Source: a virus
Virus record (IMG/VR): IMGVR_UViG_3300030616_000039
Coordinates: 1 to 46,251 of that record
DNA length: 46,251 nucleotides
Reading direction: 5' to 3' (one strand)
Part shown: positions 1 through 46,251 of the stretch, in pieces
Position numbering within the stretch: position 1 is the first letter of the stretch
Layout: each line of letters starts with the position of its first letter
Notes under the pieces: model-generated
What the model saw: the letters and a program-made list of their open reading frames with translations, nothing else
Told to the model about the DNA's origin: nothing
Database searches by the model: none
Made by a program: the position numbers and the translations under genes

Positions 1-3000
1 CATATTCTTGTACATTCTAGTCTGTGCTATTTTAAATGTAGGCACAAACATAAACCGGTTCATAGCCCTACGCATATGGTCTGGTACGCGTGAGTAATCA
101 GCCATAAACATATTGGTACGCTCAGTGGCAAGCCAAAGAGATTCATCCAGGGCAGCAGCTTCTGGGTTTTGCACCCTGCGCTCCTTGGCTCTCTTAAGCT
201 GGATAGGATAAAACCTTTTACGGAACCTCTCAGCCACAGATATCCTCATTATCTCATCTATTGACCAGGTAATATTCTGGTATTGATGAAAAGACTGCAT
301 CATTTTCCTTAGGACTTTACGAACTTTCCCCCGGGCCACAGTATTATCTCCAGCAAACAAGCTCCTGGCTATGGTGCCAGCCATACCATCACCTACCATC
401 CTGGAATAATCCCTCACTGCATCAGTAACCAGGCCATTAAATCCCAGGGTATGATGGAATAGGTTTCTCTCTCTATAGCTCTGATATGCCTTTTTCTCCA
501 CACTAGAACCAACATCGTTTCTAGAGTGCCATATCCTCCAGGCATTAGGTATTTCCAGGATAAATCCCGGGCCGGTAGCAAGGAGCCCTTGAGCAAGATC
601 ATTAGCACCAACAATAGTGGGCTTCCAAAAGGAGAGAGTTTTCATTGTCCGGTTAAGGCCATCATAAACTTCCTGCCCTTTCTTAAGCGCAGCTAGGGAA
701 CCGGCTTTATCCTCATAGTCATACCTAAATACGAACTGCTGGAGCCCTTTATGTAGAGCCCTATGCAGATACAGGCCCTCATAGCCTGGTAAATTAGGGG
801 ATGTAATACGATTAGGCTTCCAGCGCAGAGGTTTTCCGTAGATATATGCTCTACCGGCACTAAACTTATCGCTATGGCTATCCCTATTATGGACCTTAGC
901 ATTGACTGGCATATAGACTTCGCCAAGGGCAGCATCAAAAAGGGAGTCATTTATAAGACCACGGTCTTTTTGTTCCTGGGCATCAAGCTTAGTCTCCAGG
1001 TCCTTAATAGTAGCTGCATCAAGCCCTTCTGTTCCTTTAAAAGTATTGAGGAAATCTCTCTTTTTCTGGGTAAAAATACGCCCGGTAGTGAAATCGTGTA
1101 TATCCTGGGAGATAGTCATAAACCGCTGCAACTGAGCAAACTCAGTATCAAGCTTTTTCTTGGCTGCATCGGTAATATCTTCCTTCTGAAGCACCTCTAT
1201 ATCTTCCATCCTGGTCTGCCAGATGGTGCGGTCCTTTGTATTATCAACATATACTACGCCATTATGCTCACCCCAGCCTGCAATAGTGTCATTCTTAATT
1301 TTGTCTATCTCAGTTAAAATACCTCTTAACCTTTTGATCTGCTCCTCAGTGCTGTACCCCTTAACATTTTGTTTGACCTCATCATAATTAGCGTGGAGTT
1401 GTTTAAGCTGTGAGAGCACAACCTCAGTATGGTCTATAAAACCAGTCTTCCAGCCCCGGCCAAGCTCATAATTAATCTGCCTGGTAAACATATAATTGAG
1501 AGCACCACGCAAATTAGCCCGAGCATCATTAATAGTCTTAAAACCCATAGTAGACAAATCATCCAAAGTCCTATGTTTTCTACCGTGCACATCATAAAGC
1601 GTGGGGTCCATAGCCCCTTTACCTACATCGAGCCTACCTTCCTCCACCATTTTATTAAGCCTGCTACCGTAAAACTCATTATTGTCAGGGTCTGCAAGTA
1701 CAGCGTGGTGCCTGTATAGGAAGTTGTCCTGGTCATTAGTTAGAATAGACCTGGTTGTAGCTACTATACGATTAAACCTATCAGAGAAATCATCGTTAAT
1801 AAGGCCAGCTTCCTCGTACTCATCTCTTACGGCATTAGCCATTTGGGCTACTTTCTTAGCTGCCTGGATAGAATCCTCTTTTGTGAATAGTTCCTCAAAG
1901 AAATCAGCCTGGGCCTGTTCCTTGGGTATGCCTGCCAGTTCACCATAGCGCTGGAAGAAGCCAGCATACCTCTTATATGACTCTTGATTTATAGAATCCA
2001 CCAAGGCATTTTTCCTGTAAGCACCAGGTGGCATCTCAAGCTTCCTGCCTATCTCATCAATAATATCCCAGCCTAAAGTCTGAGACCTGGACAGCACATC
2101 ATACACATCTTCAAAGGGCATTTTAAGCTTCTGAACAGCAATTTTAGTATATAGGAGCTTGTCTTTTGACAGGCTACGCATATTAGCAATTAGCCCATCA
2201 GTAAGCTCATCGGGATCATTAATGACTTTTTGGATTAAATGCTCTATTTTATCACCATTAGTGATAGGCTCATTAGCCTGGTCTCTGGCAGACGGTATGT
2301 CACCACTTCCTCTTAAGGCGTTTCCGGGCCTTATATCTCCCTGTTCAGACAGGGGCTTTAATTCTGTCTCTGACAGCCTATCCTGTAGCTTATTAAAAAC
2401 CTCAAGCCGATTCTTAATAAGAGGGTCCTTTACTCTAGAGCCCTTAATAAATGGAAGTCCATATTTTTTGTAAAACTTTCCGTAAATATTATCCTCTATC
2501 TCACGCACTTTATCCTTAGATGCAGTCTCTTTTTTGCCCATAGTATGGACAATCTGGCGAGAGGTGGGTTCTATTTTGAGTATATCTTCAAATATACTGA
2601 ACTTACCCTTAATGACATCATCAATAGGGCTAGTGATTGACCTTATTTTTTCCTTTAATTTTTGCCCTAAGCCATCAAAAGAGACCCCTCTCTCCTCTAA
2701 TCTCTGAACTTCAAGGGCTGCAGCCCGGGCTCTTTCCAAGACGAACTCATCACCAGCATCCATAAACTTAAGGATTCCGGTCTCATCATCATTATAATCC
2801 CTGTTATTCCGGAGTTCCTGGTCTGGAGTAATTTCAGAATCACTGGACTTTATCTGATTTTTGATGACAGCCTGCTCTCTGGGCTTCCTACCCAGTATTC
2901 TATCAGTCTGGGCCTGCTCTTCGGCCAGCCGTATGGCTGGCTTGACATTATCAAGCACAATAGAGTTATCAATAATAGCCTGGACCTGCTCCTTTTTATT

Positions 3001-6000
3001 ACCAGGAACAACAAGACTGGGGTCTTCTGCAATATCACGTACTCTGCGCTCAGCGAACTCCACATCTCCTGCTTTAGTTGCTGCATTTACAGCCACTCTC
3101 ACAGTAGGATTGTCCATATTCAGTAGAATATCCTCAGTACGAGCGAATTGCTTAGGAGATACCTCCTGCAATAAACGGTTAAAGACCAGGTGTTTACGAG
3201 ATATTGTGTCTATTTCGTTCAAATCTTTAGTAAATGAGAGAGTAGCGTTTGGTATTTTGTTGATAGGATTACCCATCAACTTAACAGCAAAAGCCTTAGC
3301 TATATTCTCAGGAGTCTGAGGGTACCTGTTTGTGAGCCTATTATAAATATCTATTGCAGCACCTTTGAAATCGGCAGGGTCTATGTTATAGCCAGTAATA
3401 ACGAAGTCAGTGCCATTATTAGACTCAGGATGCCTGAGTATTATCTTGGGGTTGCCCTCCTGGCCAACATAAGACTGATTAAGCTTGGCCACCTCATTCT
3501 TAATGAACTCTCCAGCTGCAGCTTTAAGGCGCTCTATGTTAGATGGTATGTAAATCCTGGACATTGAGTCAGTATAGTCCTTTATACCAATAACCATAAG
3601 GCCATTCCTGCTGGCATAAGAGCGCACCAGGGGGCTCTCCAGGCTGGCTTTTATACCAGTTCTGGGATTGACAGTACCAACTATCTCCTGAGCTCTTCTG
3701 TGAAGTATCTCAGCATCCCTGAGATTGTACGATACACGCCTGGAGGTACGAACTGTTGTCTTAAATGGCTCATTTAGCCTGGTTAAGGCAGACTTCCAGT
3801 GATGGCCACTAGGTAGCATCTTACCATAGGTCTGGTCTATATTTTTAGGTGTGCGACTAATACCGTAATTACTCAGATGCTCCCTTATCTCGTCATGTTT
3901 CATACCAAGAGCATCATCCCAGTACCGGATGAGAGTATTCACAATATTGGCAGGGTCTCGCCTAGCTATCTCAGCCATTACAGCAAAGTCCTTATTATTC
4001 AAACTGGACAGGTCAATACCACCGGTATCCTTAGCATCCTTGCCAGCTGACTTAATTCTTTCCTTGGTTGACTTAGCCTGCGCCCAGAACTTAGCCCTAC
4101 TCTTAGCCCTTTCAAAGAACGGTTCATCCTGGGCAGTCACCTGATCAGGTCTTGAGGTCATCTCTCCAGTATTTTTATCAACCCAAACACCCTCGTCATA
4201 CTCCTGGACAGTCTGCTGATCCACGCGAAAATCGGCAGGCGCTTCTTTTTTGAGGTACCGGAACTCTCCCTTAAGAGCTCTCCGGTCTCTGAGACTATTA
4301 AAAGCATTATTTTTAATGATATTACTGGTAATTTCCTTTAAATGGATAGGATTATTAAAGTCAAAATCCGGATGAGTCTGTTTCCATACATCAATATCGT
4401 GTGCTATTCTCTTATCAGAGTAGCCCTTTTCAGACAATAGTCTTAAGAATACATTCTGAGACATGTCCTGGGCAGTAGAGCCATACCGGCCCTCAGGGAA
4501 CTTAGACCGTAAAAAGCTTATAGTCTTTGCTAATTGGTCTCGGACAAAAAGATCATCCTGGAAGAGCCCCCGGATTCGACCAATCGTTTCGGCCTGGGTT
4601 GCGGTTGGCTTAAATGGAGGAACCGCAGGTTTTTTTGCGCGATAAAGCTTCTGGCTGTTCGGAAGAAAAAACTCTATTATTTTATCAGCTGGTCTGTTTA
4701 AAATCTTCCGGAAAGCAGCAGCCTCAGCTTTCTTGCTAGTTCCTTTAGCGTGAGTGTTCATCGCTCTATACAGCTGCTCTATGAAGTCTCCATCTGAGAT
4801 ACCTCTTACTGTAGATTGTAGTTCGCTGGGTGTATTAGCTAGCTGCTCTTTGGCTTCCAGATACTCAAGCCTGGCATCTGCCCTCTCTGGTCCTTCTGGC
4901 GCGCCTTCAAGCGCCCTCTCAAGGTCAGCCACTTTTTTAATAAGTTGCTCTCTTTTTACATTTACAAACTTATTCACTAGCTCAGGGGCTGTTTGTTTCT
5001 GGAGTTTGAGGTCCTTCATAGCCTGGAGTAGGTGTCCTGGTGACAACATAGAATCACTATTAATAAGGTGTTCTGCCTGCTCAGGAGTCATACGCATTAT
5101 TTTAGCCACTTCCAGGGCCATTTGCCTGCGATTTATGTTTAATTCTTTAGGCCCTAATTCCAGGGCATCGACATCAATATAATTCTCATACTTAGCCCTG
5201 TCAATAATAGAGGCCATCTCTTTATGCTTAGCGGTGAAAATCTTAGCTGCATCAATTACTATATCCTCTTGTGCCCGGGCACTTCTCCTGGACCCAAAGA
5301 GTTCTTTGCTGACTCCCTTGGCTACATCCCCGGTAAAGGGCTGATTGAGCTTAGATACGGCACCCTGTGCCCAAATAGCCACCTCTATCTGTTTATCATC
5401 AGAAAGGCTGCGATAGTCAGGTGAGATTTTCCTCATCTTATTCCTTATACGAATAAGTGGATGAGAGGGTGTAGCAGACCTAATAACGGTATTTAACATT
5501 TGAGAGCGTTCACCAATAGCGTGAGAGACTATCCAGTCATAGACAAATTGCTTATTATCCCACTCCCCACCGGATATTACATTAGCTCCTTGCTGAGCAG
5601 TAGACCACATAGCATCAGCTACAAACCTAATACCCCAGCTACTGGGTGCATTAATAACATTTATACCAACACCCTTAAGAAAACCAAAAAACGCACTTCT
5701 AATAGGATTAGCAGCATTTAGCTTCTCCCAGGCAGAGCGCTCAAGCTTATCCTCTCTAATAAATTGACTGGCCATACCCCTGGTTGTATCAGCAAATCCA
5801 AATATAAGGCCAGATGTTACTGCACCAGCACTCTGTCTTAAAGCAGCCCTGCCTAAAGCAGTACCGGCACCAAATCTACCGGCAACTCCAGCCCTGGTAA
5901 GGCCAATTCCACGGTTTAGGGCGCTGAGCCCATTAACAATAGACTTAGACCTACGCATCGTGGCAGGTAAATAGCCTGTAATTCTAGCCCAGCGCTCTGC

Positions 6001-6741
6001 TGTCTTAAACTTCTTAAGAGCAGCAGCCACTTTAGTAGTCGCACCGATCCCCTGAGCAGCATAGGTAAGCGCCATAAGAGACATAATACCACCTAAAGTC
6101 TGGCCTGCCAGGTTAGATTTTCCGTAATATTGCTTATATCTGCCCTGGTAAATGGGGCTATCTGTGTTAATTACATCAAGAGTAGCTGCCTGGATAGTGG
6201 ATTTAAGGAAAACATCGAGTGCAGGATTGTCATGCCCTATGCGCTTAGGAGCAGAATGTGATAAGTCAACTCCACCTTGCTCAAGTTCGGCCTGGAGAAA
6301 TACTGGGTTTAGGGTTTCTATCCTAGCCCGGTTTCTCTCCTTCCAGAAGTCCTGGAAATCACGCCAGGCCCAAAAATCTTTATCTGTTTTAGTGACAGCC
6401 TTGGGATCAAAACCCATATCCAGCATAATAGAGTCAGGAACTACATCACCAACCCCACTACTGGCAGTACCAGCTGCCCTTACAGGCACAGCTCTATCCG
6501 CTGATTCGGCTAAATCGTCATAATCGTCATAATCTACAGGGGTAACATCCCCCCATCCCTTTTCCTTCTTGAGATTTATCCAATCTTTAAAGGCTAATTT
6601 AACTGACCGCTTTGCTTCGTCTTTGAATAACTGTCTGCGTTGCTCTAAAACTTCCTGGTCTAACTCAAATGCCCCTTCTTGCGCGAACTCTTGGACTGGT
6701 AAGCTTGTTGCGAACTGTCCAAATGTTAATTGTTGTGCCAT
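1..6741 (-). CDS. Giant internal virion (ejection) protein, gp16-like, N-terminal 2,247 residues; continues at 46251
   Basis: Starts at ATG 6741 and stays open to position 1 with no stop. Position 3-1 is a full codon, and the frame continues without a break at 46251-45547, giving about 2,481 residues if the molecule is circular. It is the third of three consecutive large genes after two smaller internal-protein candidates, the place of T7 gp16, so a role in DNA ejection or the internal core is inferred. One hydrophobic stretch lies near residues 205-230. The rest is long, helical and charged, and the last third resembles the large polyvalent-protein-associated (LPD38-like) regions of very large phage proteins. 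I saw no convincing polymerase, protease or peptidoglycan hydrolase motif. It starts 10 nt after the stop of the upstream gene. Identity of the core domain is tentative; the coding call is certain. Confidence 0.85.
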   Translation of the reverse strand, partial: MAQQLTFGQFATSLPVQEFAQEGAFELDQEVLEQRRQLFKDEAKRSVKLAFKDWINLKKEKGWGDVTPVDYDDYDDLAESADRAVPVRAAGTASSGVGDVVPDSIMLDMGFDPKAVTKTDKDFWAWRDFQDFWKERNRARIETLNPVFLQAELEQGGVDLSHSAPKRIGHDNPALDVFLKSTIQAATLDVINTDSPIYQGRYKQYYGKSNLAGQTLGGIMSLMALTYAAQGIGATTKVAAALKKFKTAERWARITGYLPATMRRSKSIVNGLSALNRGIGLTRAGVAGRFGAGTALGRAALRQSAGAVTSGLIFGFADTTRGMASQFIREDKLERSAWEKLNAANPIRSAFFGFLKGVGINVINAPSSWGIRFVADAMWSTAQQGANVISGGEWDNKQFVYDWIVSHAIGERSQMLNTVIRSATPSHPLIRIRNKMRKISPDYRSLSDDKQIEVAIWAQGAVSKLNQPFTGDVAKGVSKELFGSRRSARAQEDIVIDAAKIFTAKHKEMASIIDRAKYENYIDVDALELGPKELNINRRQMALEVAKIMRMTPEQAEHLINSDSMLSPGHLLQAMKDLKLQKQTAPELVNKFVNVKREQLIKKVADLERALEGAPEGPERADARLEYLEAKEQLANTPSELQSTVRGISDGDFIEQLYRAMNTHAKGTSKKAEAAAFRKILNRPADKIIEFFLPNSQKLYRAKKPAVPPFKPTATQAETIGRIRGLFQDDLFVRDQLAKTISFLRSKFPEGRYGSTAQDMSQNVFLRLLSEKGYSDKRIAHDIDVWKQTHPDFDFNNPIHLKEITSNIIKNNAFNSLRDRRALKGEFRYLKKEAPADFRVDQQTVQEYDEGVWVDKNTGEMTSRPDQVTAQDEPFFERAKSRAKFWAQAKSTKERIKSAGKDAKDTGGIDLSSLNNKDFAVMAEIARRDPANIVNTLIRYWDDALGMKHDEIREHLSNYGISRTPKNIDQTYGKMLPSGHHWKSALTRLNEPFKTTVRTSRRVSYNLRDAEILHRRAQEIVGTVNPRTGIKASLESPLVRSYASRNGLMVIGIKDYTDSMSRIYIPSNIERLKAAAGEFIKNEVAKLNQSYVGQEGNPKIILRHPESNNGTDFVITGYNIDPADFKGAAIDIYNRLTNRYPQTPENIAKAFAVKLMGNPINKIPNATLSFTKDLNEIDTISRKHLVFNRLLQEVSPKQFARTEDILLNMDNPTVRVAVNAATKAGDVEFAERRVRDIAEDPSLVVPGNKKEQVQAIIDNSIVLDNVKPAIRLAEEQAQTDRILGRKPREQAVIKNQIKSSDSEITPDQELRNNRDYNDDETGILKFMDAGDEFVLERARAAALEVQRLEERGVSFDGLGQKLKEKIRSITSPIDDVIKGKFSIFEDILKIEPTSRQIVHTMGKKETASKDKVREIEDNIYGKFYKKYGLPFIKGSRVKDPLIKNRLEVFNKLQDRLSETELKPLSEQGDIRPGNALRGSGDIPSARDQANEPITNGDKIEHLIQKVINDPDELTDGLIANMRSLSKDKLLYTKIAVQKLKMPFEDVYDVLSRSQTLGWDIIDEIGRKLEMPPGAYRKNALVDSINQESYKRYAGFFQRYGELAGIPKEQAQADFFEELFTKEDSIQAAKKVAQMANAVRDEYEEAGLINDDFSDRFNRIVATTRSILTNDQDNFLYRHHAVLADPDNNEFYGSRLNKMVEEGRLDVGKGAMDPTLYDVHGRKHRTLDDLSTMGFKTINDARANLRGALNYMFTRQINYELGRGWKTGFIDHTEVVLSQLKQLHANYDEVKQNVKGYSTEEQIKRLRGILTEIDKIKNDTIAGWGEHNGVVYVDNTKDRTIWQTRMEDIEVLQKEDITDAAKKKLDTEFAQLQRFMTISQDIHDFTTGRIFTQKKRDFLNTFKGTEGLDAATIKDLETKLDAQEQKDRGLINDSLFDAALGEVYMPVNAKVHNRDSHSDKFSAGRAYIYGKPLRWKPNRITSPNLPGYEGLYLHRALHKGLQQFVFRYDYEDKAGSLAALKKGQEVYDGLNRTMKTLSFWKPTIVGANDLAQGLLATGPGFILEIPNAWRIWHSRNDVGSSVEKKAYQSYRERNLFHHTLGFNGLVTDAVRDYSRMVGDGMAGTIARSLFAGDNTVARGKVRKVLRKMMQSFHQYQNITWSIDEIMRISVAERFRKRFYPIQLKRAKERRVQNPEAAALDESLWLATERTNMFMADYSRVPDHMRRAMNRFMFVPTFKIAQTRMYKNM

Positions 6742-6751
6742 TTACCATCCT

Positions 6752-8659
6752 TTATCGCCCTGTTGTTTGATCAATTACATCCTTTACTGCCCCTAAGAAA
6801 GCCCCTGCTCCAGCCTTAGTTGACTTCCAGAGAGAAGGGTTGTTCTCTAAAGCATTAGAATTGGCCTTATTAATAGCTTTATTAAAACGCCTGCGTAATT
6901 TACCGCCAAATCCCTTAAGATAAGTTTGATTACTAATAACTTTCCAGGGTATATGAGTGCGAATTAATCTCTCCATAGCAGCATCATCGTTAAAAGCTCT
7001 ATAGTCAGTAACAAATCCACCAAAATAAGCTAAGGACCTGAGCCAGTGCCAAACCTCACCCCTCTCTTTAAGCCCCTGCTCATAGTCTCTCTCGTTAACT
7101 GGAGCAAACTTCCCAAGAACACCTTTGGTAAGTGTCTCATAAAGTACTTTATCCATATCCTTGTTTATGTCAAGCTTAAAAATATCACCCTTATAGTCAA
7201 TTTTGTACTTACCGCTGGCATCACCAACCTGTAAGTCCTGAGCTATACCAGAGAGAATACTCTCATATTGTTTTCTTGATTGCTCAATCTTCTTTTGATC
7301 AGCCTTATCAAGATTAGCCCTGGTAATCTTAGAAATATTACGCATATGTTCCGGGTCTCTTGAAAGAAATGGGTTGCCTTTTGATATATTTGCCAAAAGA
7401 GCTGGAGAAGAATATTCAGATATTTTATCAAGTGCCTGGTCTGGAATCGCTAAAGTCTTAGCCATTGACAGATTAATAAACATCCTCATAATTCCAGCTT
7501 CTGAAGATATTTTATTACTGAGAACATCTTTCTTGATGTCATTATTACGTTTTTGAATATCGGCAGCAGCTTCATTAAATGCGCCAATAGCCACTCTCTC
7601 AGCTTCTTTAGTATCGTGAGTATAAGTAGCTAAGTTTTGCACAAAATCACCTGCAATAGCCCTAATCTTAAAAAGTCCACCAAGAGCATTACCAACATCG
7701 GGAGTAGTCAAAGTCTCTACAGCAGCATTTGCTGTGGTTTTAAAAGCCCTAGACCTGGGAGTTGCCCCTACCTGGCCCTCAATACGTGTCAGCTCAGGTG
7801 CAATACTAGCCTTTTTAATAGATTCATTTATCTTACCGTAAGCATCCAATATCTTAAAAGCATCTGTTCCAGCGCCAGGTGGAACGCCCCTGCCAGCTTG
7901 TTGACCAGTAGCAATAAGCTGTCTTAAGGCAGATTTACCTGGGAGCTCCCTATTTAGAGCTCGCCTGGCTGCACGTAGGTCAGCCCTGCTGGCTTCTCTG
8001 GTCTCCTCTATCTCCTGTGGGCCTGTAAATGGCTCTAATTGACCACCTCTAGCCTGTTGTGAGAGCATCTCGTCTATCTTATTTAGCTCCTCATCGCGCT
8101 TAGTCATCATTTTTTTTAACTTTCTAACATCACGCTTGGCTCTCCTGAAGTCAGATACTGTCTGAGGATCACCACCTTTAAAAGGAGCCTTAATAAAAGC
8201 TTCTTCTTCAGCAATCCGCTGCTCCAAATCTGCAGGATATTTAGCTAAAATCTCTTCCCTACGAGCCTTCATGCGTTCACCAGCCCTGGCTAATTTAGCT
8301 TCATTCCGGGCTGCTGTCTCAATAGCTTTTTGGTTCCTGGTAAAGTCAGGGCTAACAACCTTAACTTTTTTACCCTGGTCTCTTAGTTTAAGGAAATCCT
8401 CAAACCGAGCCTGGGCCTTTCCAAATCTCTTTGGGTCCTGCTTGACAAGCTCCTGGAGCAGCTGAAAGCGCTCCGGGTCTGGGTCATATTCACCGGTAAG
8501 AATATTTTGAGCAAGTGGCCCGGCAACCTGTTGGCCAAATGCCTGTCCCGCCTTAAATGCTCGCTCCCCCTGCTGACGTTGTTTTTCGAAAATATCAGTT
8601 GCTACACCCCTGGGAGTAGCTGCTGCAATAAGACCCTGTGCTAAGCTTAAATCTGCCAT
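6752..8659 (-). CDS. Internal virion protein, gp15-like position (635 aa)
   Basis: A 635-residue, strongly charged protein lying between a glycine- and alanine-rich 325-residue protein and the giant protein. This matches the gp14-gp15-gp16 order of the ejection proteins of T7-type podoviruses. N-terminal residues 1-20 are a non-polar Ala/Leu-rich stretch (start MADLSLAQGL). Residues about 85-200 are Lys/Arg/Glu-rich and likely coiled coil. The C-terminus is basic (GKLRRRFNKAINKANSN). The start has an AGGAGGCGGT-type ribosome site just upstream. No enzymatic motif was seen. Function is inferred from position and composition only. Confidence 0.75.
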   Translation of the reverse strand: MADLSLAQGLIAAATPRGVATDIFEKQRQQGERAFKAGQAFGQQVAGPLAQNILTGEYDPDPERFQLLQELVKQDPKRFGKAQARFEDFLKLRDQGKKVKVVSPDFTRNQKAIETAARNEAKLARAGERMKARREEILAKYPADLEQRIAEEEAFIKAPFKGGDPQTVSDFRRAKRDVRKLKKMMTKRDEELNKIDEMLSQQARGGQLEPFTGPQEIEETREASRADLRAARRALNRELPGKSALRQLIATGQQAGRGVPPGAGTDAFKILDAYGKINESIKKASIAPELTRIEGQVGATPRSRAFKTTANAAVETLTTPDVGNALGGLFKIRAIAGDFVQNLATYTHDTKEAERVAIGAFNEAAADIQKRNNDIKKDVLSNKISSEAGIMRMFINLSMAKTLAIPDQALDKISEYSSPALLANISKGNPFLSRDPEHMRNISKITRANLDKADQKKIEQSRKQYESILSGIAQDLQVGDASGKYKIDYKGDIFKLDINKDMDKVLYETLTKGVLGKFAPVNERDYEQGLKERGEVWHWLRSLAYFGGFVTDYRAFNDDAAMERLIRTHIPWKVISNQTYLKGFGGKLRRRFNKAINKANSNALENNPSLWKSTKAGAGAFLGAVKDVIDQTTGR

Positions 8660-8676
8660 ATACCGCCTCCTGTTTA

Positions 8677-9654
8677 TTATTGGAAAAAGGATGTTATATC
8701 AAGACCACCAGCACCAATATTAGGCGGTGTCCTGCCTCGAAATCTACCACCCGAACCAAATGATCCTCCACCAGCGCCCATAAGAGAGCCACCAATACCT
8801 GTAAGTCCACCACCAATGGCATCGAGAACACCGGGAGCACCAGTAGTAGCATCAGCCCGGATTCTTAAGCCACCGGCCTGTTGCTGCAAAGCAAGCTCAT
8901 TCTGGGTCTGAGTAAGAGCCCTTCCAAAAGCAGACTCCCTGGCACCAAATCCCTGTTGCTCAAGGGCCATCTCTTGTTGGGCACGCTGACCACCAAGTTG
9001 AGCCTGGAGCCCAAGAGTACTTCTCCCGGCTTGCTCTTGGGCCTGGAGTGTTTGAAATCCAGCTGCCCTGGTTACATCACTAAATTGCTCGCCAATGGCC
9101 CTGAGAGCCCTGCTTGAGGTTTTCTCAAGCTCATTTTTAACTTTACCCAGAGTCTCCTGACTTTTGCCAATTGCAGCCATAAAAGCACCGGAACCGCCAA
9201 GTCTCCTCTTTACGGCCTGGTTAGCTATCTCCTGGTTAGACCTATTAAAATCCTTCTCAAGTCGTTTAACCTGCTCTTCTTTTTGCTCCAGGTGGTCTCT
9301 CTCAGACCTGTCAGCCCTAATCTTGGCTTCATTAATACCAAACTTTATTTGGTCAATAGCAGCACCCATTTGCTGCTGAACAAGCTGGGTACCAATTTGC
9401 ATTTGATTGTTATACCACTCATTGATTTTACCACCCATATTCGACATATGAGCATCAACCCGGCCAAGCATACTATCAAGGTCCATTTTGCCGTCACGGA
9501 CTGCATCTTGCAGCTTAGTGATCAAGGCATTTGTCTGGTCAGCCTGCTTCTCAAGAGCCAGACGCTCCTTTTTACTACGAACTCCAGATGCAATACCCTT
9601 TGCTGCTGCACCTAACCCAGCTAAAACACCACCTACAATCATTGGTATAGCCAT
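8677..9654 (-). CDS. Internal virion protein, gp14-like position (325 aa)
   Basis: The start is taken at ATG 9654, preceded by TTGGAGGTTCTA, rather than an ATG 12 nt further upstream; the A of the start is the last base of the TAA of the preceding frame. Residues 1-20 form a hydrophobic Ile/Val/Gly/Ala segment (MAIPMIVGGVLAGLGAAAKG), as in T7 gp14-type proteins that insert in the outer membrane on ejection. Residues about 90-250 are Gln/Glu/Ala-rich coiled coil. The C-terminal 60 residues are Gly-rich (GGGSFGSGGRFRGR). This composition and its position before two larger core-like genes support an internal/ejection protein; no direct homology can be shown here. Confidence 0.7.
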   Translation of the reverse strand: MAIPMIVGGVLAGLGAAAKGIASGVRSKKERLALEKQADQTNALITKLQDAVRDGKMDLDSMLGRVDAHMSNMGGKINEWYNNQMQIGTQLVQQQMGAAIDQIKFGINEAKIRADRSERDHLEQKEEQVKRLEKDFNRSNQEIANQAVKRRLGGSGAFMAAIGKSQETLGKVKNELEKTSSRALRAIGEQFSDVTRAAGFQTLQAQEQAGRSTLGLQAQLGGQRAQQEMALEQQGFGARESAFGRALTQTQNELALQQQAGGLRIRADATTGAPGVLDAIGGGLTGIGGSLMGAGGGSFGSGGRFRGRTPPNIGAGGLDITSFFQ

Positions 9655-10013
9655 TAGAACCTCCAACGCCCCGATATACCTACGGATATATCTGGCTTAA
9701 TTTTTGAATCGAGCAGGTCTTTAAGTCGTTTCGTGGCATAAACGCCTGCATCAATTTCGACCACGTCATTTTTATATAAATCTTTAGCTACCCCCAGGCC
9801 ACCGCGCTTTCTTGAACCATAGACATCGAGACTCCATCCGTCCAGTATCAATTTTTTAGAGGAGGACTCTAAGACCTCCATTGAGATACCAATATCCCTG
9901 ACGTTTTTACCAATCAGGATGGTTCTTTTCGTCTCTTTGCCTAAATACGCAGCAGCCTGGCGAATAAAGTCTTCAGGACCCCTACTCGCTGCATTTTGCA
10001 GGAGCCTTCTTAC
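9654..10013 (-). CDS. ORF entered by probable -1 frameshift from the upstream membrane-protein gene (alternative: homopolymer error)
   Basis: A 119-codon frame that reads as ordinary protein from GTA 10013 to TAA 9656-9654 (opening VRRLLQNAASRGPEDFIRQA) but has no plausible start in its first 44 codons. The first ATG, at 9881, has no Shine-Dalgarno sequence and lies inside the protein-like stretch. The frame is exactly the -1 frame of the gene at 10010-10168 across A AAA AAG. Two explanations fit. Either ribosomes shift -1 and make a fusion of a 52-residue membrane protein with this 119-residue extension, or one A is missing in a run of six (seven A would fuse the frames). Middle part contains LILDGWSLDVYGSRKRGG and a Lys/Asp-rich end. 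Function is unknown; it sits between small membrane genes and the internal virion proteins. Confidence 0.6.
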   Translation of the reverse strand, partial: VRRLLQNAASRGPEDFIRQAAAYLGKETKRTILIGKNVRDIGISMEVLESSSKKLILDGWSLDVYGSRKRGGLGVAKDLYKNDVVEIDAGVYATKRLKDLLDSKIKPDISVGISGRWRF

Positions 10014-10019
10014 TTTTTT
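9985..10019 (-). promoter_or_regulatory. Putative -1 programmed frameshift signal (A AAA AAG, stop, stem-loop)
   Basis: Seen directly on the minus strand: zero-frame codons GGA AAA AAG TAA, giving the heptamer A AAA AAG at 10019-10013, the slippery sequence of Escherichia coli dnaX, immediately followed by the stop. After 8 nt (TAAGAAGG) comes a stem, CTC-CTGCA (10004-9997) pairing with TGCAG-C-GAG (9993-9985), loop AAA, one bulged C. The -1 frame is open for 119 codons afterwards. Spacing and order match the known layout of bacterial frameshift sites; use in vivo is inference. Confidence 0.55.
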
Positions 10020-10168
10020 CCTTTCAGGACAGCTTTAAGGATAAGGATAATAGTATGTAAAATACCATTATTTTTAACCTTATCATTCGGTATAAGTGCA
10101 ATGGCTTCACTAATAGCAAGCCCAGCAGCTAATACACCTAAGAGAAGTTTTGTCTGTTCAGGTGTCAT
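10010..10168 (-). CDS. Small membrane protein, holin-like (52 aa)
   Basis: A 52-residue gene whose ATG at 10168 overlaps the TAA of the preceding gene (TAATG). After a short N-terminus (MTPEQTK) come two apolar stretches, LLLGVLAAGLAISEAIALI and, after a polar PNDKVKNN turn, ILHTIILILKAVL, ending in a basic GKK. Two short membrane segments with a basic tail suit a small holin-like or membrane-associated protein. Position beside another single-span membrane protein (10461-10721) makes lysis a reasonable guess. Its last codons form a slippery heptamer before the stop, so a longer frameshifted product is likely (see 9985-10019). Confidence 0.7.
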   Translation of the reverse strand: MTPEQTKLLLGVLAAGLAISEAIALIPNDKVKNNGILHTIILILKAVLKGKK

Positions 10169-10449
10169 TATGAACGAGATATTTGATAAGCAACAATACC
10201 AGTATCATCGCCCTTTTCAGAGACTTGGATATTGAGATTGTCGGCTTCACATACAGCAATAAGGTCTGCAATATCAGCAGTGCCTGCTTGTGTATGAAGA
10301 CTAACTGTAACTATATCAGTGGCCAGAAGACCAACGATAGGTATGTCAATGTCTGTAGCATCAACAGTTACTTCTCCATGTGCAATAAGGCGTGGGCCAT
10401 TAAGCTCACGGCCATCCTTACCAACTGGTTTTATATTGAAATCACTCAT
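10168..10449 (-). CDS. Hypothetical protein, possible virion decoration protein (93 aa)
   Basis: A 93-residue protein starting at ATG 10449, with AAGGAGGAATC just upstream. It is rich in Asp, Ile, Val, Thr and Ala with alternating apolar residues (VTVDATDIDIPIVGLLATD), so mostly beta strand, and has no membrane segment. The end overlaps the next start as TAATG. It lies between a coiled-coil membrane protein and a small membrane protein. No family recognised; a small structural or tail-associated protein is only a guess. Confidence 0.65.
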   Translation of the reverse strand: MSDFNIKPVGKDGRELNGPRLIAHGEVTVDATDIDIPIVGLLATDIVTVSLHTQAGTADIADLIAVCEADNLNIQVSEKGDDTGIVAYQISRS

Positions 10450-10460
10450 ATGATTCCTCC

Positions 10461-10721
10461 TTATTTTTCTAGCTTTGTAAGCCTGGTTTGATTATTTCTC
10501 ACTTCAATCCAGAGCTCCTTATGAGCATCCGTATTGAGCTTGAAATCCTCTTTTGTCACGTAATATTTTAGCATATCTTCCTTAAAATCAGTCACCTTCT
10601 TCTCAAGCTCATCTATCTTGTCCACAATAGAGCGTTTAAAAGACCAGGCAATAAAAGAAATTACCCCTCCTATGAGAGCTAATATGCTTCCTGAAACTAT
10701 AGCTATTGTCAGTGGTGTCAT
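10461..10721 (-). CDS. Single-span membrane protein with coiled coil, holin/spanin-like (86 aa)
   Basis: The start is chosen at ATG 10721, 5 nt after the stop of the previous gene, with GGGATAGGAAA upstream; a longer in-frame version would extend back into the preceding gene. Residues 4-28 are one apolar segment (LTIAIVSGSILALIGGVISF), then a basic stop-transfer (KRS), then a heptad-like coiled coil (VDKIDELEKKVTDFKEDML) to the end. An N-terminal anchor with a coiled-coil tail is common in small phage lysis or virion-anchoring proteins. Which of these it is cannot be told; the neighbouring 52-residue membrane gene supports a lysis group. Confidence 0.65.
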   Translation of the reverse strand: MTPLTIAIVSGSILALIGGVISFIAWSFKRSIVDKIDELEKKVTDFKEDMLKYYVTKEDFKLNTDAHKELWIEVRNNQTRLTKLEK

Positions 10722-10725
10722 TTTC

Positions 10726-11115
10726 CTATCCCAATATTCCATCAATAAAATCATAATCAGCCTGGGTAATATCCCCTGCATCCTTCAAAACACCAAGCCT
10801 TTGTCTTGCAAAATCATGGTTAAAGTTATCAAGTGCAACAATAAACGCCAGGTCTATAGCATCTACGAGCCTGGGAAATTGTGTAGTGGGCTCAGCGCCA
10901 CTAAATATTTCAGACATTATTGTGGTCCTTGACTTCAGGTCAGTCTTCAAATCCCCCTTGACGAAAGTTGTATCATTCCATGTATAGTCATAATTATCAT
11001 CAAAGTTAAAATTATATTCTACTAGCTCCTCAGTCTCAGTATCAATATCAAAGGAGCAAAACCCAGTCCTCTTAAGTATTTTGGTTGTTTTATCAATTAC
11101 ATTATTTCGTGTCAT
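10726..11115 (-). CDS. Hypothetical tail-region protein (129 aa)
   Basis: ATG 11115 overlaps the TGA of the upstream fibre-like gene by 4 nt (ATGA), which fixes the start (MTRNNVIDK). The protein is acidic in the middle (DIDTETEELVEYNFNFDDNY) and ends in a helical part (RLGVLKDAGDITQADYDFIDG). The C-terminal 'LKDAGDIT..DYD.I' pattern is typical of small phage proteins lying after tail fibres, but no function is known to me. Tight coupling to the fibre gene suggests co-production. Confidence 0.7.
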   Translation of the reverse strand: MTRNNVIDKTTKILKRTGFCSFDIDTETEELVEYNFNFDDNYDYTWNDTTFVKGDLKTDLKSRTTIMSEIFSGAEPTTQFPRLVDAIDLAFIVALDNFNHDFARQRLGVLKDAGDITQADYDFIDGILG

Positions 11116-11954
11116 AAGAACTCCCAGTAACCTATTACTTTCATAGTGCAAGTTTCCAATGCATTGTTGACTTTGTATTCAATTACTTGGCTATCATCTG
11201 TTTCTGTTATAGACTCAATGATCGCTCTATAGTATCCTTGATTCCTATGCTGACAGTCAGCAGAAGAGCCCTTCTTTCTCCAGTCTAGCTTAAAAACTGC
11301 GCCTGTTCTTACACAAAAACCCGACAAATACATCAAGGTAGAAGTTCCTGGCACAAATGAACTACAATCAACATCGGCATAACTGGTGCTACTCCCACCA
11401 GATAGAACCGTCTGATTCTGATCATAAGTATATTTCCTCTCTTTACCAGTGCCAAAACAATAAAATAATAAAATATCACTAGCAGAGTCATTCCTAAAAG
11501 AGCCAATCCTTCTCTTCTTTGTGAAGCCACTTGGCATATAAGGAGAAGTACTGGAGGTAGACAATAATCCTGAGGTAGTATCAGTAGTGGGGTTATATAT
11601 AATCCAGACATAATACCAGGTATCACCGGCCTCAGAGCCCTGGTCCAGGCCATTCTCTCCACTTGTTGTTAAGGCAACATTTTGAGAGGAGGCAAGAGAT
11701 ATATTCTGAGAATCATCCTCATCCCTGCAGGAGCCAATATTTATTTTTATTGTAGCTGCATCAACATACTCAAGTATTAAACCATCAATATAGCCTGCAG
11801 GCTTTCTCGCCAGGACCTCTCCAGAGAGTTGACTTTCTGCACCTGTATCATCCTTTAGATAAAGCGTCTTATCGGTCTTGGCATATATCTTAACCTTACC
11901 TGATGCAGGCGTGTCTGGGGATGCTGATTGATTATTAAGTATAATCTGGCTCAT
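11112..11954 (-). CDS. Tail fibre-like protein (280 aa)
   Basis: The N-terminus (MSQIILNNQSASPDTPASGK, then a Val/Lys/Tyr strand, LYLKDDTG near residue 36 and a Glu/Ser/Leu turn) is the beta-hairpin signature found at the start of many phage tail-fibre and receptor-binding proteins. The central part has a Trp/Tyr-rich strand (WYYVWIIYNPTTDTTSG near residue 112) followed by PYMPSGFTKKRRIGSFRND, a block that recurs in podovirus fibre proteins. The C-terminus has four Cys (DCSS, GFCVRTG, ADCQHRN, ETCTMK). It overlaps its neighbours by 4 nt on both sides. Receptor binding is inferred. Confidence 0.75.
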   Translation of the reverse strand: MSQIILNNQSASPDTPASGKVKIYAKTDKTLYLKDDTGAESQLSGEVLARKPAGYIDGLILEYVDAATIKINIGSCRDEDDSQNISLASSQNVALTTSGENGLDQGSEAGDTWYYVWIIYNPTTDTTSGLLSTSSTSPYMPSGFTKKRRIGSFRNDSASDILLFYCFGTGKERKYTYDQNQTVLSGGSSTSYADVDCSSFVPGTSTLMYLSGFCVRTGAVFKLDWRKKGSSADCQHRNQGYYRAIIESITETDDSQVIEYKVNNALETCTMKVIGYWEFL

Positions 11955-12112
11955 AATACCTCCAAAAATCCTTCAATACTGAGCGCCACCCCATCGACTA
12001 CCTCTAGGTAGTCTGAGACAATATAGCTGGTTTCCGCTGCTATAAAAGTACTTGCAGCACCGCCATTGTAAGTGCCCCAAGTTGTGACCCACATTTTTAA
12101 CTTATTATACAT
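11951..12112 (-). CDS. Short tail-region protein (53 aa)
   Basis: A 53-residue gene. It starts at ATG 12112 inside the end of the previous gene (8-nt overlap) and stops with ATGA overlapping the fibre gene at 11954. The sequence opens MYNKLKMWVTTWGTYNGGAA and ends EGFLEVL, with alternating apolar residues. Upstream and downstream overlaps, and an in-frame run without stops, support translation. Its last codons (TTT TTG GAG GTA TTA) carry the TTGGAGG ribosome site of the next gene. Function unknown. Confidence 0.65.
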   Translation of the reverse strand: MYNKLKMWVTTWGTYNGGAASTFIAAETSYIVSDYLEVVDGVALSIEGFLEVL

Positions 12113-12377
12113 TGCTTTTCCCTAAACACCCAAATATCATAGTAGTCGGCAAAGTAGTACCGGCACTGTTAATTTGCTTAAAAGCAACAGGGTGCCACCC
12201 TTTATCATATGGCACAATAATAGCAGAGTCATTCTCAAGTGGAATAATCTCCAAAACACCGGATGCACCCAGGTAAAGAGCATCATAAAGTTTTTCCTGG
12301 TCAAACACAATCTGCTCCTTCTTAATCGCCCTGCCTTCAGTATCTAATTTTCTTAAGGTCATCTCAAGTCCTGTCAT
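12105..12377 (-). CDS. Hypothetical tail-region protein (90 aa)
   Basis: A 90-residue protein from ATG 12377, 14 nt inside the end of the preceding DUF4376-like gene. Mixed alpha/beta composition (KKEQIVFDQEKLYDALYLGA, then ENDSAIIVPYDKGWHPVAFK). One Cys near the end. No membrane segment. No family recognised; it lies in a tightly overlapping run of tail and fibre genes, so a tail or fibre accessory role is likely but unproven. Confidence 0.65.
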   Translation of the reverse strand: MTGLEMTLRKLDTEGRAIKKEQIVFDQEKLYDALYLGASGVLEIIPLENDSAIIVPYDKGWHPVAFKQINSAGTTLPTTMIFGCLGKSNV

Positions 12378-12900
12378 CCACTATGGCATTTACAGCAGCA
12401 ATGTCAGCACAAGCATCAACTTGAACTTTAAGAGTAAGACCACTTGCAACATACCCATACTTAACATCATATCCAGCCTGGTACATAGCTTCTAAAGTAG
12501 CAGCATCAGCAATACCATAAGCTTCATCATTTTTAGTTGGTACATTTAAAGGCCATTCTCCAGGTAATATTTTTCCAGCATTTAACCTGGTGTATAAGCT
12601 GTTCCAGTTTGATTGGCTGTGATCACTTAAAGAAAACTCTTTTGAATCATAAGTAAAACCATTATAAATAAGCTGTTCAGTTTTAGCATCTATAGCAGTT
12701 TTTTTAACCACCTTTGCATCATCTAAATCACTCCATAAAGTATCAAGATATGCTAATGTTGGCTCTGTTGGCGATATAATATCCCACCTTGCGATATAAA
12801 CACCTGCACCATCATTTTGTAATAATACCTCACCACTGACAGGATGGAAATCTACTTCCCTTCCTACATACACCTCAATAGCTTTTAAATAATTTGTCAT
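12364..12900 (-). CDS. Tail-fibre accessory protein with DUF4376-like end (178 aa)
   Basis: The C-terminal 100 residues follow the pattern of the phage DUF4376 domain: KTEQLIYNGFTYDSKEFSLS, then QSNWNSLYTRLNAG near residue 97, a Trp-Pro pair, and a closing ADIAAVNAIVDDRT. The N-terminal 60 residues are a separate beta-rich part (YVGREVDFHPVSGEVLLQND). DUF4376 domains occur in small proteins beside tail fibres, often read as fibre assembly or end-cap proteins. It lies directly after the C1q-like fibre gene with no spacing. Family call is from memory of the pattern. Confidence 0.7.
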   Translation of the reverse strand: MTNYLKAIEVYVGREVDFHPVSGEVLLQNDGAGVYIARWDIISPTEPTLAYLDTLWSDLDDAKVVKKTAIDAKTEQLIYNGFTYDSKEFSLSDHSQSNWNSLYTRLNAGKILPGEWPLNVPTKNDEAYGIADAATLEAMYQAGYDVKYGYVASGLTLKVQVDACADIAAVNAIVDDRT

Positions 12901-12901
12901 A

Positions 12902-14173
12902 TTAACCTACCTTACTAATTGAAAATCTTGTATTATTAGCTGCTAAATTACGAGCGACAGTATCACCATTATATGCTCTGAAATCTATTGTATCATTTTT
13001 AGCAAGTTCTAAAATAGTTGATATATAATTTGTCTGATAAGATGCTGATGAAGATGTTGTGTTTGTAGCTGTAACCACTGAAACAGCATTTTTTCTAATA
13101 TATATCTCAATATATTTAGCATCTGCATAAGCGGCAAAATATGCACCAACAGCTATATTATAAAATCCAGCTTCTGAAGCAGTAAATGTCCATGGTGATG
13201 ATGTGGTGTATTCACTATATATATCAAATATTTCTGAATTAAACTCTACCACCTCAAATGCACCTGCAGAAACAGACTGCACTCCTGACAACGTAGCACT
13301 TGCCCTAGCAGTGTTTCTATTATACCAAAAAGTTATTTTCCAGCTTGTACCGTCACACCTAACTCTTAGTCCTTCATATTGAGTTACTAATGTTACTGTT
13401 GCAAGTCCATCTATAGTCTCAGCATCTTCCCCATCAATTACTGTATTACCGACACCAGAATCAACCATAAAAACTTCAATAACTCTATTTGTATTATCTG
13501 CTGCTGTTGGTAATGTTACTGTTTTATCAGTAGCACCAGCAGTCATTAAAATAACCTCTATTCCATCACCATCAGTGATAGTATAATTTGCTGACTTTGC
13601 GGATACTGTACCCCTCGCACCGCCACCGCCAGCATGGCTATGAAGTGTAGTCTCACTGCCATCAGTAAGTTCTTCAAGTTCTGCTCCAGTAGCAGTTGTA
13701 TCACTGTGAGAAGCAATAGTATGAGCAGAAGGGGTTCTTGGGTCTGAGCTATCATCTAATGTAGCATCACTGACCTTGGCATTAAGATTAGCCAGGGTGT
13801 CTGCACTGTGCTCGGCTCCGCCCAGATTGTGAGCAGTAGGAGTCCTGGCGTCTGAGAGCCTGGAGTCACCAGTATCAATCAGTGTAGCATCTGAGACTTT
13901 AGAATTAAGATTAGCCAGGGTATCGGCATTATGCTCAGCACCAGCTAAGTTATGTGCCTGGGGAGCATTAGCCCCTGTGACATCTGCGCCATCAGCAACA
14001 TTAATAATAGTCCTAACATTTGCAGCCGAGAGAGCTCCTATATTAGCAGACCCCACTCTACCTATAAGTTGATTAGCAGCCAAGGCCACTACAACCGGTG
14101 TATCCGCTGCTGCCACAGATGCTAAAATTGCGTGTTGTACGTTCCAGTCAGCTTTTATAATATGGTCAGCCAT
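12902..14173 (-). CDS. Tail fibre with duplicated repeat and C1q/TNF-like C-terminal domain (423 aa)
   Basis: Residues about 65-165 hold two near-identical units (AHNLAGAEHNADTLANLN and AHNLGGAEHSADTLANLN, each followed by KVSDATL and a DSRLSDARTP-type turn), the type of repeat found in trimeric fibre shafts. A Gly-rich hinge (HAGGGGARG) follows near residue 178. The last 130 residues look like a C1q/TNF-like jelly roll: VSAGAFEVVEFNSEIFDIYS, TFTASEAGFYNIAVGAYF and a closing strand RFSISKVG. Such domains trimerise and often bind receptors. The ATG overlaps the preceding stop by 1 nt. A receptor-binding fibre is likely. Confidence 0.75.
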   Translation of the reverse strand: MADHIIKADWNVQHAILASVAAADTPVVVALAANQLIGRVGSANIGALSAANVRTIINVADGADVTGANAPQAHNLAGAEHNADTLANLNSKVSDATLIDTGDSRLSDARTPTAHNLGGAEHSADTLANLNAKVSDATLDDSSDPRTPSAHTIASHSDTTATGAELEELTDGSETTLHSHAGGGGARGTVSAKSANYTITDGDGIEVILMTAGATDKTVTLPTAADNTNRVIEVFMVDSGVGNTVIDGEDAETIDGLATVTLVTQYEGLRVRCDGTSWKITFWYNRNTARASATLSGVQSVSAGAFEVVEFNSEIFDIYSEYTTSSPWTFTASEAGFYNIAVGAYFAAYADAKYIEIYIRKNAVSVVTATNTTSSSASYQTNYISTILELAKNDTIDFRAYNGDTVARNLAANNTRFSISKVG

Positions 14174-14619
14174 TATGCTGCCTCCTGTAAAGTCGTAGTT
14201 ATTCTGCCATCATCATCTGCTGCAATTAAATAAGTCACATTATTAACAGATGATAAAAGTAAATCTTCGGCCAGGGTGCCAGTATCTGTAGTAGCGAGCC
14301 TGCCGTCATTGTCTATAGTTATCTCCCAGACATTAGAATCTGGAGACTCTATAAATAAGGATACCGCAGGCCCCCTGGTGGCAACCTGAGTATAAAGAGC
14401 GCCACTATCTCTTACGCCAACTTTCCAAAGCGTAGTATCTGGAGATGCAAGCACCACAAAAAATACATTATCAGCTGCACTTAGCGTAGTCTGTACAGAT
14501 GCAAACTCAGTAATAAGCTCCTGGCGCAGCTTGGTAAATGCTCGCCTGAGGATGTCTAAATTAATGGTGTCAGCATCTTTATGAAAGGTCAACTCAAGTT
14601 CTTCATCTGATATTGTCAT
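14173..14619 (-). CDS. Fibre or tail accessory protein (148 aa)
   Basis: A 148-residue acidic protein with a helical start (NLDILRRAFTKLRQELITEF) and two beta-type repeats around Trp: LWKVGVRDSGALYTQ and VWEITIDNDGRLATTD, each preceded by SPD. That repeat pattern is found in tail-associated structural proteins. Start at ATG 14619, 4 nt inside the end of the 1,467-residue tail gene; its stop touches the start of the C1q-like fibre. A linker between tail body and fibre is a reasonable inference, not shown. Confidence 0.7.
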   Translation of the reverse strand: MTISDEELELTFHKDADTINLDILRRAFTKLRQELITEFASVQTTLSAADNVFFVVLASPDTTLWKVGVRDSGALYTQVATRGPAVSLFIESPDSNVWEITIDNDGRLATTDTGTLAEDLLLSSVNNVTYLIAADDDGRITTTLQEAA

Positions 14620-17600
14620 TTCTCAAATCCTCTTAAGAACTCAAAGCCTAGTAGTATTTCATCAATAGAGATAGCTTCCTGGTCTACAGCTCCACCAGTA
14701 AGTTTAACAATAATTCTATTAGCAAAAGCCGGTCCTAAAATTACACCAACAGATTCTTCCTGGGGCCCGACATCTCTATGAGTCATTTCAGCTACAGTCT
14801 CCACACCATCAATATCAAGTGTCACTGTGAAATCATCAGTATTTTCACCAAAAACCTTAATAACCTTATATATCTTGCGCAGTAAATCATTGTCAACGTT
14901 AAAGGCTTTTGTCCAAATTGTGTAAGTTATGGCATTGCCATTGTCATTTAGGCTGGAGCTAACTTTATAAATGAGCCCGGAATAGTCAGTCTTGAGCTCA
15001 ATATTATCCTTAGAGATAACATCTTTGGCCTCAATTCTATGGAAAATAGGGTCATTATATGAGCGCTCTTTAAAGAAGTTCTTCTGGACATCATAGACGA
15101 TAGTCCAATTATTAGTAGTCTGAGCTGCTCCTGCTATTTTCTTAGGTACGTAGAAAAGAATCTCCTGGTTATCTTTATCAACATAAGAAAAGGCATTATC
15201 AATACAATTATCAAAATCAATAGACTCATCATTATTTGTATCAAACAAATCCTCAAGTGAGCCGGTCCTGACCATCTCAACGTGAGGGCCCCTGGCTTGG
15301 AAAATACCGGCTTTATTCATAAAATAAACTACATCATTATAGGCTGTTATTGTCCTGGCATAAGGCGTACCAATCTTAAGCGAAACATCAATTAGCTGGC
15401 CAGTTGGCACATCACCCAAAATACCATAAATCCTGGACTCTTTAAAAAGAAACAAATAGTCCTTGACTGAAATACCTCCGACAAGACTATCACCATCCCC
15501 GGACTCAATCGCTCTTAGATTAGAGGGAGGCAGGGCTTCGGCATTATCCAGGTCAGAATAGTGCAGGACATTTGAGTTAATTTCATTTGTTTTATTTACC
15601 AGGACCAGTCGGTTCTTATGAACTACCAGGTCTTTACAAGGATATTCTGCAATATTTCCCCTGGTAAACGGATTATAAGTCAAGGTCTGTTGGTTATCCT
15701 CATATACATTTTCAGCATAAGGCTTTACAGCAGGATTATAAAACCACAAGTCATCGTCATCCTTCTCCATTTTAGCCAGGAATACTGGCTCTGTAAAAGC
15801 ATTAGCTGATGGCTTATTTACGTAATTTGGCCCAGTGCCATTATCAGTAAAATTAAGTGCTGAGCCACCTTGGGTAGTTGATATTTGAAAAGTATTGGCA
15901 GCTGAGCTTACAACATAATAATCTGTCCTGGCTGATATTTCAGCTGGAAGAGCATTATCTGTGACAAACTGAACAACATCATCATCAGAAAATCCATGTC
16001 CAGTTAAATTAACAATATCAGTAGACTGATCAAAAGAGCCCACAGTCTGAAAATTAGGGTCTTTCTGAGCCCGATACACCTCAATCTCACTTATGGTTGA
16101 CGTTGCATAAAGCTGTACTCCAGTTGCACTTAAAAGGTCAAGGTCAGATATAATAAGCTTCACATCCTGGGGGTCTGCGCCCAAATCTGGAATAGTTATC
16201 TCTTCAGAAGCAGGAGACAAATCAGTCGTACTATCATCCAAGAACTTAAAAGCTGTGTAATACTTAAGAACAGTACCTTTTTCAAGATCAGATGGAGTAC
16301 CTAAATCATCATTATCCATAGTAACAGGCGGAGTTTTAGGTGTGCCAAGTGGCTTAATCTGGTCAATCTCTGTTATGGAAATATCCTGTATCTGTTTGAG
16401 AATATGAAAAAGAAGATTAGAATTATATGTTGGAATATTCTGGACATCTGCATCACTCTGCTCATTTATACCACTACTCCATAACCAATTAGTGCTGGAC
16501 CTGTAATAATCAACTCCACCAATCTCTTTGTGTAGCCAAAATCTATCCTGAGAATCGCCCTGTATAAGCAGCCTGCTGTCAGAATCCAATGTGTTGGCTT
16601 CTTCGACAGTGTCAAAATCAGCAAGATTGAGTTTCACATATATGCCATCGTCTGATGCGTTGTCGGTCTCAGCTCCATAATAAATACTCTCATCACCAAT
16701 TTGTACAGGAGCTAAATTAGCTAAATCCGTAAGAAGCTCATTTAGAATAAGCATAAACTTCCAGGTAAAAAAACCGATTTCTCTAGTTAAAAAATTACCA
16801 CTAAAATCAAGACCGACAAGTATCGGGTATTTTGATACAGTTACAGATGTAAAATATGTGCTATCCTCAGTACTATCAAAAAGAAAATGGCTAGGCCCAA
16901 TAAGAAAACCAATTTTTGTTTGACCGAAAACCCAATGGTAGACATCCTTAAATATCATACTCTGAACATCCTGGGTAATACTGAAAGAGTTTAGCTCAAC
17001 ATTATCAGAAGGATTATAGCGATAAAGTTTGTCAGATGAGTTACAATAAACCCATAACTTATCATTTCTAGCCCAACACTTAACAGGATTCTCACCACTG
17101 GCACTAAGGTCAATTGCAGTACCAACAACTAGTGTGGATGCGTTAGCCTTATATACCTTATCTGTAATAACATCAGTGCCAAAGACCAGACCATCTACAC
17201 CAGCCATAGTCCAAAGGGCAGCAGTTGTAACGCCCAGGTCAGCCCATCCAATTATACTTCCATCTACAGTTGATATTTTTATAAAAGCATCAGTAGCACT
17301 ACCAAAAGACTGACGGTAAATGTTACCACCAACCCACAAATTGTCATTATAAAACATAAAAGAGTCTTCAACGGATATATAATTAGGATTGACGGAAACA
17401 GACTGCTCATGCTCAAGTCTATCCAAAAGTGTGCCAGTGTCGGGGTCAATTTTTAACCAAAAAAGTTTGTCATTTGCTGTATATGTAGGGTCTCGCCCCT
17501 GCACAAACGCCCATAAGTTAGTACCATCATAGGCAAGGGCATCATTTGTTGTTAAAAAAGAAGTTGAATTATAAGGTGCTGGCAAATAGTCAAGAATACT

Positions 17601-19019
17601 GATAGAATCCCAAGTACCGTCATCCATATCAACTGCAATCAAATGCCTTACTGTGGCAAACCAGGCAACACCGCCTGCTGCTACGCCACCACGTGAAGAT
17701 GATGTGTGTATGCTGGATATATCGAGCTCTAAATCAGAAGTTAAATCATCCTCATTTAATTTAGTAATATAAGAAGCTGCCAAAGTTGTGTTATGAAGCC
17801 AGATATGCCCATCATAATGGACAGCCTTATCCACCAAATTACCTGTGGTGCCTGGCACTGCGGAATCGAGATTGTTTAAATCCGTAGTCTCAACATACTT
17901 TGTGTTAAGATTCATCTCAGGATAATCGACTGAAAACTTGGGCTGCCTCCAGTCACTCTCGCTAGGTATCTCTTCAGTGTATAAATAAATCCCAGAACTA
18001 TCCACATCCAGGGAATATTGACTTTTACTAGATACATTGACCGGAGCCACCATGTCGGCAATATCACCAGTGGTTATCGGAGTATTAGCAAGAGAGGTAT
18101 CTAAGACCTCAATCCTGCCATCCTGGCACCAAATATAAATCTCATCATTATAAGTGCCAAAACTAATAACTTCACCAGCCGTAGCCATTGTCAGGGCCAC
18201 ATAATCCTGGGCTATAAACCTGTCATTAAACTTGACAATATAACACTCATCATTTGCTGCTTCATTTTTGCCATTGCTGAGTACAAAATAAGTATAGCCA
18301 ACAGTGGCATTACCAATACGCACACAATACCCAAAATTGAGCTGCCCTGGAACAGTCACTTCATTATCAAAATTAATAGCTATAAGACTGTCATAAATAG
18401 CCTTACCACTAAGATTGGCAGCTACATCTTCAATTACAATATCTTCCGATAAATCAGAGAAATCAGTGTAAGAGCGTATGAATATTGTGGCTCCAGCAAA
18501 AAATACAAATCTATTACCAGATATGACCCAGCCACCAGCACCAAATTGCTGGGAACTATACATATAGACATTGTGCTCAAGGTCATTAATAAATACTGTA
18601 TCCAGGTAAGAGACCATTTTAATATGTCTGCTGGTCTCAATGAGTTCGGTTGTAGTAGTGGGATTAAGAAGGACCCATACCTTGTCTGGGCCATCCTTGA
18701 CTTCGGCATAAACCTTTTTATTGGCCACAGCAAAAACATACTGCACACCAGCTAAATCAACAAAATGATAAAGGCCCTGAACTTTGTTAGAAAAATCAGT
18801 AAGAGCACTGTCTACGACAGGCTGTGAATTAGAGGAAGTAATAGAATTACTATCCTCAAGATCAGACCAATGGTCATATCCAAGTCTCCTCTCTAAGCGC
18901 CCCGAAATATCGGGGTCCATATTCCTAAGTCTGAGCAGAGATTCATCCGCAATTCGGGTAGCAACATCTTCCTGTTTAAAAATCCCTTTAAGAAAGGATG
19001 AAAAACGTTTGTACTTCAT
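14616..19019 (-). CDS. Tail stabilisation/nozzle-type protein with beta-propeller insert (1,467 aa)
   Basis: The N-terminus (ADESLLRLRNMDPDISGRLE near residue 24) and the C-terminal third (residues about 1120-1300: HKNRLVLVNKTNE, VLHYSDLDNAEALPPSNL, GDGDSLVGGISVKDYLFLFK, GIFQARGPHVEM) have the pattern of podovirus tail stabilisation or nozzle proteins (P22 gp10 / T7 gp12 role). Between about 390 and 720 there are several blades with the motif 'D.LWV' (HIWLHN, NLWAFVQG, NLWVGGN, KLWVYCN), indicating an inserted beta-propeller. Residues about 1010-1070 hold another small beta module (DDDVVQFVTDNALPAE). Much longer than the usual 600-800 residues. Overlaps the adaptor gene by 4 nt. Confidence 0.75.
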   Translation of the reverse strand: MKYKRFSSFLKGIFKQEDVATRIADESLLRLRNMDPDISGRLERRLGYDHWSDLEDSNSITSSNSQPVVDSALTDFSNKVQGLYHFVDLAGVQYVFAVANKKVYAEVKDGPDKVWVLLNPTTTTELIETSRHIKMVSYLDTVFINDLEHNVYMYSSQQFGAGGWVISGNRFVFFAGATIFIRSYTDFSDLSEDIVIEDVAANLSGKAIYDSLIAINFDNEVTVPGQLNFGYCVRIGNATVGYTYFVLSNGKNEAANDECYIVKFNDRFIAQDYVALTMATAGEVISFGTYNDEIYIWCQDGRIEVLDTSLANTPITTGDIADMVAPVNVSSKSQYSLDVDSSGIYLYTEEIPSESDWRQPKFSVDYPEMNLNTKYVETTDLNNLDSAVPGTTGNLVDKAVHYDGHIWLHNTTLAASYITKLNEDDLTSDLELDISSIHTSSSRGGVAAGGVAWFATVRHLIAVDMDDGTWDSISILDYLPAPYNSTSFLTTNDALAYDGTNLWAFVQGRDPTYTANDKLFWLKIDPDTGTLLDRLEHEQSVSVNPNYISVEDSFMFYNDNLWVGGNIYRQSFGSATDAFIKISTVDGSIIGWADLGVTTAALWTMAGVDGLVFGTDVITDKVYKANASTLVVGTAIDLSASGENPVKCWARNDKLWVYCNSSDKLYRYNPSDNVELNSFSITQDVQSMIFKDVYHWVFGQTKIGFLIGPSHFLFDSTEDSTYFTSVTVSKYPILVGLDFSGNFLTREIGFFTWKFMLILNELLTDLANLAPVQIGDESIYYGAETDNASDDGIYVKLNLADFDTVEEANTLDSDSRLLIQGDSQDRFWLHKEIGGVDYYRSSTNWLWSSGINEQSDADVQNIPTYNSNLLFHILKQIQDISITEIDQIKPLGTPKTPPVTMDNDDLGTPSDLEKGTVLKYYTAFKFLDDSTTDLSPASEEITIPDLGADPQDVKLIISDLDLLSATGVQLYATSTISEIEVYRAQKDPNFQTVGSFDQSTDIVNLTGHGFSDDDVVQFVTDNALPAEISARTDYYVVSSAANTFQISTTQGGSALNFTDNGTGPNYVNKPSANAFTEPVFLAKMEKDDDDLWFYNPAVKPYAENVYEDNQQTLTYNPFTRGNIAEYPCKDLVVHKNRLVLVNKTNEINSNVLHYSDLDNAEALPPSNLRAIESGDGDSLVGGISVKDYLFLFKESRIYGILGDVPTGQLIDVSLKIGTPYARTITAYNDVVYFMNKAGIFQARGPHVEMVRTGSLEDLFDTNNDESIDFDNCIDNAFSYVDKDNQEILFYVPKKIAGAAQTTNNWTIVYDVQKNFFKERSYNDPIFHRIEAKDVISKDNIELKTDYSGLIYKVSSSLNDNGNAITYTIWTKAFNVDNDLLRKIYKVIKVFGENTDDFTVTLDIDGVETVAEMTHRDVGPQEESVGVILGPAFANRIIVKLTGGAVDQEAISIDEILLGFEFLRGFEK

Positions 19020-20068
19020 GTTCTGTTATGAAAACCAACCCTGAAGTGACGCCCATTTTTTCCCATCCTAGATTCATTAGCTTTTAATATTTGTATTTGA
19101 TTTTTAAGAAGTATCTCTTCCTTGGCTGCGGATTCATCTGCTCCATACCAGATATAGAACTTATATAAAACCCACTGCTTTACAATATCCTTGTAATGAT
19201 CTAGCACGTTGCTCTCATCATCATCGTCAGTTAGTGTATTCCCTCTTGAAATATATAAAAATGTGTATGTAGAATCTTCCCCAGCAATATATATCCTATC
19301 ACCGAGATTCGCCCATACCGAACTTGAAGATTGCAGGTACTCCCTGTAAGAGACTTTATCAACTCTGCTACCAGCGCTATCATAAAGTCCAATCTCATTC
19401 ACATTATCTGATGGCATACCGTAATCCTCATGCTCAGAGGTCACAGTGCCATCCACTGTGCTATCAGTAAGTGATTCAGTTAAAATAATAACAGTATTGA
19501 GAGAGGGCACTGATGTTATTTGCCCATCCACAGTAGCATCTGTAATATCTCCAGTCACTGTTATGACAGTAGTTCCTCCTGTCAACACCGAATTGCCACT
19601 TACAGTATAAGTTCCGTCATTCCCAGTAGAGCCTGAGACTACAAATGTATCACCATCCATAAACTTGGTAGTATGATCACCATTGATTGTGAAAGTCTCA
19701 CCAGAATCATCAACGGCTATAATATCAAAAATCGTAGCAGTATCTATATATGTCGGTGCAGTGGCTATGGTATAATCACCATTGTTGGCTGTCGAGCCAC
19801 TTATTGTAATAGTATCACCGGCCTTAAGTTTGAACACCTTGTCTCCAGCAATGCCAATAACATTATTAGAAACATGGTCAACTGCTGCAATAGAAAAGGA
19901 CTTCCCTGTAGTAAACTCAAAAATAGTTTGAAGCCTAAGCCACTCCCTAAACTGGGCGAACTCAGTAATAACTTGGTTAATAGTTATTTTAAGCTGGGGC
20001 CTAATAGTTGCATTATTAGGCAGCTTGATATAGGTCTCTATCTCTTCGATAAACTCCAGGAAAGTCAT
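19016..20068 (-). CDS. Head-tail adaptor/connector (T7 gp11-like position) with inserted beta repeats (350 aa)
   Basis: Residues 1-50 (FLEFIEEIETYIKLPNN, then INQVITEFAQFREWLRL) and the last 90 (HYKDIVKQWVLYKFYIWYG, AAKEEILLKNQIQILKANES) are the helical halves typical of phage adaptor/tubular proteins. They are split by about 170 residues of beta repeats: DTITISGSTANNGDYTI and DTFVVSGSTGNDGTYTV are clearly copies, with a weaker third related stretch. Insertion of repeat domains in an adaptor is unusual. The gene lies between the capsid block and the long nozzle gene, as expected for an adaptor. Family assignment rests on ends and position. Confidence 0.65.
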   Translation of the reverse strand: MTFLEFIEEIETYIKLPNNATIRPQLKITINQVITEFAQFREWLRLQTIFEFTTGKSFSIAAVDHVSNNVIGIAGDKVFKLKAGDTITISGSTANNGDYTIATAPTYIDTATIFDIIAVDDSGETFTINGDHTTKFMDGDTFVVSGSTGNDGTYTVSGNSVLTGGTTVITVTGDITDATVDGQITSVPSLNTVIILTESLTDSTVDGTVTSEHEDYGMPSDNVNEIGLYDSAGSRVDKVSYREYLQSSSSVWANLGDRIYIAGEDSTYTFLYISRGNTLTDDDDESNVLDHYKDIVKQWVLYKFYIWYGADESAAKEEILLKNQIQILKANESRMGKNGRHFRVGFHNRT

Positions 20069-20072
20069 AATA

Positions 20073-20681
20073 TCAACTAGCTCCTACTGGTCCTTGGGCA
20101 CCCTGGCTACGCTTAATCTGCTCACCAGCAAGAATGGCCCTCTCTTTGGCTTGTAATTCACGAACCTGTTTGACAATTTTACTGTGTTCCGGGTCAACGG
20201 AAAACACTTTACCAGGGTAACGCTTCATAAACTTATCAAGGAAATCTTCCTCAATCTTCTTACGCACTTCAAAATCCTCATGAGCTTCACCTGGAAGCAT
20301 CTGGACAATATATCGCCCATTATTAAACTTAATAGCATGACCGCGCTGCTCAAGGATTTTCCTTTTCCCTTCCCATCTAAAACTTTTAGGCTGGATGCCT
20401 ATGCGCTGTCCTTTGCGCTTAGAATAAAAAACCCTGACATCAGTCGCAGGTTTTACCTCTGGGAGCTCCTCTTCTTTGTCAGTACGTTTAACTTTATTAC
20501 CAAAACCTAAGACATTAGTACCGCCTTTAGTACTGGCCCCACCAACTTTATTGAGCTCATCCTCAAGATTAACTGGCTCAATTTGCTCATCTTTAGGGTC
20601 TCCATCAAAAACATCTTCATCATCTACTCCTATAGATGCACCAAAAATAGGCTTTTCCTTTTTAACTTTTTTCTTTGGCAT
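20073..20681 (-). CDS. Hypothetical virion-region protein (202 aa)
   Basis: A 202-residue basic protein with an N-terminal Lys run (MPKKKVKKEKP), an acidic stretch at 18-45 and a folded-looking second half (RVFYSKRKGQRIGIQPKSFR near residue 83; RYIVQMLPGEAHEDFEVRKK near 123; a final helix ending SQGAQGPVGAS). Start at ATG 20681 with CAGGAGATAAT upstream. It lies just downstream of the capsid gene's terminator, before the adaptor. No family recognised. A head completion or virion protein is inferred from position. Confidence 0.65.
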   Translation of the reverse strand: MPKKKVKKEKPIFGASIGVDDEDVFDGDPKDEQIEPVNLEDELNKVGGASTKGGTNVLGFGNKVKRTDKEEELPEVKPATDVRVFYSKRKGQRIGIQPKSFRWEGKRKILEQRGHAIKFNNGRYIVQMLPGEAHEDFEVRKKIEEDFLDKFMKRYPGKVFSVDPEHSKIVKQVRELQAKERAILAGEQIKRSQGAQGPVGAS

Positions 20682-20701
20682 ATTATCTCCTGTAATAATT
20701 T

Positions 20702-20733
20702 AATAAAAGACAGCCAGGGGTTGCCCCCCGGCT
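20702..20733 (-). terminator. Rho-independent terminator after the major capsid gene
   Basis: Minus-strand hairpin: AGCCGGGGG (20733-20725), loop GCAA (GNRA type), CCCCTGGCT (20720-20712), 9 bp with one G.U, followed by GTCTTTTATT. It lies 30 nt past the capsid stop and before the next gene, so it probably attenuates rather than ends late transcription, giving more capsid mRNA than tail mRNA. Confidence 0.65.
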
Positions 20734-20762
20734 ATCAATTTCACAAAGAGCTTGCAAAACAA

Positions 20763-22004
20763 TCAGCTAGTGCCGATAGAAGTTACTCCGTCAAGAACGC
20801 CATGCTTTTTCTCTTGGCCAAGTTTCATAGAAAACCAAGTCCTGTACTCATCAATTTTCTGTTTCAGTCCATTAGCTTGAACATCGACAGCAACGTGAGT
20901 ATCCAGACCATTAAGGTATCTGTATTCAAGGTCAGTGAGGTCAAGGCAGAACGCCATGCCACCCAGGTAGGTACCTGTGAGGAGCTCCCTGTGGGGAGTA
21001 AGACCGACAATATCACCGTAAGGAGTCATATACTTAGTAACTGCCATGCCGAGAGTAGTCTCGTTTCTGGTCAGCTCAAGTTTAGTTTCTGCCCATTCGG
21101 TGAGAGCTTCAAAGATAATAGCACCGCTAAAAATCATTGAAGTTTTTGCGTATCGGGTTGCATCAATCAGCCAGGAGTTAAACTCAGACTGAGTGAGCTC
21201 GGACTGGGTATCAGCATTGGTAGAGATGTAGTGATTAGCTCCACCTGAAAACCATTGCCTGAACTGTCCGTTCATAAGACCAGTAAGCTGCTCCTTGGGC
21301 TCACCAAAGAAAAGCTGCTTTTCCATTTTAAAAGCGTGGTCTACACCAGACTCAAAACGCTGCTTAGCAAGTTCGTCTTGAGCTTTGAAATCCAGGTGCA
21401 TTGTAGTCTGGGTAACACCGATAGGAGTCTGACAAATCTGCACATAGTTATAAACTTCTGTGGGCTGTTCAGACTTGATGGTACCTACACCGGAACCTTC
21501 TTCAAATGAGTTAGACATCAGAAATATTTCAGCACTGTCATAGCCTGCATCAGACAAATTGGCAGCATTACCGTCAACTGTCACAGCGTCTATAAGACCT
21601 GTAGTCTGGTTTACAGCTGTAATATAAAATGTCCTGGTGGTGTCGAATTGCGGAATCATAACAATGTCACCCTCAGAGAAGAGGTGAACATTATCAGCGT
21701 GTACCTCAAAAGTACCAGCAGCTGCACCGGGAGAAGTATCCCACGCGCCACCGATAGCTTCATTAGCAATAAAATCCGCTTTTCGTTCCTGGGTTAGCCA
21801 GGAGTGCTTCATTCGACCAACACCTTTTTTCTTGGTCTTATTCATTAACAAGAGAAGCATTGCCTTGTCAATGTCCAGGTATGCAATATCAGCTTCGATA
21901 GCGATATTGAGGCGATGGTCCTCTGTGAGAACTACATTGCCATCTCGATAATAAGCAGTCACGCCCTGGAGGCCCGACTGACTATCGTATGAAAATTTTG
22001 CCAT
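20763..22004 (-). CDS. Major capsid protein, SU10/DUF5309-type (413 aa)
   Basis: A 413-residue protein in the expected place after portal and scaffold genes. Residues about 80-165 hold the small beta insert typical of SU10-like capsid proteins (GTFEVHADNVHLFSEGDIVM, then ITAVNQTTG and IFLMSNSFEEGSG). The core follows: VGVTQTT-type strand, HAFKMEKQLFFGEP (the long E-loop/spine helix region), SGAIIFEALTEWAETKLEL, TKYMTPYGDIVGLTPHRELL and GMAFCLDLTDLEYRYLNG. Ribosome site CTAGGAGCC before ATG 22004. A possible own promoter lies at 22017-22046 and a terminator follows, consistent with high expression. Confidence 0.85.
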   Translation of the reverse strand: MAKFSYDSQSGLQGVTAYYRDGNVVLTEDHRLNIAIEADIAYLDIDKAMLLLLMNKTKKKGVGRMKHSWLTQERKADFIANEAIGGAWDTSPGAAAGTFEVHADNVHLFSEGDIVMIPQFDTTRTFYITAVNQTTGLIDAVTVDGNAANLSDAGYDSAEIFLMSNSFEEGSGVGTIKSEQPTEVYNYVQICQTPIGVTQTTMHLDFKAQDELAKQRFESGVDHAFKMEKQLFFGEPKEQLTGLMNGQFRQWFSGGANHYISTNADTQSELTQSEFNSWLIDATRYAKTSMIFSGAIIFEALTEWAETKLELTRNETTLGMAVTKYMTPYGDIVGLTPHRELLTGTYLGGMAFCLDLTDLEYRYLNGLDTHVAVDVQANGLKQKIDEYRTWFSMKLGQEKKHGVLDGVTSIGTS

Positions 22005-22016
22005 TTTTGGCTCCTA

Positions 22017-22046
22017 GTTATATATTTTTTGCCAGCTCTTAGTAAA
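22017..22046 (-). promoter_or_regulatory. Possible promoter for the capsid gene
   Basis: On the minus strand TTTACT (22046-22041), 18-nt spacer, TATAAC (22022-22017). The -10 matches 5 of 6, the -35 only 4 of 6, and the spacer is one longer than ideal. It lies in the short AT-rich gap between scaffold and capsid genes, where a capsid promoter would be useful. Weak evidence. Confidence 0.3.
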
Positions 22047-22069
22047 AAATATACACTGAGGAAAAATCT

Positions 22070-22843
22070 TTATTTGCCTAAAAATCCTGCTAGAGGACTT
22101 CTCGTCATTTTTTCTGCATACCCAAAAACAGATTTCTTATAAGCTTCGGCCTCAGTATCCATAGCTTTCTGTCTTTGCGTAGCTGAGTAATTTGAAGGCT
22201 CAGTGTAAGGAAAGTTGATAGGCTCCGGGCGTTTTTCACCAACACCAGCAAGCTGCATAGCTTTAAGTGTTGCGCCCTTGGGGTCTCTCTGTTTAAAGGC
22301 TGGGTCCATAAGGGCAAGTTCGGCTGCTACCTTAGTGCCATCTTTATCCCAGTTAACCTTATATTCCTTATCAATATTCATCATTACCTCATTAGCAAAA
22401 GCTTTAATCTCGCTCTTGGTCTGGCGTTCTTCCAGGCTCTTAAGTTCTTCGCGGATTGTCTGCTTCATAAAATCGACTGGCTTCTGGTCAAACTCTTCTT
22501 CTAGTTTACGCCTCTCAGCAGCTTTAATCTCACCCTCGTTAGGTAAGACTGCCTGCTTAATAGCATCAACAATTTTATTGTTCTCCATAACTTGTCTCAT
22601 CTTCTCATCATCCATCCCTGGAGTAGAAGAAACTTTTTCGACTTTGGCCATTAAGTCCTGGTATTGCTTCTGCGTAAGAGTAACTGGTTTTGACTCATCT
22701 CCAGCACCACCCTGATCGGACTGGCCGTCTTGGCTTGCTGCATCAGTATCATCTACTGATGAATTAGTCGGTTTAGTATCCTCATTAGTCAGAAAACTGA
22801 AAGGACTTTCGTCTGTTTGTTGCGTTTGAAGTGGATTACCCAT
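22070..22843 (-). CDS. Capsid scaffolding protein (257 aa)
   Basis: A 257-residue protein directly upstream of the capsid gene. Residues 1-55 are Asp/Ser/Gln-rich and disordered (SSVDDTDAASQDGQSDQGGA). Residues 55-165 are Lys/Glu/Gln-rich helix (LTQKQYQDLMAKVEKVSST; AAERRKLEEEFDQ; LKSLEERQTKSEIKAFANEV). The C-terminus is compact and ends LAGFLGK. Acidic disordered front plus coiled coil, in the portal-scaffold-capsid order, is the hallmark of phage scaffolds. Start ATG 22843 after a GGAGCAAGC-type ribosome site. Confidence 0.75.
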   Translation of the reverse strand: MGNPLQTQQTDESPFSFLTNEDTKPTNSSVDDTDAASQDGQSDQGGAGDESKPVTLTQKQYQDLMAKVEKVSSTPGMDDEKMRQVMENNKIVDAIKQAVLPNEGEIKAAERRKLEEEFDQKPVDFMKQTIREELKSLEERQTKSEIKAFANEVMMNIDKEYKVNWDKDGTKVAAELALMDPAFKQRDPKGATLKAMQLAGVGEKRPEPINFPYTEPSNYSATQRQKAMDTEAEAYKKSVFGYAEKMTRSPLAGFLGK

Positions 22844-22864
22844 TTTTGCTTGCTCCTTGATATT

Positions 22865-23185
22865 TTAAAGTGCGCCTAATTGGTCTAATACCGCAGCTTG
22901 ACCGCCCGGGACAGGCTCTTCCGCAGGCAGTTCTTCAGGCAACGGTTCGTCTATTTCAGCTGGTGCCACAGTAAGTGCATAATTGCCATCTTCTGTAATA
23001 TCATCAACTGTAAAACTGATGGTATCACCAGGCTGTAAATCTGAAAGTTCTGGAATATCGTCAGCTGTAAGTGTGAGTTTTGATCCCAAAGGACCCTCTA
23101 CTTCCAGGCCAGGCTCAGCGCCCAATCCGACATCTTCAATTGGAGCTTCAGCGCCAACTTCCGGTTGTAAAAAATCACCCATCAT
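22865..23185 (-). CDS. Acidic hypothetical protein of the capsid block (106 aa)
   Basis: A 106-residue, very acidic protein rich in Glu, Pro, Leu and Gly. A central beta-type segment (LTLTADDIPELSDLQPGDTI, then FTVDDITEDGNYALTV) is flanked by EP-rich tails. ATG ATG at 23185 follows AGGAGGAAA, so either Met may be used. It overlaps the 93-residue gene before it by 11 nt. Acidic tails and position between portal and scaffold suggest a small head-assembly factor; no family recognised. Confidence 0.65.
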   Translation of the reverse strand: MMGDFLQPEVGAEAPIEDVGLGAEPGLEVEGPLGSKLTLTADDIPELSDLQPGDTISFTVDDITEDGNYALTVAPAEIDEPLPEELPAEEPVPGGQAAVLDQLGAL

Positions 23186-23456
23186 TTTCCTCCTGTGTGT
23201 TTTTTGCTTTAATTTTTACTTCATTCATAAAGCCAATTAGCCCATTATAAACTGAGACCCGGGCCTGGGCCACACGAACCGCAAATAAGACCTCAGTATC
23301 CGGTGTGCCTACGGCATTTGGAATCTGACTGAGGCGGTTCGACTCCTCAATAAGTCCATTAATATGTTTCAAGAAAACACTCCAACCAGGATGCTCCTGT
23401 AATACCTGGAGCTCCCTAATTTCTTGATTAGATAACTTTACTTTTCCGCTTCTCAT
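23175..23456 (-). CDS. Hypothetical helical protein of the capsid block (93 aa)
   Basis: A 93-residue helical protein (KLSNQEIRELQVLQEHPGWS, FLKHINGLIEESNRL, VLFAVRVAQARVSVYNGLIG). Its ATG at 23456 overlaps the portal stop (23453) by 4 nt. 'QEHPGW.V...HI' and 'ARV..YN.LIGF' patterns occur in small proteins following podovirus portals, but I cannot name the family. Probably a head assembly accessory protein. Confidence 0.65.
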   Translation of the reverse strand: MRSGKVKLSNQEIRELQVLQEHPGWSVFLKHINGLIEESNRLSQIPNAVGTPDTEVLFAVRVAQARVSVYNGLIGFMNEVKIKAKNTQEENDG

Positions 23457-25288
23457 ATTGGTAAATTAGTATTCCCTGCTTGTTCTTGTGGAGAGCCACC
23501 AGCTGGTACGCCTGGAGTCTGTCCTCTTTGACCACCGCCACCACCACCGCCAGCAGCTTCAGCACCGGCTCTAGCAAGTATAGCCTGGACAGCCTGGCCA
23601 AGTGCAGGATTTTGAAGTAGCTTAGCAGCAATAGCCTGGGGGCTTTCCGGTTGTAATATCTTATCTTTATTAGGCACTTGAAATACATCCATAAACTGGC
23701 TAAGAAGTTCACTTACATTACCGCCAGCCTGCTGGACAAGTGGAGCAATTATACCAATCATATTTGACCATTGATGCTGCTCTAAATCTCTCCTGGCAGA
23801 AACATCCATAAGTTCAATATCATAAAAAGGAGTATCTTCCAACTCTTCGGGAAGTAAGTTTAAAAAGGCTACAGCCAGGTCTGGATGAGCAAGTTCATTT
23901 GCCTCCCTGGCATAAAGAAGATGAAGTATGGCAACAAAATTAATGAACTCCAGGAGATCATCATAGATATTGTCAGCCATCATAGAAAACTTGAACATTG
24001 CCTGTTCAGTAATAGTCTGAGTACCTGTAGCAGTATCAGCAATGCCCCGGGCAGCGCTTGTTCCCATAACATGATCCACTGCACCGGTAGTTTGCTGCAT
24101 ATCCTGCATCCCATCTTGAATCATAAGGGATGTTTCTCGGATAAGATTAGGAACCGGCAGCAGGCTGACTGCATCCTTATTCATAAGGCCATCATATCCT
24201 ACCGCATTTCCCTCTCCAGCAAACAGTTCTTCCAGGTCAATATTAGCTGTCCTGTCATATTTCCAAAGCAGCTTAACTAATGTCTTAAGGTTTTGCAGCC
24301 TAAGAGAACGTATCTCATTATTCTCTTGAGCCATCCCCCTGGTAAGCTGAGATATACCCTTACCTACAAGTGAGTTCGACTGACGAAGAACTCTCATTGG
24401 GAAGAGGAGTCTCTTGCGCCTGGTAGGTATATCATTTATCTCGGCTCTTATTAAACGTTCTCTGTTTCCAAGGGTAAAAATAACTTCTTTAAAATCAGGT
24501 TTATAATTAGGGTCAGCAAGGTCCATCCCAGAAAGGTCATATTCGCCATACCACTCAAGAAGTTCAACCTCATCAGTAGCATTATTCTTGACCTCAAACT
24601 CCTTATACCCAGGTAAAAGGTCCTGAGTGGAGTGTATAGCAGAATAAGCATCCTTTCTTTTTTGGTGATCATCATCTTGGCCCTCGAAATCAGCAAGTTC
24701 CTCAGTATCAAAATAAGTTTCATTACTTCTGACCTTCCAGAGTTTTTGTACCTTACGTACAAAAAAATCCGAGTCCATTACAGACCTGGCCTTGGTATCG
24801 AACCATACATCAAAAAAATCTAAAGCATCAAACTCAATATGAAGTTTTTGTTTTAACTCTTGATTACCAACTGGTCTTAGCTGTAACCAGGAAAGGCGCT
24901 TCACACAGGCATCTTCAATAAAATCACGCGAACGTTTTTTAAGCTTAAGTCTGTCAAGAAGGTTCTGCATCCAAAATGTCATCTGCTTCTGATACTCAAG
25001 CCACTCATCCTTCTCCATATGGAGCTTGACAAAGTTGGCTTTACCAAAAAGACTCTTCTGAACTCTAGCTACGATGGTATTTATAATAGTGTAGACGTAG
25101 GGGATAGTGTACTGCTCTTCGTGCTCTTCCTTGCCACGTACCAGTTCGTCAATATCATTATAGATATCGACCTCTTTTTTTATCTCCGTGTCAAGCTCAG
25201 AGCGCAGTTCTTTTAAATAATTAAATCTTTCGATAAGGAATACTTGTACTTCTTCCTTTTGTTCATCAGTGAGTTTTAACTCAGCCAA
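23453..25288 (-). CDS. Portal protein (611 aa)
   Basis: A 611-residue protein right after the large terminase. The N-terminal part has the portal clip/wing pattern (YTIPYVYTIINTIVARVQKSLFGK; FWMQNLLDRLKLKKRSRDFI; YSAIHSTQDLLPGYKEFEV). The long helical stem lies near residues 310-345 (VGKGISQLTRGMAQENNEIR then SLRLQNLKTLVKLLWKY). The C-terminus is Gly-rich (AEAAGGGGGGGQRGQ), likely a flexible tail inside the capsid. Length and position are right for a podovirus portal, the ring through which DNA is packaged. Start ATG 25288 after GGGGGGAGTATT. Confidence 0.8.
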   Translation of the reverse strand: MAELKLTDEQKEEVQVFLIERFNYLKELRSELDTEIKKEVDIYNDIDELVRGKEEHEEQYTIPYVYTIINTIVARVQKSLFGKANFVKLHMEKDEWLEYQKQMTFWMQNLLDRLKLKKRSRDFIEDACVKRLSWLQLRPVGNQELKQKLHIEFDALDFFDVWFDTKARSVMDSDFFVRKVQKLWKVRSNETYFDTEELADFEGQDDDHQKRKDAYSAIHSTQDLLPGYKEFEVKNNATDEVELLEWYGEYDLSGMDLADPNYKPDFKEVIFTLGNRERLIRAEINDIPTRRKRLLFPMRVLRQSNSLVGKGISQLTRGMAQENNEIRSLRLQNLKTLVKLLWKYDRTANIDLEELFAGEGNAVGYDGLMNKDAVSLLPVPNLIRETSLMIQDGMQDMQQTTGAVDHVMGTSAARGIADTATGTQTITEQAMFKFSMMADNIYDDLLEFINFVAILHLLYAREANELAHPDLAVAFLNLLPEELEDTPFYDIELMDVSARRDLEQHQWSNMIGIIAPLVQQAGGNVSELLSQFMDVFQVPNKDKILQPESPQAIAAKLLQNPALGQAVQAILARAGAEAAGGGGGGGQRGQTPGVPAGGSPQEQAGNTNLPI

Positions 25289-25317
25289 TACTCCCCCCCA
25301 TTAACCTCAATAATACA

Positions 25318-26850
25318 CTAAAATAGCCCAGAAATCAAGTGCCTGCCTTTTTTTTTGTAATAACCCCTTTTTGCCATTTTGGCCAGTCTCGGATACCCCA
25401 GGCGCTTATAAAGGTCACCGTCTACCTGGTCATCAATTTTTTGTGCGTGTTTAGCTGCAAGAGCCTGGTTTTTCTGGTACATCGGCAACTTCTCAAAGCG
25501 CAACATCCACCTTCTCTTACGCTCCTCATCCAGATTATTCTGTATATCCTCATGCTTTCTATGCATATATCTACGAAGCTGCTGGCATCCGTACCTGAAC
25601 GCATCACAGGTATCATCCCTCTTTTTAACCGGCTCAGGCTTATACTCCATATAGTCAGTATCCATATCCGGAGGTTCCTTCCACCGGTATATCTCAAGCT
25701 CATCCACCAGATGAGGGCACTCAGCCAGGTTAATATAGACTTTTGGAGCCCCTTTAGCCGGTTTTATGAGGTCCTGGCATATCAAAATGCCCGGATTTAC
25801 ATCATTTGTAGCCGATATAAAATTAAGTCTGAAGTCATCCCAGAGCATGGAACGAACACTTGTACCAGAGGTCTGGTCTGTTTTTGCAGAAGCAGGGTCA
25901 ATTACCATAGACTGGAAGATAGTTTTACTACGCTCATCCACGATTTGCTGGCCTACCTGAGGAGCAATTAACCCCTTCTCGTAGAACTCCTTAATAACGT
26001 ATATAGCCTCCCCATCAGTGAACATATCCAGGTACGCTGTCGCGTGGGTAATACCGACATCAAGCGCCAGGGTCCGGTGAAACATCGGCTTTTTCTCCAT
26101 CTCCTCCCGGCTCATATTATGCAGGCCCCGGTCAAAAGAGGGGTAAATACGGCCAATAAATGAGTCCATTTTACACCAGACATAGCGGTCCATCCACTCT
26201 TTAGAGTGCATCTCCTCCAGGTCAGATATGAAATTAGCTGGCAAAGTAGGGTTATGGTCAGTGGGGCATATCCAGTATGCGAACTTATCATCCCCACCAG
26301 CTGGCCTATCCTGCCCGGTAAGCTTGTTCTTCATATACGTAAGATACAGCCAATCCCGGCCCTCCAGGTTAGCGGTGATAATAGTCTGAAATCTCTTAGC
26401 TTTGGCGTGAGGAGTATTACGCAGCCTGGAAAACAGAAAGGCAATAAGCTCAGAATATTTGGCCACATCCGGGTCATCTACAAAAAATCCGCAGCAGTTA
26501 ATCCCCTTAAACTTTTTCTTCCCCAGCGTGAGGGGTCTGAACTTTATAACGCAGTCATTGTACAGTGTGAGGTTATGCTTCTCAGCACTCCAGCTCTTGG
26601 TAAGACCGCAGTCATCACAGATACGCTTAGTATCCTCCTCCAGGTGCTCCTCCACAAAATCCCAGGTATTCTTAAACATATAATACTGGTGCCCGGGATT
26701 GTCAATACAGTGGAATATAGATTCGTGAAGTGAGGGGTATGTCTTACCGGAACCAAAGCCCCCCATAAGGAGTTTATGCTTAGCCCTGCTGGCGTGGAAC
26801 TCCTTCTGCTCCTGGTTGATTGGAGAGTAGTAGGATAGATTAATGTCCAT
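25318..26850 (-). CDS. terL: Terminase large subunit (510 aa)
   Basis: The packaging motor ATPase and nuclease. Walker A is GGFGSGKT at residues 30-37, preceded by HKLLM. Walker B lies at about 122-128 (FFVDDPD) after GINCCG, with a probable coupling Thr-Ala-Asn at 159-161. The RNase H-like nuclease has Asp264 (LALDVG), Asp318 (MVIDPASAKTDQTSG) and a final Asp cluster at 412-416 (KKRDDTCDAFRYG). All three acidic positions are present, so nuclease activity is expected. Starts where the previous gene stops (ATG 26850). It lies downstream of a small-terminase candidate and upstream of the portal, the usual order. Confidence 0.9.
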   Translation of the reverse strand: MDINLSYYSPINQEQKEFHASRAKHKLLMGGFGSGKTYPSLHESIFHCIDNPGHQYYMFKNTWDFVEEHLEEDTKRICDDCGLTKSWSAEKHNLTLYNDCVIKFRPLTLGKKKFKGINCCGFFVDDPDVAKYSELIAFLFSRLRNTPHAKAKRFQTIITANLEGRDWLYLTYMKNKLTGQDRPAGGDDKFAYWICPTDHNPTLPANFISDLEEMHSKEWMDRYVWCKMDSFIGRIYPSFDRGLHNMSREEMEKKPMFHRTLALDVGITHATAYLDMFTDGEAIYVIKEFYEKGLIAPQVGQQIVDERSKTIFQSMVIDPASAKTDQTSGTSVRSMLWDDFRLNFISATNDVNPGILICQDLIKPAKGAPKVYINLAECPHLVDELEIYRWKEPPDMDTDYMEYKPEPVKKRDDTCDAFRYGCQQLRRYMHRKHEDIQNNLDEERKRRWMLRFEKLPMYQKNQALAAKHAQKIDDQVDGDLYKRLGYPRLAKMAKRGYYKKKGRHLISGLF

Positions 26851-27167
26851 TACACTATCTTACTGTCGATATTTCCGTCTGTAGCCAAAAAATGGCCCTT
26901 CATCTCCATAAACTCAAACATAAGAAAATTGGCAGCATCCACCAGATATTCCGAATTACCGGTTCTCTCATATAATTTAAGTCTATATCTCGCATTTTTA
27001 AGCTCATCCCTGGGGGTCCTTAAGTCTCGTTTTGCATCCCCCAAATCACCATACTTATAGCTTGATGCTATTACCCTGTTCTCCATAAGCTTTACGAACT
27101 CATCAGAGAAGCTACCTGCTAGTATTTTATTTCTTCTCAATTTGTTTGGTATTTTTGACCTCTTCAA
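26850..27167 (-). CDS. Hypothetical protein between terminase subunits (105 aa)
   Basis: A 105-residue basic protein that starts 41 nt inside the end of the small-terminase candidate and stops at the first base of terL. The second half has NARYRLKLYERTGNSEYLVD and AANFLMFEFMEMKGHF; the 'Y.V..AN..M.E' pattern occurs in small phage proteins near terminases and replication genes. No enzyme motif. Tight overlap suggests a packaging accessory protein, which is inference. Confidence 0.65.
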   Translation of the reverse strand: MKRSKIPNKLRRNKILAGSFSDEFVKLMENRVIASSYKYGDLGDAKRDLRTPRDELKNARYRLKLYERTGNSEYLVDAANFLMFEFMEMKGHFLATDGNIDSKIV

Positions 27168-27702
27168 TTACGGACTCTGTGCCCTGGCCCCTATTTAGGC
27201 CCCCAGGCAGATATATATTAATCTTAGGACTACCGCCAGTCATACTTCCTTTTAGGTCAAGTACCCCACGAATACGCGCCAGGTCCATAAGAGCAAGTCT
27301 TTTCTCCCTTAGAAGTCCTGTATAGTCTCGCATAGATGGGAGCTTAGGTAGTGTAGGATTATCGCCCGGCTCCATATTTTTGAGTGCTTTCTTCCGGGCC
27401 TTGATTTGCTCTTTATACTCATCAATAAGAGTATCCAGCTCACATATATGGTCAATGAGAGCAGTATCAGCCATCTGTTTGACAACCTCAGTATCACCGG
27501 TCTCTTCCTTAAGAACCAGCGCAGCCCATTTTATCCTGTTCCGTATTATCTGGGCGGTCTCAAAATGCTTAACCGCCAGGTGTGTCACAGTCTTTCTTTT
27601 CTTTACATACTCACCATATATCTGAAAACACTTGTTGGCATCCCTCTCATCTTCTGGAGTCCAGGATACCTCGTCAGGAAGCGCTTTTTGTTTTTCTGCC
27701 AT
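27127..27702 (-). CDS. terS: Probable terminase small subunit (191 aa)
   Basis: Residues about 37-62 form a helix-turn-helix-like element (KTVTHLAVKHFETAQIIRNR), followed by a long coiled coil (ELDTLIDEYKEQIKARKKAL) and a C-terminal region ending in a basic tail (KNTKQIEKK). HTH, coiled coil, then a tail that contacts TerL is the known plan of small terminases, which recognise DNA for packaging. One gene separates it from terL. It starts on the last base of the preceding stop (27702). Called from architecture and position. Confidence 0.6.
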   Translation of the reverse strand: MAEKQKALPDEVSWTPEDERDANKCFQIYGEYVKKRKTVTHLAVKHFETAQIIRNRIKWAALVLKEETGDTEVVKQMADTALIDHICELDTLIDEYKEQIKARKKALKNMEPGDNPTLPKLPSMRDYTGLLREKRLALMDLARIRGVLDLKGSMTGGSPKINIYLPGGLNRGQGTESVIEEVKNTKQIEKK

Positions 27703-28229
27703 TACTGCTCTTGAGTGGGCTCCGGGGTCTTTCTCTTAGGCCCCAAAATACGCTTTAAAGTATCAATAAATCCACCACCTGCAGGCTGAGGTTTTACTGT
27801 CCTTACCCCACCTGTTGATTGAATATTAGAAAGGGCTGTTGCCTGGGCCTCTCCAGTGAGTTGTGCCAGTACCCTTTTTTGAGCATCCTCTTTAGGGGTC
27901 ACAGCACCCGGAGTCATTTGCTTAACCTCCAGGGCCTCCTGGCCAAGTCTCACCGTAGACATGTCAGAACTCTTTAAAAGCTCAGCAAGAGCCTGTGGAT
28001 TAAGCTGCCTTTGTAAGTTTAAATGCTGGTCAAATAAGACCTTCATTTTAGCCTCCTCCTTAGCTGCCTCTTTAGGCGTAAGGTCTGCCTTAGCTGTTTT
28101 GGCTTGTAGTATTTTTATTTTAGCGCTAAGGTCCTCCATCATCTCCATCACCATTCTAGCCTGGTCAGCATTAAGAGATTTAAATTTTCTCTTGCCTTTT
28201 GCCACCATCATAATATCATTTGTTGCCAT
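27702..28229 (-). CDS. Hypothetical late protein (175 aa)
   Basis: A 175-residue helical protein (ARMVMEMMEDLSAKIKILQA; KEAAKEEAKMKVLFDQHLNL) with a C-terminal Pro/Lys-rich tail (GPKRKTPEPTQEQ). It starts 14 nt inside the end of the first late gene. No motif recognised. Its place upstream of the terminase genes suggests packaging or early head assembly, but this is not shown. Confidence 0.65.
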   Translation of the reverse strand: MATNDIMMVAKGKRKFKSLNADQARMVMEMMEDLSAKIKILQAKTAKADLTPKEAAKEEAKMKVLFDQHLNLQRQLNPQALAELLKSSDMSTVRLGQEALEVKQMTPGAVTPKEDAQKRVLAQLTGEAQATALSNIQSTGGVRTVKPQPAGGGFIDTLKRILGPKRKTPEPTQEQ

Positions 28230-28545
28230 CTTTATGTCCTCCTGGTAAAGATATTGCTATAGTAATAGCATCAGTTGCCCCTAGTTGCGAGAGCACTTTC
28301 TCGCGACCTAGTGACGGTTCGTCATCGCCAATGTCCTCTTGGGTCTTACCCATTTCATCGAGCTTCTCTTTAATGGCATTGGCTACTGCATCAGGGTGAA
28401 GTGAACCTTCGTGAAGCTCAATATCAAACTCCTGGTCTTTAAACTTAACTGGGATTTTAATGTTGCCCTCTTCATCTGGTGTAAGGTCATTTGCCTTATC
28501 AACTATATCTCTTAAAAATTGTTCTGGAAAACTGAAATCCGACAT
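28216..28545 (-). CDS. First gene of the late operon, hypothetical (109 aa)
   Basis: A 109-residue acidic protein (FPEQFLRDIVDKANDLTPDE; KFKDQEFDIELHEGSLHPD; a C-terminal GATDAITIAISLPGG). ATG 28545 follows GGGGAGGGGTT. It is first after the strong minus-strand promoter and a 14-bp leader stem-loop, so it should be among the most highly transcribed genes. Function unknown. Confidence 0.7.
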   Translation of the reverse strand: MSDFSFPEQFLRDIVDKANDLTPDEEGNIKIPVKFKDQEFDIELHEGSLHPDAVANAIKEKLDEMGKTQEDIGDDEPSLGREKVLSQLGATDAITIAISLPGGHKDGNK

Positions 28546-28559
28546 AACCCCTCCCCAAC

Positions 28560-28601
28560 TTGACTGGGGCCCCTAATGCAGAATCCTGGGGCCCCAGTCA
28601 A
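28560..28601 (-). promoter_or_regulatory. 14-bp stem-loop at the 5' end of the late mRNA
   Basis: A perfect inverted repeat: TTGACTGGGGCCCC at 28560-28573 and its complement GGGGCCCCAGTCAA at 28588-28601, loop of 14 nt. With transcription expected to start near 28610, almost the whole 65-nt leader is this hairpin, ending just before GGGGAGGGG. There is no U run, so it is not a terminator. A 5' stabilising hairpin, a protein-binding site or a DNA cruciform are possible. Confidence 0.6.
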
Positions 28602-28616
28602 ACAAGTATGATGTCA

Positions 28617-28670
28617 ATTATAGATTAATTTAGGGGAGAAGTCAAGTGTGAAAAATTATGAAAAATTATG
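28617..28670 (-). promoter_or_regulatory. Strong sigma70-type late promoter with A/T-tract UP-like element
   Basis: Minus strand: -35 TTGACT (28645-28640), spacer exactly 17, -10 TATAAT (28622-28617). Directly upstream are two tandem 10-bp copies (28651-28660 and 28661-28670, each AAAAATTATG on the plus strand), which place A/T tracts one helical turn apart, as in UP elements that bind the polymerase alpha subunit. This is the best promoter in the window and drives the late operon. Confidence 0.8.
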
Positions 28671-28726
28671 ATAAATGCGAAATGGCTGGTGGTTATTTGT
28701 GATGGACGGATGGGCATAGTACTCTT

Positions 28727-28779
28727 CGCACACGCGCGCGCGCTGTTAGACTTGGCATAGGGGGTATGGTAATTACCAT
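28727..28779. promoter_or_regulatory. Alternating CG tract and 14-bp palindrome in the divergent control region
   Basis: Positions 28727-28743 are strictly alternating pyrimidine-purine (CGCACACGCGCGCGCGC), able to form Z-DNA under supercoiling. At 28766-28779 lies ATGGTAATTACCAT, a perfect 14-bp palindrome, a likely dimeric repressor or activator site. Both lie between the late promoter and the first plus-strand gene. The 28546-28852 gap holds only these elements, the late promoter and the leader hairpin; no gene was seen in it, and I could not find a convincing plus-strand promoter there. Confidence 0.5.
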
Positions 28780-28852
28780 GTCACAGGATGTACAGTATGG
28801 GATGCAAAATCGCATTTTTTTCCGAGTATGCAAACACAATTTGGAGGACAAT

Positions 28853-29113
28853 ATGTCAATAACAAAAGTAAACAACAATCAACTTACCGAAGAAGAAAGA
28901 AAAGAGCTTGATGAGCTTAGAGAATATAAGCGCAGACAAGCCCAGAAGGGTAACCTTATTAAAGTTAGCCAAAAAGGCGCTGTCTCAGTTTATGGATTAG
29001 GCAGATTCCCAGTGACTTTGTACGCTAGCCAGTGGGACAAGCTACTTGCCCAGTCTGAAGAGATTAAATCATTTATCAATGAGCATGCTAGTGAACTGGC
29101 AAGCAAAGAATAA
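28853..29113 (+). CDS. Small conserved-looking phage protein (86 aa)
   Basis: ATG 28853 is chosen because TTGGAGGACAAT precedes it; an upstream in-frame Met would add 29 residues without a ribosome site. The protein has a charged helix (LTEEERKELDELREYKRRQA) then a compact core (KGAVSVYGLGRFPVTLYASQ then WDKLL) ending in a helix. The 'SVYGLGRFPVTLY..QW..LL' signature recurs in small proteins of environmental phages and bacteria, without a known role to me. Followed by a strong terminator, so it is a monocistronic gene opening the plus-strand arm. Confidence 0.75.
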   Translation: MSITKVNNNQLTEEERKELDELREYKRRQAQKGNLIKVSQKGAVSVYGLGRFPVTLYASQWDKLLAQSEEIKSFINEHASELASKE

Positions 29114-29137
29114 TTACCGCTTAAAATAAGCCAATAC

Positions 29138-29164
29138 AAGGGCCCTTAGGGGCCCTTTTTTTTT
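29138..29164 (+). terminator. Strong rho-independent terminator
   Basis: AAGGGCCC (29138-29145), loop TTAG, GGGCCCTT (29150-29157), with a run of T from 29156 to 29164. An 8-bp perfect stem with eight or more T is a textbook terminator. It isolates the 86-residue gene from the SSB operon downstream. Confidence 0.9.
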
Positions 29165-29170
29165 GGCCTT

Positions 29171-29200
29171 TTGCTAATAGACAAAGAGGTATGCTATGAT
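29171..29200 (+). promoter_or_regulatory. Candidate extended -10 promoter
   Basis: TTGCTA (29171-29176), 18-nt spacer, TATGAT (29195-29200) preceded by TGC, which gives the extended -10 form TGnTATGAT. It lies directly after the terminator and points to the SSB operon, 350 nt before its first gene. Could also act in origin transcription. Confidence 0.45.
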
Positions 29201-29282
29201 ACCCCCTCATCCAAGGCACAATATGCATAAGCAATTCTCCCTTGCCAAAGAATCTTTAAAAAATGCGAAAAATGTATCGCTA

Positions 29283-29476
29283 ACTCTTCACACACCATAC
29301 CCTAATCTATATACCCAGTAATTTTCTAAACAAAAATAAGAAAAATATAATATTTAATTACTTTCTATGGCATTTTTACATAAACATTTAATACAGATTA
29401 CTCATCGAACACATAATGATTGCAAGAATTACTTAGAGCCCTATAATATTTTAGTGTGTGTGAAGAGTAAGGGTAT
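29283..29476. other. AT-rich region flanked by 13-bp inverted repeats; candidate replication origin
   Basis: ACTCTTCACACAC (29283-29295) has its exact reverse complement at 29456-29468. A second pair, ATACCCT (29297-29303) and AGGGTAT (29470-29476), lies beside it, but in an order that lets only one pair form at a time. Between them are about 160 bp that are strongly AT-rich with A and T runs. The 29114-29557 gap (444 bp) has no gene; it holds the terminator, two promoter candidates and this block. Easy melting plus flanking iterons next to the replication genes suggests an origin; this is inference. Confidence 0.45.
29420..29447 (+). promoter_or_regulatory. Candidate sigma70 promoter for the SSB operon
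   Basis: A perfect -10 TATAAT at 29442-29447 with TTGCAA at 29420-29425, 16-nt spacer. The start would fall near 29454, directly before the right 13-bp inverted repeat (29456-29468), which could then act as an operator or leader element. It points at the gene starting at 29558. Confidence 0.5.
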
Positions 29477-29557
29477 AAGGCATTGCCGCGAAAATCGCAA
29501 AAATTGCCGATAATGCGAGCGCGAATGAGCGCCAAATAACATATGTTGGAGGACATT

Positions 29558-29794
29558 ATGAATAATTATCATCACAAAGACCCAGCACTTAATATCTCTA
29601 GGCGAGAGACTAAGTGTGGATATCGCCATGACCTGGAGCGGATGGCCACTCTCTTTGCTCTTTGCAAAGCCTTGCGGATAAAGAGAAATGACCCTTTAAT
29701 CAAGGACATTTGGTATAAGAAGAGCTGGTATGTGACTGCGCTCACTGACAAGCTGACTGAGATTTGCAGTAGGCGTGGCATTGTGGTATGCTAG
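29558..29794 (+). CDS. Hypothetical early protein (78 aa)
   Basis: ATG 29558 follows GTTGGAGGACATT, fixing the start (MNNYHHKDPALNISRRET). The protein is basic and helical (LERMATLFALCKALRIKRND, then KKSWYVTALTDKLTEICSRR), with three Cys. First gene of the SSB operon; it ends 10 nt before the SSB start. No family recognised; a small DNA-associated early protein is a guess. Confidence 0.7.
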   Translation: MNNYHHKDPALNISRRETKCGYRHDLERMATLFALCKALRIKRNDPLIKDIWYKKSWYVTALTDKLTEICSRRGIVVC

Positions 29795-29804
29795 GAGGAC
29801 AACA

Positions 29805-30185
29805 ATGAATAACTTTAATTTCACAATGTTAGAGGGTAACCTGGTAAATGACCCTGTTCTGCAGAAGTATGCCAATGGCAGCTATCAATGTGCCTTTAAT
29901 ATTGGCACAAACAGGCAATACACAAGCACCGATGGTACTAAGCACGATGAGACCAGCTTCTTTGAGGTGACCTGCTATGATAAGCTGGCCGAGACCTGCG
30001 CCAAGTACCTTAAGAAGGGCAAGCGTGTGCTGGTATCTGGTATGCTACGCAAGCTGGAGTACAGGACAGAGTCCGGTGGCAAGAGAAGTAGGGTATATCT
30101 TGAGGGCAGGGAGGTCAACTTCCTGTCTCCTTGTAGCAAGGGGACAGCTCCTGCTGGGCCTGCGCTGGCTACTAAGGAGGACTAA
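29805..30185 (+). CDS. ssb: Single-stranded DNA-binding protein (126 aa)
   Basis: An OB-fold SSB: FNFTMLEGNLVNDPVLQKYA, then the strand C.FNIGTNRQY, TSFFEVTCYDKLAETCAKYL, KGKRVLVSGMLRKLEYRT and a closing YLEGREVNFL. This is the order of a bacterial SSB core at about 110 residues. The C-terminus (PAGPALATKED) lacks the usual DDIPF tip, so docking of host SSB partners may be absent or different. ATG 29805 after CTAGGAGGACAAC. It protects ssDNA during replication; linked to the helicases downstream. Confidence 0.85.
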   Translation: MNNFNFTMLEGNLVNDPVLQKYANGSYQCAFNIGTNRQYTSTDGTKHDETSFFEVTCYDKLAETCAKYLKKGKRVLVSGMLRKLEYRTESGGKRSRVYLEGREVNFLSPCSKGTAPAGPALATKED

Positions 30186-30186
30186 G

Positions 30187-30579
30187 ATGGGATACTGGGG
30201 CAAATACATAGGCAATAAGCCTACAATGAGGCAGATTAAGGAGAGGATAAAGGAGGAGACTCAACTCTCCCAGCTATCAGTGCGCTTCGGCTATGCCGTG
30301 GGTATAGTGACTGAGGACTGCATTGGTGATGATGGATATAAGCCAGATGCTCTGGGCATTATCATCGTATGCAAATGGTTCATATCCCAAGGCCAGCTGA
30401 TGATAAAGACAATGAGCGAAGATATGGGCCCATATTATAATGATGTGCCTTTAAAGTATCTTAACACACCCTGCAAACACGCCAATGAGAGCTGGAGAGC
30501 TAACTGTATCAATGCTCATATCGCCAGGCGTGAGAGAAGGAAAGAAAGGAGGACAAAATATGAAAACACAATACAATAG
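30187..30579 (+). CDS. DUF6927-like protein (130 aa)
   Basis: Starts at ATG 30187 after AAGGAGGACTAAG; ends 20 nt inside the next gene. The second half (IKTMSEDMGPYYNDVPLKYL, then HANESWRANC) fits the DUF6927 pattern 'K.M.E..GPYY.D.P...L......A..WR..C' found in small phage and plasmid proteins of unknown function. The N-terminus is short and basic, and a stretch of beta residues (GYAVGIVTEDCIGDD, then ALGIIIVCKWF) lies between. Family recalled by pattern only. Confidence 0.65.
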   Translation: MGYWGKYIGNKPTMRQIKERIKEETQLSQLSVRFGYAVGIVTEDCIGDDGYKPDALGIIIVCKWFISQGQLMIKTMSEDMGPYYNDVPLKYLNTPCKHANESWRANCINAHIARRERRKERRTKYENTIQ

Positions 30580-31600
30580 TCTCAGCGAACTTACCGCTGA
30601 AATAGAGAGGCAAGAGGCCAGCAAAGCTGACTACTTGGCCCCTGCTGCTGACATAAGGTTAGCAGATGATAATACCCTGGAGTTAGATGGCATTGGAAAC
30701 TTTGGCCTGAACTCCCACGCTCACTCCCAGGTGGCATCCAAGTTCGGAATACCTAAGAGATATTACGATGATATTGGTAATGTGCCTGGCTTAAGAGCAT
30801 ACTCTGTGAACGCTCTTAACGGAGCGAACCCAGACCGTAAGCATTTTGTCAGGACATTAGACAATACTGCCCGGGCCTTGTTATCTGACAGGTTCAGGCC
30901 TATTGACAATATGTTTGTGATGAACGCGTTCTTACCTGCTGTTCAGCCAATTAGCAATGACATCCAAGTCAGGGCTAACGTGCTGTCTGACCGCAGGTTA
31001 TACCTGCAAATCTCATCCAAGAGATATGAGGGTGATGTCAAAGTCGGTGACCCTGTGCAGGCTGGTATCATCCTCACTAACAGTGAGGTTGGAGCCGGTG
31101 CTGTTGACATCAAGTCACTCATCTGGAGACTGGTATGTTCTAATGGTATGATAGGACAGTCTATATTACGGCAGATGCACGCTGGTAAGAGGATCGATGA
31201 GGATAATATCGACATTTACAGTGATGATACACTTAAGGCAGAGATGAAGAGCTTGTCCTTAAGGATGCGTGATATGATAGCGCACTCACTGTCTGAGTCT
31301 GTGTTCAAAGAGCAGCTTGAGCGCCTGCAAATAGCTAACGGCCAGGAGATTGCCAAGCCCCGGGCTACCATTGAGAACGTGACTAAGCAGTTTACTGGTA
31401 TCATACTGACTGATGAGATTGACAAGATTGAGGCTAATATGGCTAAGGAAGGGAACATATCCAAGTATGGACTGGCCAATGGTATCACTAACCTGGCCCA
31501 TAGTATAGAGAATCCGGACAGAGCATATGAGATAGAGAAGCTGGGAGCTAAGATAATTAGTCTTGAGCCCAGCCAATGGGAAGTTGTAAACGCATCATAG
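30560..31600 (+). CDS. DUF932 protein (346 aa)
   Basis: A 346-residue DUF932-type protein, a family common in plasmids and phages near recombination genes, of unclear role. Key stretches: FGLNSHAHSQVASKFGIPKR (residues about 50-70), RALLSDRFRPIDN (about 113), a beta-rich core (VRANVLSDRRLYLQIS), VGDPVQAGIILTNSEVGAGA, and WRLVCSNGMIG at about 193. The C-terminal third is helical. Start ATG 30560 follows AGGAGGACAAAAT. Ends just before a structured RNA segment. Confidence 0.8.
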   Translation: MKTQYNSLSELTAEIERQEASKADYLAPAADIRLADDNTLELDGIGNFGLNSHAHSQVASKFGIPKRYYDDIGNVPGLRAYSVNALNGANPDRKHFVRTLDNTARALLSDRFRPIDNMFVMNAFLPAVQPISNDIQVRANVLSDRRLYLQISSKRYEGDVKVGDPVQAGIILTNSEVGAGAVDIKSLIWRLVCSNGMIGQSILRQMHAGKRIDEDNIDIYSDDTLKAEMKSLSLRMRDMIAHSLSESVFKEQLERLQIANGQEIAKPRATIENVTKQFTGIILTDEIDKIEANMAKEGNISKYGLANGITNLAHSIENPDRAYEIEKLGAKIISLEPSQWEVVNAS

Positions 31601-31605
31601 TATAG

Positions 31606-31768
31606 GTCCTCCAACCTGGGCCAGTGGGTTCGACTCCCACTGGCTCGGATGGGGCTGAGGTTATGGTGGCAGTGACGAAGTGCCACGGCTGAGTGTAGCC
31701 TAGGATATGCTCAGCTCCCCTATTTACCGCCTGCTACTGGCGGTGGCTAAGTGAGTAGCAAGGAGGAC
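31606..31768 (+). ncRNA. Structured intergenic RNA with anti-SD/SD pairing and T-arm-like hairpin
   Basis: Elements seen in order: GTCCTCC (31606-31612), the exact complement of the SD GGAGGAC at 31762-31768 of the next gene; hairpin GCCAGTGGG/CCCACTGGC around loop TTCGACT (stem 9 bp; loop matches a tRNA T-loop); helix GGGGCTGAG (31651-31659) with CTCAG-CT-CCCC (31710-31720) enclosing hairpins GTGGCA/TGCCAC (31666-31686) and GGCT/AGCC (31687-31700); and ACCGCC/GGCGGT (31726-31744). A leader that can sequester the ribosome site is likely. Not a recognised family; no full tRNA can be folded. Confidence 0.55.
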
Positions 31769-31770
31769 AA

Positions 31771-32037
31771 ATGCCGGGCAAGAAAGGAACCAGGTGCGTG
31801 ACCAAGGGCTATAACAATAGCTTGTCAAGAGGTGGTGATGCAAGGTATGTTAACAACAAACAGTCTGAGATGCAGCGTATCCGTAATACCTGGGGGCTGC
31901 ACTCATACTCAATACAAGGACTCATCCGTGAGTTCAGCTCGCTTTTACTGGACCAGAAGAATAAGCCAGTAAGAGATGCTATCAATAGAGAGATAGACAG
32001 GCTAGCCGAGCTAGCCAAGGAGGAGAAAAATGGGTAG
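31771..32037 (+). CDS. Hypothetical early protein (88 aa)
   Basis: A basic 88-residue protein (MPGKKGTRCVTKGYNNSLSR; a helical second half ending LAELAKEEKNG). Its SD AAGGAGGACAA is the one complementary to the anti-SD 150 nt upstream, so translation may be controlled by the structured leader. The end overlaps the next gene by 8 nt. No family recognised. Confidence 0.7.
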   Translation: MPGKKGTRCVTKGYNNSLSRGGDARYVNNKQSEMQRIRNTWGLHSYSIQGLIREFSSLLLDQKNKPVRDAINREIDRLAELAKEEKNG

Positions 32038-32230
32038 ATACAACAGGTATGTAGACAGAGGGGCCAGGGCAGAGCGCATTAAAGAAGAGATATTTGAGAG
32101 GTATCGCAAGATGCAGCGCCTGGCCAAGGCACAAGAGCTGCTTGAGAGAGTCATCAGTGACTGGGATCATAAGCTAGAGCCTGAGCTCAAGGACATAATA
32201 AAAACATTTTTGGAGGACAAGAATGATTAA
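32030..32230 (+). CDS. Small basic helical protein (66 aa)
   Basis: A 66-residue, almost fully helical protein with many Arg and Glu (RAERIKEEIFERYRKMQRLA, then ELLERVISDWDHKLEPELKD). Starts 8 nt inside the previous gene with AAGGAGGAGAAAA, and overlaps the next by 8 nt. The C-terminus codes for LEDKND, which carries the next gene's TTGGAGGACAAGA site. Function unknown; coiled coil likely. Confidence 0.65.
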   Translation: MGRYNRYVDRGARAERIKEEIFERYRKMQRLAKAQELLERVISDWDHKLEPELKDIIKTFLEDKND

Positions 32231-33044
32231 GTTAAATCACAAGGTGTGCGGACATCTCAAACAATACCTATCAAATGATACCAGCCAGTACGGCCTGCAG
32301 GGTGTGCACTTCCAGTATCTACCTGGAGACTGCAAATATACTGCAAATATACTCCGGGTGGAGGCGTGTAATGGCCGGGCATTTTACAGGGCTGATGTCC
32401 TGGTTGAAACGAACGATGAGGAGATGGCCAAAGCCTGGGATGGCAAGCTAATCGAGCTGCCTAAGCTCTCACCTAATCAGTTCTTTGTGCTGGGTGAGAA
32501 TGACAAGGTGAACATACAGAGATACTACCTCAAAAAGTCAGATGAGTTTGTGCGTACCGAGGTAGTCAAAGAGTTCAATGCCAAGTGGCCCAAGACTGAT
32601 ATGTTCTTGCCCAAGGGTATCATAAGATACATCAAGCTGAACTCTGACCTCTTCCCCAAGGACCGCAGGGTTATCTATGGCCTGACTGACAAGGGCACTG
32701 ACCCAGTTCACTATGAGATACAGGATGAGGAGTGTGACGATGGCGTAAGAGAGTACGGATGCCTTATGCCTATGAGGATTGACGATGACAAGCACGATGA
32801 TAAGGTGGACCCCGATGCCAAGCGCTGGGAGCGCAGAGCCCAGTGGTATCGCAGAAGGATAATGGCTGAGCGTGACAAGCACACAGTCAATTTAGGCAAG
32901 GGGCTTGTGCGTAACGAGACTGACTACAATGCAGGACAGAGACATATCAATGTGCTGAAGTCAGAGCTCCACAAGTACCAGTTCCTACTGGAGAAGGCCA
33001 AGGTATTCCTATCAGATGAGGACCTGGCTAAGGTGGAAAAATGA
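32223..33044 (+). CDS. Hypothetical protein, mixed alpha/beta with coiled-coil end (273 aa)
   Basis: A 273-residue protein. Residues 1-170 are beta-rich and acidic/basic mixed (LQGVHFQYLPGDCKYTANIL; NGRAFYRADVLVETNDEE; LPKLSPNQFFVLGENDKVNI). Residues 195-230 are charged (RIDDDKHDDKVDPDAKRWER), the end is coiled coil (INVLKSELHKYQFLLEKAKV). A tandem 11-bp duplication (CTGCAAATATA twice, near 32331-32352) lies within the coding region. A beta-clamp-like or DNA-binding fold is possible but not shown. Confidence 0.7.
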   Translation: MIKLNHKVCGHLKQYLSNDTSQYGLQGVHFQYLPGDCKYTANILRVEACNGRAFYRADVLVETNDEEMAKAWDGKLIELPKLSPNQFFVLGENDKVNIQRYYLKKSDEFVRTEVVKEFNAKWPKTDMFLPKGIIRYIKLNSDLFPKDRRVIYGLTDKGTDPVHYEIQDEECDDGVREYGCLMPMRIDDDKHDDKVDPDAKRWERRAQWYRRRIMAERDKHTVNLGKGLVRNETDYNAGQRHINVLKSELHKYQFLLEKAKVFLSDEDLAKVEK

Positions 33045-33658
33045 CAGCTGATATACACATATCCAAGCACGAAGCCAAGCTGGAGGATATTGACAGCATC
33101 AATCTCTGGTGTGAGTGTGACCCTGAGTTGAGGGCTGACCCGGGGAGTGTGTGCCATAAGTGCTACTGGTACACCAGGCATAGGGTGTGCTATCATAATC
33201 TCAATGATGCAATGAAGAGAAACCTTAAGGTGTTTAATAAGCTCATCCCTATTGACGAGATGCCCTGGATGAACGCTGCTTACTTCAGGTACTCATCATT
33301 CGGTGACATATCCAAGCTGGTTCACGCTCGTAATTTCATAGCCCTGGCTGCTGCCAATAAGCACTGCAATTTTGGGTGGTGGACTAAGAGACCTGAGCTA
33401 ATTGAGAAGGCTGTGCTTAAGGACAATTACTGGCCTGGAAACCTGGTTCTTAATGTGAGTGCTAAGTATCTCAATAAGCCTATGAAATATGTGCCCTGCT
33501 TTGCAGACAGGCAGTTTGTAGTCTGGACCAAGGACAAAATACCTAAGCAAAAGCAGATAAATAAAGAGGTAGAGTATATCTGTAAGAAGCAGTGCAAGGA
33601 TTGCCTGGTATGCTATACCAAGAACAATATTAAGATTGTACATGAGGAGTTGAAATGA
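33041..33658 (+). CDS. GP88-like protein (205 aa)
   Basis: A 205-residue protein with N-terminal Cys cluster (WCECDPELRADPGSVCHKCY) and C-terminal cluster (ICKKQCKDCLVCYTKN), plus a middle AAYFRYSSFGDISKLVHARN and HCNFGWWTKRPELIEK. The 'FR....GD....... W.TK.P' pattern with flanking Cys recalls the phage gene product 88 family, which relates to DNA or RNA metabolism and may bind metal. Starts 4 nt before the preceding stop. Family assignment is tentative. Confidence 0.6.
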   Translation: MTADIHISKHEAKLEDIDSINLWCECDPELRADPGSVCHKCYWYTRHRVCYHNLNDAMKRNLKVFNKLIPIDEMPWMNAAYFRYSSFGDISKLVHARNFIALAAANKHCNFGWWTKRPELIEKAVLKDNYWPGNLVLNVSAKYLNKPMKYVPCFADRQFVVWTKDKIPKQKQINKEVEYICKKQCKDCLVCYTKNNIKIVHEELK

Positions 33659-34032
33659 AAGCAATATTTAAACTTGACGATAATAGAATGGGTATTCAGG
33701 AGTTTGACATCTGGGTAGTCATATCAGAGCCAGGTGATGGCACTAAGTACGAATACCTGGTGTATTACAATGGGTATGAGTTCTTCTTTATGAACAGGGT
33801 GGATAGCTTTAGTTACCCTAAGGTGATAAAAAACTATGCCATAGAGAGGGCTGGCGATGTGAGTGTTCACGCTGTGCAATATGGTAAAACATCACAGGCG
33901 TTCAAGCAGTTGCAGCGCGCTGATGGTGCTAACCCTTTTACCGTAGCTGAGTGTATCCGTACAGCCAGGGAGATGATGATAGTTGACAATCCTATTGATG
34001 AGGATTATAATAATACAAAACACAAGGAGTAA
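33655..34032 (+). CDS. Hypothetical early protein (125 aa)
   Basis: A 125-residue protein with a beta-rich first half (FDIWVVISEPGDGTKYEYLV, NGYEFFFMNRVDSFSYPKVI) and a helical end (CIRTAREMMIVDNPIDEDYN). ATG 33655 overlaps the previous stop by 4 nt and is preceded by GAGGAG. No known motif. Followed 3 nt later by a small Cys gene. Confidence 0.65.
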   Translation: MKAIFKLDDNRMGIQEFDIWVVISEPGDGTKYEYLVYYNGYEFFFMNRVDSFSYPKVIKNYAIERAGDVSVHAVQYGKTSQAFKQLQRADGANPFTVAECIRTAREMMIVDNPIDEDYNNTKHKE

Positions 34033-34034
34033 TT

Positions 34035-34250
34035 ATGACTACAATAAATTGCGGTGCCTTCTGGTGCCGGTTCGCAGACGGAGGGATATGTGAGAGGGAT
34101 GAGGTCAAGCTCATTGAACAGAACCTGTCTGGAGACAAGCGCTTCTCTCCTGCCTGTATATCTATGAAGCCACACGCTGCCAAGGTAGGTGATGAGGAAG
34201 CTGAGGCTGTGATGAGAAAGAAACTTGAAGAGAAGGATGAGGACTCATGA
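34035..34250 (+). CDS. Small Cys protein (71 aa)
   Basis: A 71-residue protein with four Cys (INCGAFWCRFADGGICERDE and PACISMK) followed by an acidic helix ending KDEDS. The Cys spacing suits a small zinc or iron-sulphur fold; the ligands are seen, the metal is inferred. ATG 34035 after AAGGAGTAATT. Overlaps the next gene by 4 nt. Confidence 0.65.
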   Translation: MTTINCGAFWCRFADGGICERDEVKLIEQNLSGDKRFSPACISMKPHAAKVGDEEAEAVMRKKLEEKDEDS

Positions 34251-34525
34251 CACACGTACAATTCCTGGCCTGTGATGGCTGCGGTGAGAAGATAGATGAG
34301 GACTCTAGCTATATAGACCTGGAGCTTACTGCTAAGGACAAGCGTGGTGATAATGAGGAGCTCACATCATTTACTGACTTTCTGAGAAGGACTCATCCTA
34401 TGTTTGGTAGTGATGGTAGGAAATCCACACATAGGCACTACCATTTCCACAGTGAGGAGTGCGTGGCCAGGTTTATGCATAACTATAGTAAGGGGGTTGG
34501 TGATGCCAAATCCAAGACAAGCTAG
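34247..34525 (+). CDS. Small zinc-finger-like protein (92 aa)
   Basis: N-terminal FLACDGCGEKIDEDSSYIDL with CxxC, and C-terminal THRHYHFHSEECVARF with His and Cys: together a plausible C2HC zinc site typical of phage proteins of the '..C..C......H.H...C' kind. Starts in the ATGA of the previous gene. Function unknown; possibly nucleic-acid binding. Confidence 0.65.
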   Translation: MTHVQFLACDGCGEKIDEDSSYIDLELTAKDKRGDNEELTSFTDFLRRTHPMFGSDGRKSTHRHYHFHSEECVARFMHNYSKGVGDAKSKTS

Positions 34526-34721
34526 AGAGATGGAGAAAATGGTGGGTGCCTTGCGTGACAGGCATATTAAGTACCCGGTGTATAAGTGTGTGGACTGTGG
34601 GATAGAGCTCATAGTCGCACCTAACCAGGAGTATAGGGTAAAGGATGGCCATATCCGGTGCAATAATCCACGCTGCCCCACATTCCAGAAGGGCCGTGGC
34701 GCCAGGTACGTTAAGAAATGA
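34503..34721 (+). CDS. Zinc-ribbon-like protein (72 aa)
   Basis: ATG 34503 follows AAGGGGGTTGGTG and lies 23 nt inside the previous gene; a longer reading would run antisense to no effect. The sequence has VYKCVDCGIELIVAP then RCNNPRCPTFQKG: two Cys pairs about 28 residues apart, a zinc ribbon. It ends basic (RGARYVKK). Probable nucleic-acid binding miniprotein; overlaps the next gene by 4 nt. Confidence 0.65.
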   Translation: MPNPRQAREMEKMVGALRDRHIKYPVYKCVDCGIELIVAPNQEYRVKDGHIRCNNPRCPTFQKGRGARYVKK

Positions 34722-35290
34722 GACCCATTAAATCCCTGTTCGGCAGTGGTAAGGGTAAGGACTGCGTGCTTGTGGGCCGGGGTATCTCAGCTCATACTGT
34801 GAGCTGGCCTATAATGGCTGATGTATTTGTGGTAAACTCCTGGCCCGGCCAGGCCCCACCGCTGGTGGACTACTATATCTTCAGCGACCTGGTGCTGTAC
34901 CAGATGCAGATTGACAAGGGCAATGTATTCCCAGAGGGTGCCCAGGTTATAGGGCCCACGCCTGTAATAGAGTGGGCTAACACCAAGAGGATGAGCCCGG
35001 CCCAGGACATAGACTATTTCTATGACCCTCACCTATATCCACTAGAGATTGACAAGAAAAAAGTTGCTATCCGATCCGGGATGAGGGCCCTCAAGCTTGC
35101 TGTTGATATGGGGTATGATTATATCTACCTGGTTGGCTTTGACTACAAGCCGATGGAGAATTATGATAGCCCGGATATGGTGAAGAGACTGGATACCCAG
35201 CTTAAGGAGTACAAGCTTTTAGACTGGCCAGCCAATAGGATAATCCAGACTAATCCTGAGAGTAGACTAAAGTTTAAGGAGAAGAAATGA
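34718..35290 (+). CDS. Rossmann-like protein, DUF115/GT42-like pattern (190 aa)
   Basis: A 190-residue protein with an N-terminal Gly-rich loop (LFGSGKGKDCVLVGRGIS), a strand-turn (MADVFVVNSWPG), DYYIFSDLVLYQMQIDKG and, in the second half, IRSGMRALKLAVDMGYDYIY then LVGFDY. The order 'VLVG.G.S ... VN. ... D ... SG..AL..A...GY..IYL.GFD' recalls DUF115 and the GT42 sialyltransferase-like fold, where the last motif is in the sugar-nucleotide site. In a phage this could modify host or phage components. Similarity is by pattern; enzyme activity is not shown. Confidence 0.55.
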   Translation: MRPIKSLFGSGKGKDCVLVGRGISAHTVSWPIMADVFVVNSWPGQAPPLVDYYIFSDLVLYQMQIDKGNVFPEGAQVIGPTPVIEWANTKRMSPAQDIDYFYDPHLYPLEIDKKKVAIRSGMRALKLAVDMGYDYIYLVGFDYKPMENYDSPDMVKRLDTQLKEYKLLDWPANRIIQTNPESRLKFKEKK

Positions 35291-35697
35291 AAGCAATCAA
35301 AGTAACTAAGATAGCCCTGTTCATAGCAGCTACCATCGCACTCATCTATGATGTGGTGATAGTTATTATTGAACCGGCAGCAACTATAAGTAAGGTAACA
35401 TTATGGGCAGGCATACGCCTGGCTATAGTGCCCTACGCCTGGGGTGTGCTGACATCACACTTCTGGCTGGGTAAGATAGGGCGAAAGCTCTTTGGTCTAG
35501 GTAAATGGAGGTTCTTTGTATGGATACCGATAAGTGTAGGGGTATTGATGTTGAGCTTGTTTGGGCCGATGAAGCTCATTACATGGACATCAAACAACGT
35601 TTGGAGTCCTCTCTTTTTGGGCCTATTGCTAGGTTTATTCTGGGCACAGAAGAGACCGAAGTCAATCCTAGACGATGCAACAAACGGAAGGAGGTAA
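35287..35697 (+). CDS. Multi-span membrane protein (136 aa)
   Basis: Four apolar segments: IALFIAATIALIYDVVIVII (residues about 8-28), LAIVPYAWGVLTSHFWLG (about 45-63), VWIPISVGVLMLSLFGPM (about 77-95) and SPLFLGLLLGLFWAQ (about 105-120), with a basic, hydrophilic end. ATG 35287 overlaps the previous stop by 4 nt. The 3' half is also open in another frame, but the SD and the start of the next gene at 35700 argue that only this frame is used. Likely an inner-membrane protein made early. Confidence 0.7.
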   Translation: MKAIKVTKIALFIAATIALIYDVVIVIIEPAATISKVTLWAGIRLAIVPYAWGVLTSHFWLGKIGRKLFGLGKWRFFVWIPISVGVLMLSLFGPMKLITWTSNNVWSPLFLGLLLGLFWAQKRPKSILDDATNGRR

Positions 35698-35699
35698 GT

Positions 35700-36089
35700 A
35701 TGGCAATGACAGTTGAACAAGTACGAGCAAAGGATAAGATAGATGTGATGCAAGCGTGGATTAATGGCAAACAAATAGAGTTCAGGGTGAGAGGTAAGAC
35801 TGACTGGAAGGATTGCGCTGGTCCTGGCTGGGATTGGTCTTGTAGTGAGTACCGTATCAAGCGAGAAGACCCCATCCCTATGAAGCTAGGACAGAATGAG
35901 ACCAAGGAGCTCTTAGCCAGGCAGGCAGACAGAATAAATATGCTAACAGCCGAACTCATTGATGCGAACAAGAGGATTGACCTGCTTGAAGCTAGCCTGG
36001 AGAGGGCAAGAGAGCGCACTGAGCTAGTGTATAGTAAACTCCTTGACCATAATCATTGGCATATTAAGAATAAAAATGATACAGTTTAA
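35700..36089 (+). CDS. Hypothetical protein with Trp-rich phage domain and coiled coil (129 aa)
   Basis: Starts at ATG 35700 after GGAAGGAGGTAAGT, the clearest site in the neighbourhood. Residues 15-50 hold QAWINGKQIEFRVRGKTDW and a WDWSCSEYRIKRE end: the phage 'A...GK.IE.R....W.......W....YRI' domain, found in small proteins of unknown role. The C-terminal half is coiled coil (LTAELIDANKRIDLLEASLE). Overlaps the helicase start by 14 nt. Confidence 0.7.
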   Translation: MAMTVEQVRAKDKIDVMQAWINGKQIEFRVRGKTDWKDCAGPGWDWSCSEYRIKREDPIPMKLGQNETKELLARQADRINMLTAELIDANKRIDLLEASLERARERTELVYSKLLDHNHWHIKNKNDTV

Positions 36090-37806
36090 CAGGATATATC
36101 TACGTGTACCACGCTCAGCCAGGCAGAAGGCAGTGGATATACCAGGGTCCAAGTATCACATCAGCATCCAGGAGTACAGCTGGCCAGTGAATATGATAGA
36201 GACAGTGCAGTCTCATTTCCCTGGTCAGAGTGCTCAGCTGCAAAAAGAATATGACAGCTGGCTTGAGTATTATACCCGGGAACAGCAGGCCCTGGCCAAG
36301 GCCAGGCAAAAGCACAGGGATAATGGGTCAGCCAGGACCGGTGGTGGAAAGGTCTACATTGAAGAGATTAGGCAAGACGCCAAACTTCTTGGCAAACTGC
36401 CAGGTGAGAAAGATATCATCGCTGAGATGAGAGCCCGGGCCAATCCGGAGCTGCCGTTTAAACTCAAGCCTTACGAGCATCAGATGCAGATGCTCAAAGC
36501 TGGGCTCATAAGAGATAAGCTTGCTTATTTTTGTGAGATGGGCACCGGAAAAACCAAGGTAATTGTGGACATTATACGCCATAAATGCCACGGAATTAAG
36601 GCTATTGTCTTTTGTCCTAAGTCTGTCCTTGGTTCCTGGGGAAAAGAGATTGACAAAAACTCTAACCTCAAGTATAATATCTGTACTGGGAATCGTAAGC
36701 AAAAATTAAAGCTGCTTACTGACCCCGATGCCGATGTAGTAATCACTAACTATGAGACTGTGGTTAGCTTTGGCGCGGACCCGGGATTATGGGGATTGTT
36801 TCAAATGGTTGTACTTGACGAATCGTCACGTATTAAGAATCATAAAGCTAAGCGTACCAAGCTATTAACACAAGCTTTCGCTAGTACCAGGTTTAAATAC
36901 ATCTTATCTGGTACACCAATCACCCAAAATCCTGCTGATATCTGGGCACAGATGAACTTCCTTGACTGGAAGATGCTCGGAAATAAATCCTACTATGCCT
37001 TCCGTAATACCTACTGTATTATGGGTGGGTATGAGAAGTACCAGATTGTAGGATACAAGCAGCTCGACAAGCTTAAGAGACTCATCTCTGGTGGCTCAGT
37101 GCAGCTCACAAAGGAAGAGTGTAATCTCAACCCGGCCCTGCCTGAGAAAGTCTACCAGGTAAGAGAGATAGATATGTCAGAGGAGATGGCAAAGCAGTAT
37201 AAGGATATGCTTAAGGAGTCAGTGTTAGAGCTAAGCGGTAAGGATGATGTGACTGCACCTATTGTACTGACTAAGCTTATGAGACTGCAGCAAATACTAT
37301 CTGGACAGTATCTTGATAAAGGAAGGAACGAGAAACTTGAAGAGCTTACTGAGATTATTACTGATGCCATTGGTTATGGCCGTCAAGTGGTGGTTTGGGC
37401 TAGATTTAGACCTTCGCTGGACATTATATCTAGTCGGCTTGCTGGTCTTAATATTCCTCACTCTATTTTTCACGGTGACACACAGGATCGTCAGCTTCAA
37501 ATAGATAATTTCCAGACAGGGAAGACCAAAGTCTTTGTGGGCCAGGAGAGTACCGGTGGTATGGGCATTACCCTGCACGCTGGCAGCGTGATGGTCTACT
37601 ATGAGAATGAGTTTAGCCTGGAGACCAGGAAGCAAAGTGAGGATAGGATACACAGGATAGGGCAGACTAAGAAGTGCACCTATATTGACCTGGTTTACAA
37701 TAAAACATTGGATCGCAAGATTCTTAAAGCAATACAGGATAAGCAGGACATTGCTACTTACCTGGTTGATTCTTTTAAGGAGGGTGTGTATGCTAATAGG
37801 AAGTAA
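36076..37806 (+). CDS. SNF2-type DNA helicase/translocase (576 aa)
   Basis: A superfamily 2 helicase. Motif I CEMGTGKTK at about 153-161, II VVLDESSRIK at about 245-255 (DES in place of DEAH), III LSGTPITQ at about 277-284, a helical linker, then the second RecA lobe with FHGDTQDRQLQ, ESTGGMGITLHAG and motif VI QSEDRIHRIGQ at about 520-530. RIHRIGQ is the SNF2 family signature. The ATG at 36076 has a weak ribosome site; a TTG 33 nt upstream is an alternative. N-terminal 130 residues are a separate, phage-specific region. Role: DNA remodelling or fork processing, in place of a dedicated replisome. Confidence 0.85.
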   Translation: MIQFNRIYLRVPRSARQKAVDIPGSKYHISIQEYSWPVNMIETVQSHFPGQSAQLQKEYDSWLEYYTREQQALAKARQKHRDNGSARTGGGKVYIEEIRQDAKLLGKLPGEKDIIAEMRARANPELPFKLKPYEHQMQMLKAGLIRDKLAYFCEMGTGKTKVIVDIIRHKCHGIKAIVFCPKSVLGSWGKEIDKNSNLKYNICTGNRKQKLKLLTDPDADVVITNYETVVSFGADPGLWGLFQMVVLDESSRIKNHKAKRTKLLTQAFASTRFKYILSGTPITQNPADIWAQMNFLDWKMLGNKSYYAFRNTYCIMGGYEKYQIVGYKQLDKLKRLISGGSVQLTKEECNLNPALPEKVYQVREIDMSEEMAKQYKDMLKESVLELSGKDDVTAPIVLTKLMRLQQILSGQYLDKGRNEKLEELTEIITDAIGYGRQVVVWARFRPSLDIISSRLAGLNIPHSIFHGDTQDRQLQIDNFQTGKTKVFVGQESTGGMGITLHAGSVMVYYENEFSLETRKQSEDRIHRIGQTKKCTYIDLVYNKTLDRKILKAIQDKQDIATYLVDSFKEGVYANRK

Positions 37807-37957
37807 TATTAATTGTGAGTACCTAGCCAAGCGAGAGAAGTGGCACGGTAAGCATAGAATATTTTCTTTGATTGCCATTAACTTATTTACCCTGGATATA
37901 TTGGGTGTGATCATCCTTTATTTGATAGGAAGGATAACAGGATGGTGGTCAATCTAA
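37790..37957 (+). CDS. Small membrane protein (55 aa)
   Basis: Starts at ATG 37790, 17 nt inside the helicase end, after AAGGAGGGTGTGT. Basic front (LAKREKWHGKHRIF) then one long apolar segment (AINLFTLDILGVIILYLIG) and WW near the end. Overlaps the next gene by 16 nt. A single-span membrane miniprotein of unknown role; one of two in a row. Confidence 0.65.
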   Translation: MLIGSNINCEYLAKREKWHGKHRIFSLIAINLFTLDILGVIILYLIGRITGWWSI

Positions 37958-38103
37958 TACCGGAAGAGCAGCTTAAACGCCTAAAGAGAGGGCGCAGGCG
38001 CAGGGCACTTAAAGTACTATGCTTTATCTATGTCATATTACTTGGCCTTGGTGCAATGGCTGCCTTGTTCTGGCAATTTATAGGGAGACATATTTATGAG
38101 TAA
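37942..38103 (+). CDS. Small membrane protein with basic N-terminus (53 aa)
   Basis: A 53-residue protein: a very basic stretch (LKRLKRGRRRRALK), one apolar segment (VLCFIYVILLGLGAMAALFW) and an end at HIYE. ATG 37942 follows AGGAAGGATAACAGG; the stop at 38101-38103 overlaps the next start by 8 nt. A type II single-span protein. With its neighbour, it may alter the host membrane; no family recognised. Confidence 0.65.
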   Translation: MVVNLIPEEQLKRLKRGRRRRALKVLCFIYVILLGLGAMAALFWQFIGRHIYE

Positions 38104-38536
38104 TTTTACAGAAGAGTTTATTAAGAAGTGGGAATCACACTATGGTATCCAGCATAGAGGGCTGCTTGAATTAAGCGAAGGAAAGAATATGGTCTACTAT
38201 GACCAGAAGTTTGTGCTTGATATTCTTAAGTATGCTGAGAAACTATATAAGAAATCCCAGGAAGCCAAGGCTATGGCACTGGATATATTACAGGAGTTAA
38301 AAGATGGAGCAAAAAACAAAGAGCTTAGGGGAGTTGCTGCTAAGGTGGCTAGTATGGCTGGGGAAAGTAATAGCGTGGCCGATACTGGGCCCGATAAAGA
38401 AGAGGAGAATAAGGAAGAAAGCACAGGCGATGTTACGCCTGCAAAAGAATCTGACCTTTCAAGTTGGGGAGAAAGTATTCCTCAAGGGCTGTCCGTTTCG
38501 CATCAAGTCTCAGGGCAAGAGTATAATAATGCTTGA
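38096..38536 (+). CDS. Hypothetical protein with acidic tail (146 aa)
   Basis: Residues 1-80 are helical (FTEEFIKKWESHYGIQHRGL; FVLDILKYAEKLYKKSQEAK). From about residue 90 the sequence is Glu/Lys/Ser-rich and disordered (DKEEENKEESTGDVTPAKES). The disordered 3' part overlaps another open frame at 38430-38591, which looks more compact. Start overlaps the previous stop. Function unknown. Confidence 0.65.
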   Translation: MSNFTEEFIKKWESHYGIQHRGLLELSEGKNMVYYDQKFVLDILKYAEKLYKKSQEAKAMALDILQELKDGAKNKELRGVAAKVASMAGESNSVADTGPDKEEENKEESTGDVTPAKESDLSSWGESIPQGLSVSHQVSGQEYNNA

Positions 38537-38591
38537 AGCCATTAGACCCGGGCAGATGGAGCAGCAGAAAAAAAGTAAAATTATAATTTAA
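38430..38591 (+). CDS. Overlapping small protein with beta core (53 aa)
   Basis: In another frame within and after the end of the previous gene. MLRLQKNLTFQVGEKVFLKG then FRIKSQGKSIIMLEAI reads like a small beta-barrel phage protein ('V..G.....F.I......I.L.....P'). The ribosome site AAGGAAG is 12 nt before ATG 38430, somewhat far. A longer version from 38304 is possible after CAGGAG. Both this and the 146-residue frame may be translated. Confidence 0.5.
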   Translation: MLRLQKNLTFQVGEKVFLKGCPFRIKSQGKSIIMLEAIRPGQMEQQKKSKIII

Positions 38592-38606
38592 TCACAAGGA
38601 GCAAAT

Positions 38607-39074
38607 ATGAATACACAAACAAAGGCCACTGAACTGGCCACAAAATTGGTTGAAGCTGAGAGGCGCAAGCTTGCACTGACTGAGCTCAACAAAGAGATTA
38701 ACAGGCTGAGGTCTGAGCTCAATGAGGCTATGGATGATGAAGACATACCCTCTATCACAGTCAAGGTAGCCGGTGGTGAGCTCAAGTTTGACCCGATAGA
38801 AGAGGAAGAGTTCAAGCTCGCTGGTCCTGTGGCTGGCAAGCAGTGGGATAAGTGTGGAGTCTTCCACGCCTGGCTCCAGGAGATAGGCGAAGAGGGTCTC
38901 ATTAAGACTGAGCCTTCAGTCCACGCAGCTACCAGGAAAAAGTTTCTACTTGAATGGATAGAGAATGGTGAGGAGCTTCCTGAGTTCATCGAAAAGACTA
39001 TCTTCTCTACTACCAGGTTCAATAAATCACTGGTCACTCGCCTGGCTAAGGGTGAGTTTGAAGAAGATGAGTGA
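38607..39074 (+). CDS. Hypothetical coiled-coil protein (155 aa)
   Basis: Residues 1-45 are a coiled coil (ERRKLALTELNKEINRLRSE), followed by a beta segment (SITVKVAGGELKFDPIEEEE) and a helical second half (FHAWLQEIGEEGLIKTEPSV; KKFLLEWIENGEELPEF). ATG 38607 after AAGGAGCAAAT. Ends in the ATGAGTGA overlap with the YkgJ-like gene. An ordered phage protein, family unknown to me. Confidence 0.7.
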   Translation: MNTQTKATELATKLVEAERRKLALTELNKEINRLRSELNEAMDDEDIPSITVKVAGGELKFDPIEEEEFKLAGPVAGKQWDKCGVFHAWLQEIGEEGLIKTEPSVHAATRKKFLLEWIENGEELPEFIEKTIFSTTRFNKSLVTRLAKGEFEEDE

Positions 39075-39453
39075 GAAGAAATGTCTGCAGTGCGGTAAGT
39101 GCTGCAGGACCATCAGCTTCTACTTTAATCCGCTGCCCTCCCTGGTCAAATACTATGAGACCAGGGGGTGTGAGGTCAGGCACAATGTGGTACACATACC
39201 CTGTACCTGCCCTTTCTTAGACGAACTCACCAATAAGTGTAAGATACACGACAGAAAGCCAGATGTCTGTGCATACTATGGCACAGTCACTACTAAAAAC
39301 TACTACGTACCGGAGGGGTGTGGGTATGCCGATAAAGAAGAGGGAAGAGAGCCGGGCCGATCTGATGGCACGATTGACCCAGCCGAAAAAGAGAAGCGAA
39401 AAGGAGATATCGGAGAGCGAAGTCAAGGCGAAGATAAGGAAGTGGCTAAGTGA
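39067..39453 (+). CDS. YkgJ-family CxxCxxCC protein (128 aa)
   Basis: N-terminal KKCLQCGKCCRTISFYFNPL is the CxxCxxCC signature of the YkgJ/UPF0153 family, followed by CTCPFLDELTNKCKIHDRKP and VCAYYGT with further Cys, giving the usual eight or so metal ligands. The family is thought to bind zinc or an Fe-S cluster. Start is within the preceding stop (ATGAGTGA), so coupled. From 39326 to its end it is overlapped in another frame by the VRR-NUC gene (128 nt). The disordered, charged C-terminus is the part that overlaps. Confidence 0.75.
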   Translation: MSEKKCLQCGKCCRTISFYFNPLPSLVKYYETRGCEVRHNVVHIPCTCPFLDELTNKCKIHDRKPDVCAYYGTVTTKNYYVPEGCGYADKEEGREPGRSDGTIDPAEKEKRKGDIGERSQGEDKEVAK

Positions 39454-39712
39454 AGCGTTTGGAGAAGAGCTTGCCCACTTCCATTACTCAGCCCGGGGAG
39501 GGGCCCCGGGCGTATCTGATCGCATCTGTTGTTACAAAGGGAAATTCATTGGTATTGAAGCGAAAAGACCGTCTAAGCGAAATCATAAGGACGGAGGACA
39601 AGCAGCCGACCAGCGAAGCTTTGAGAAAACTATTCGCGCTGCAGGTGGCCACTATATCCTAGCGCATAGTTTGGATGATGTTAAAGAATACTTCAACAAA
39701 TATCTGGCTTAA
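39326..39712 (+). CDS. VRR-NUC domain nuclease (128 aa)
   Basis: ATG 39326 follows CGGAGGGGTGTGGGT. After a basic start, residues 45-128 carry the VRR-NUC core: HYSARGGAPGVSDRICCYKG (catalytic Asp in GVSD), KFIGIEAKRPSKRN (the E-x-K of the PD-(D/E)XK fold) and DQRSFEKTIRAAGGHYILAH (the Q helix). VRR-NUC enzymes cut branched or damaged DNA, including Holliday-like structures. It overlaps the YkgJ-like gene by 128 nt in another frame. Probably works with the helicases in fork or junction resolution. Confidence 0.85.
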   Translation: MPIKKREESRADLMARLTQPKKRSEKEISESEVKAKIRKWLSEAFGEELAHFHYSARGGAPGVSDRICCYKGKFIGIEAKRPSKRNHKDGGQAADQRSFEKTIRAAGGHYILAHSLDDVKEYFNKYLA

Positions 39713-39715
39713 TTT

Positions 39716-39902
39716 CTATGGGGAACGTTTCCTCCCAGATTAAGTAACACGCCCTGGCTTCCCCATAGGCCGGGGCTTTATGAGAGGGATGCCCAGGTGC
39801 ACCTGGGTATGAAGCCTGGCGGGTCAGAAACGAGTCGTAAGATTCTACCGGGATTCAGGTTAGGTGGTTCGCTACTACCCCCTCTCAATGGCCATAGGCC
39901 AT
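39716..39902 (+). ncRNA. Structured intergenic RNA with switch-like helices
   Basis: Seen: CTATGGGGAA (39716-39725) exactly complements TTCCCCATAG (39759-39768), which is also the loop of hairpin GCCCTGGC/GCCGGGGC (39751-39776) ending in TTTAT. With no linker the two cannot form together, so this is a switch or attenuator. Next, TGAGAGGG (39781-39788) pairs with CCCTCTCA (39880-39887), enclosing palindrome CCCAGGTGCACCTGGG (39792-39807) and a GGTGG/CTACC hairpin with 7-nt loop TTCGCTA. Last, ATGGCC/GGCCAT (39888-39902). Leader of the following gene; no known family. Confidence 0.55.
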
Positions 39903-39928
39903 AAAATAATAATTATTAAGGAACAAAC

Positions 39929-40735
39929 ATGACAACCAAAAACACACCAGCTAAGAAACCGCAGGCCGAAGTACCTGCATACCTGAACCAGGGGCCAGCC
40001 CTAGGCGTAGACAATATCGGTATGGAAGATATTGTTATACCCAGGCTTAAGATAGTCCAGGGTCAGAGCCGGGCCAAAGCCAACAATAAGAAACTTATTG
40101 ATGGCGCCTGGTATCATAGTGTGACAGAGAATATTATATGTCCACCGGATGAGGCGCTCACTCTTTACTTTCTACTCAAGTGGGGTGGACGTATCATCTT
40201 TGATGATAACCTAAAGTTTGTAGCAAGTGAGTACACTGACTACAACTCTAAGGAGACTATTGCTATTGGTGAGCCTGTCGATGATAAGGACCCAAGGTGG
40301 ATAGACTGCATCAATTACTTCGTTGTTACACAAGCAGACCTCATTGATGGTATTAAGTCTGGCGTAGCTCCAGACCCATTTATCTATAGCGCAATGAGCG
40401 CATCAATGACTCCTGCTAAAAAACTTAACAGTCACTTCAAGGCAGCTGGTAAGCGCAATTTCTCTATGTTTGCACATAGAATTATTGCTACTACCCAGAT
40501 GCAGAAGTTTGACAAAGGCAATGCGTTTATGCCTGTATTCACTCCCAAGGGATATGCCAGTGAGAAAGAGTTTGCAGGGCTTAAGGCTCTGTATAAAATC
40601 TGCTCCAAGCTTGCTTCAACTGAAGCTGCTCAAAAGGAAGACGAGAAGGAAGAACGACAAGCGCCTCAGCGTGGTCAGACAGGACCAGCTGAACCCAAAG
40701 GAGAACCAGATACCTCATTTGATTTCGATGAGTAA
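39929..40735 (+). CDS. Possible second ssDNA-binding protein with acidic tail (268 aa)
   Basis: A 268-residue protein. The front is disordered (KNTPAKKPQAEVPAYLNQGP), then a compact core (EDIVIPRLKIVQGQSRAKAN; ALTLYFLLKWGGRIIFDDNL; KRNFSMFAHRIIATTQMQKF). The C-terminus is charged, ending PDTSFDFDE, an acidic tip with Phe as in T7 gp2.5 and SSB. That tail, next to an MCM-like helicase, suggests a ssDNA-binding or helicase-partner role. The core fold cannot be confirmed here. Expressed after the structured 39.7-39.9 kb leader; ribosome site TTAAGGAACAAAC. Confidence 0.6.
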   Translation: MTTKNTPAKKPQAEVPAYLNQGPALGVDNIGMEDIVIPRLKIVQGQSRAKANNKKLIDGAWYHSVTENIICPPDEALTLYFLLKWGGRIIFDDNLKFVASEYTDYNSKETIAIGEPVDDKDPRWIDCINYFVVTQADLIDGIKSGVAPDPFIYSAMSASMTPAKKLNSHFKAAGKRNFSMFAHRIIATTQMQKFDKGNAFMPVFTPKGYASEKEFAGLKALYKICSKLASTEAAQKEDEKEERQAPQRGQTGPAEPKGEPDTSFDFDE

Positions 40736-40767
40736 ACTCCTAATTAAATTATATTTAACCAAATACT

Positions 40768-40800
40768 CCCTGGCCGGGATCAGCCCCGGCCAGGGTTTCT
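40768..40800 (+). terminator. 11-bp GC hairpin before the helicase gene
   Basis: CCCTGGCCGGG (40768-40778), loop ATCAGC, CCCGGCCAGGG (40785-40795), then TTTCT. The 11-bp stem is perfect but the T run is short, so a partial terminator or an mRNA processing/stability hairpin between the tail-acid protein and the MCM-like gene. Its arms share CCCTGGC with the hairpin at 39751-39776. Confidence 0.5.
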
Positions 40801-40813
40801 ACCGGGAGGGATA

Positions 40814-43027
40814 ATGGGAAATGACTTGGTGAAAAAATCTCTTGAGTATCACGGAGTTCTACTTGAAGACGATACTGCGCGTGAAACTCTGGTGGAATAT
40901 GGGGGTATTTCTCAGAAGGATATAATTGACAACAACATTGGATGGAACAAAGAACAGCAGAAATATACCATACCCATCAGTGATGGTAACGGTGGTCTTG
41001 TTGAGATAATAGAGAGAGATATAGACAGTATTGATGATTGGATAGAGGAGCTTGGTAAGGCGTATAACAAGATACCATTTGAGAAGTCTATTAGCTCAGA
41101 CCACTATGGCAAAGCAATAACGTTTAATGGAATTATAATCGGTAAGGATTTATCTCCTTATCTGATACCCAGGCTAGTTAAAATAAAATGTGGTGAGGCT
41201 GGGGCACAGATGAAACGCTGTGCTAATTGCCGTATCTACCAGGAGTATGACTGCAATCCCCTATCAAGAGAGAGGGGCTTTGAGTACAACTTCCGCTGTC
41301 ACCAGGACAGAGACATCATCCTGAGCTTCATTAATACATCAGATGCACACGTTAAAGGATATATCCGCAGGTATTTTGCCATACCTGATTACAGTAAATG
41401 CAGAAAGGTAACAGTAGATATTGCCACCAAGCAAAACGTAGAGGAGATTATGGTATCAGCTGAGCTTGACTATTCCAAGATGGATGCTGAGTACATGGTG
41501 CAGCGCTCATTCGTATTCTCCACCGATATAAAGACTAATGCCCAGTACCAATTCTATGGTACTACCTGGGGCGATCCCCGGACCCAGCGTTCTACCCATA
41601 TTATTAACAGGACTAAAGCGAGCCTGGACTCAGTGAGTAAATGGAGACTTACTCCTGAGGTAAAAGAAAAGCTAAAGGTTTTTAAACCAAAAGACCCACG
41701 CGATGTGGACTCCATAACAGAGAAGATACAAGGTATTCAGGATGATCTGGCTCACAACGTAACCAGGATAAAGAAGAGAAACAATATCATTATGGCCCTT
41801 GACCTTGTCTACCATTCCGTACTGCAATTCAACTTCCTTGGGCACAGAGTAACGAAGGGATGGATGGAGTGTCTCATAGGAGGGGATACACGTACCGGTA
41901 AAACAGAGACTATCCGCAGCCTGGTTAAACACTACCGCGCAGGCGAGTTCTTGACTTCGGGGGAGAATGTCAGTCTTGCTGGAATACTTGGTGGAGTACA
42001 ACAGACTCACGGTAACTCCAGATGGTCTCTGACCTGGGGGAAAATACCACTCAATGACAGGGGTGCTCTTGTTATAGACGAGAGCGAAAACCTTGTCAAG
42101 GCTGAGATAATGGGTTTTCTCTCAGGTGTCCGGTCTTCCGGTATAGCTGAACTACATAAGATACAGAGCCGTAGGACTCTAGCTAGGACCAGGCTTGTCT
42201 TCATAGCCAATCCTATCCACGGTGATGTGGGTAACTACAACTTCGGGGTTGATATAATAAAAGAGATAATGGGCCAGCAGCAGGATGTGGCCAGGCTTGA
42301 CTTTGCTGTTCTTGCCAGCAAAGAGGATGTGCCTATTAGTGAAATAAACCAAAGAGATACGGAAGAGTATGAGCATTTCTATACCAGTGAACTTTGCCAC
42401 AATCGTGTTATGTTTGCCTGGTCACGTAGGCCAGAGGATATATATATTGAGAAGGATGCTGAGAACGCTATACTGCACGCTGCCACTCTCTTAGGCGAGA
42501 AGTTCAGCTCTGACATACCGCTTGTGGTAGGGGCTGAGATGAGAATAAAGCTAGCCAGGATGGCTATATCAGTGGCAGCTATGGTATATTCTACTGATGA
42601 TGAGGGAGAGAAGGTGATCGTAAACAAGGCGCACGTACTGTTTGCCATCAACTTCTTAGAGAGCCAGTATCATAACAGGCGTATGGGATATTATGACTAC
42701 TCACAGCAAAGACTCACAGCCAGGACCCTGCGTGGTGAGGAGCAACTTGATGAGATGATATACGAGCCTGAGGTTATTAACGAATTACTTGTAACCAGGC
42801 GCATCCAGCTCACTGATATTGAGGATATATTTGCTACAGATGATAGGGGCAGGGCCAGGCAGACCCTGGCCAAACTAAGGAAGTGTGGAGCTCTTAAGAA
42901 AATATCCTATTACTACCACAAGACTCCACCGTTTATCACCTGGCTAAAGAACCGTAGGCACGCGCTGACTAATCTGCACGCAGAACCCAATAGCTTTAAT
43001 TTTGAGAATCCATTTGAGGGGGAGTAA
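40814..43027 (+). CDS. MCM-like AAA+ replicative helicase (737 aa)
   Basis: An MCM-type helicase. Residues 126-162 hold a Cys cluster (C126, CANC at 136-139, C147, C162), where MCM proteins carry their zinc finger. The AAA+ core has Walker A GGDTRTGKTE at 356-365, Walker B GALVIDE at 417-423, a pre-sensor-1 stretch SSGIAELHKIQSRRTLARTR, sensor 1 LVFIANP at 461-467 and a probable arginine finger at R494 (ARLDF). The 'GIAE..KI...R.TLARTR....ANP' order is specific to MCM proteins. C-terminal winged-helix-like end about 640-720. Ribosome site CCGGGAGGGATA. With no polymerase or primase seen, it likely leads a host-polymerase-based replisome. Confidence 0.85.
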   Translation: MGNDLVKKSLEYHGVLLEDDTARETLVEYGGISQKDIIDNNIGWNKEQQKYTIPISDGNGGLVEIIERDIDSIDDWIEELGKAYNKIPFEKSISSDHYGKAITFNGIIIGKDLSPYLIPRLVKIKCGEAGAQMKRCANCRIYQEYDCNPLSRERGFEYNFRCHQDRDIILSFINTSDAHVKGYIRRYFAIPDYSKCRKVTVDIATKQNVEEIMVSAELDYSKMDAEYMVQRSFVFSTDIKTNAQYQFYGTTWGDPRTQRSTHIINRTKASLDSVSKWRLTPEVKEKLKVFKPKDPRDVDSITEKIQGIQDDLAHNVTRIKKRNNIIMALDLVYHSVLQFNFLGHRVTKGWMECLIGGDTRTGKTETIRSLVKHYRAGEFLTSGENVSLAGILGGVQQTHGNSRWSLTWGKIPLNDRGALVIDESENLVKAEIMGFLSGVRSSGIAELHKIQSRRTLARTRLVFIANPIHGDVGNYNFGVDIIKEIMGQQQDVARLDFAVLASKEDVPISEINQRDTEEYEHFYTSELCHNRVMFAWSRRPEDIYIEKDAENAILHAATLLGEKFSSDIPLVVGAEMRIKLARMAISVAAMVYSTDDEGEKVIVNKAHVLFAINFLESQYHNRRMGYYDYSQQRLTARTLRGEEQLDEMIYEPEVINELLVTRRIQLTDIEDIFATDDRGRARQTLAKLRKCGALKKISYYYHKTPPFITWLKNRRHALTNLHAEPNSFNFENPFEGE

Positions 43028-43287
43028 TGGGCTGTCCGTTTTATAGTGATTGTAAAAAATGTTATGCTAAAACCGAGTGTGATATATTCAAAGATTATGA
43101 ACGAATTAGAATAAATATGGGTGACGCAGTAACACGACTCCAAGTCAAAGTAGACAAGTATGAGAAGGCTTTGAAGTTTTATGCGAAAAAAGAAAATTGG
43201 TATATGACTATTTACCCAAACAAACGCAAGATTGATATTGACGGTGGTGAAAAAGCCAGAGAAGCACTAACCAAAGAGGAGGAGTAA
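43027..43287 (+). CDS. Mini-gene array, member 1 (86 aa)
   Basis: MGCPFYSDCKKCYAKTECDI: four Cys near the N-terminus, then a coiled-coil block (RLQVKVDKYEKALKFY) and the shared tail ALTKEEE. The start overlaps the stop of the helicase gene. The block at 43138-43173 recurs at 43668-43703 with one change in 36 nt. Its last codons are the ribosome site of member 2. Unknown function. Confidence 0.7.
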   Translation: MGCPFYSDCKKCYAKTECDIFKDYERIRINMGDAVTRLQVKVDKYEKALKFYAKKENWYMTIYPNKRKIDIDGGEKAREALTKEEE

Positions 43288-43613
43288 TGTCAACTAAATG
43301 CCCATCGTGTAAAAAACTATACACCGAACATCTAGGATTAATCGGTACTTGTTCAAAGTTACAAAAAGTGCAGGCAGAGAATAAACGCCTTAAAGACCAG
43401 ACATGGGATTTAGGTACTGAGAGAGACGAACTGAAAGAAGATAATAAGCGATTAAAAGCAGAAGCTAAACTTGGAAACATTCCTTATAAAGAAGCTATTG
43501 CAATACAAGCCGATAACAAGCGGTTGAGGAAGTTTGCTGAAGATGTATCAAAAGATGATAATACTTGTTGGCAAGACAGAGCCAAAAAAGCACTACACAA
43601 AGAGGAGGAGTAG
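43287..43613 (+). CDS. Mini-gene array, member 2 (108 aa)
   Basis: Starts in the TAATG overlap with member 1. Front CPSCKKLYTEHLGLIGTC (CxxC), then coiled coil with three copies of the NKRL motif (AENKRLKDQ, EDNKRLKAE, ADNKRLRKF), ending ALHKEEE. The 20-nt stretch at 43508-43527 is identical to 43969-43988 in member 4. Ends in TAG, and member 3 begins on the next base. Confidence 0.7.
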   Translation: MSTKCPSCKKLYTEHLGLIGTCSKLQKVQAENKRLKDQTWDLGTERDELKEDNKRLKAEAKLGNIPYKEAIAIQADNKRLRKFAEDVSKDDNTCWQDRAKKALHKEEE

Positions 43614-43865
43614 ATGGAAATGGTATATTACCAAACTTATGCTGATAAAGACGAAGAATGTCAAAAACTCCAAGCCAAAGTAGACAAGTATGAGAAGGCT
43701 TTGGATATAGCGTGTTTAAGTCATGCTGATTTTACTGGAAGCTGTCCACTAGATGCTGATTTAAAAAATGCAGATGATATTTGTGAAAATAACTGTGATG
43801 ATAATAGTGCAAAATGTTATAAACAATATTTTCTTAAACAAGCACTAACCAAAGAGGGGGATTGA
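43614..43865 (+). CDS. Mini-gene array, member 3 (83 aa)
   Basis: A short front, then KLQAKVDKYEKAL shared with member 1, a Cys-rich middle (CPLDADLKNADDICENNCDD) and the tail ALTKEGD. Overlaps member 4 by one base (TGATG). Cys placement suggests metal binding or disulphide; the shared coiled-coil block suggests association with the others. Confidence 0.7.
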   Translation: MEMVYYQTYADKDEECQKLQAKVDKYEKALDIACLSHADFTGSCPLDADLKNADDICENNCDDNSAKCYKQYFLKQALTKEGD

Positions 43866-44110
43866 TGGATTTTAAAATTAATGATGTCATAATACATGAG
43901 TATAGAAATGAGCATGGGGTTACCTATATGGCTGATTTTTATTTAGGAGATAAAGTAAGAAAACTCCTAGCCGATAACAAGCGGTTGATGGAAAGGATAC
44001 AAGACTTCCTTGACTACTTTGACCCAAAGGGCGGTGTAAGTGATGTACCACTTGGGCCATTTGAGAGAGCAAAGGAATTACTACAAGCACTAACCAAAGA
44101 GGAGGAATGA
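43865..44110 (+). CDS. Mini-gene array, member 4 (81 aa)
   Basis: ATG 43865 is taken, after AAAGAGGGGGATTG; a TTG three bases upstream is less likely. Beta-type front (FKINDVIIHEYRNEHGVTYM) and a helix with ADNKRLMERIQDFLDYF, ending QALTKEEE. Shares a 20-nt identical stretch with member 2. Unknown function. Confidence 0.7.
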   Translation: MDFKINDVIIHEYRNEHGVTYMADFYLGDKVRKLLADNKRLMERIQDFLDYFDPKGGVSDVPLGPFERAKELLQALTKEEE

Positions 44111-44421
44111 TGGGATTTTTTGACAGTTTTTATAAGAGTAAACAAGCAAAGGAGTATTATAAAAATGCAAAACTTTTAGAGTTAGGTACTGTTATTGGTG
44201 AAGCAAAAGCGAACTTTGATAAAATGGAAAATGAGATAGATAAACTCCAATACGAAAACAAACGGCTGAGGGAAGCGTTGGAAATAGTAGGTAACGACAT
44301 ACTCAAAAACAATGACGGCAAAACAATAACAGATACTCTATGGCATAGTGATGTTGAAACTATAATAGAGTATATTTGTAATACGCTTGGCAGTGAAGCA
44401 CTAACCAAAGAGGAGGAGTGA
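44110..44421 (+). CDS. Mini-gene array, member 5 (103 aa)
   Basis: ATG ATG at 44107 and 44110; the second gives the TGATG overlap. MGFFDSFYKSKQAKEYYKNA, then a coiled coil with DKLQYENKRLREALEIV (both the LQ and the NKRL blocks) and GSEALTKEEE at the end. Overlaps the next gene by one base. A helical adaptor-like miniprotein of unknown role. Confidence 0.7.
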   Translation: MGFFDSFYKSKQAKEYYKNAKLLELGTVIGEAKANFDKMENEIDKLQYENKRLREALEIVGNDILKNNDGKTITDTLWHSDVETIIEYICNTLGSEALTKEEE

Positions 44422-44696
44422 TGGATAAAATATACAAAAAATTTTTCATATACAACACAGTCACAGGCAACTGCCTAAGTGATAAGTTATATCATAATAC
44501 TGTGCCTAACAGTGAGAAGCTTTATAAAGACCTCAAGAACTTCCAGCAGCTAAAACCTACGGCAACTATGGGTGAAGCCATATTTGATAAGAGTACTCAC
44601 AGGCTCCTGGAACAAGTGCCAGCTGATGTCACAGGAGTTAATTACCCAGAAGATGCAATGGCCCAGGAGGTGTTTAGTGCCAAGCAGTCCGCTTAA
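44421..44696 (+). CDS. Hypothetical protein after the array (91 aa)
   Basis: ATG 44421 lies in the last junction unit, so it is translated by the array's ribosome site. The protein (FFIYNTVTGNCLSDKLYHNT; EKLYKDLKNFQQLKPTATMG; NYPEDAMAQEVFSAKQSA) lacks the ALTKEEE tail and coiled-coil block, so it marks the array's end. It contains the start of the next gene. Unknown function. Confidence 0.7.
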   Translation: MDKIYKKFFIYNTVTGNCLSDKLYHNTVPNSEKLYKDLKNFQQLKPTATMGEAIFDKSTHRLLEQVPADVTGVNYPEDAMAQEVFSAKQSA

Positions 44697-44964
44697 CAGT
44701 ATCCAAACTAACTTAGCTTATCAGAAAAAACTCTATGATAAGTTCAGGAAGAAGTGCCAGGCCCAGAACATAAGCATCAAGACTGCACTACGTGAAGCTA
44801 TCCTCTTATGGTTTCACCACGATATGGGTGATAAGGATTTTACCAGATATATAGCACAAGAGCAAATAAGGAAAGAGCTTGTTGAATCCGTAAGACAAGT
44901 TCTGAAATCCAAGAGCGTTGCTCAGGCTGGGAAACTTCTACGGCAGATTCTTGAGGAGTACTAG
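44677..44964 (+). CDS. Ribbon-helix-helix-like small protein, GTG start (95 aa)
   Basis: GTG 44677 follows CAGGAGGTGTTTA, a good ribosome site; no ATG fits. The front (NLAYQKKLYDKFRKKCQAQN, then ISIKTALREAILLWFHHD) has the spacing of a ribbon-helix-helix DNA-binding fold (strand, then two helices, with ISIKTALREA as the second). The rest is a helix ending LLRQILEEY. Its last 125 bases overlap, antisense, the end of the lytic transglycosylase gene. A transcription regulator is possible. Confidence 0.6.
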   Translation: MPSSPLNSIQTNLAYQKKLYDKFRKKCQAQNISIKTALREAILLWFHHDMGDKDFTRYIAQEQIRKELVESVRQVLKSKSVAQAGKLLRQILEEY

Positions 44965-45502
44965 GTTGACTTTCTACCGGGATACTTCTGGTCACCTTTT
45001 CGATATTCTTCAGAACACTCGTAACATAGTTCTGGTTTCTATATTTCCCAGAAAGTTTATGGTCTTTGGGGAACCGCCTGGGGCTCCCTTGATTATATGC
45101 AGAGATTATGTCGTTCGTACTCCGGTATCTTTTGCTGAGTTGATAGAGATGTCTTACACCGAAACGAATTGAATTGTCCTCAGTAAGTAAATCGTGTGGA
45201 GTACCCTTAAATCCATAGCTCCTGGCCACACCATAGAGCACTTGCATATATCCCATTGAACAATACGCATAGTCCTCAGTCCTATACTTTTTAGGAATCC
45301 AGCGACTGTACCAGGATGCTTTCTTGAGGTGATTCTCAAGTCTTATCGCAAGGGGCTTACCCATACTCTCCTGGAGGATTATGGCCCTAACCAGGAACTC
45401 ATCTACTGACCATTTCTTTGTGTATTTTTTAATGGCAGCTTCCAGTTTCTCGTCAAACATTTTCTGCGTATCTTTACTGATATTAACCTTTACTATTGGC
45501 AT
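44840..45502 (-). CDS. Lytic transglycosylase (SLT domain), virion-associated or endolysin (220 aa)
   Basis: ATG 45502 is chosen because GGGAGGTGAGTTTT precedes it; an upstream TTG start has none. The SLT fold is clear: FLVRAIILQESMGKPLAIRL with catalytic Glu45 in QES, YCSMGYMQVLYGVARSYG at about 80-97 (the G-x-MQ motif) and DIISAYNQGS at about 131-140 (AYNxG). It cleaves peptidoglycan glycan strands. Residues 175-200 are a Ser/Pro/Glu linker and the end is apolar (ALSLFALVLYIW), perhaps a membrane anchor. Last gene of the late arm, after the giant ejection protein, so either tail-tip wall opening or lysis. Confidence 0.85.
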   Translation of the reverse strand: MPIVKVNISKDTQKMFDEKLEAAIKKYTKKWSVDEFLVRAIILQESMGKPLAIRLENHLKKASWYSRWIPKKYRTEDYAYCSMGYMQVLYGVARSYGFKGTPHDLLTEDNSIRFGVRHLYQLSKRYRSTNDIISAYNQGSPRRFPKDHKLSGKYRNQNYVTSVLKNIEKVTRSIPVESQPSTPQESAVEVSQPEQRSWISELVLRIQQALSLFALVLYIW

Positions 45503-45546
45503 AAAACTCACCTCCCAAAGAATATATATGAGAACAATTTTTCTTA

Positions 45547-46251
45547 TCAAATCTCATTTTCTAACCTGGACTTACGAAAATCCTCTAGTTCATCATAGAA
45601 TGACCTAAACTTTTCATCCAAGAGCATAGCGTTTACTCGCTGTATGCCACGGTTAAACTCCATTAGTGCATTTCTGCGTTCACCCAAAGTATTGGATTTA
45701 TTAATTGAGTCATAGAACAGTTCCAGTAATTTATTTGGACTGTCTGTTTGATAAAAGTATCCTAGCCCTGAGAGATTTACTACCCGGGCCATTGTCTCTA
45801 AATCATCGCGTGGGAGATTAGAGATATCAGAGCCTATAGGGAAGAAGCTTCTCAGTATATGTAAGCCAAGCTTGCCAGACCTAGTCCTGACATCATCATC
45901 ATAACCCCATATCCTCTGGCCAGTTATCCTGTCCTTATTGGTAGCTATTGAGAACATTAACCCGGGCAGTGCTGCCATATTGTAACGAAGATTGAGCCCA
46001 GTACCCAACCGACCAAAGAACTTCTCCATCTCAAACATCGGTGTAGACAGAGAGAGGGTCCGTATCATAGAACTCATAGGATCGTCCGGGTCCTCAATTC
46101 TCCTGGCTCTGTAACCCTTGATCATATCGAGCTTATCCTGGAAGTTATATCCCATAACTCCATAAACAATACCCTTAATGGCAGCAGAGAAAATGACCTT
46201 ACGAATGAGAGGGGCCATCATAAACATAGCCTGCTCTATTTTCTGGTCAGA
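45547..46251 (-). CDS. Giant internal virion protein, C-terminal 234 residues (continuation of 1-6741)
   Basis: Open from 46251 with no start, reading SDQKIEQAMFMMAPLIRKVI at the edge, and stopping at 45549-45547. It continues the frame that ends at position 1 (FVPTFKIAQTRMYKNM), so it is the C-terminus of the same protein on a circular molecule. Apolar helices (IRKVIFSAAIKGIVYGVMGY) and GTGLNLRYNMAALPGLMFSI fit the end of a large LPD38-like polyvalent protein. A Met at 46227 would be a false start. Confidence 0.85.
   Translation of the reverse strand, partial: SDQKIEQAMFMMAPLIRKVIFSAAIKGIVYGVMGYNFQDKLDMIKGYRARRIEDPDDPMSSMIRTLSLSTPMFEMEKFFGRLGTGLNLRYNMAALPGLMFSIATNKDRITGQRIWGYDDDVRTRSGKLGLHILRSFFPIGSDISNLPRDDLETMARVVNLSGLGYFYQTDSPNKLLELFYDSINKSNTLGERRNALMEFNRGIQRVNAMLLDEKFRSFYDELEDFRKSRLENEI

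Follow-up and report, generated by a model that had tools for sequence, protein, structure and literature searches.

Ea22 and other small early proteins of the exo-xis region consist of a short N-terminal part that varies, a coiled coil in the middle, and a distinct part at the C terminus, and these parts are exchanged between homologues (PMC10834534, PMC8614690). Ea22 itself, of 182 aa, is a tetramer whose C-terminal domain is mixed alpha-beta, and in Stx phages full or partial gene duplications are found in the exo-xis region (PMC10834534, PMC8614690). An accepted proposal explains phage mosaicism by homologous recombination at short conserved sequences located at gene boundaries (discussed in PMC3029335), and, as presented in the abstract of PMC10684548, otherwise unrelated phage proteins have common fragments, with recent shuffling of domains. 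Here, we analyzed a 46,251-nt stretch of viral DNA (IMG/VR record IMGVR_UViG_3300030616_000039; referred to as the window), in which five small genes appear to form an expanded mosaic row of phage accessory genes. Judging from the sequence, it is probable that the row has grown by duplication and exchange at in-frame blocks of 20 to 37 nt. Searches of open-access papers retrieved no description of such gene rows.

The gene row and its junctions

The genes of the row and their neighbors are the following:

40814..43027, + strand: upstream flank, MCM-type helicase/primase, with a Shine-Dalgarno (SD) sequence in its last codons (FEGE)
43027..43287, + strand: gene 1, 86 aa; Cys-rich head, coil (KVDKYEKALKFYAKKENW), cap helix GEKAREALTKEEE
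43287..43613, + strand: gene 2, 108 aa; CPSC..C head, two or three NKRL coil repeats, tail KKALHKEEE
43614..43865, + strand: gene 3, 83 aa; coil block A (KVDKYEKAL), tail QALTKEGD
43865..44110, + strand: gene 4, 81 aa; coil block B (ADNKRL), tail QALTKEEE
44110..44421, + strand: gene 5, 103 aa; long helix with ENKRLREALE, tail EALTKEEE
44421..44696, + strand: downstream flank, hypothetical 91-aa gene outside the module family
44680..44964, + strand: downstream flank, small gene with weak similarity (E 0.009) to the gene after the corresponding interval of the relative L011

The five consecutive plus-strand ORFs at 43027-44421, at the 3' end of the early operon, confirm what the earlier note had described as a row ending in ALTKEEE or a close variant: their C termini are, in order, EALTKEEE, KALHKEEE, QALTKEGD, QALTKEEE, and EALTKEEE. 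Adjacent genes overlap by 1 nt, except genes 2 and 3, which abut (TAG directly followed by ATG). The N-terminal heads are dissimilar (Cys-rich, beta, and helical). The junctions are located as follows:

43262..43289, + strand: junction 1-2; tail codons, SD, stop/start
43588..43616, + strand: junction 2-3, the most diverged copy; TAG followed by ATG
43840..43867, + strand: junction 3-4; tail codons, SD, stop/start
44085..44112, + strand: junction 4-5; tail codons, SD, stop/start
44396..44423, + strand: junction 5-6, leading into an unrelated gene

That the tail codons hold the ribosome site together with the stop/start of the next gene was likewise verified at the array junctions. The EEE of the tail is GAGGAGGAG, i.e., the SD, translated in frame, and KEEE follows directly. 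This arrangement is ordinary for this operon: at 21 of 28 junctions, the SD lies inside the upstream gene or at its very end, among them the junction between the primase and the array (...FEGE, GAGGGGGAGTAATG). Only the stretch preceding the SD, AAGCACTAACCAAA, goes beyond the SD requirement. Other gene ends of the operon share the SD-in-tail habit but not the 21-mer AAGCACTAACCAAAGAGGAGG, which is present in three exact copies, one with one mismatch and one with two, and is confined in this genome to the five array gene ends. Neither this 21-mer nor the exact junction was found by exact search in IMG/VR, and a degenerate search for ALxKEEE plus stop/start gave a single match, in an unrelated gene lacking the coil (L006). 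No inverted repeat was found at the array junctions.

The tail could instead be a functional nucleic-acid element (a translation enhancer, a regulator-binding site, or a recombination site) whose peptide is incidental. Such an element would fit the 14 nt ahead of the SD, identical in four of the five genes, the restriction of the junction to the array, the use of the rare CTA codon (8% of the Leu codons in this phage), and an open, unstructured junction RNA whose folding is no stronger than that of shuffled sequences (z +0.7 and +1.5). However, other junctions of the operon function without the 14-mer, no site-specific recombinase was found among the scanned genes, and other phages maintain A..AL at this protein position on quite different DNA, so that the peptide is the widely conserved feature; we regard this explanation as very unlikely. 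The tail codons at issue between a peptide role and an RNA role are GCACTAACC.

Coil DNA shared between unlike genes

Within the coils, two blocks of DNA are shared by pairs of genes:

43137..43173, + strand: block A copy in gene 1, 37 nt
43667..43703, + strand: block A copy in gene 3, 36/37 nt identical to the gene 1 copy
43508..43527, + strand: block B copy in gene 2, 20 nt
43969..43988, + strand: block B copy in gene 4, 20/20 nt identical to the gene 2 copy

The coil blocks are therefore common at the DNA level and in different combinations, as had been claimed, with 97% identity over 37 nt in block A and 100% over 20 nt in block B. When codons were redrawn with the proteins fixed (300 redraws per block), the observed match was equaled in 0/300 cases for block A and 1/300 for block B; since synonymous redraws almost never reach these matches, they indicate recent shared DNA, beyond protein similarity. 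Outside the blocks, no alignment of these genes is possible. KVDKYEKAL and NKRL appear to be variants of a single coil with a common AAACTCCAAGCC start, and the KVDKYEKAL block had no other occurrence in IMG/VR.

Rows of this kind arise most simply from tandem paralogues, and a single ancestral gene that was duplicated in tandem and then diverged, without shuffling and with coil and tail as the parts that selection retained, would explain why all five genes share a single architecture, orientation, adjacency, and a common tail. Such an origin is nevertheless unlikely in our opinion, because synonymous sites are conserved within the blocks while the remainder of the genes is unalignable, the block pairings cross (gene 1 with gene 3 and gene 2 with gene 4), and in the phage L118 a head has been copied onto a different C-terminal half.

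A coil and helix module in other phages

The architecture of variable head, coil (ENKRLREAL / EALKFYAD), variable loop, and final helix (ARxAL) recurs in ca. 90 other phage or prophage ORFs, which correspond to no family in Pfam, PHROGs, or NCBIfam and carry the signature EN(K/A)RLREALEFYADEKNY...DxGxxARxAL. Among outside ORFs recruited by coil peptides, with search patterns that excluded the tail, 60/88 had the A..AL tail versus 46/823 background small ORFs, a 12-fold enrichment, while among the neighbors of module genes the tail was present in 26/165 (p = 5e-5 against the same background). Elsewhere, the heads joined to the module include Cro/C1-type HTH, a Lar-like domain, and zinc ribbons.

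In the array, the coil motif (NKRLREAL / EALKFYAD) was recognized by profile in gene 1 (KALKFYAKKENW) and gene 5 (ENKRLREALE) and by block DNA in genes 2 to 4. Residues 48-85 of gene 1 were matched by a profile of the outside members at 24.0 bits, compared with a maximum of 7.8 among 2000 residue shuffles of this protein; the match extends past the anchor motif and outside the pure coil. The hit of gene 5 (ca. 24 bits) is partly circular, being restricted to the motif by which the family had been gathered, and genes 2 to 4, at <4 bits, are linked to the family through the DNA and architecture that they share. For the C-terminal A..AL helix, sought within about 12 residues of the end, the gene ends are AREAL, AKKAL, LKQAL, LLQAL, and GSEAL, with a clear A..AL in genes 1 and 2 and AL only in genes 3 to 5.

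These data also bear on convergence, i.e., low-complexity coils plus an SD-encoded EEE producing look-alikes without common origin. Coiled coils do yield many weak chance matches, KEEE is given directly by the SD, and other genes of the operon also end in acidic residues encoded by the SD. Still, the 37-nt and 20-nt DNA identities exceed the synonymous-redraw expectation, the tail is enriched in ORFs selected by coil motif, and the gene 1 match lies outside the pure coil and above all 2000 shuffles, so that this reading of the array, already disfavored, is most improbable.

AlphaFold2 models of single chains gave gene 1 (76-sequence alignment) a confident fold (pLDDT 85.5), with helices at 15-53, 68-72, and 75-85; its "tail" is the last helix of the predicted fold (pLDDT about 90). 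Gene 5 was predicted, with modest confidence (pLDDT 68.8), as a helix spanning 2-67. Foldseek retrieved no match for gene 5 and none in the PDB for gene 1, for which there was one weak viral match, an uncharacterized Caudovirales protein (prob 1.00, E 0.022). The coil of YabA, found by profile search against the PDB (E 0.002), was set aside as coil similarity. Regarding the oligomerization or degradation-like tail put forward in the earlier note, the predicted coiled coil probably oligomerizes, but the degradation tag was rejected: the A..AL half corresponds to the C-terminal helix, predicted to be structured, that is conserved in a module of wide occurrence, and the EEE half is the SD read in frame.

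The earlier note knew of no described system with this layout, but it is not restricted to this genome. Rows of two to four module genes occur in unrelated phages, most with common junction or coil DNA: L114 (four genes; 32 nt at 94% in the tail and 16 nt in the coil), L191 (two genes; 27 nt at 96% in the coil and 21 nt at 95% in the tail), L157 (four genes; a 35-nt junction repeat), and L118, where junction and head start are repeated (57 nt at 93%) with different C-terminal halves. Close relatives sought by primase alone were not found; a primase profile search gave 80 loci (nearest, 44-47%), none with a row recognized by tail score. No primase relatives were found in bacterial genomes, and tblastn searches with genes 1 and 5 gave no match among cultured phages. 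Comparing gene content between relatives did reveal variation, since those with a 47-51% identical terminase differ at the array site: in L011 it is occupied by three small genes, including a module gene (VQAENMQLRDAL...IAKKALEE), and in L010 by about 9 nt.

Proposed origin and comparison with known systems

According to the reading that we prefer, the row would have grown by duplication plus recombination or gene conversion between coil blocks and junctions. A crossover inside the coil would swap heads in frame, while one at a junction would add or remove a whole gene with translational coupling intact. RecA- or Red-dependent recombination has a minimal homology of about 30 bp (PMC2327257), to which the lengths of block A and the junction are close; the 20-nt block is short for homologous recombination, so that illegitimate joining or selection on RNA may contribute. 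Of the idea that the array grows and shuffles by recombination, what is supported is DNA-level block exchange between unlike genes, translatable junctions, and different content in relatives. No dedicated cassette recombinase was found in the scanned proteins.

The products may be early, nonessential host-takeover or regulatory adaptors in which coil and cap oligomerize and the differing heads (Cys-rich, beta, or helical) select the host target, possibly in mixed oligomers; such oligomeric adaptors would show different heads to host targets. A bolder proposal, rather unlikely in our judgment, is a self-diversifying combinatorial locus where, by way of the in-frame coil blocks and the translatable junctions, head-coil-cap chimeras are generated continually during infection, so that the mixed-oligomer effectors of the phage population keep changing, a strategy that would have arisen repeatedly in unrelated phages. 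Rows with common coil and junction DNA provide a concrete, sequence-checkable case of new small phage genes, in which exchange within the coil and at the overlapping stop/start would leave each product in frame and translated. The module has no name in the searched libraries, though it is found in many phages and Bacillales prophages beside DNA-binding, Lar-like, and zinc-ribbon heads, and its recognition would unite many "hypothetical proteins" into one testable family.

Among the ca. 40 scanned proteins (all large ORFs and part of the small ones), there was neither the tyrosine recombinase/integrase of an integron-like array nor the reverse transcriptase of a diversity-generating retroelement. 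The structured recombination site of an integron-like array was absent between the genes (fold z and inverted repeats as above), and, unlike in a diversity-generating retroelement, the copies differ by whole segments and not by the adenines of one repeat. Matches to anti-phage defense models of PADLOC (Cas11b and diadenylate cyclase) were rejected as weak and coil-like (E 6e-4 or worse). No window gene matched an Ead/Ea22-like model in Pfam or PHROGs at E<=1. Like Ea22 of lambda and Stx phages, the array genes encode early-operon accessory proteins with variable N terminus, coiled coil, and separate C-terminal part; however, this last part is one short helix, and there are five genes in a row, whereas Ea22 is a single gene. 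Compared with boundary-sequence recombination (PMC3029335), the border is here repeated within one genome among paralogues, with a proposed second exchange point in the coil. Domain mosaicism, in the abstract of PMC10684548, is centered on receptor-binding proteins, endolysins, and replication proteins, and rows of tiny paralogues are not mentioned there. The unnamed coil and ARxAL family shares with the array its architecture, the match over the second half of gene 1, and rows of two to four genes, from which the window differs in having the longest row found here, with five genes, and an unusually uniform ALTKEEE tail.

The array and its genome setting

At the DNA level, the array is, as judged from sequence, a real mosaic row of small accessory genes, and these genes belong by the same comparison to a phage module that is widespread but has no name. 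The five genes fully match the description in an earlier note, tails and overlapping stop/starts included, and close a tailed phage's + strand early operon at its 3' end; the phage is represented by one IMG/VR record (46,251 bp). This encodes a terminase, a T7-type head-tail adaptor (portal-like), a major head protein, an SSB, an SNF2-type helicase, a RusA-like resolvase match and an MCM-type helicase/primase. The latter flanks the array on one side and two small genes do so on the other, and the late operon, whose first gene is an SLT transglycosylase, is convergent to it.

Main features of the window
43027-44421, + strand: genes 1 to 5, the array
40814-43027: helicase/primase, with matches to an MCM P-loop and to phrog_18685
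1-6741 joined to 45547-46251, - strand: giant ORF of ~2,481 aa, ending at 45547

Since the giant ORF leaves the record at the left end and resumes in frame at the right end, the record (labelled linear) probably represents a complete genome in circularly permuted form. Pfam gave no match for the 2,247-aa part of this ORF. Relatives of the helicase/primase were seen in phages of Bacillus, Weizmannia, Paenibacillus, Microbacterium, and Arthrobacter, adjoined by queuosine-pathway genes in the Bacillus/Weizmannia phages examined. An early protein of 190 aa (34718-35290) weakly resembles an alpha-2,3-sialyltransferase family (phrog_4603, E 2e-4), and homologues of Pam3 gp33 (DUF7307; 38607-39074) and gp34 (39929-40735), proteins named from a cyanophage, adjoin an endonuclease-like gene (39326-39712).

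Junctions and shared coil DNA

The tail does double as the next ribosome site, as proposed earlier, but this is ordinary here: at 21 of the 28 junctions of the early operon the site lies within the gene before it or at that gene's end, and the primase upstream of the array ends in FEGE for the same reason, so that the doubling is general in this operon. A tag-like tail was not borne out, A..AL being a predicted C-terminal helix and EEE simply GAGGAGGAG in frame. What exceeds the need for a ribosome site is AAGCACTAACCAAA, directly before it, which encodes (A/K/Q)-A-L-T-K. The 21-mer AAGCACTAACCAAAGAGGAGG (≤2 mismatches) was found in the whole record only at the five array gene ends, and a search of IMG/VR gave no occurrence.

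Coil DNA is common to two gene pairs: 37 nt (block A) at 97% identity in genes 1 and 3, and 20 nt at 100% in genes 2 and 4. Outside the coil blocks and tail, both pairs are unalignable. When codons were redrawn with the proteins fixed, the 1/3 match was reached in 0 of 300 tries and the 2/4 match in 1 of 300. The sole difference in the 1/3 block is an amino-acid change (GTC to GCC), all third positions being identical. Together, these results point to recent DNA copying, beyond protein conservation alone.

A protein module in rows across phages

DNA searches of IMG/VR retrieved 80 loci with ENKRLREAL and 40 more with EALxFYA[DE]. Most matches were short ORFs built like the array genes: a differing N-terminus, a coil, a variable stretch of 15 to 40 residues, and, no more than about 12 residues from the C-terminus, an ARxAL helix. 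The A..AL ending, absent from the search pattern that gathered them, occurred in 60 of 88 module-type ORFs (46 of 823 background small ORFs). Of 161 genomes from the family to which Oceanobacillus sojae belongs, 9 showed the same build. A profile made exclusively from members outside the window matched gene 1 with 24.0 bits over KALKFYAKKENW...DGGEKAREALTKEE (2000 shuffles of gene 1 reached 7.8), a stretch comparable to EALKFYADEKNH...DGGHIARQALQGGE in locus L152. The match of gene 5 was limited to the coil anchor and is hence partly circular; genes 2 to 4 alone gave no match to this profile. The predicted fold of gene 1 (76-row alignment; pLDDT 85.5) has two helices, at 15-53 and, C-terminally, at 75-85, with a loop between them, and that of gene 5 (five window sequences only) is a long helix of lower confidence.

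The module itself is covered by no Pfam, PHROGs, or NCBIfam model; what can be recognised is the fused heads, chiefly Cro/C1-type HTH, a Lar-like domain, and zinc ribbons. The HTH fusions suggest that some members are DNA-binding regulators.

Features of other phage or prophage loci
L152, 2064-2456: Cro/C1-type HTH fused to coil and ARxAL module
L157, 9617-9991: the same fusion
L118, 2696-4518: head MNEPNWSQIDRDRIA with junction twice, leading into different C-terminal halves

A layout unique to the window is not supported, since rows occur in five other loci; the row of five in the window is the longest found. The four consecutive genes of L114 end in ARAALGEEKKG, ARAALAEQEKKS, ARAALGEEKK, and SKALGEDG and have in common 32 nt at 94% (two junctions) and 16 nt of coil DNA. 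Directly upstream lies a long run of degenerate AGGCAWGGC-like repeats (300-640), where gene-calling is doubtful. In L157, a row of four genes carries three copies of a 35-nt junction repeat. The two genes of L191 share 27 nt of coil (96%) and 21 nt of tail (95%), the same two-block pattern as in the window. In L118, junction and head start are repeated (57 nt, 93%) before differing C-terminal halves, by sequence the clearest head-swap signature among the rows seen. L135 has three module-type genes without shared DNA. The A..AL ending was about three times commoner in neighbours of module genes than in background ORFs (p = 5e-5).

Exchange, relatives, and known systems

The nearest relatives are L010, with terminase and primase each 47% identical to those of the window, and L011, where identity is 51% for the terminase and 44% for the primase. 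In L010, 9 nt separate the primase from the next small gene. In L011, the primase is followed by three small genes, of which one belongs to the module (VQAENMQLRDALERI...IAKKALEE); the gene after these shows weak similarity to window 44680-44964. Gene content at this spot thus varies among the genomes compared, but at this distance single exchange events are beyond reach.

As to mechanism, shared in-frame blocks, varied pairings, and recurrence are directly seen, and recombination or gene conversion may act at blocks and junctions. The earlier note's idea of recombination finds partial support. A dedicated cassette system found no support from an integrase or reverse transcriptase among the proteins scanned, nor from a structured site at the junctions. 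RecA- or Red-dependent recombination has a reported minimal homology of ~30 bp (PMC2327257), so block A and the junction would be just large enough and the 20-nt block borderline. That phages become mosaic by recombining at short sequences on gene borders is an accepted proposal (PMC3029335). For function, the likeness is to the lambda protein Ea22, an accessory protein of the early phase with a variable N-terminus, a coiled coil, and a C-terminal domain, which is tetrameric and biases the choice between lysis and lysogeny (PMC10834534). Because no window gene matches an Ea22 family model in Pfam or PHROGs, we infer by analogy that they may work like Ea22 rather than being Ea22 proteins.
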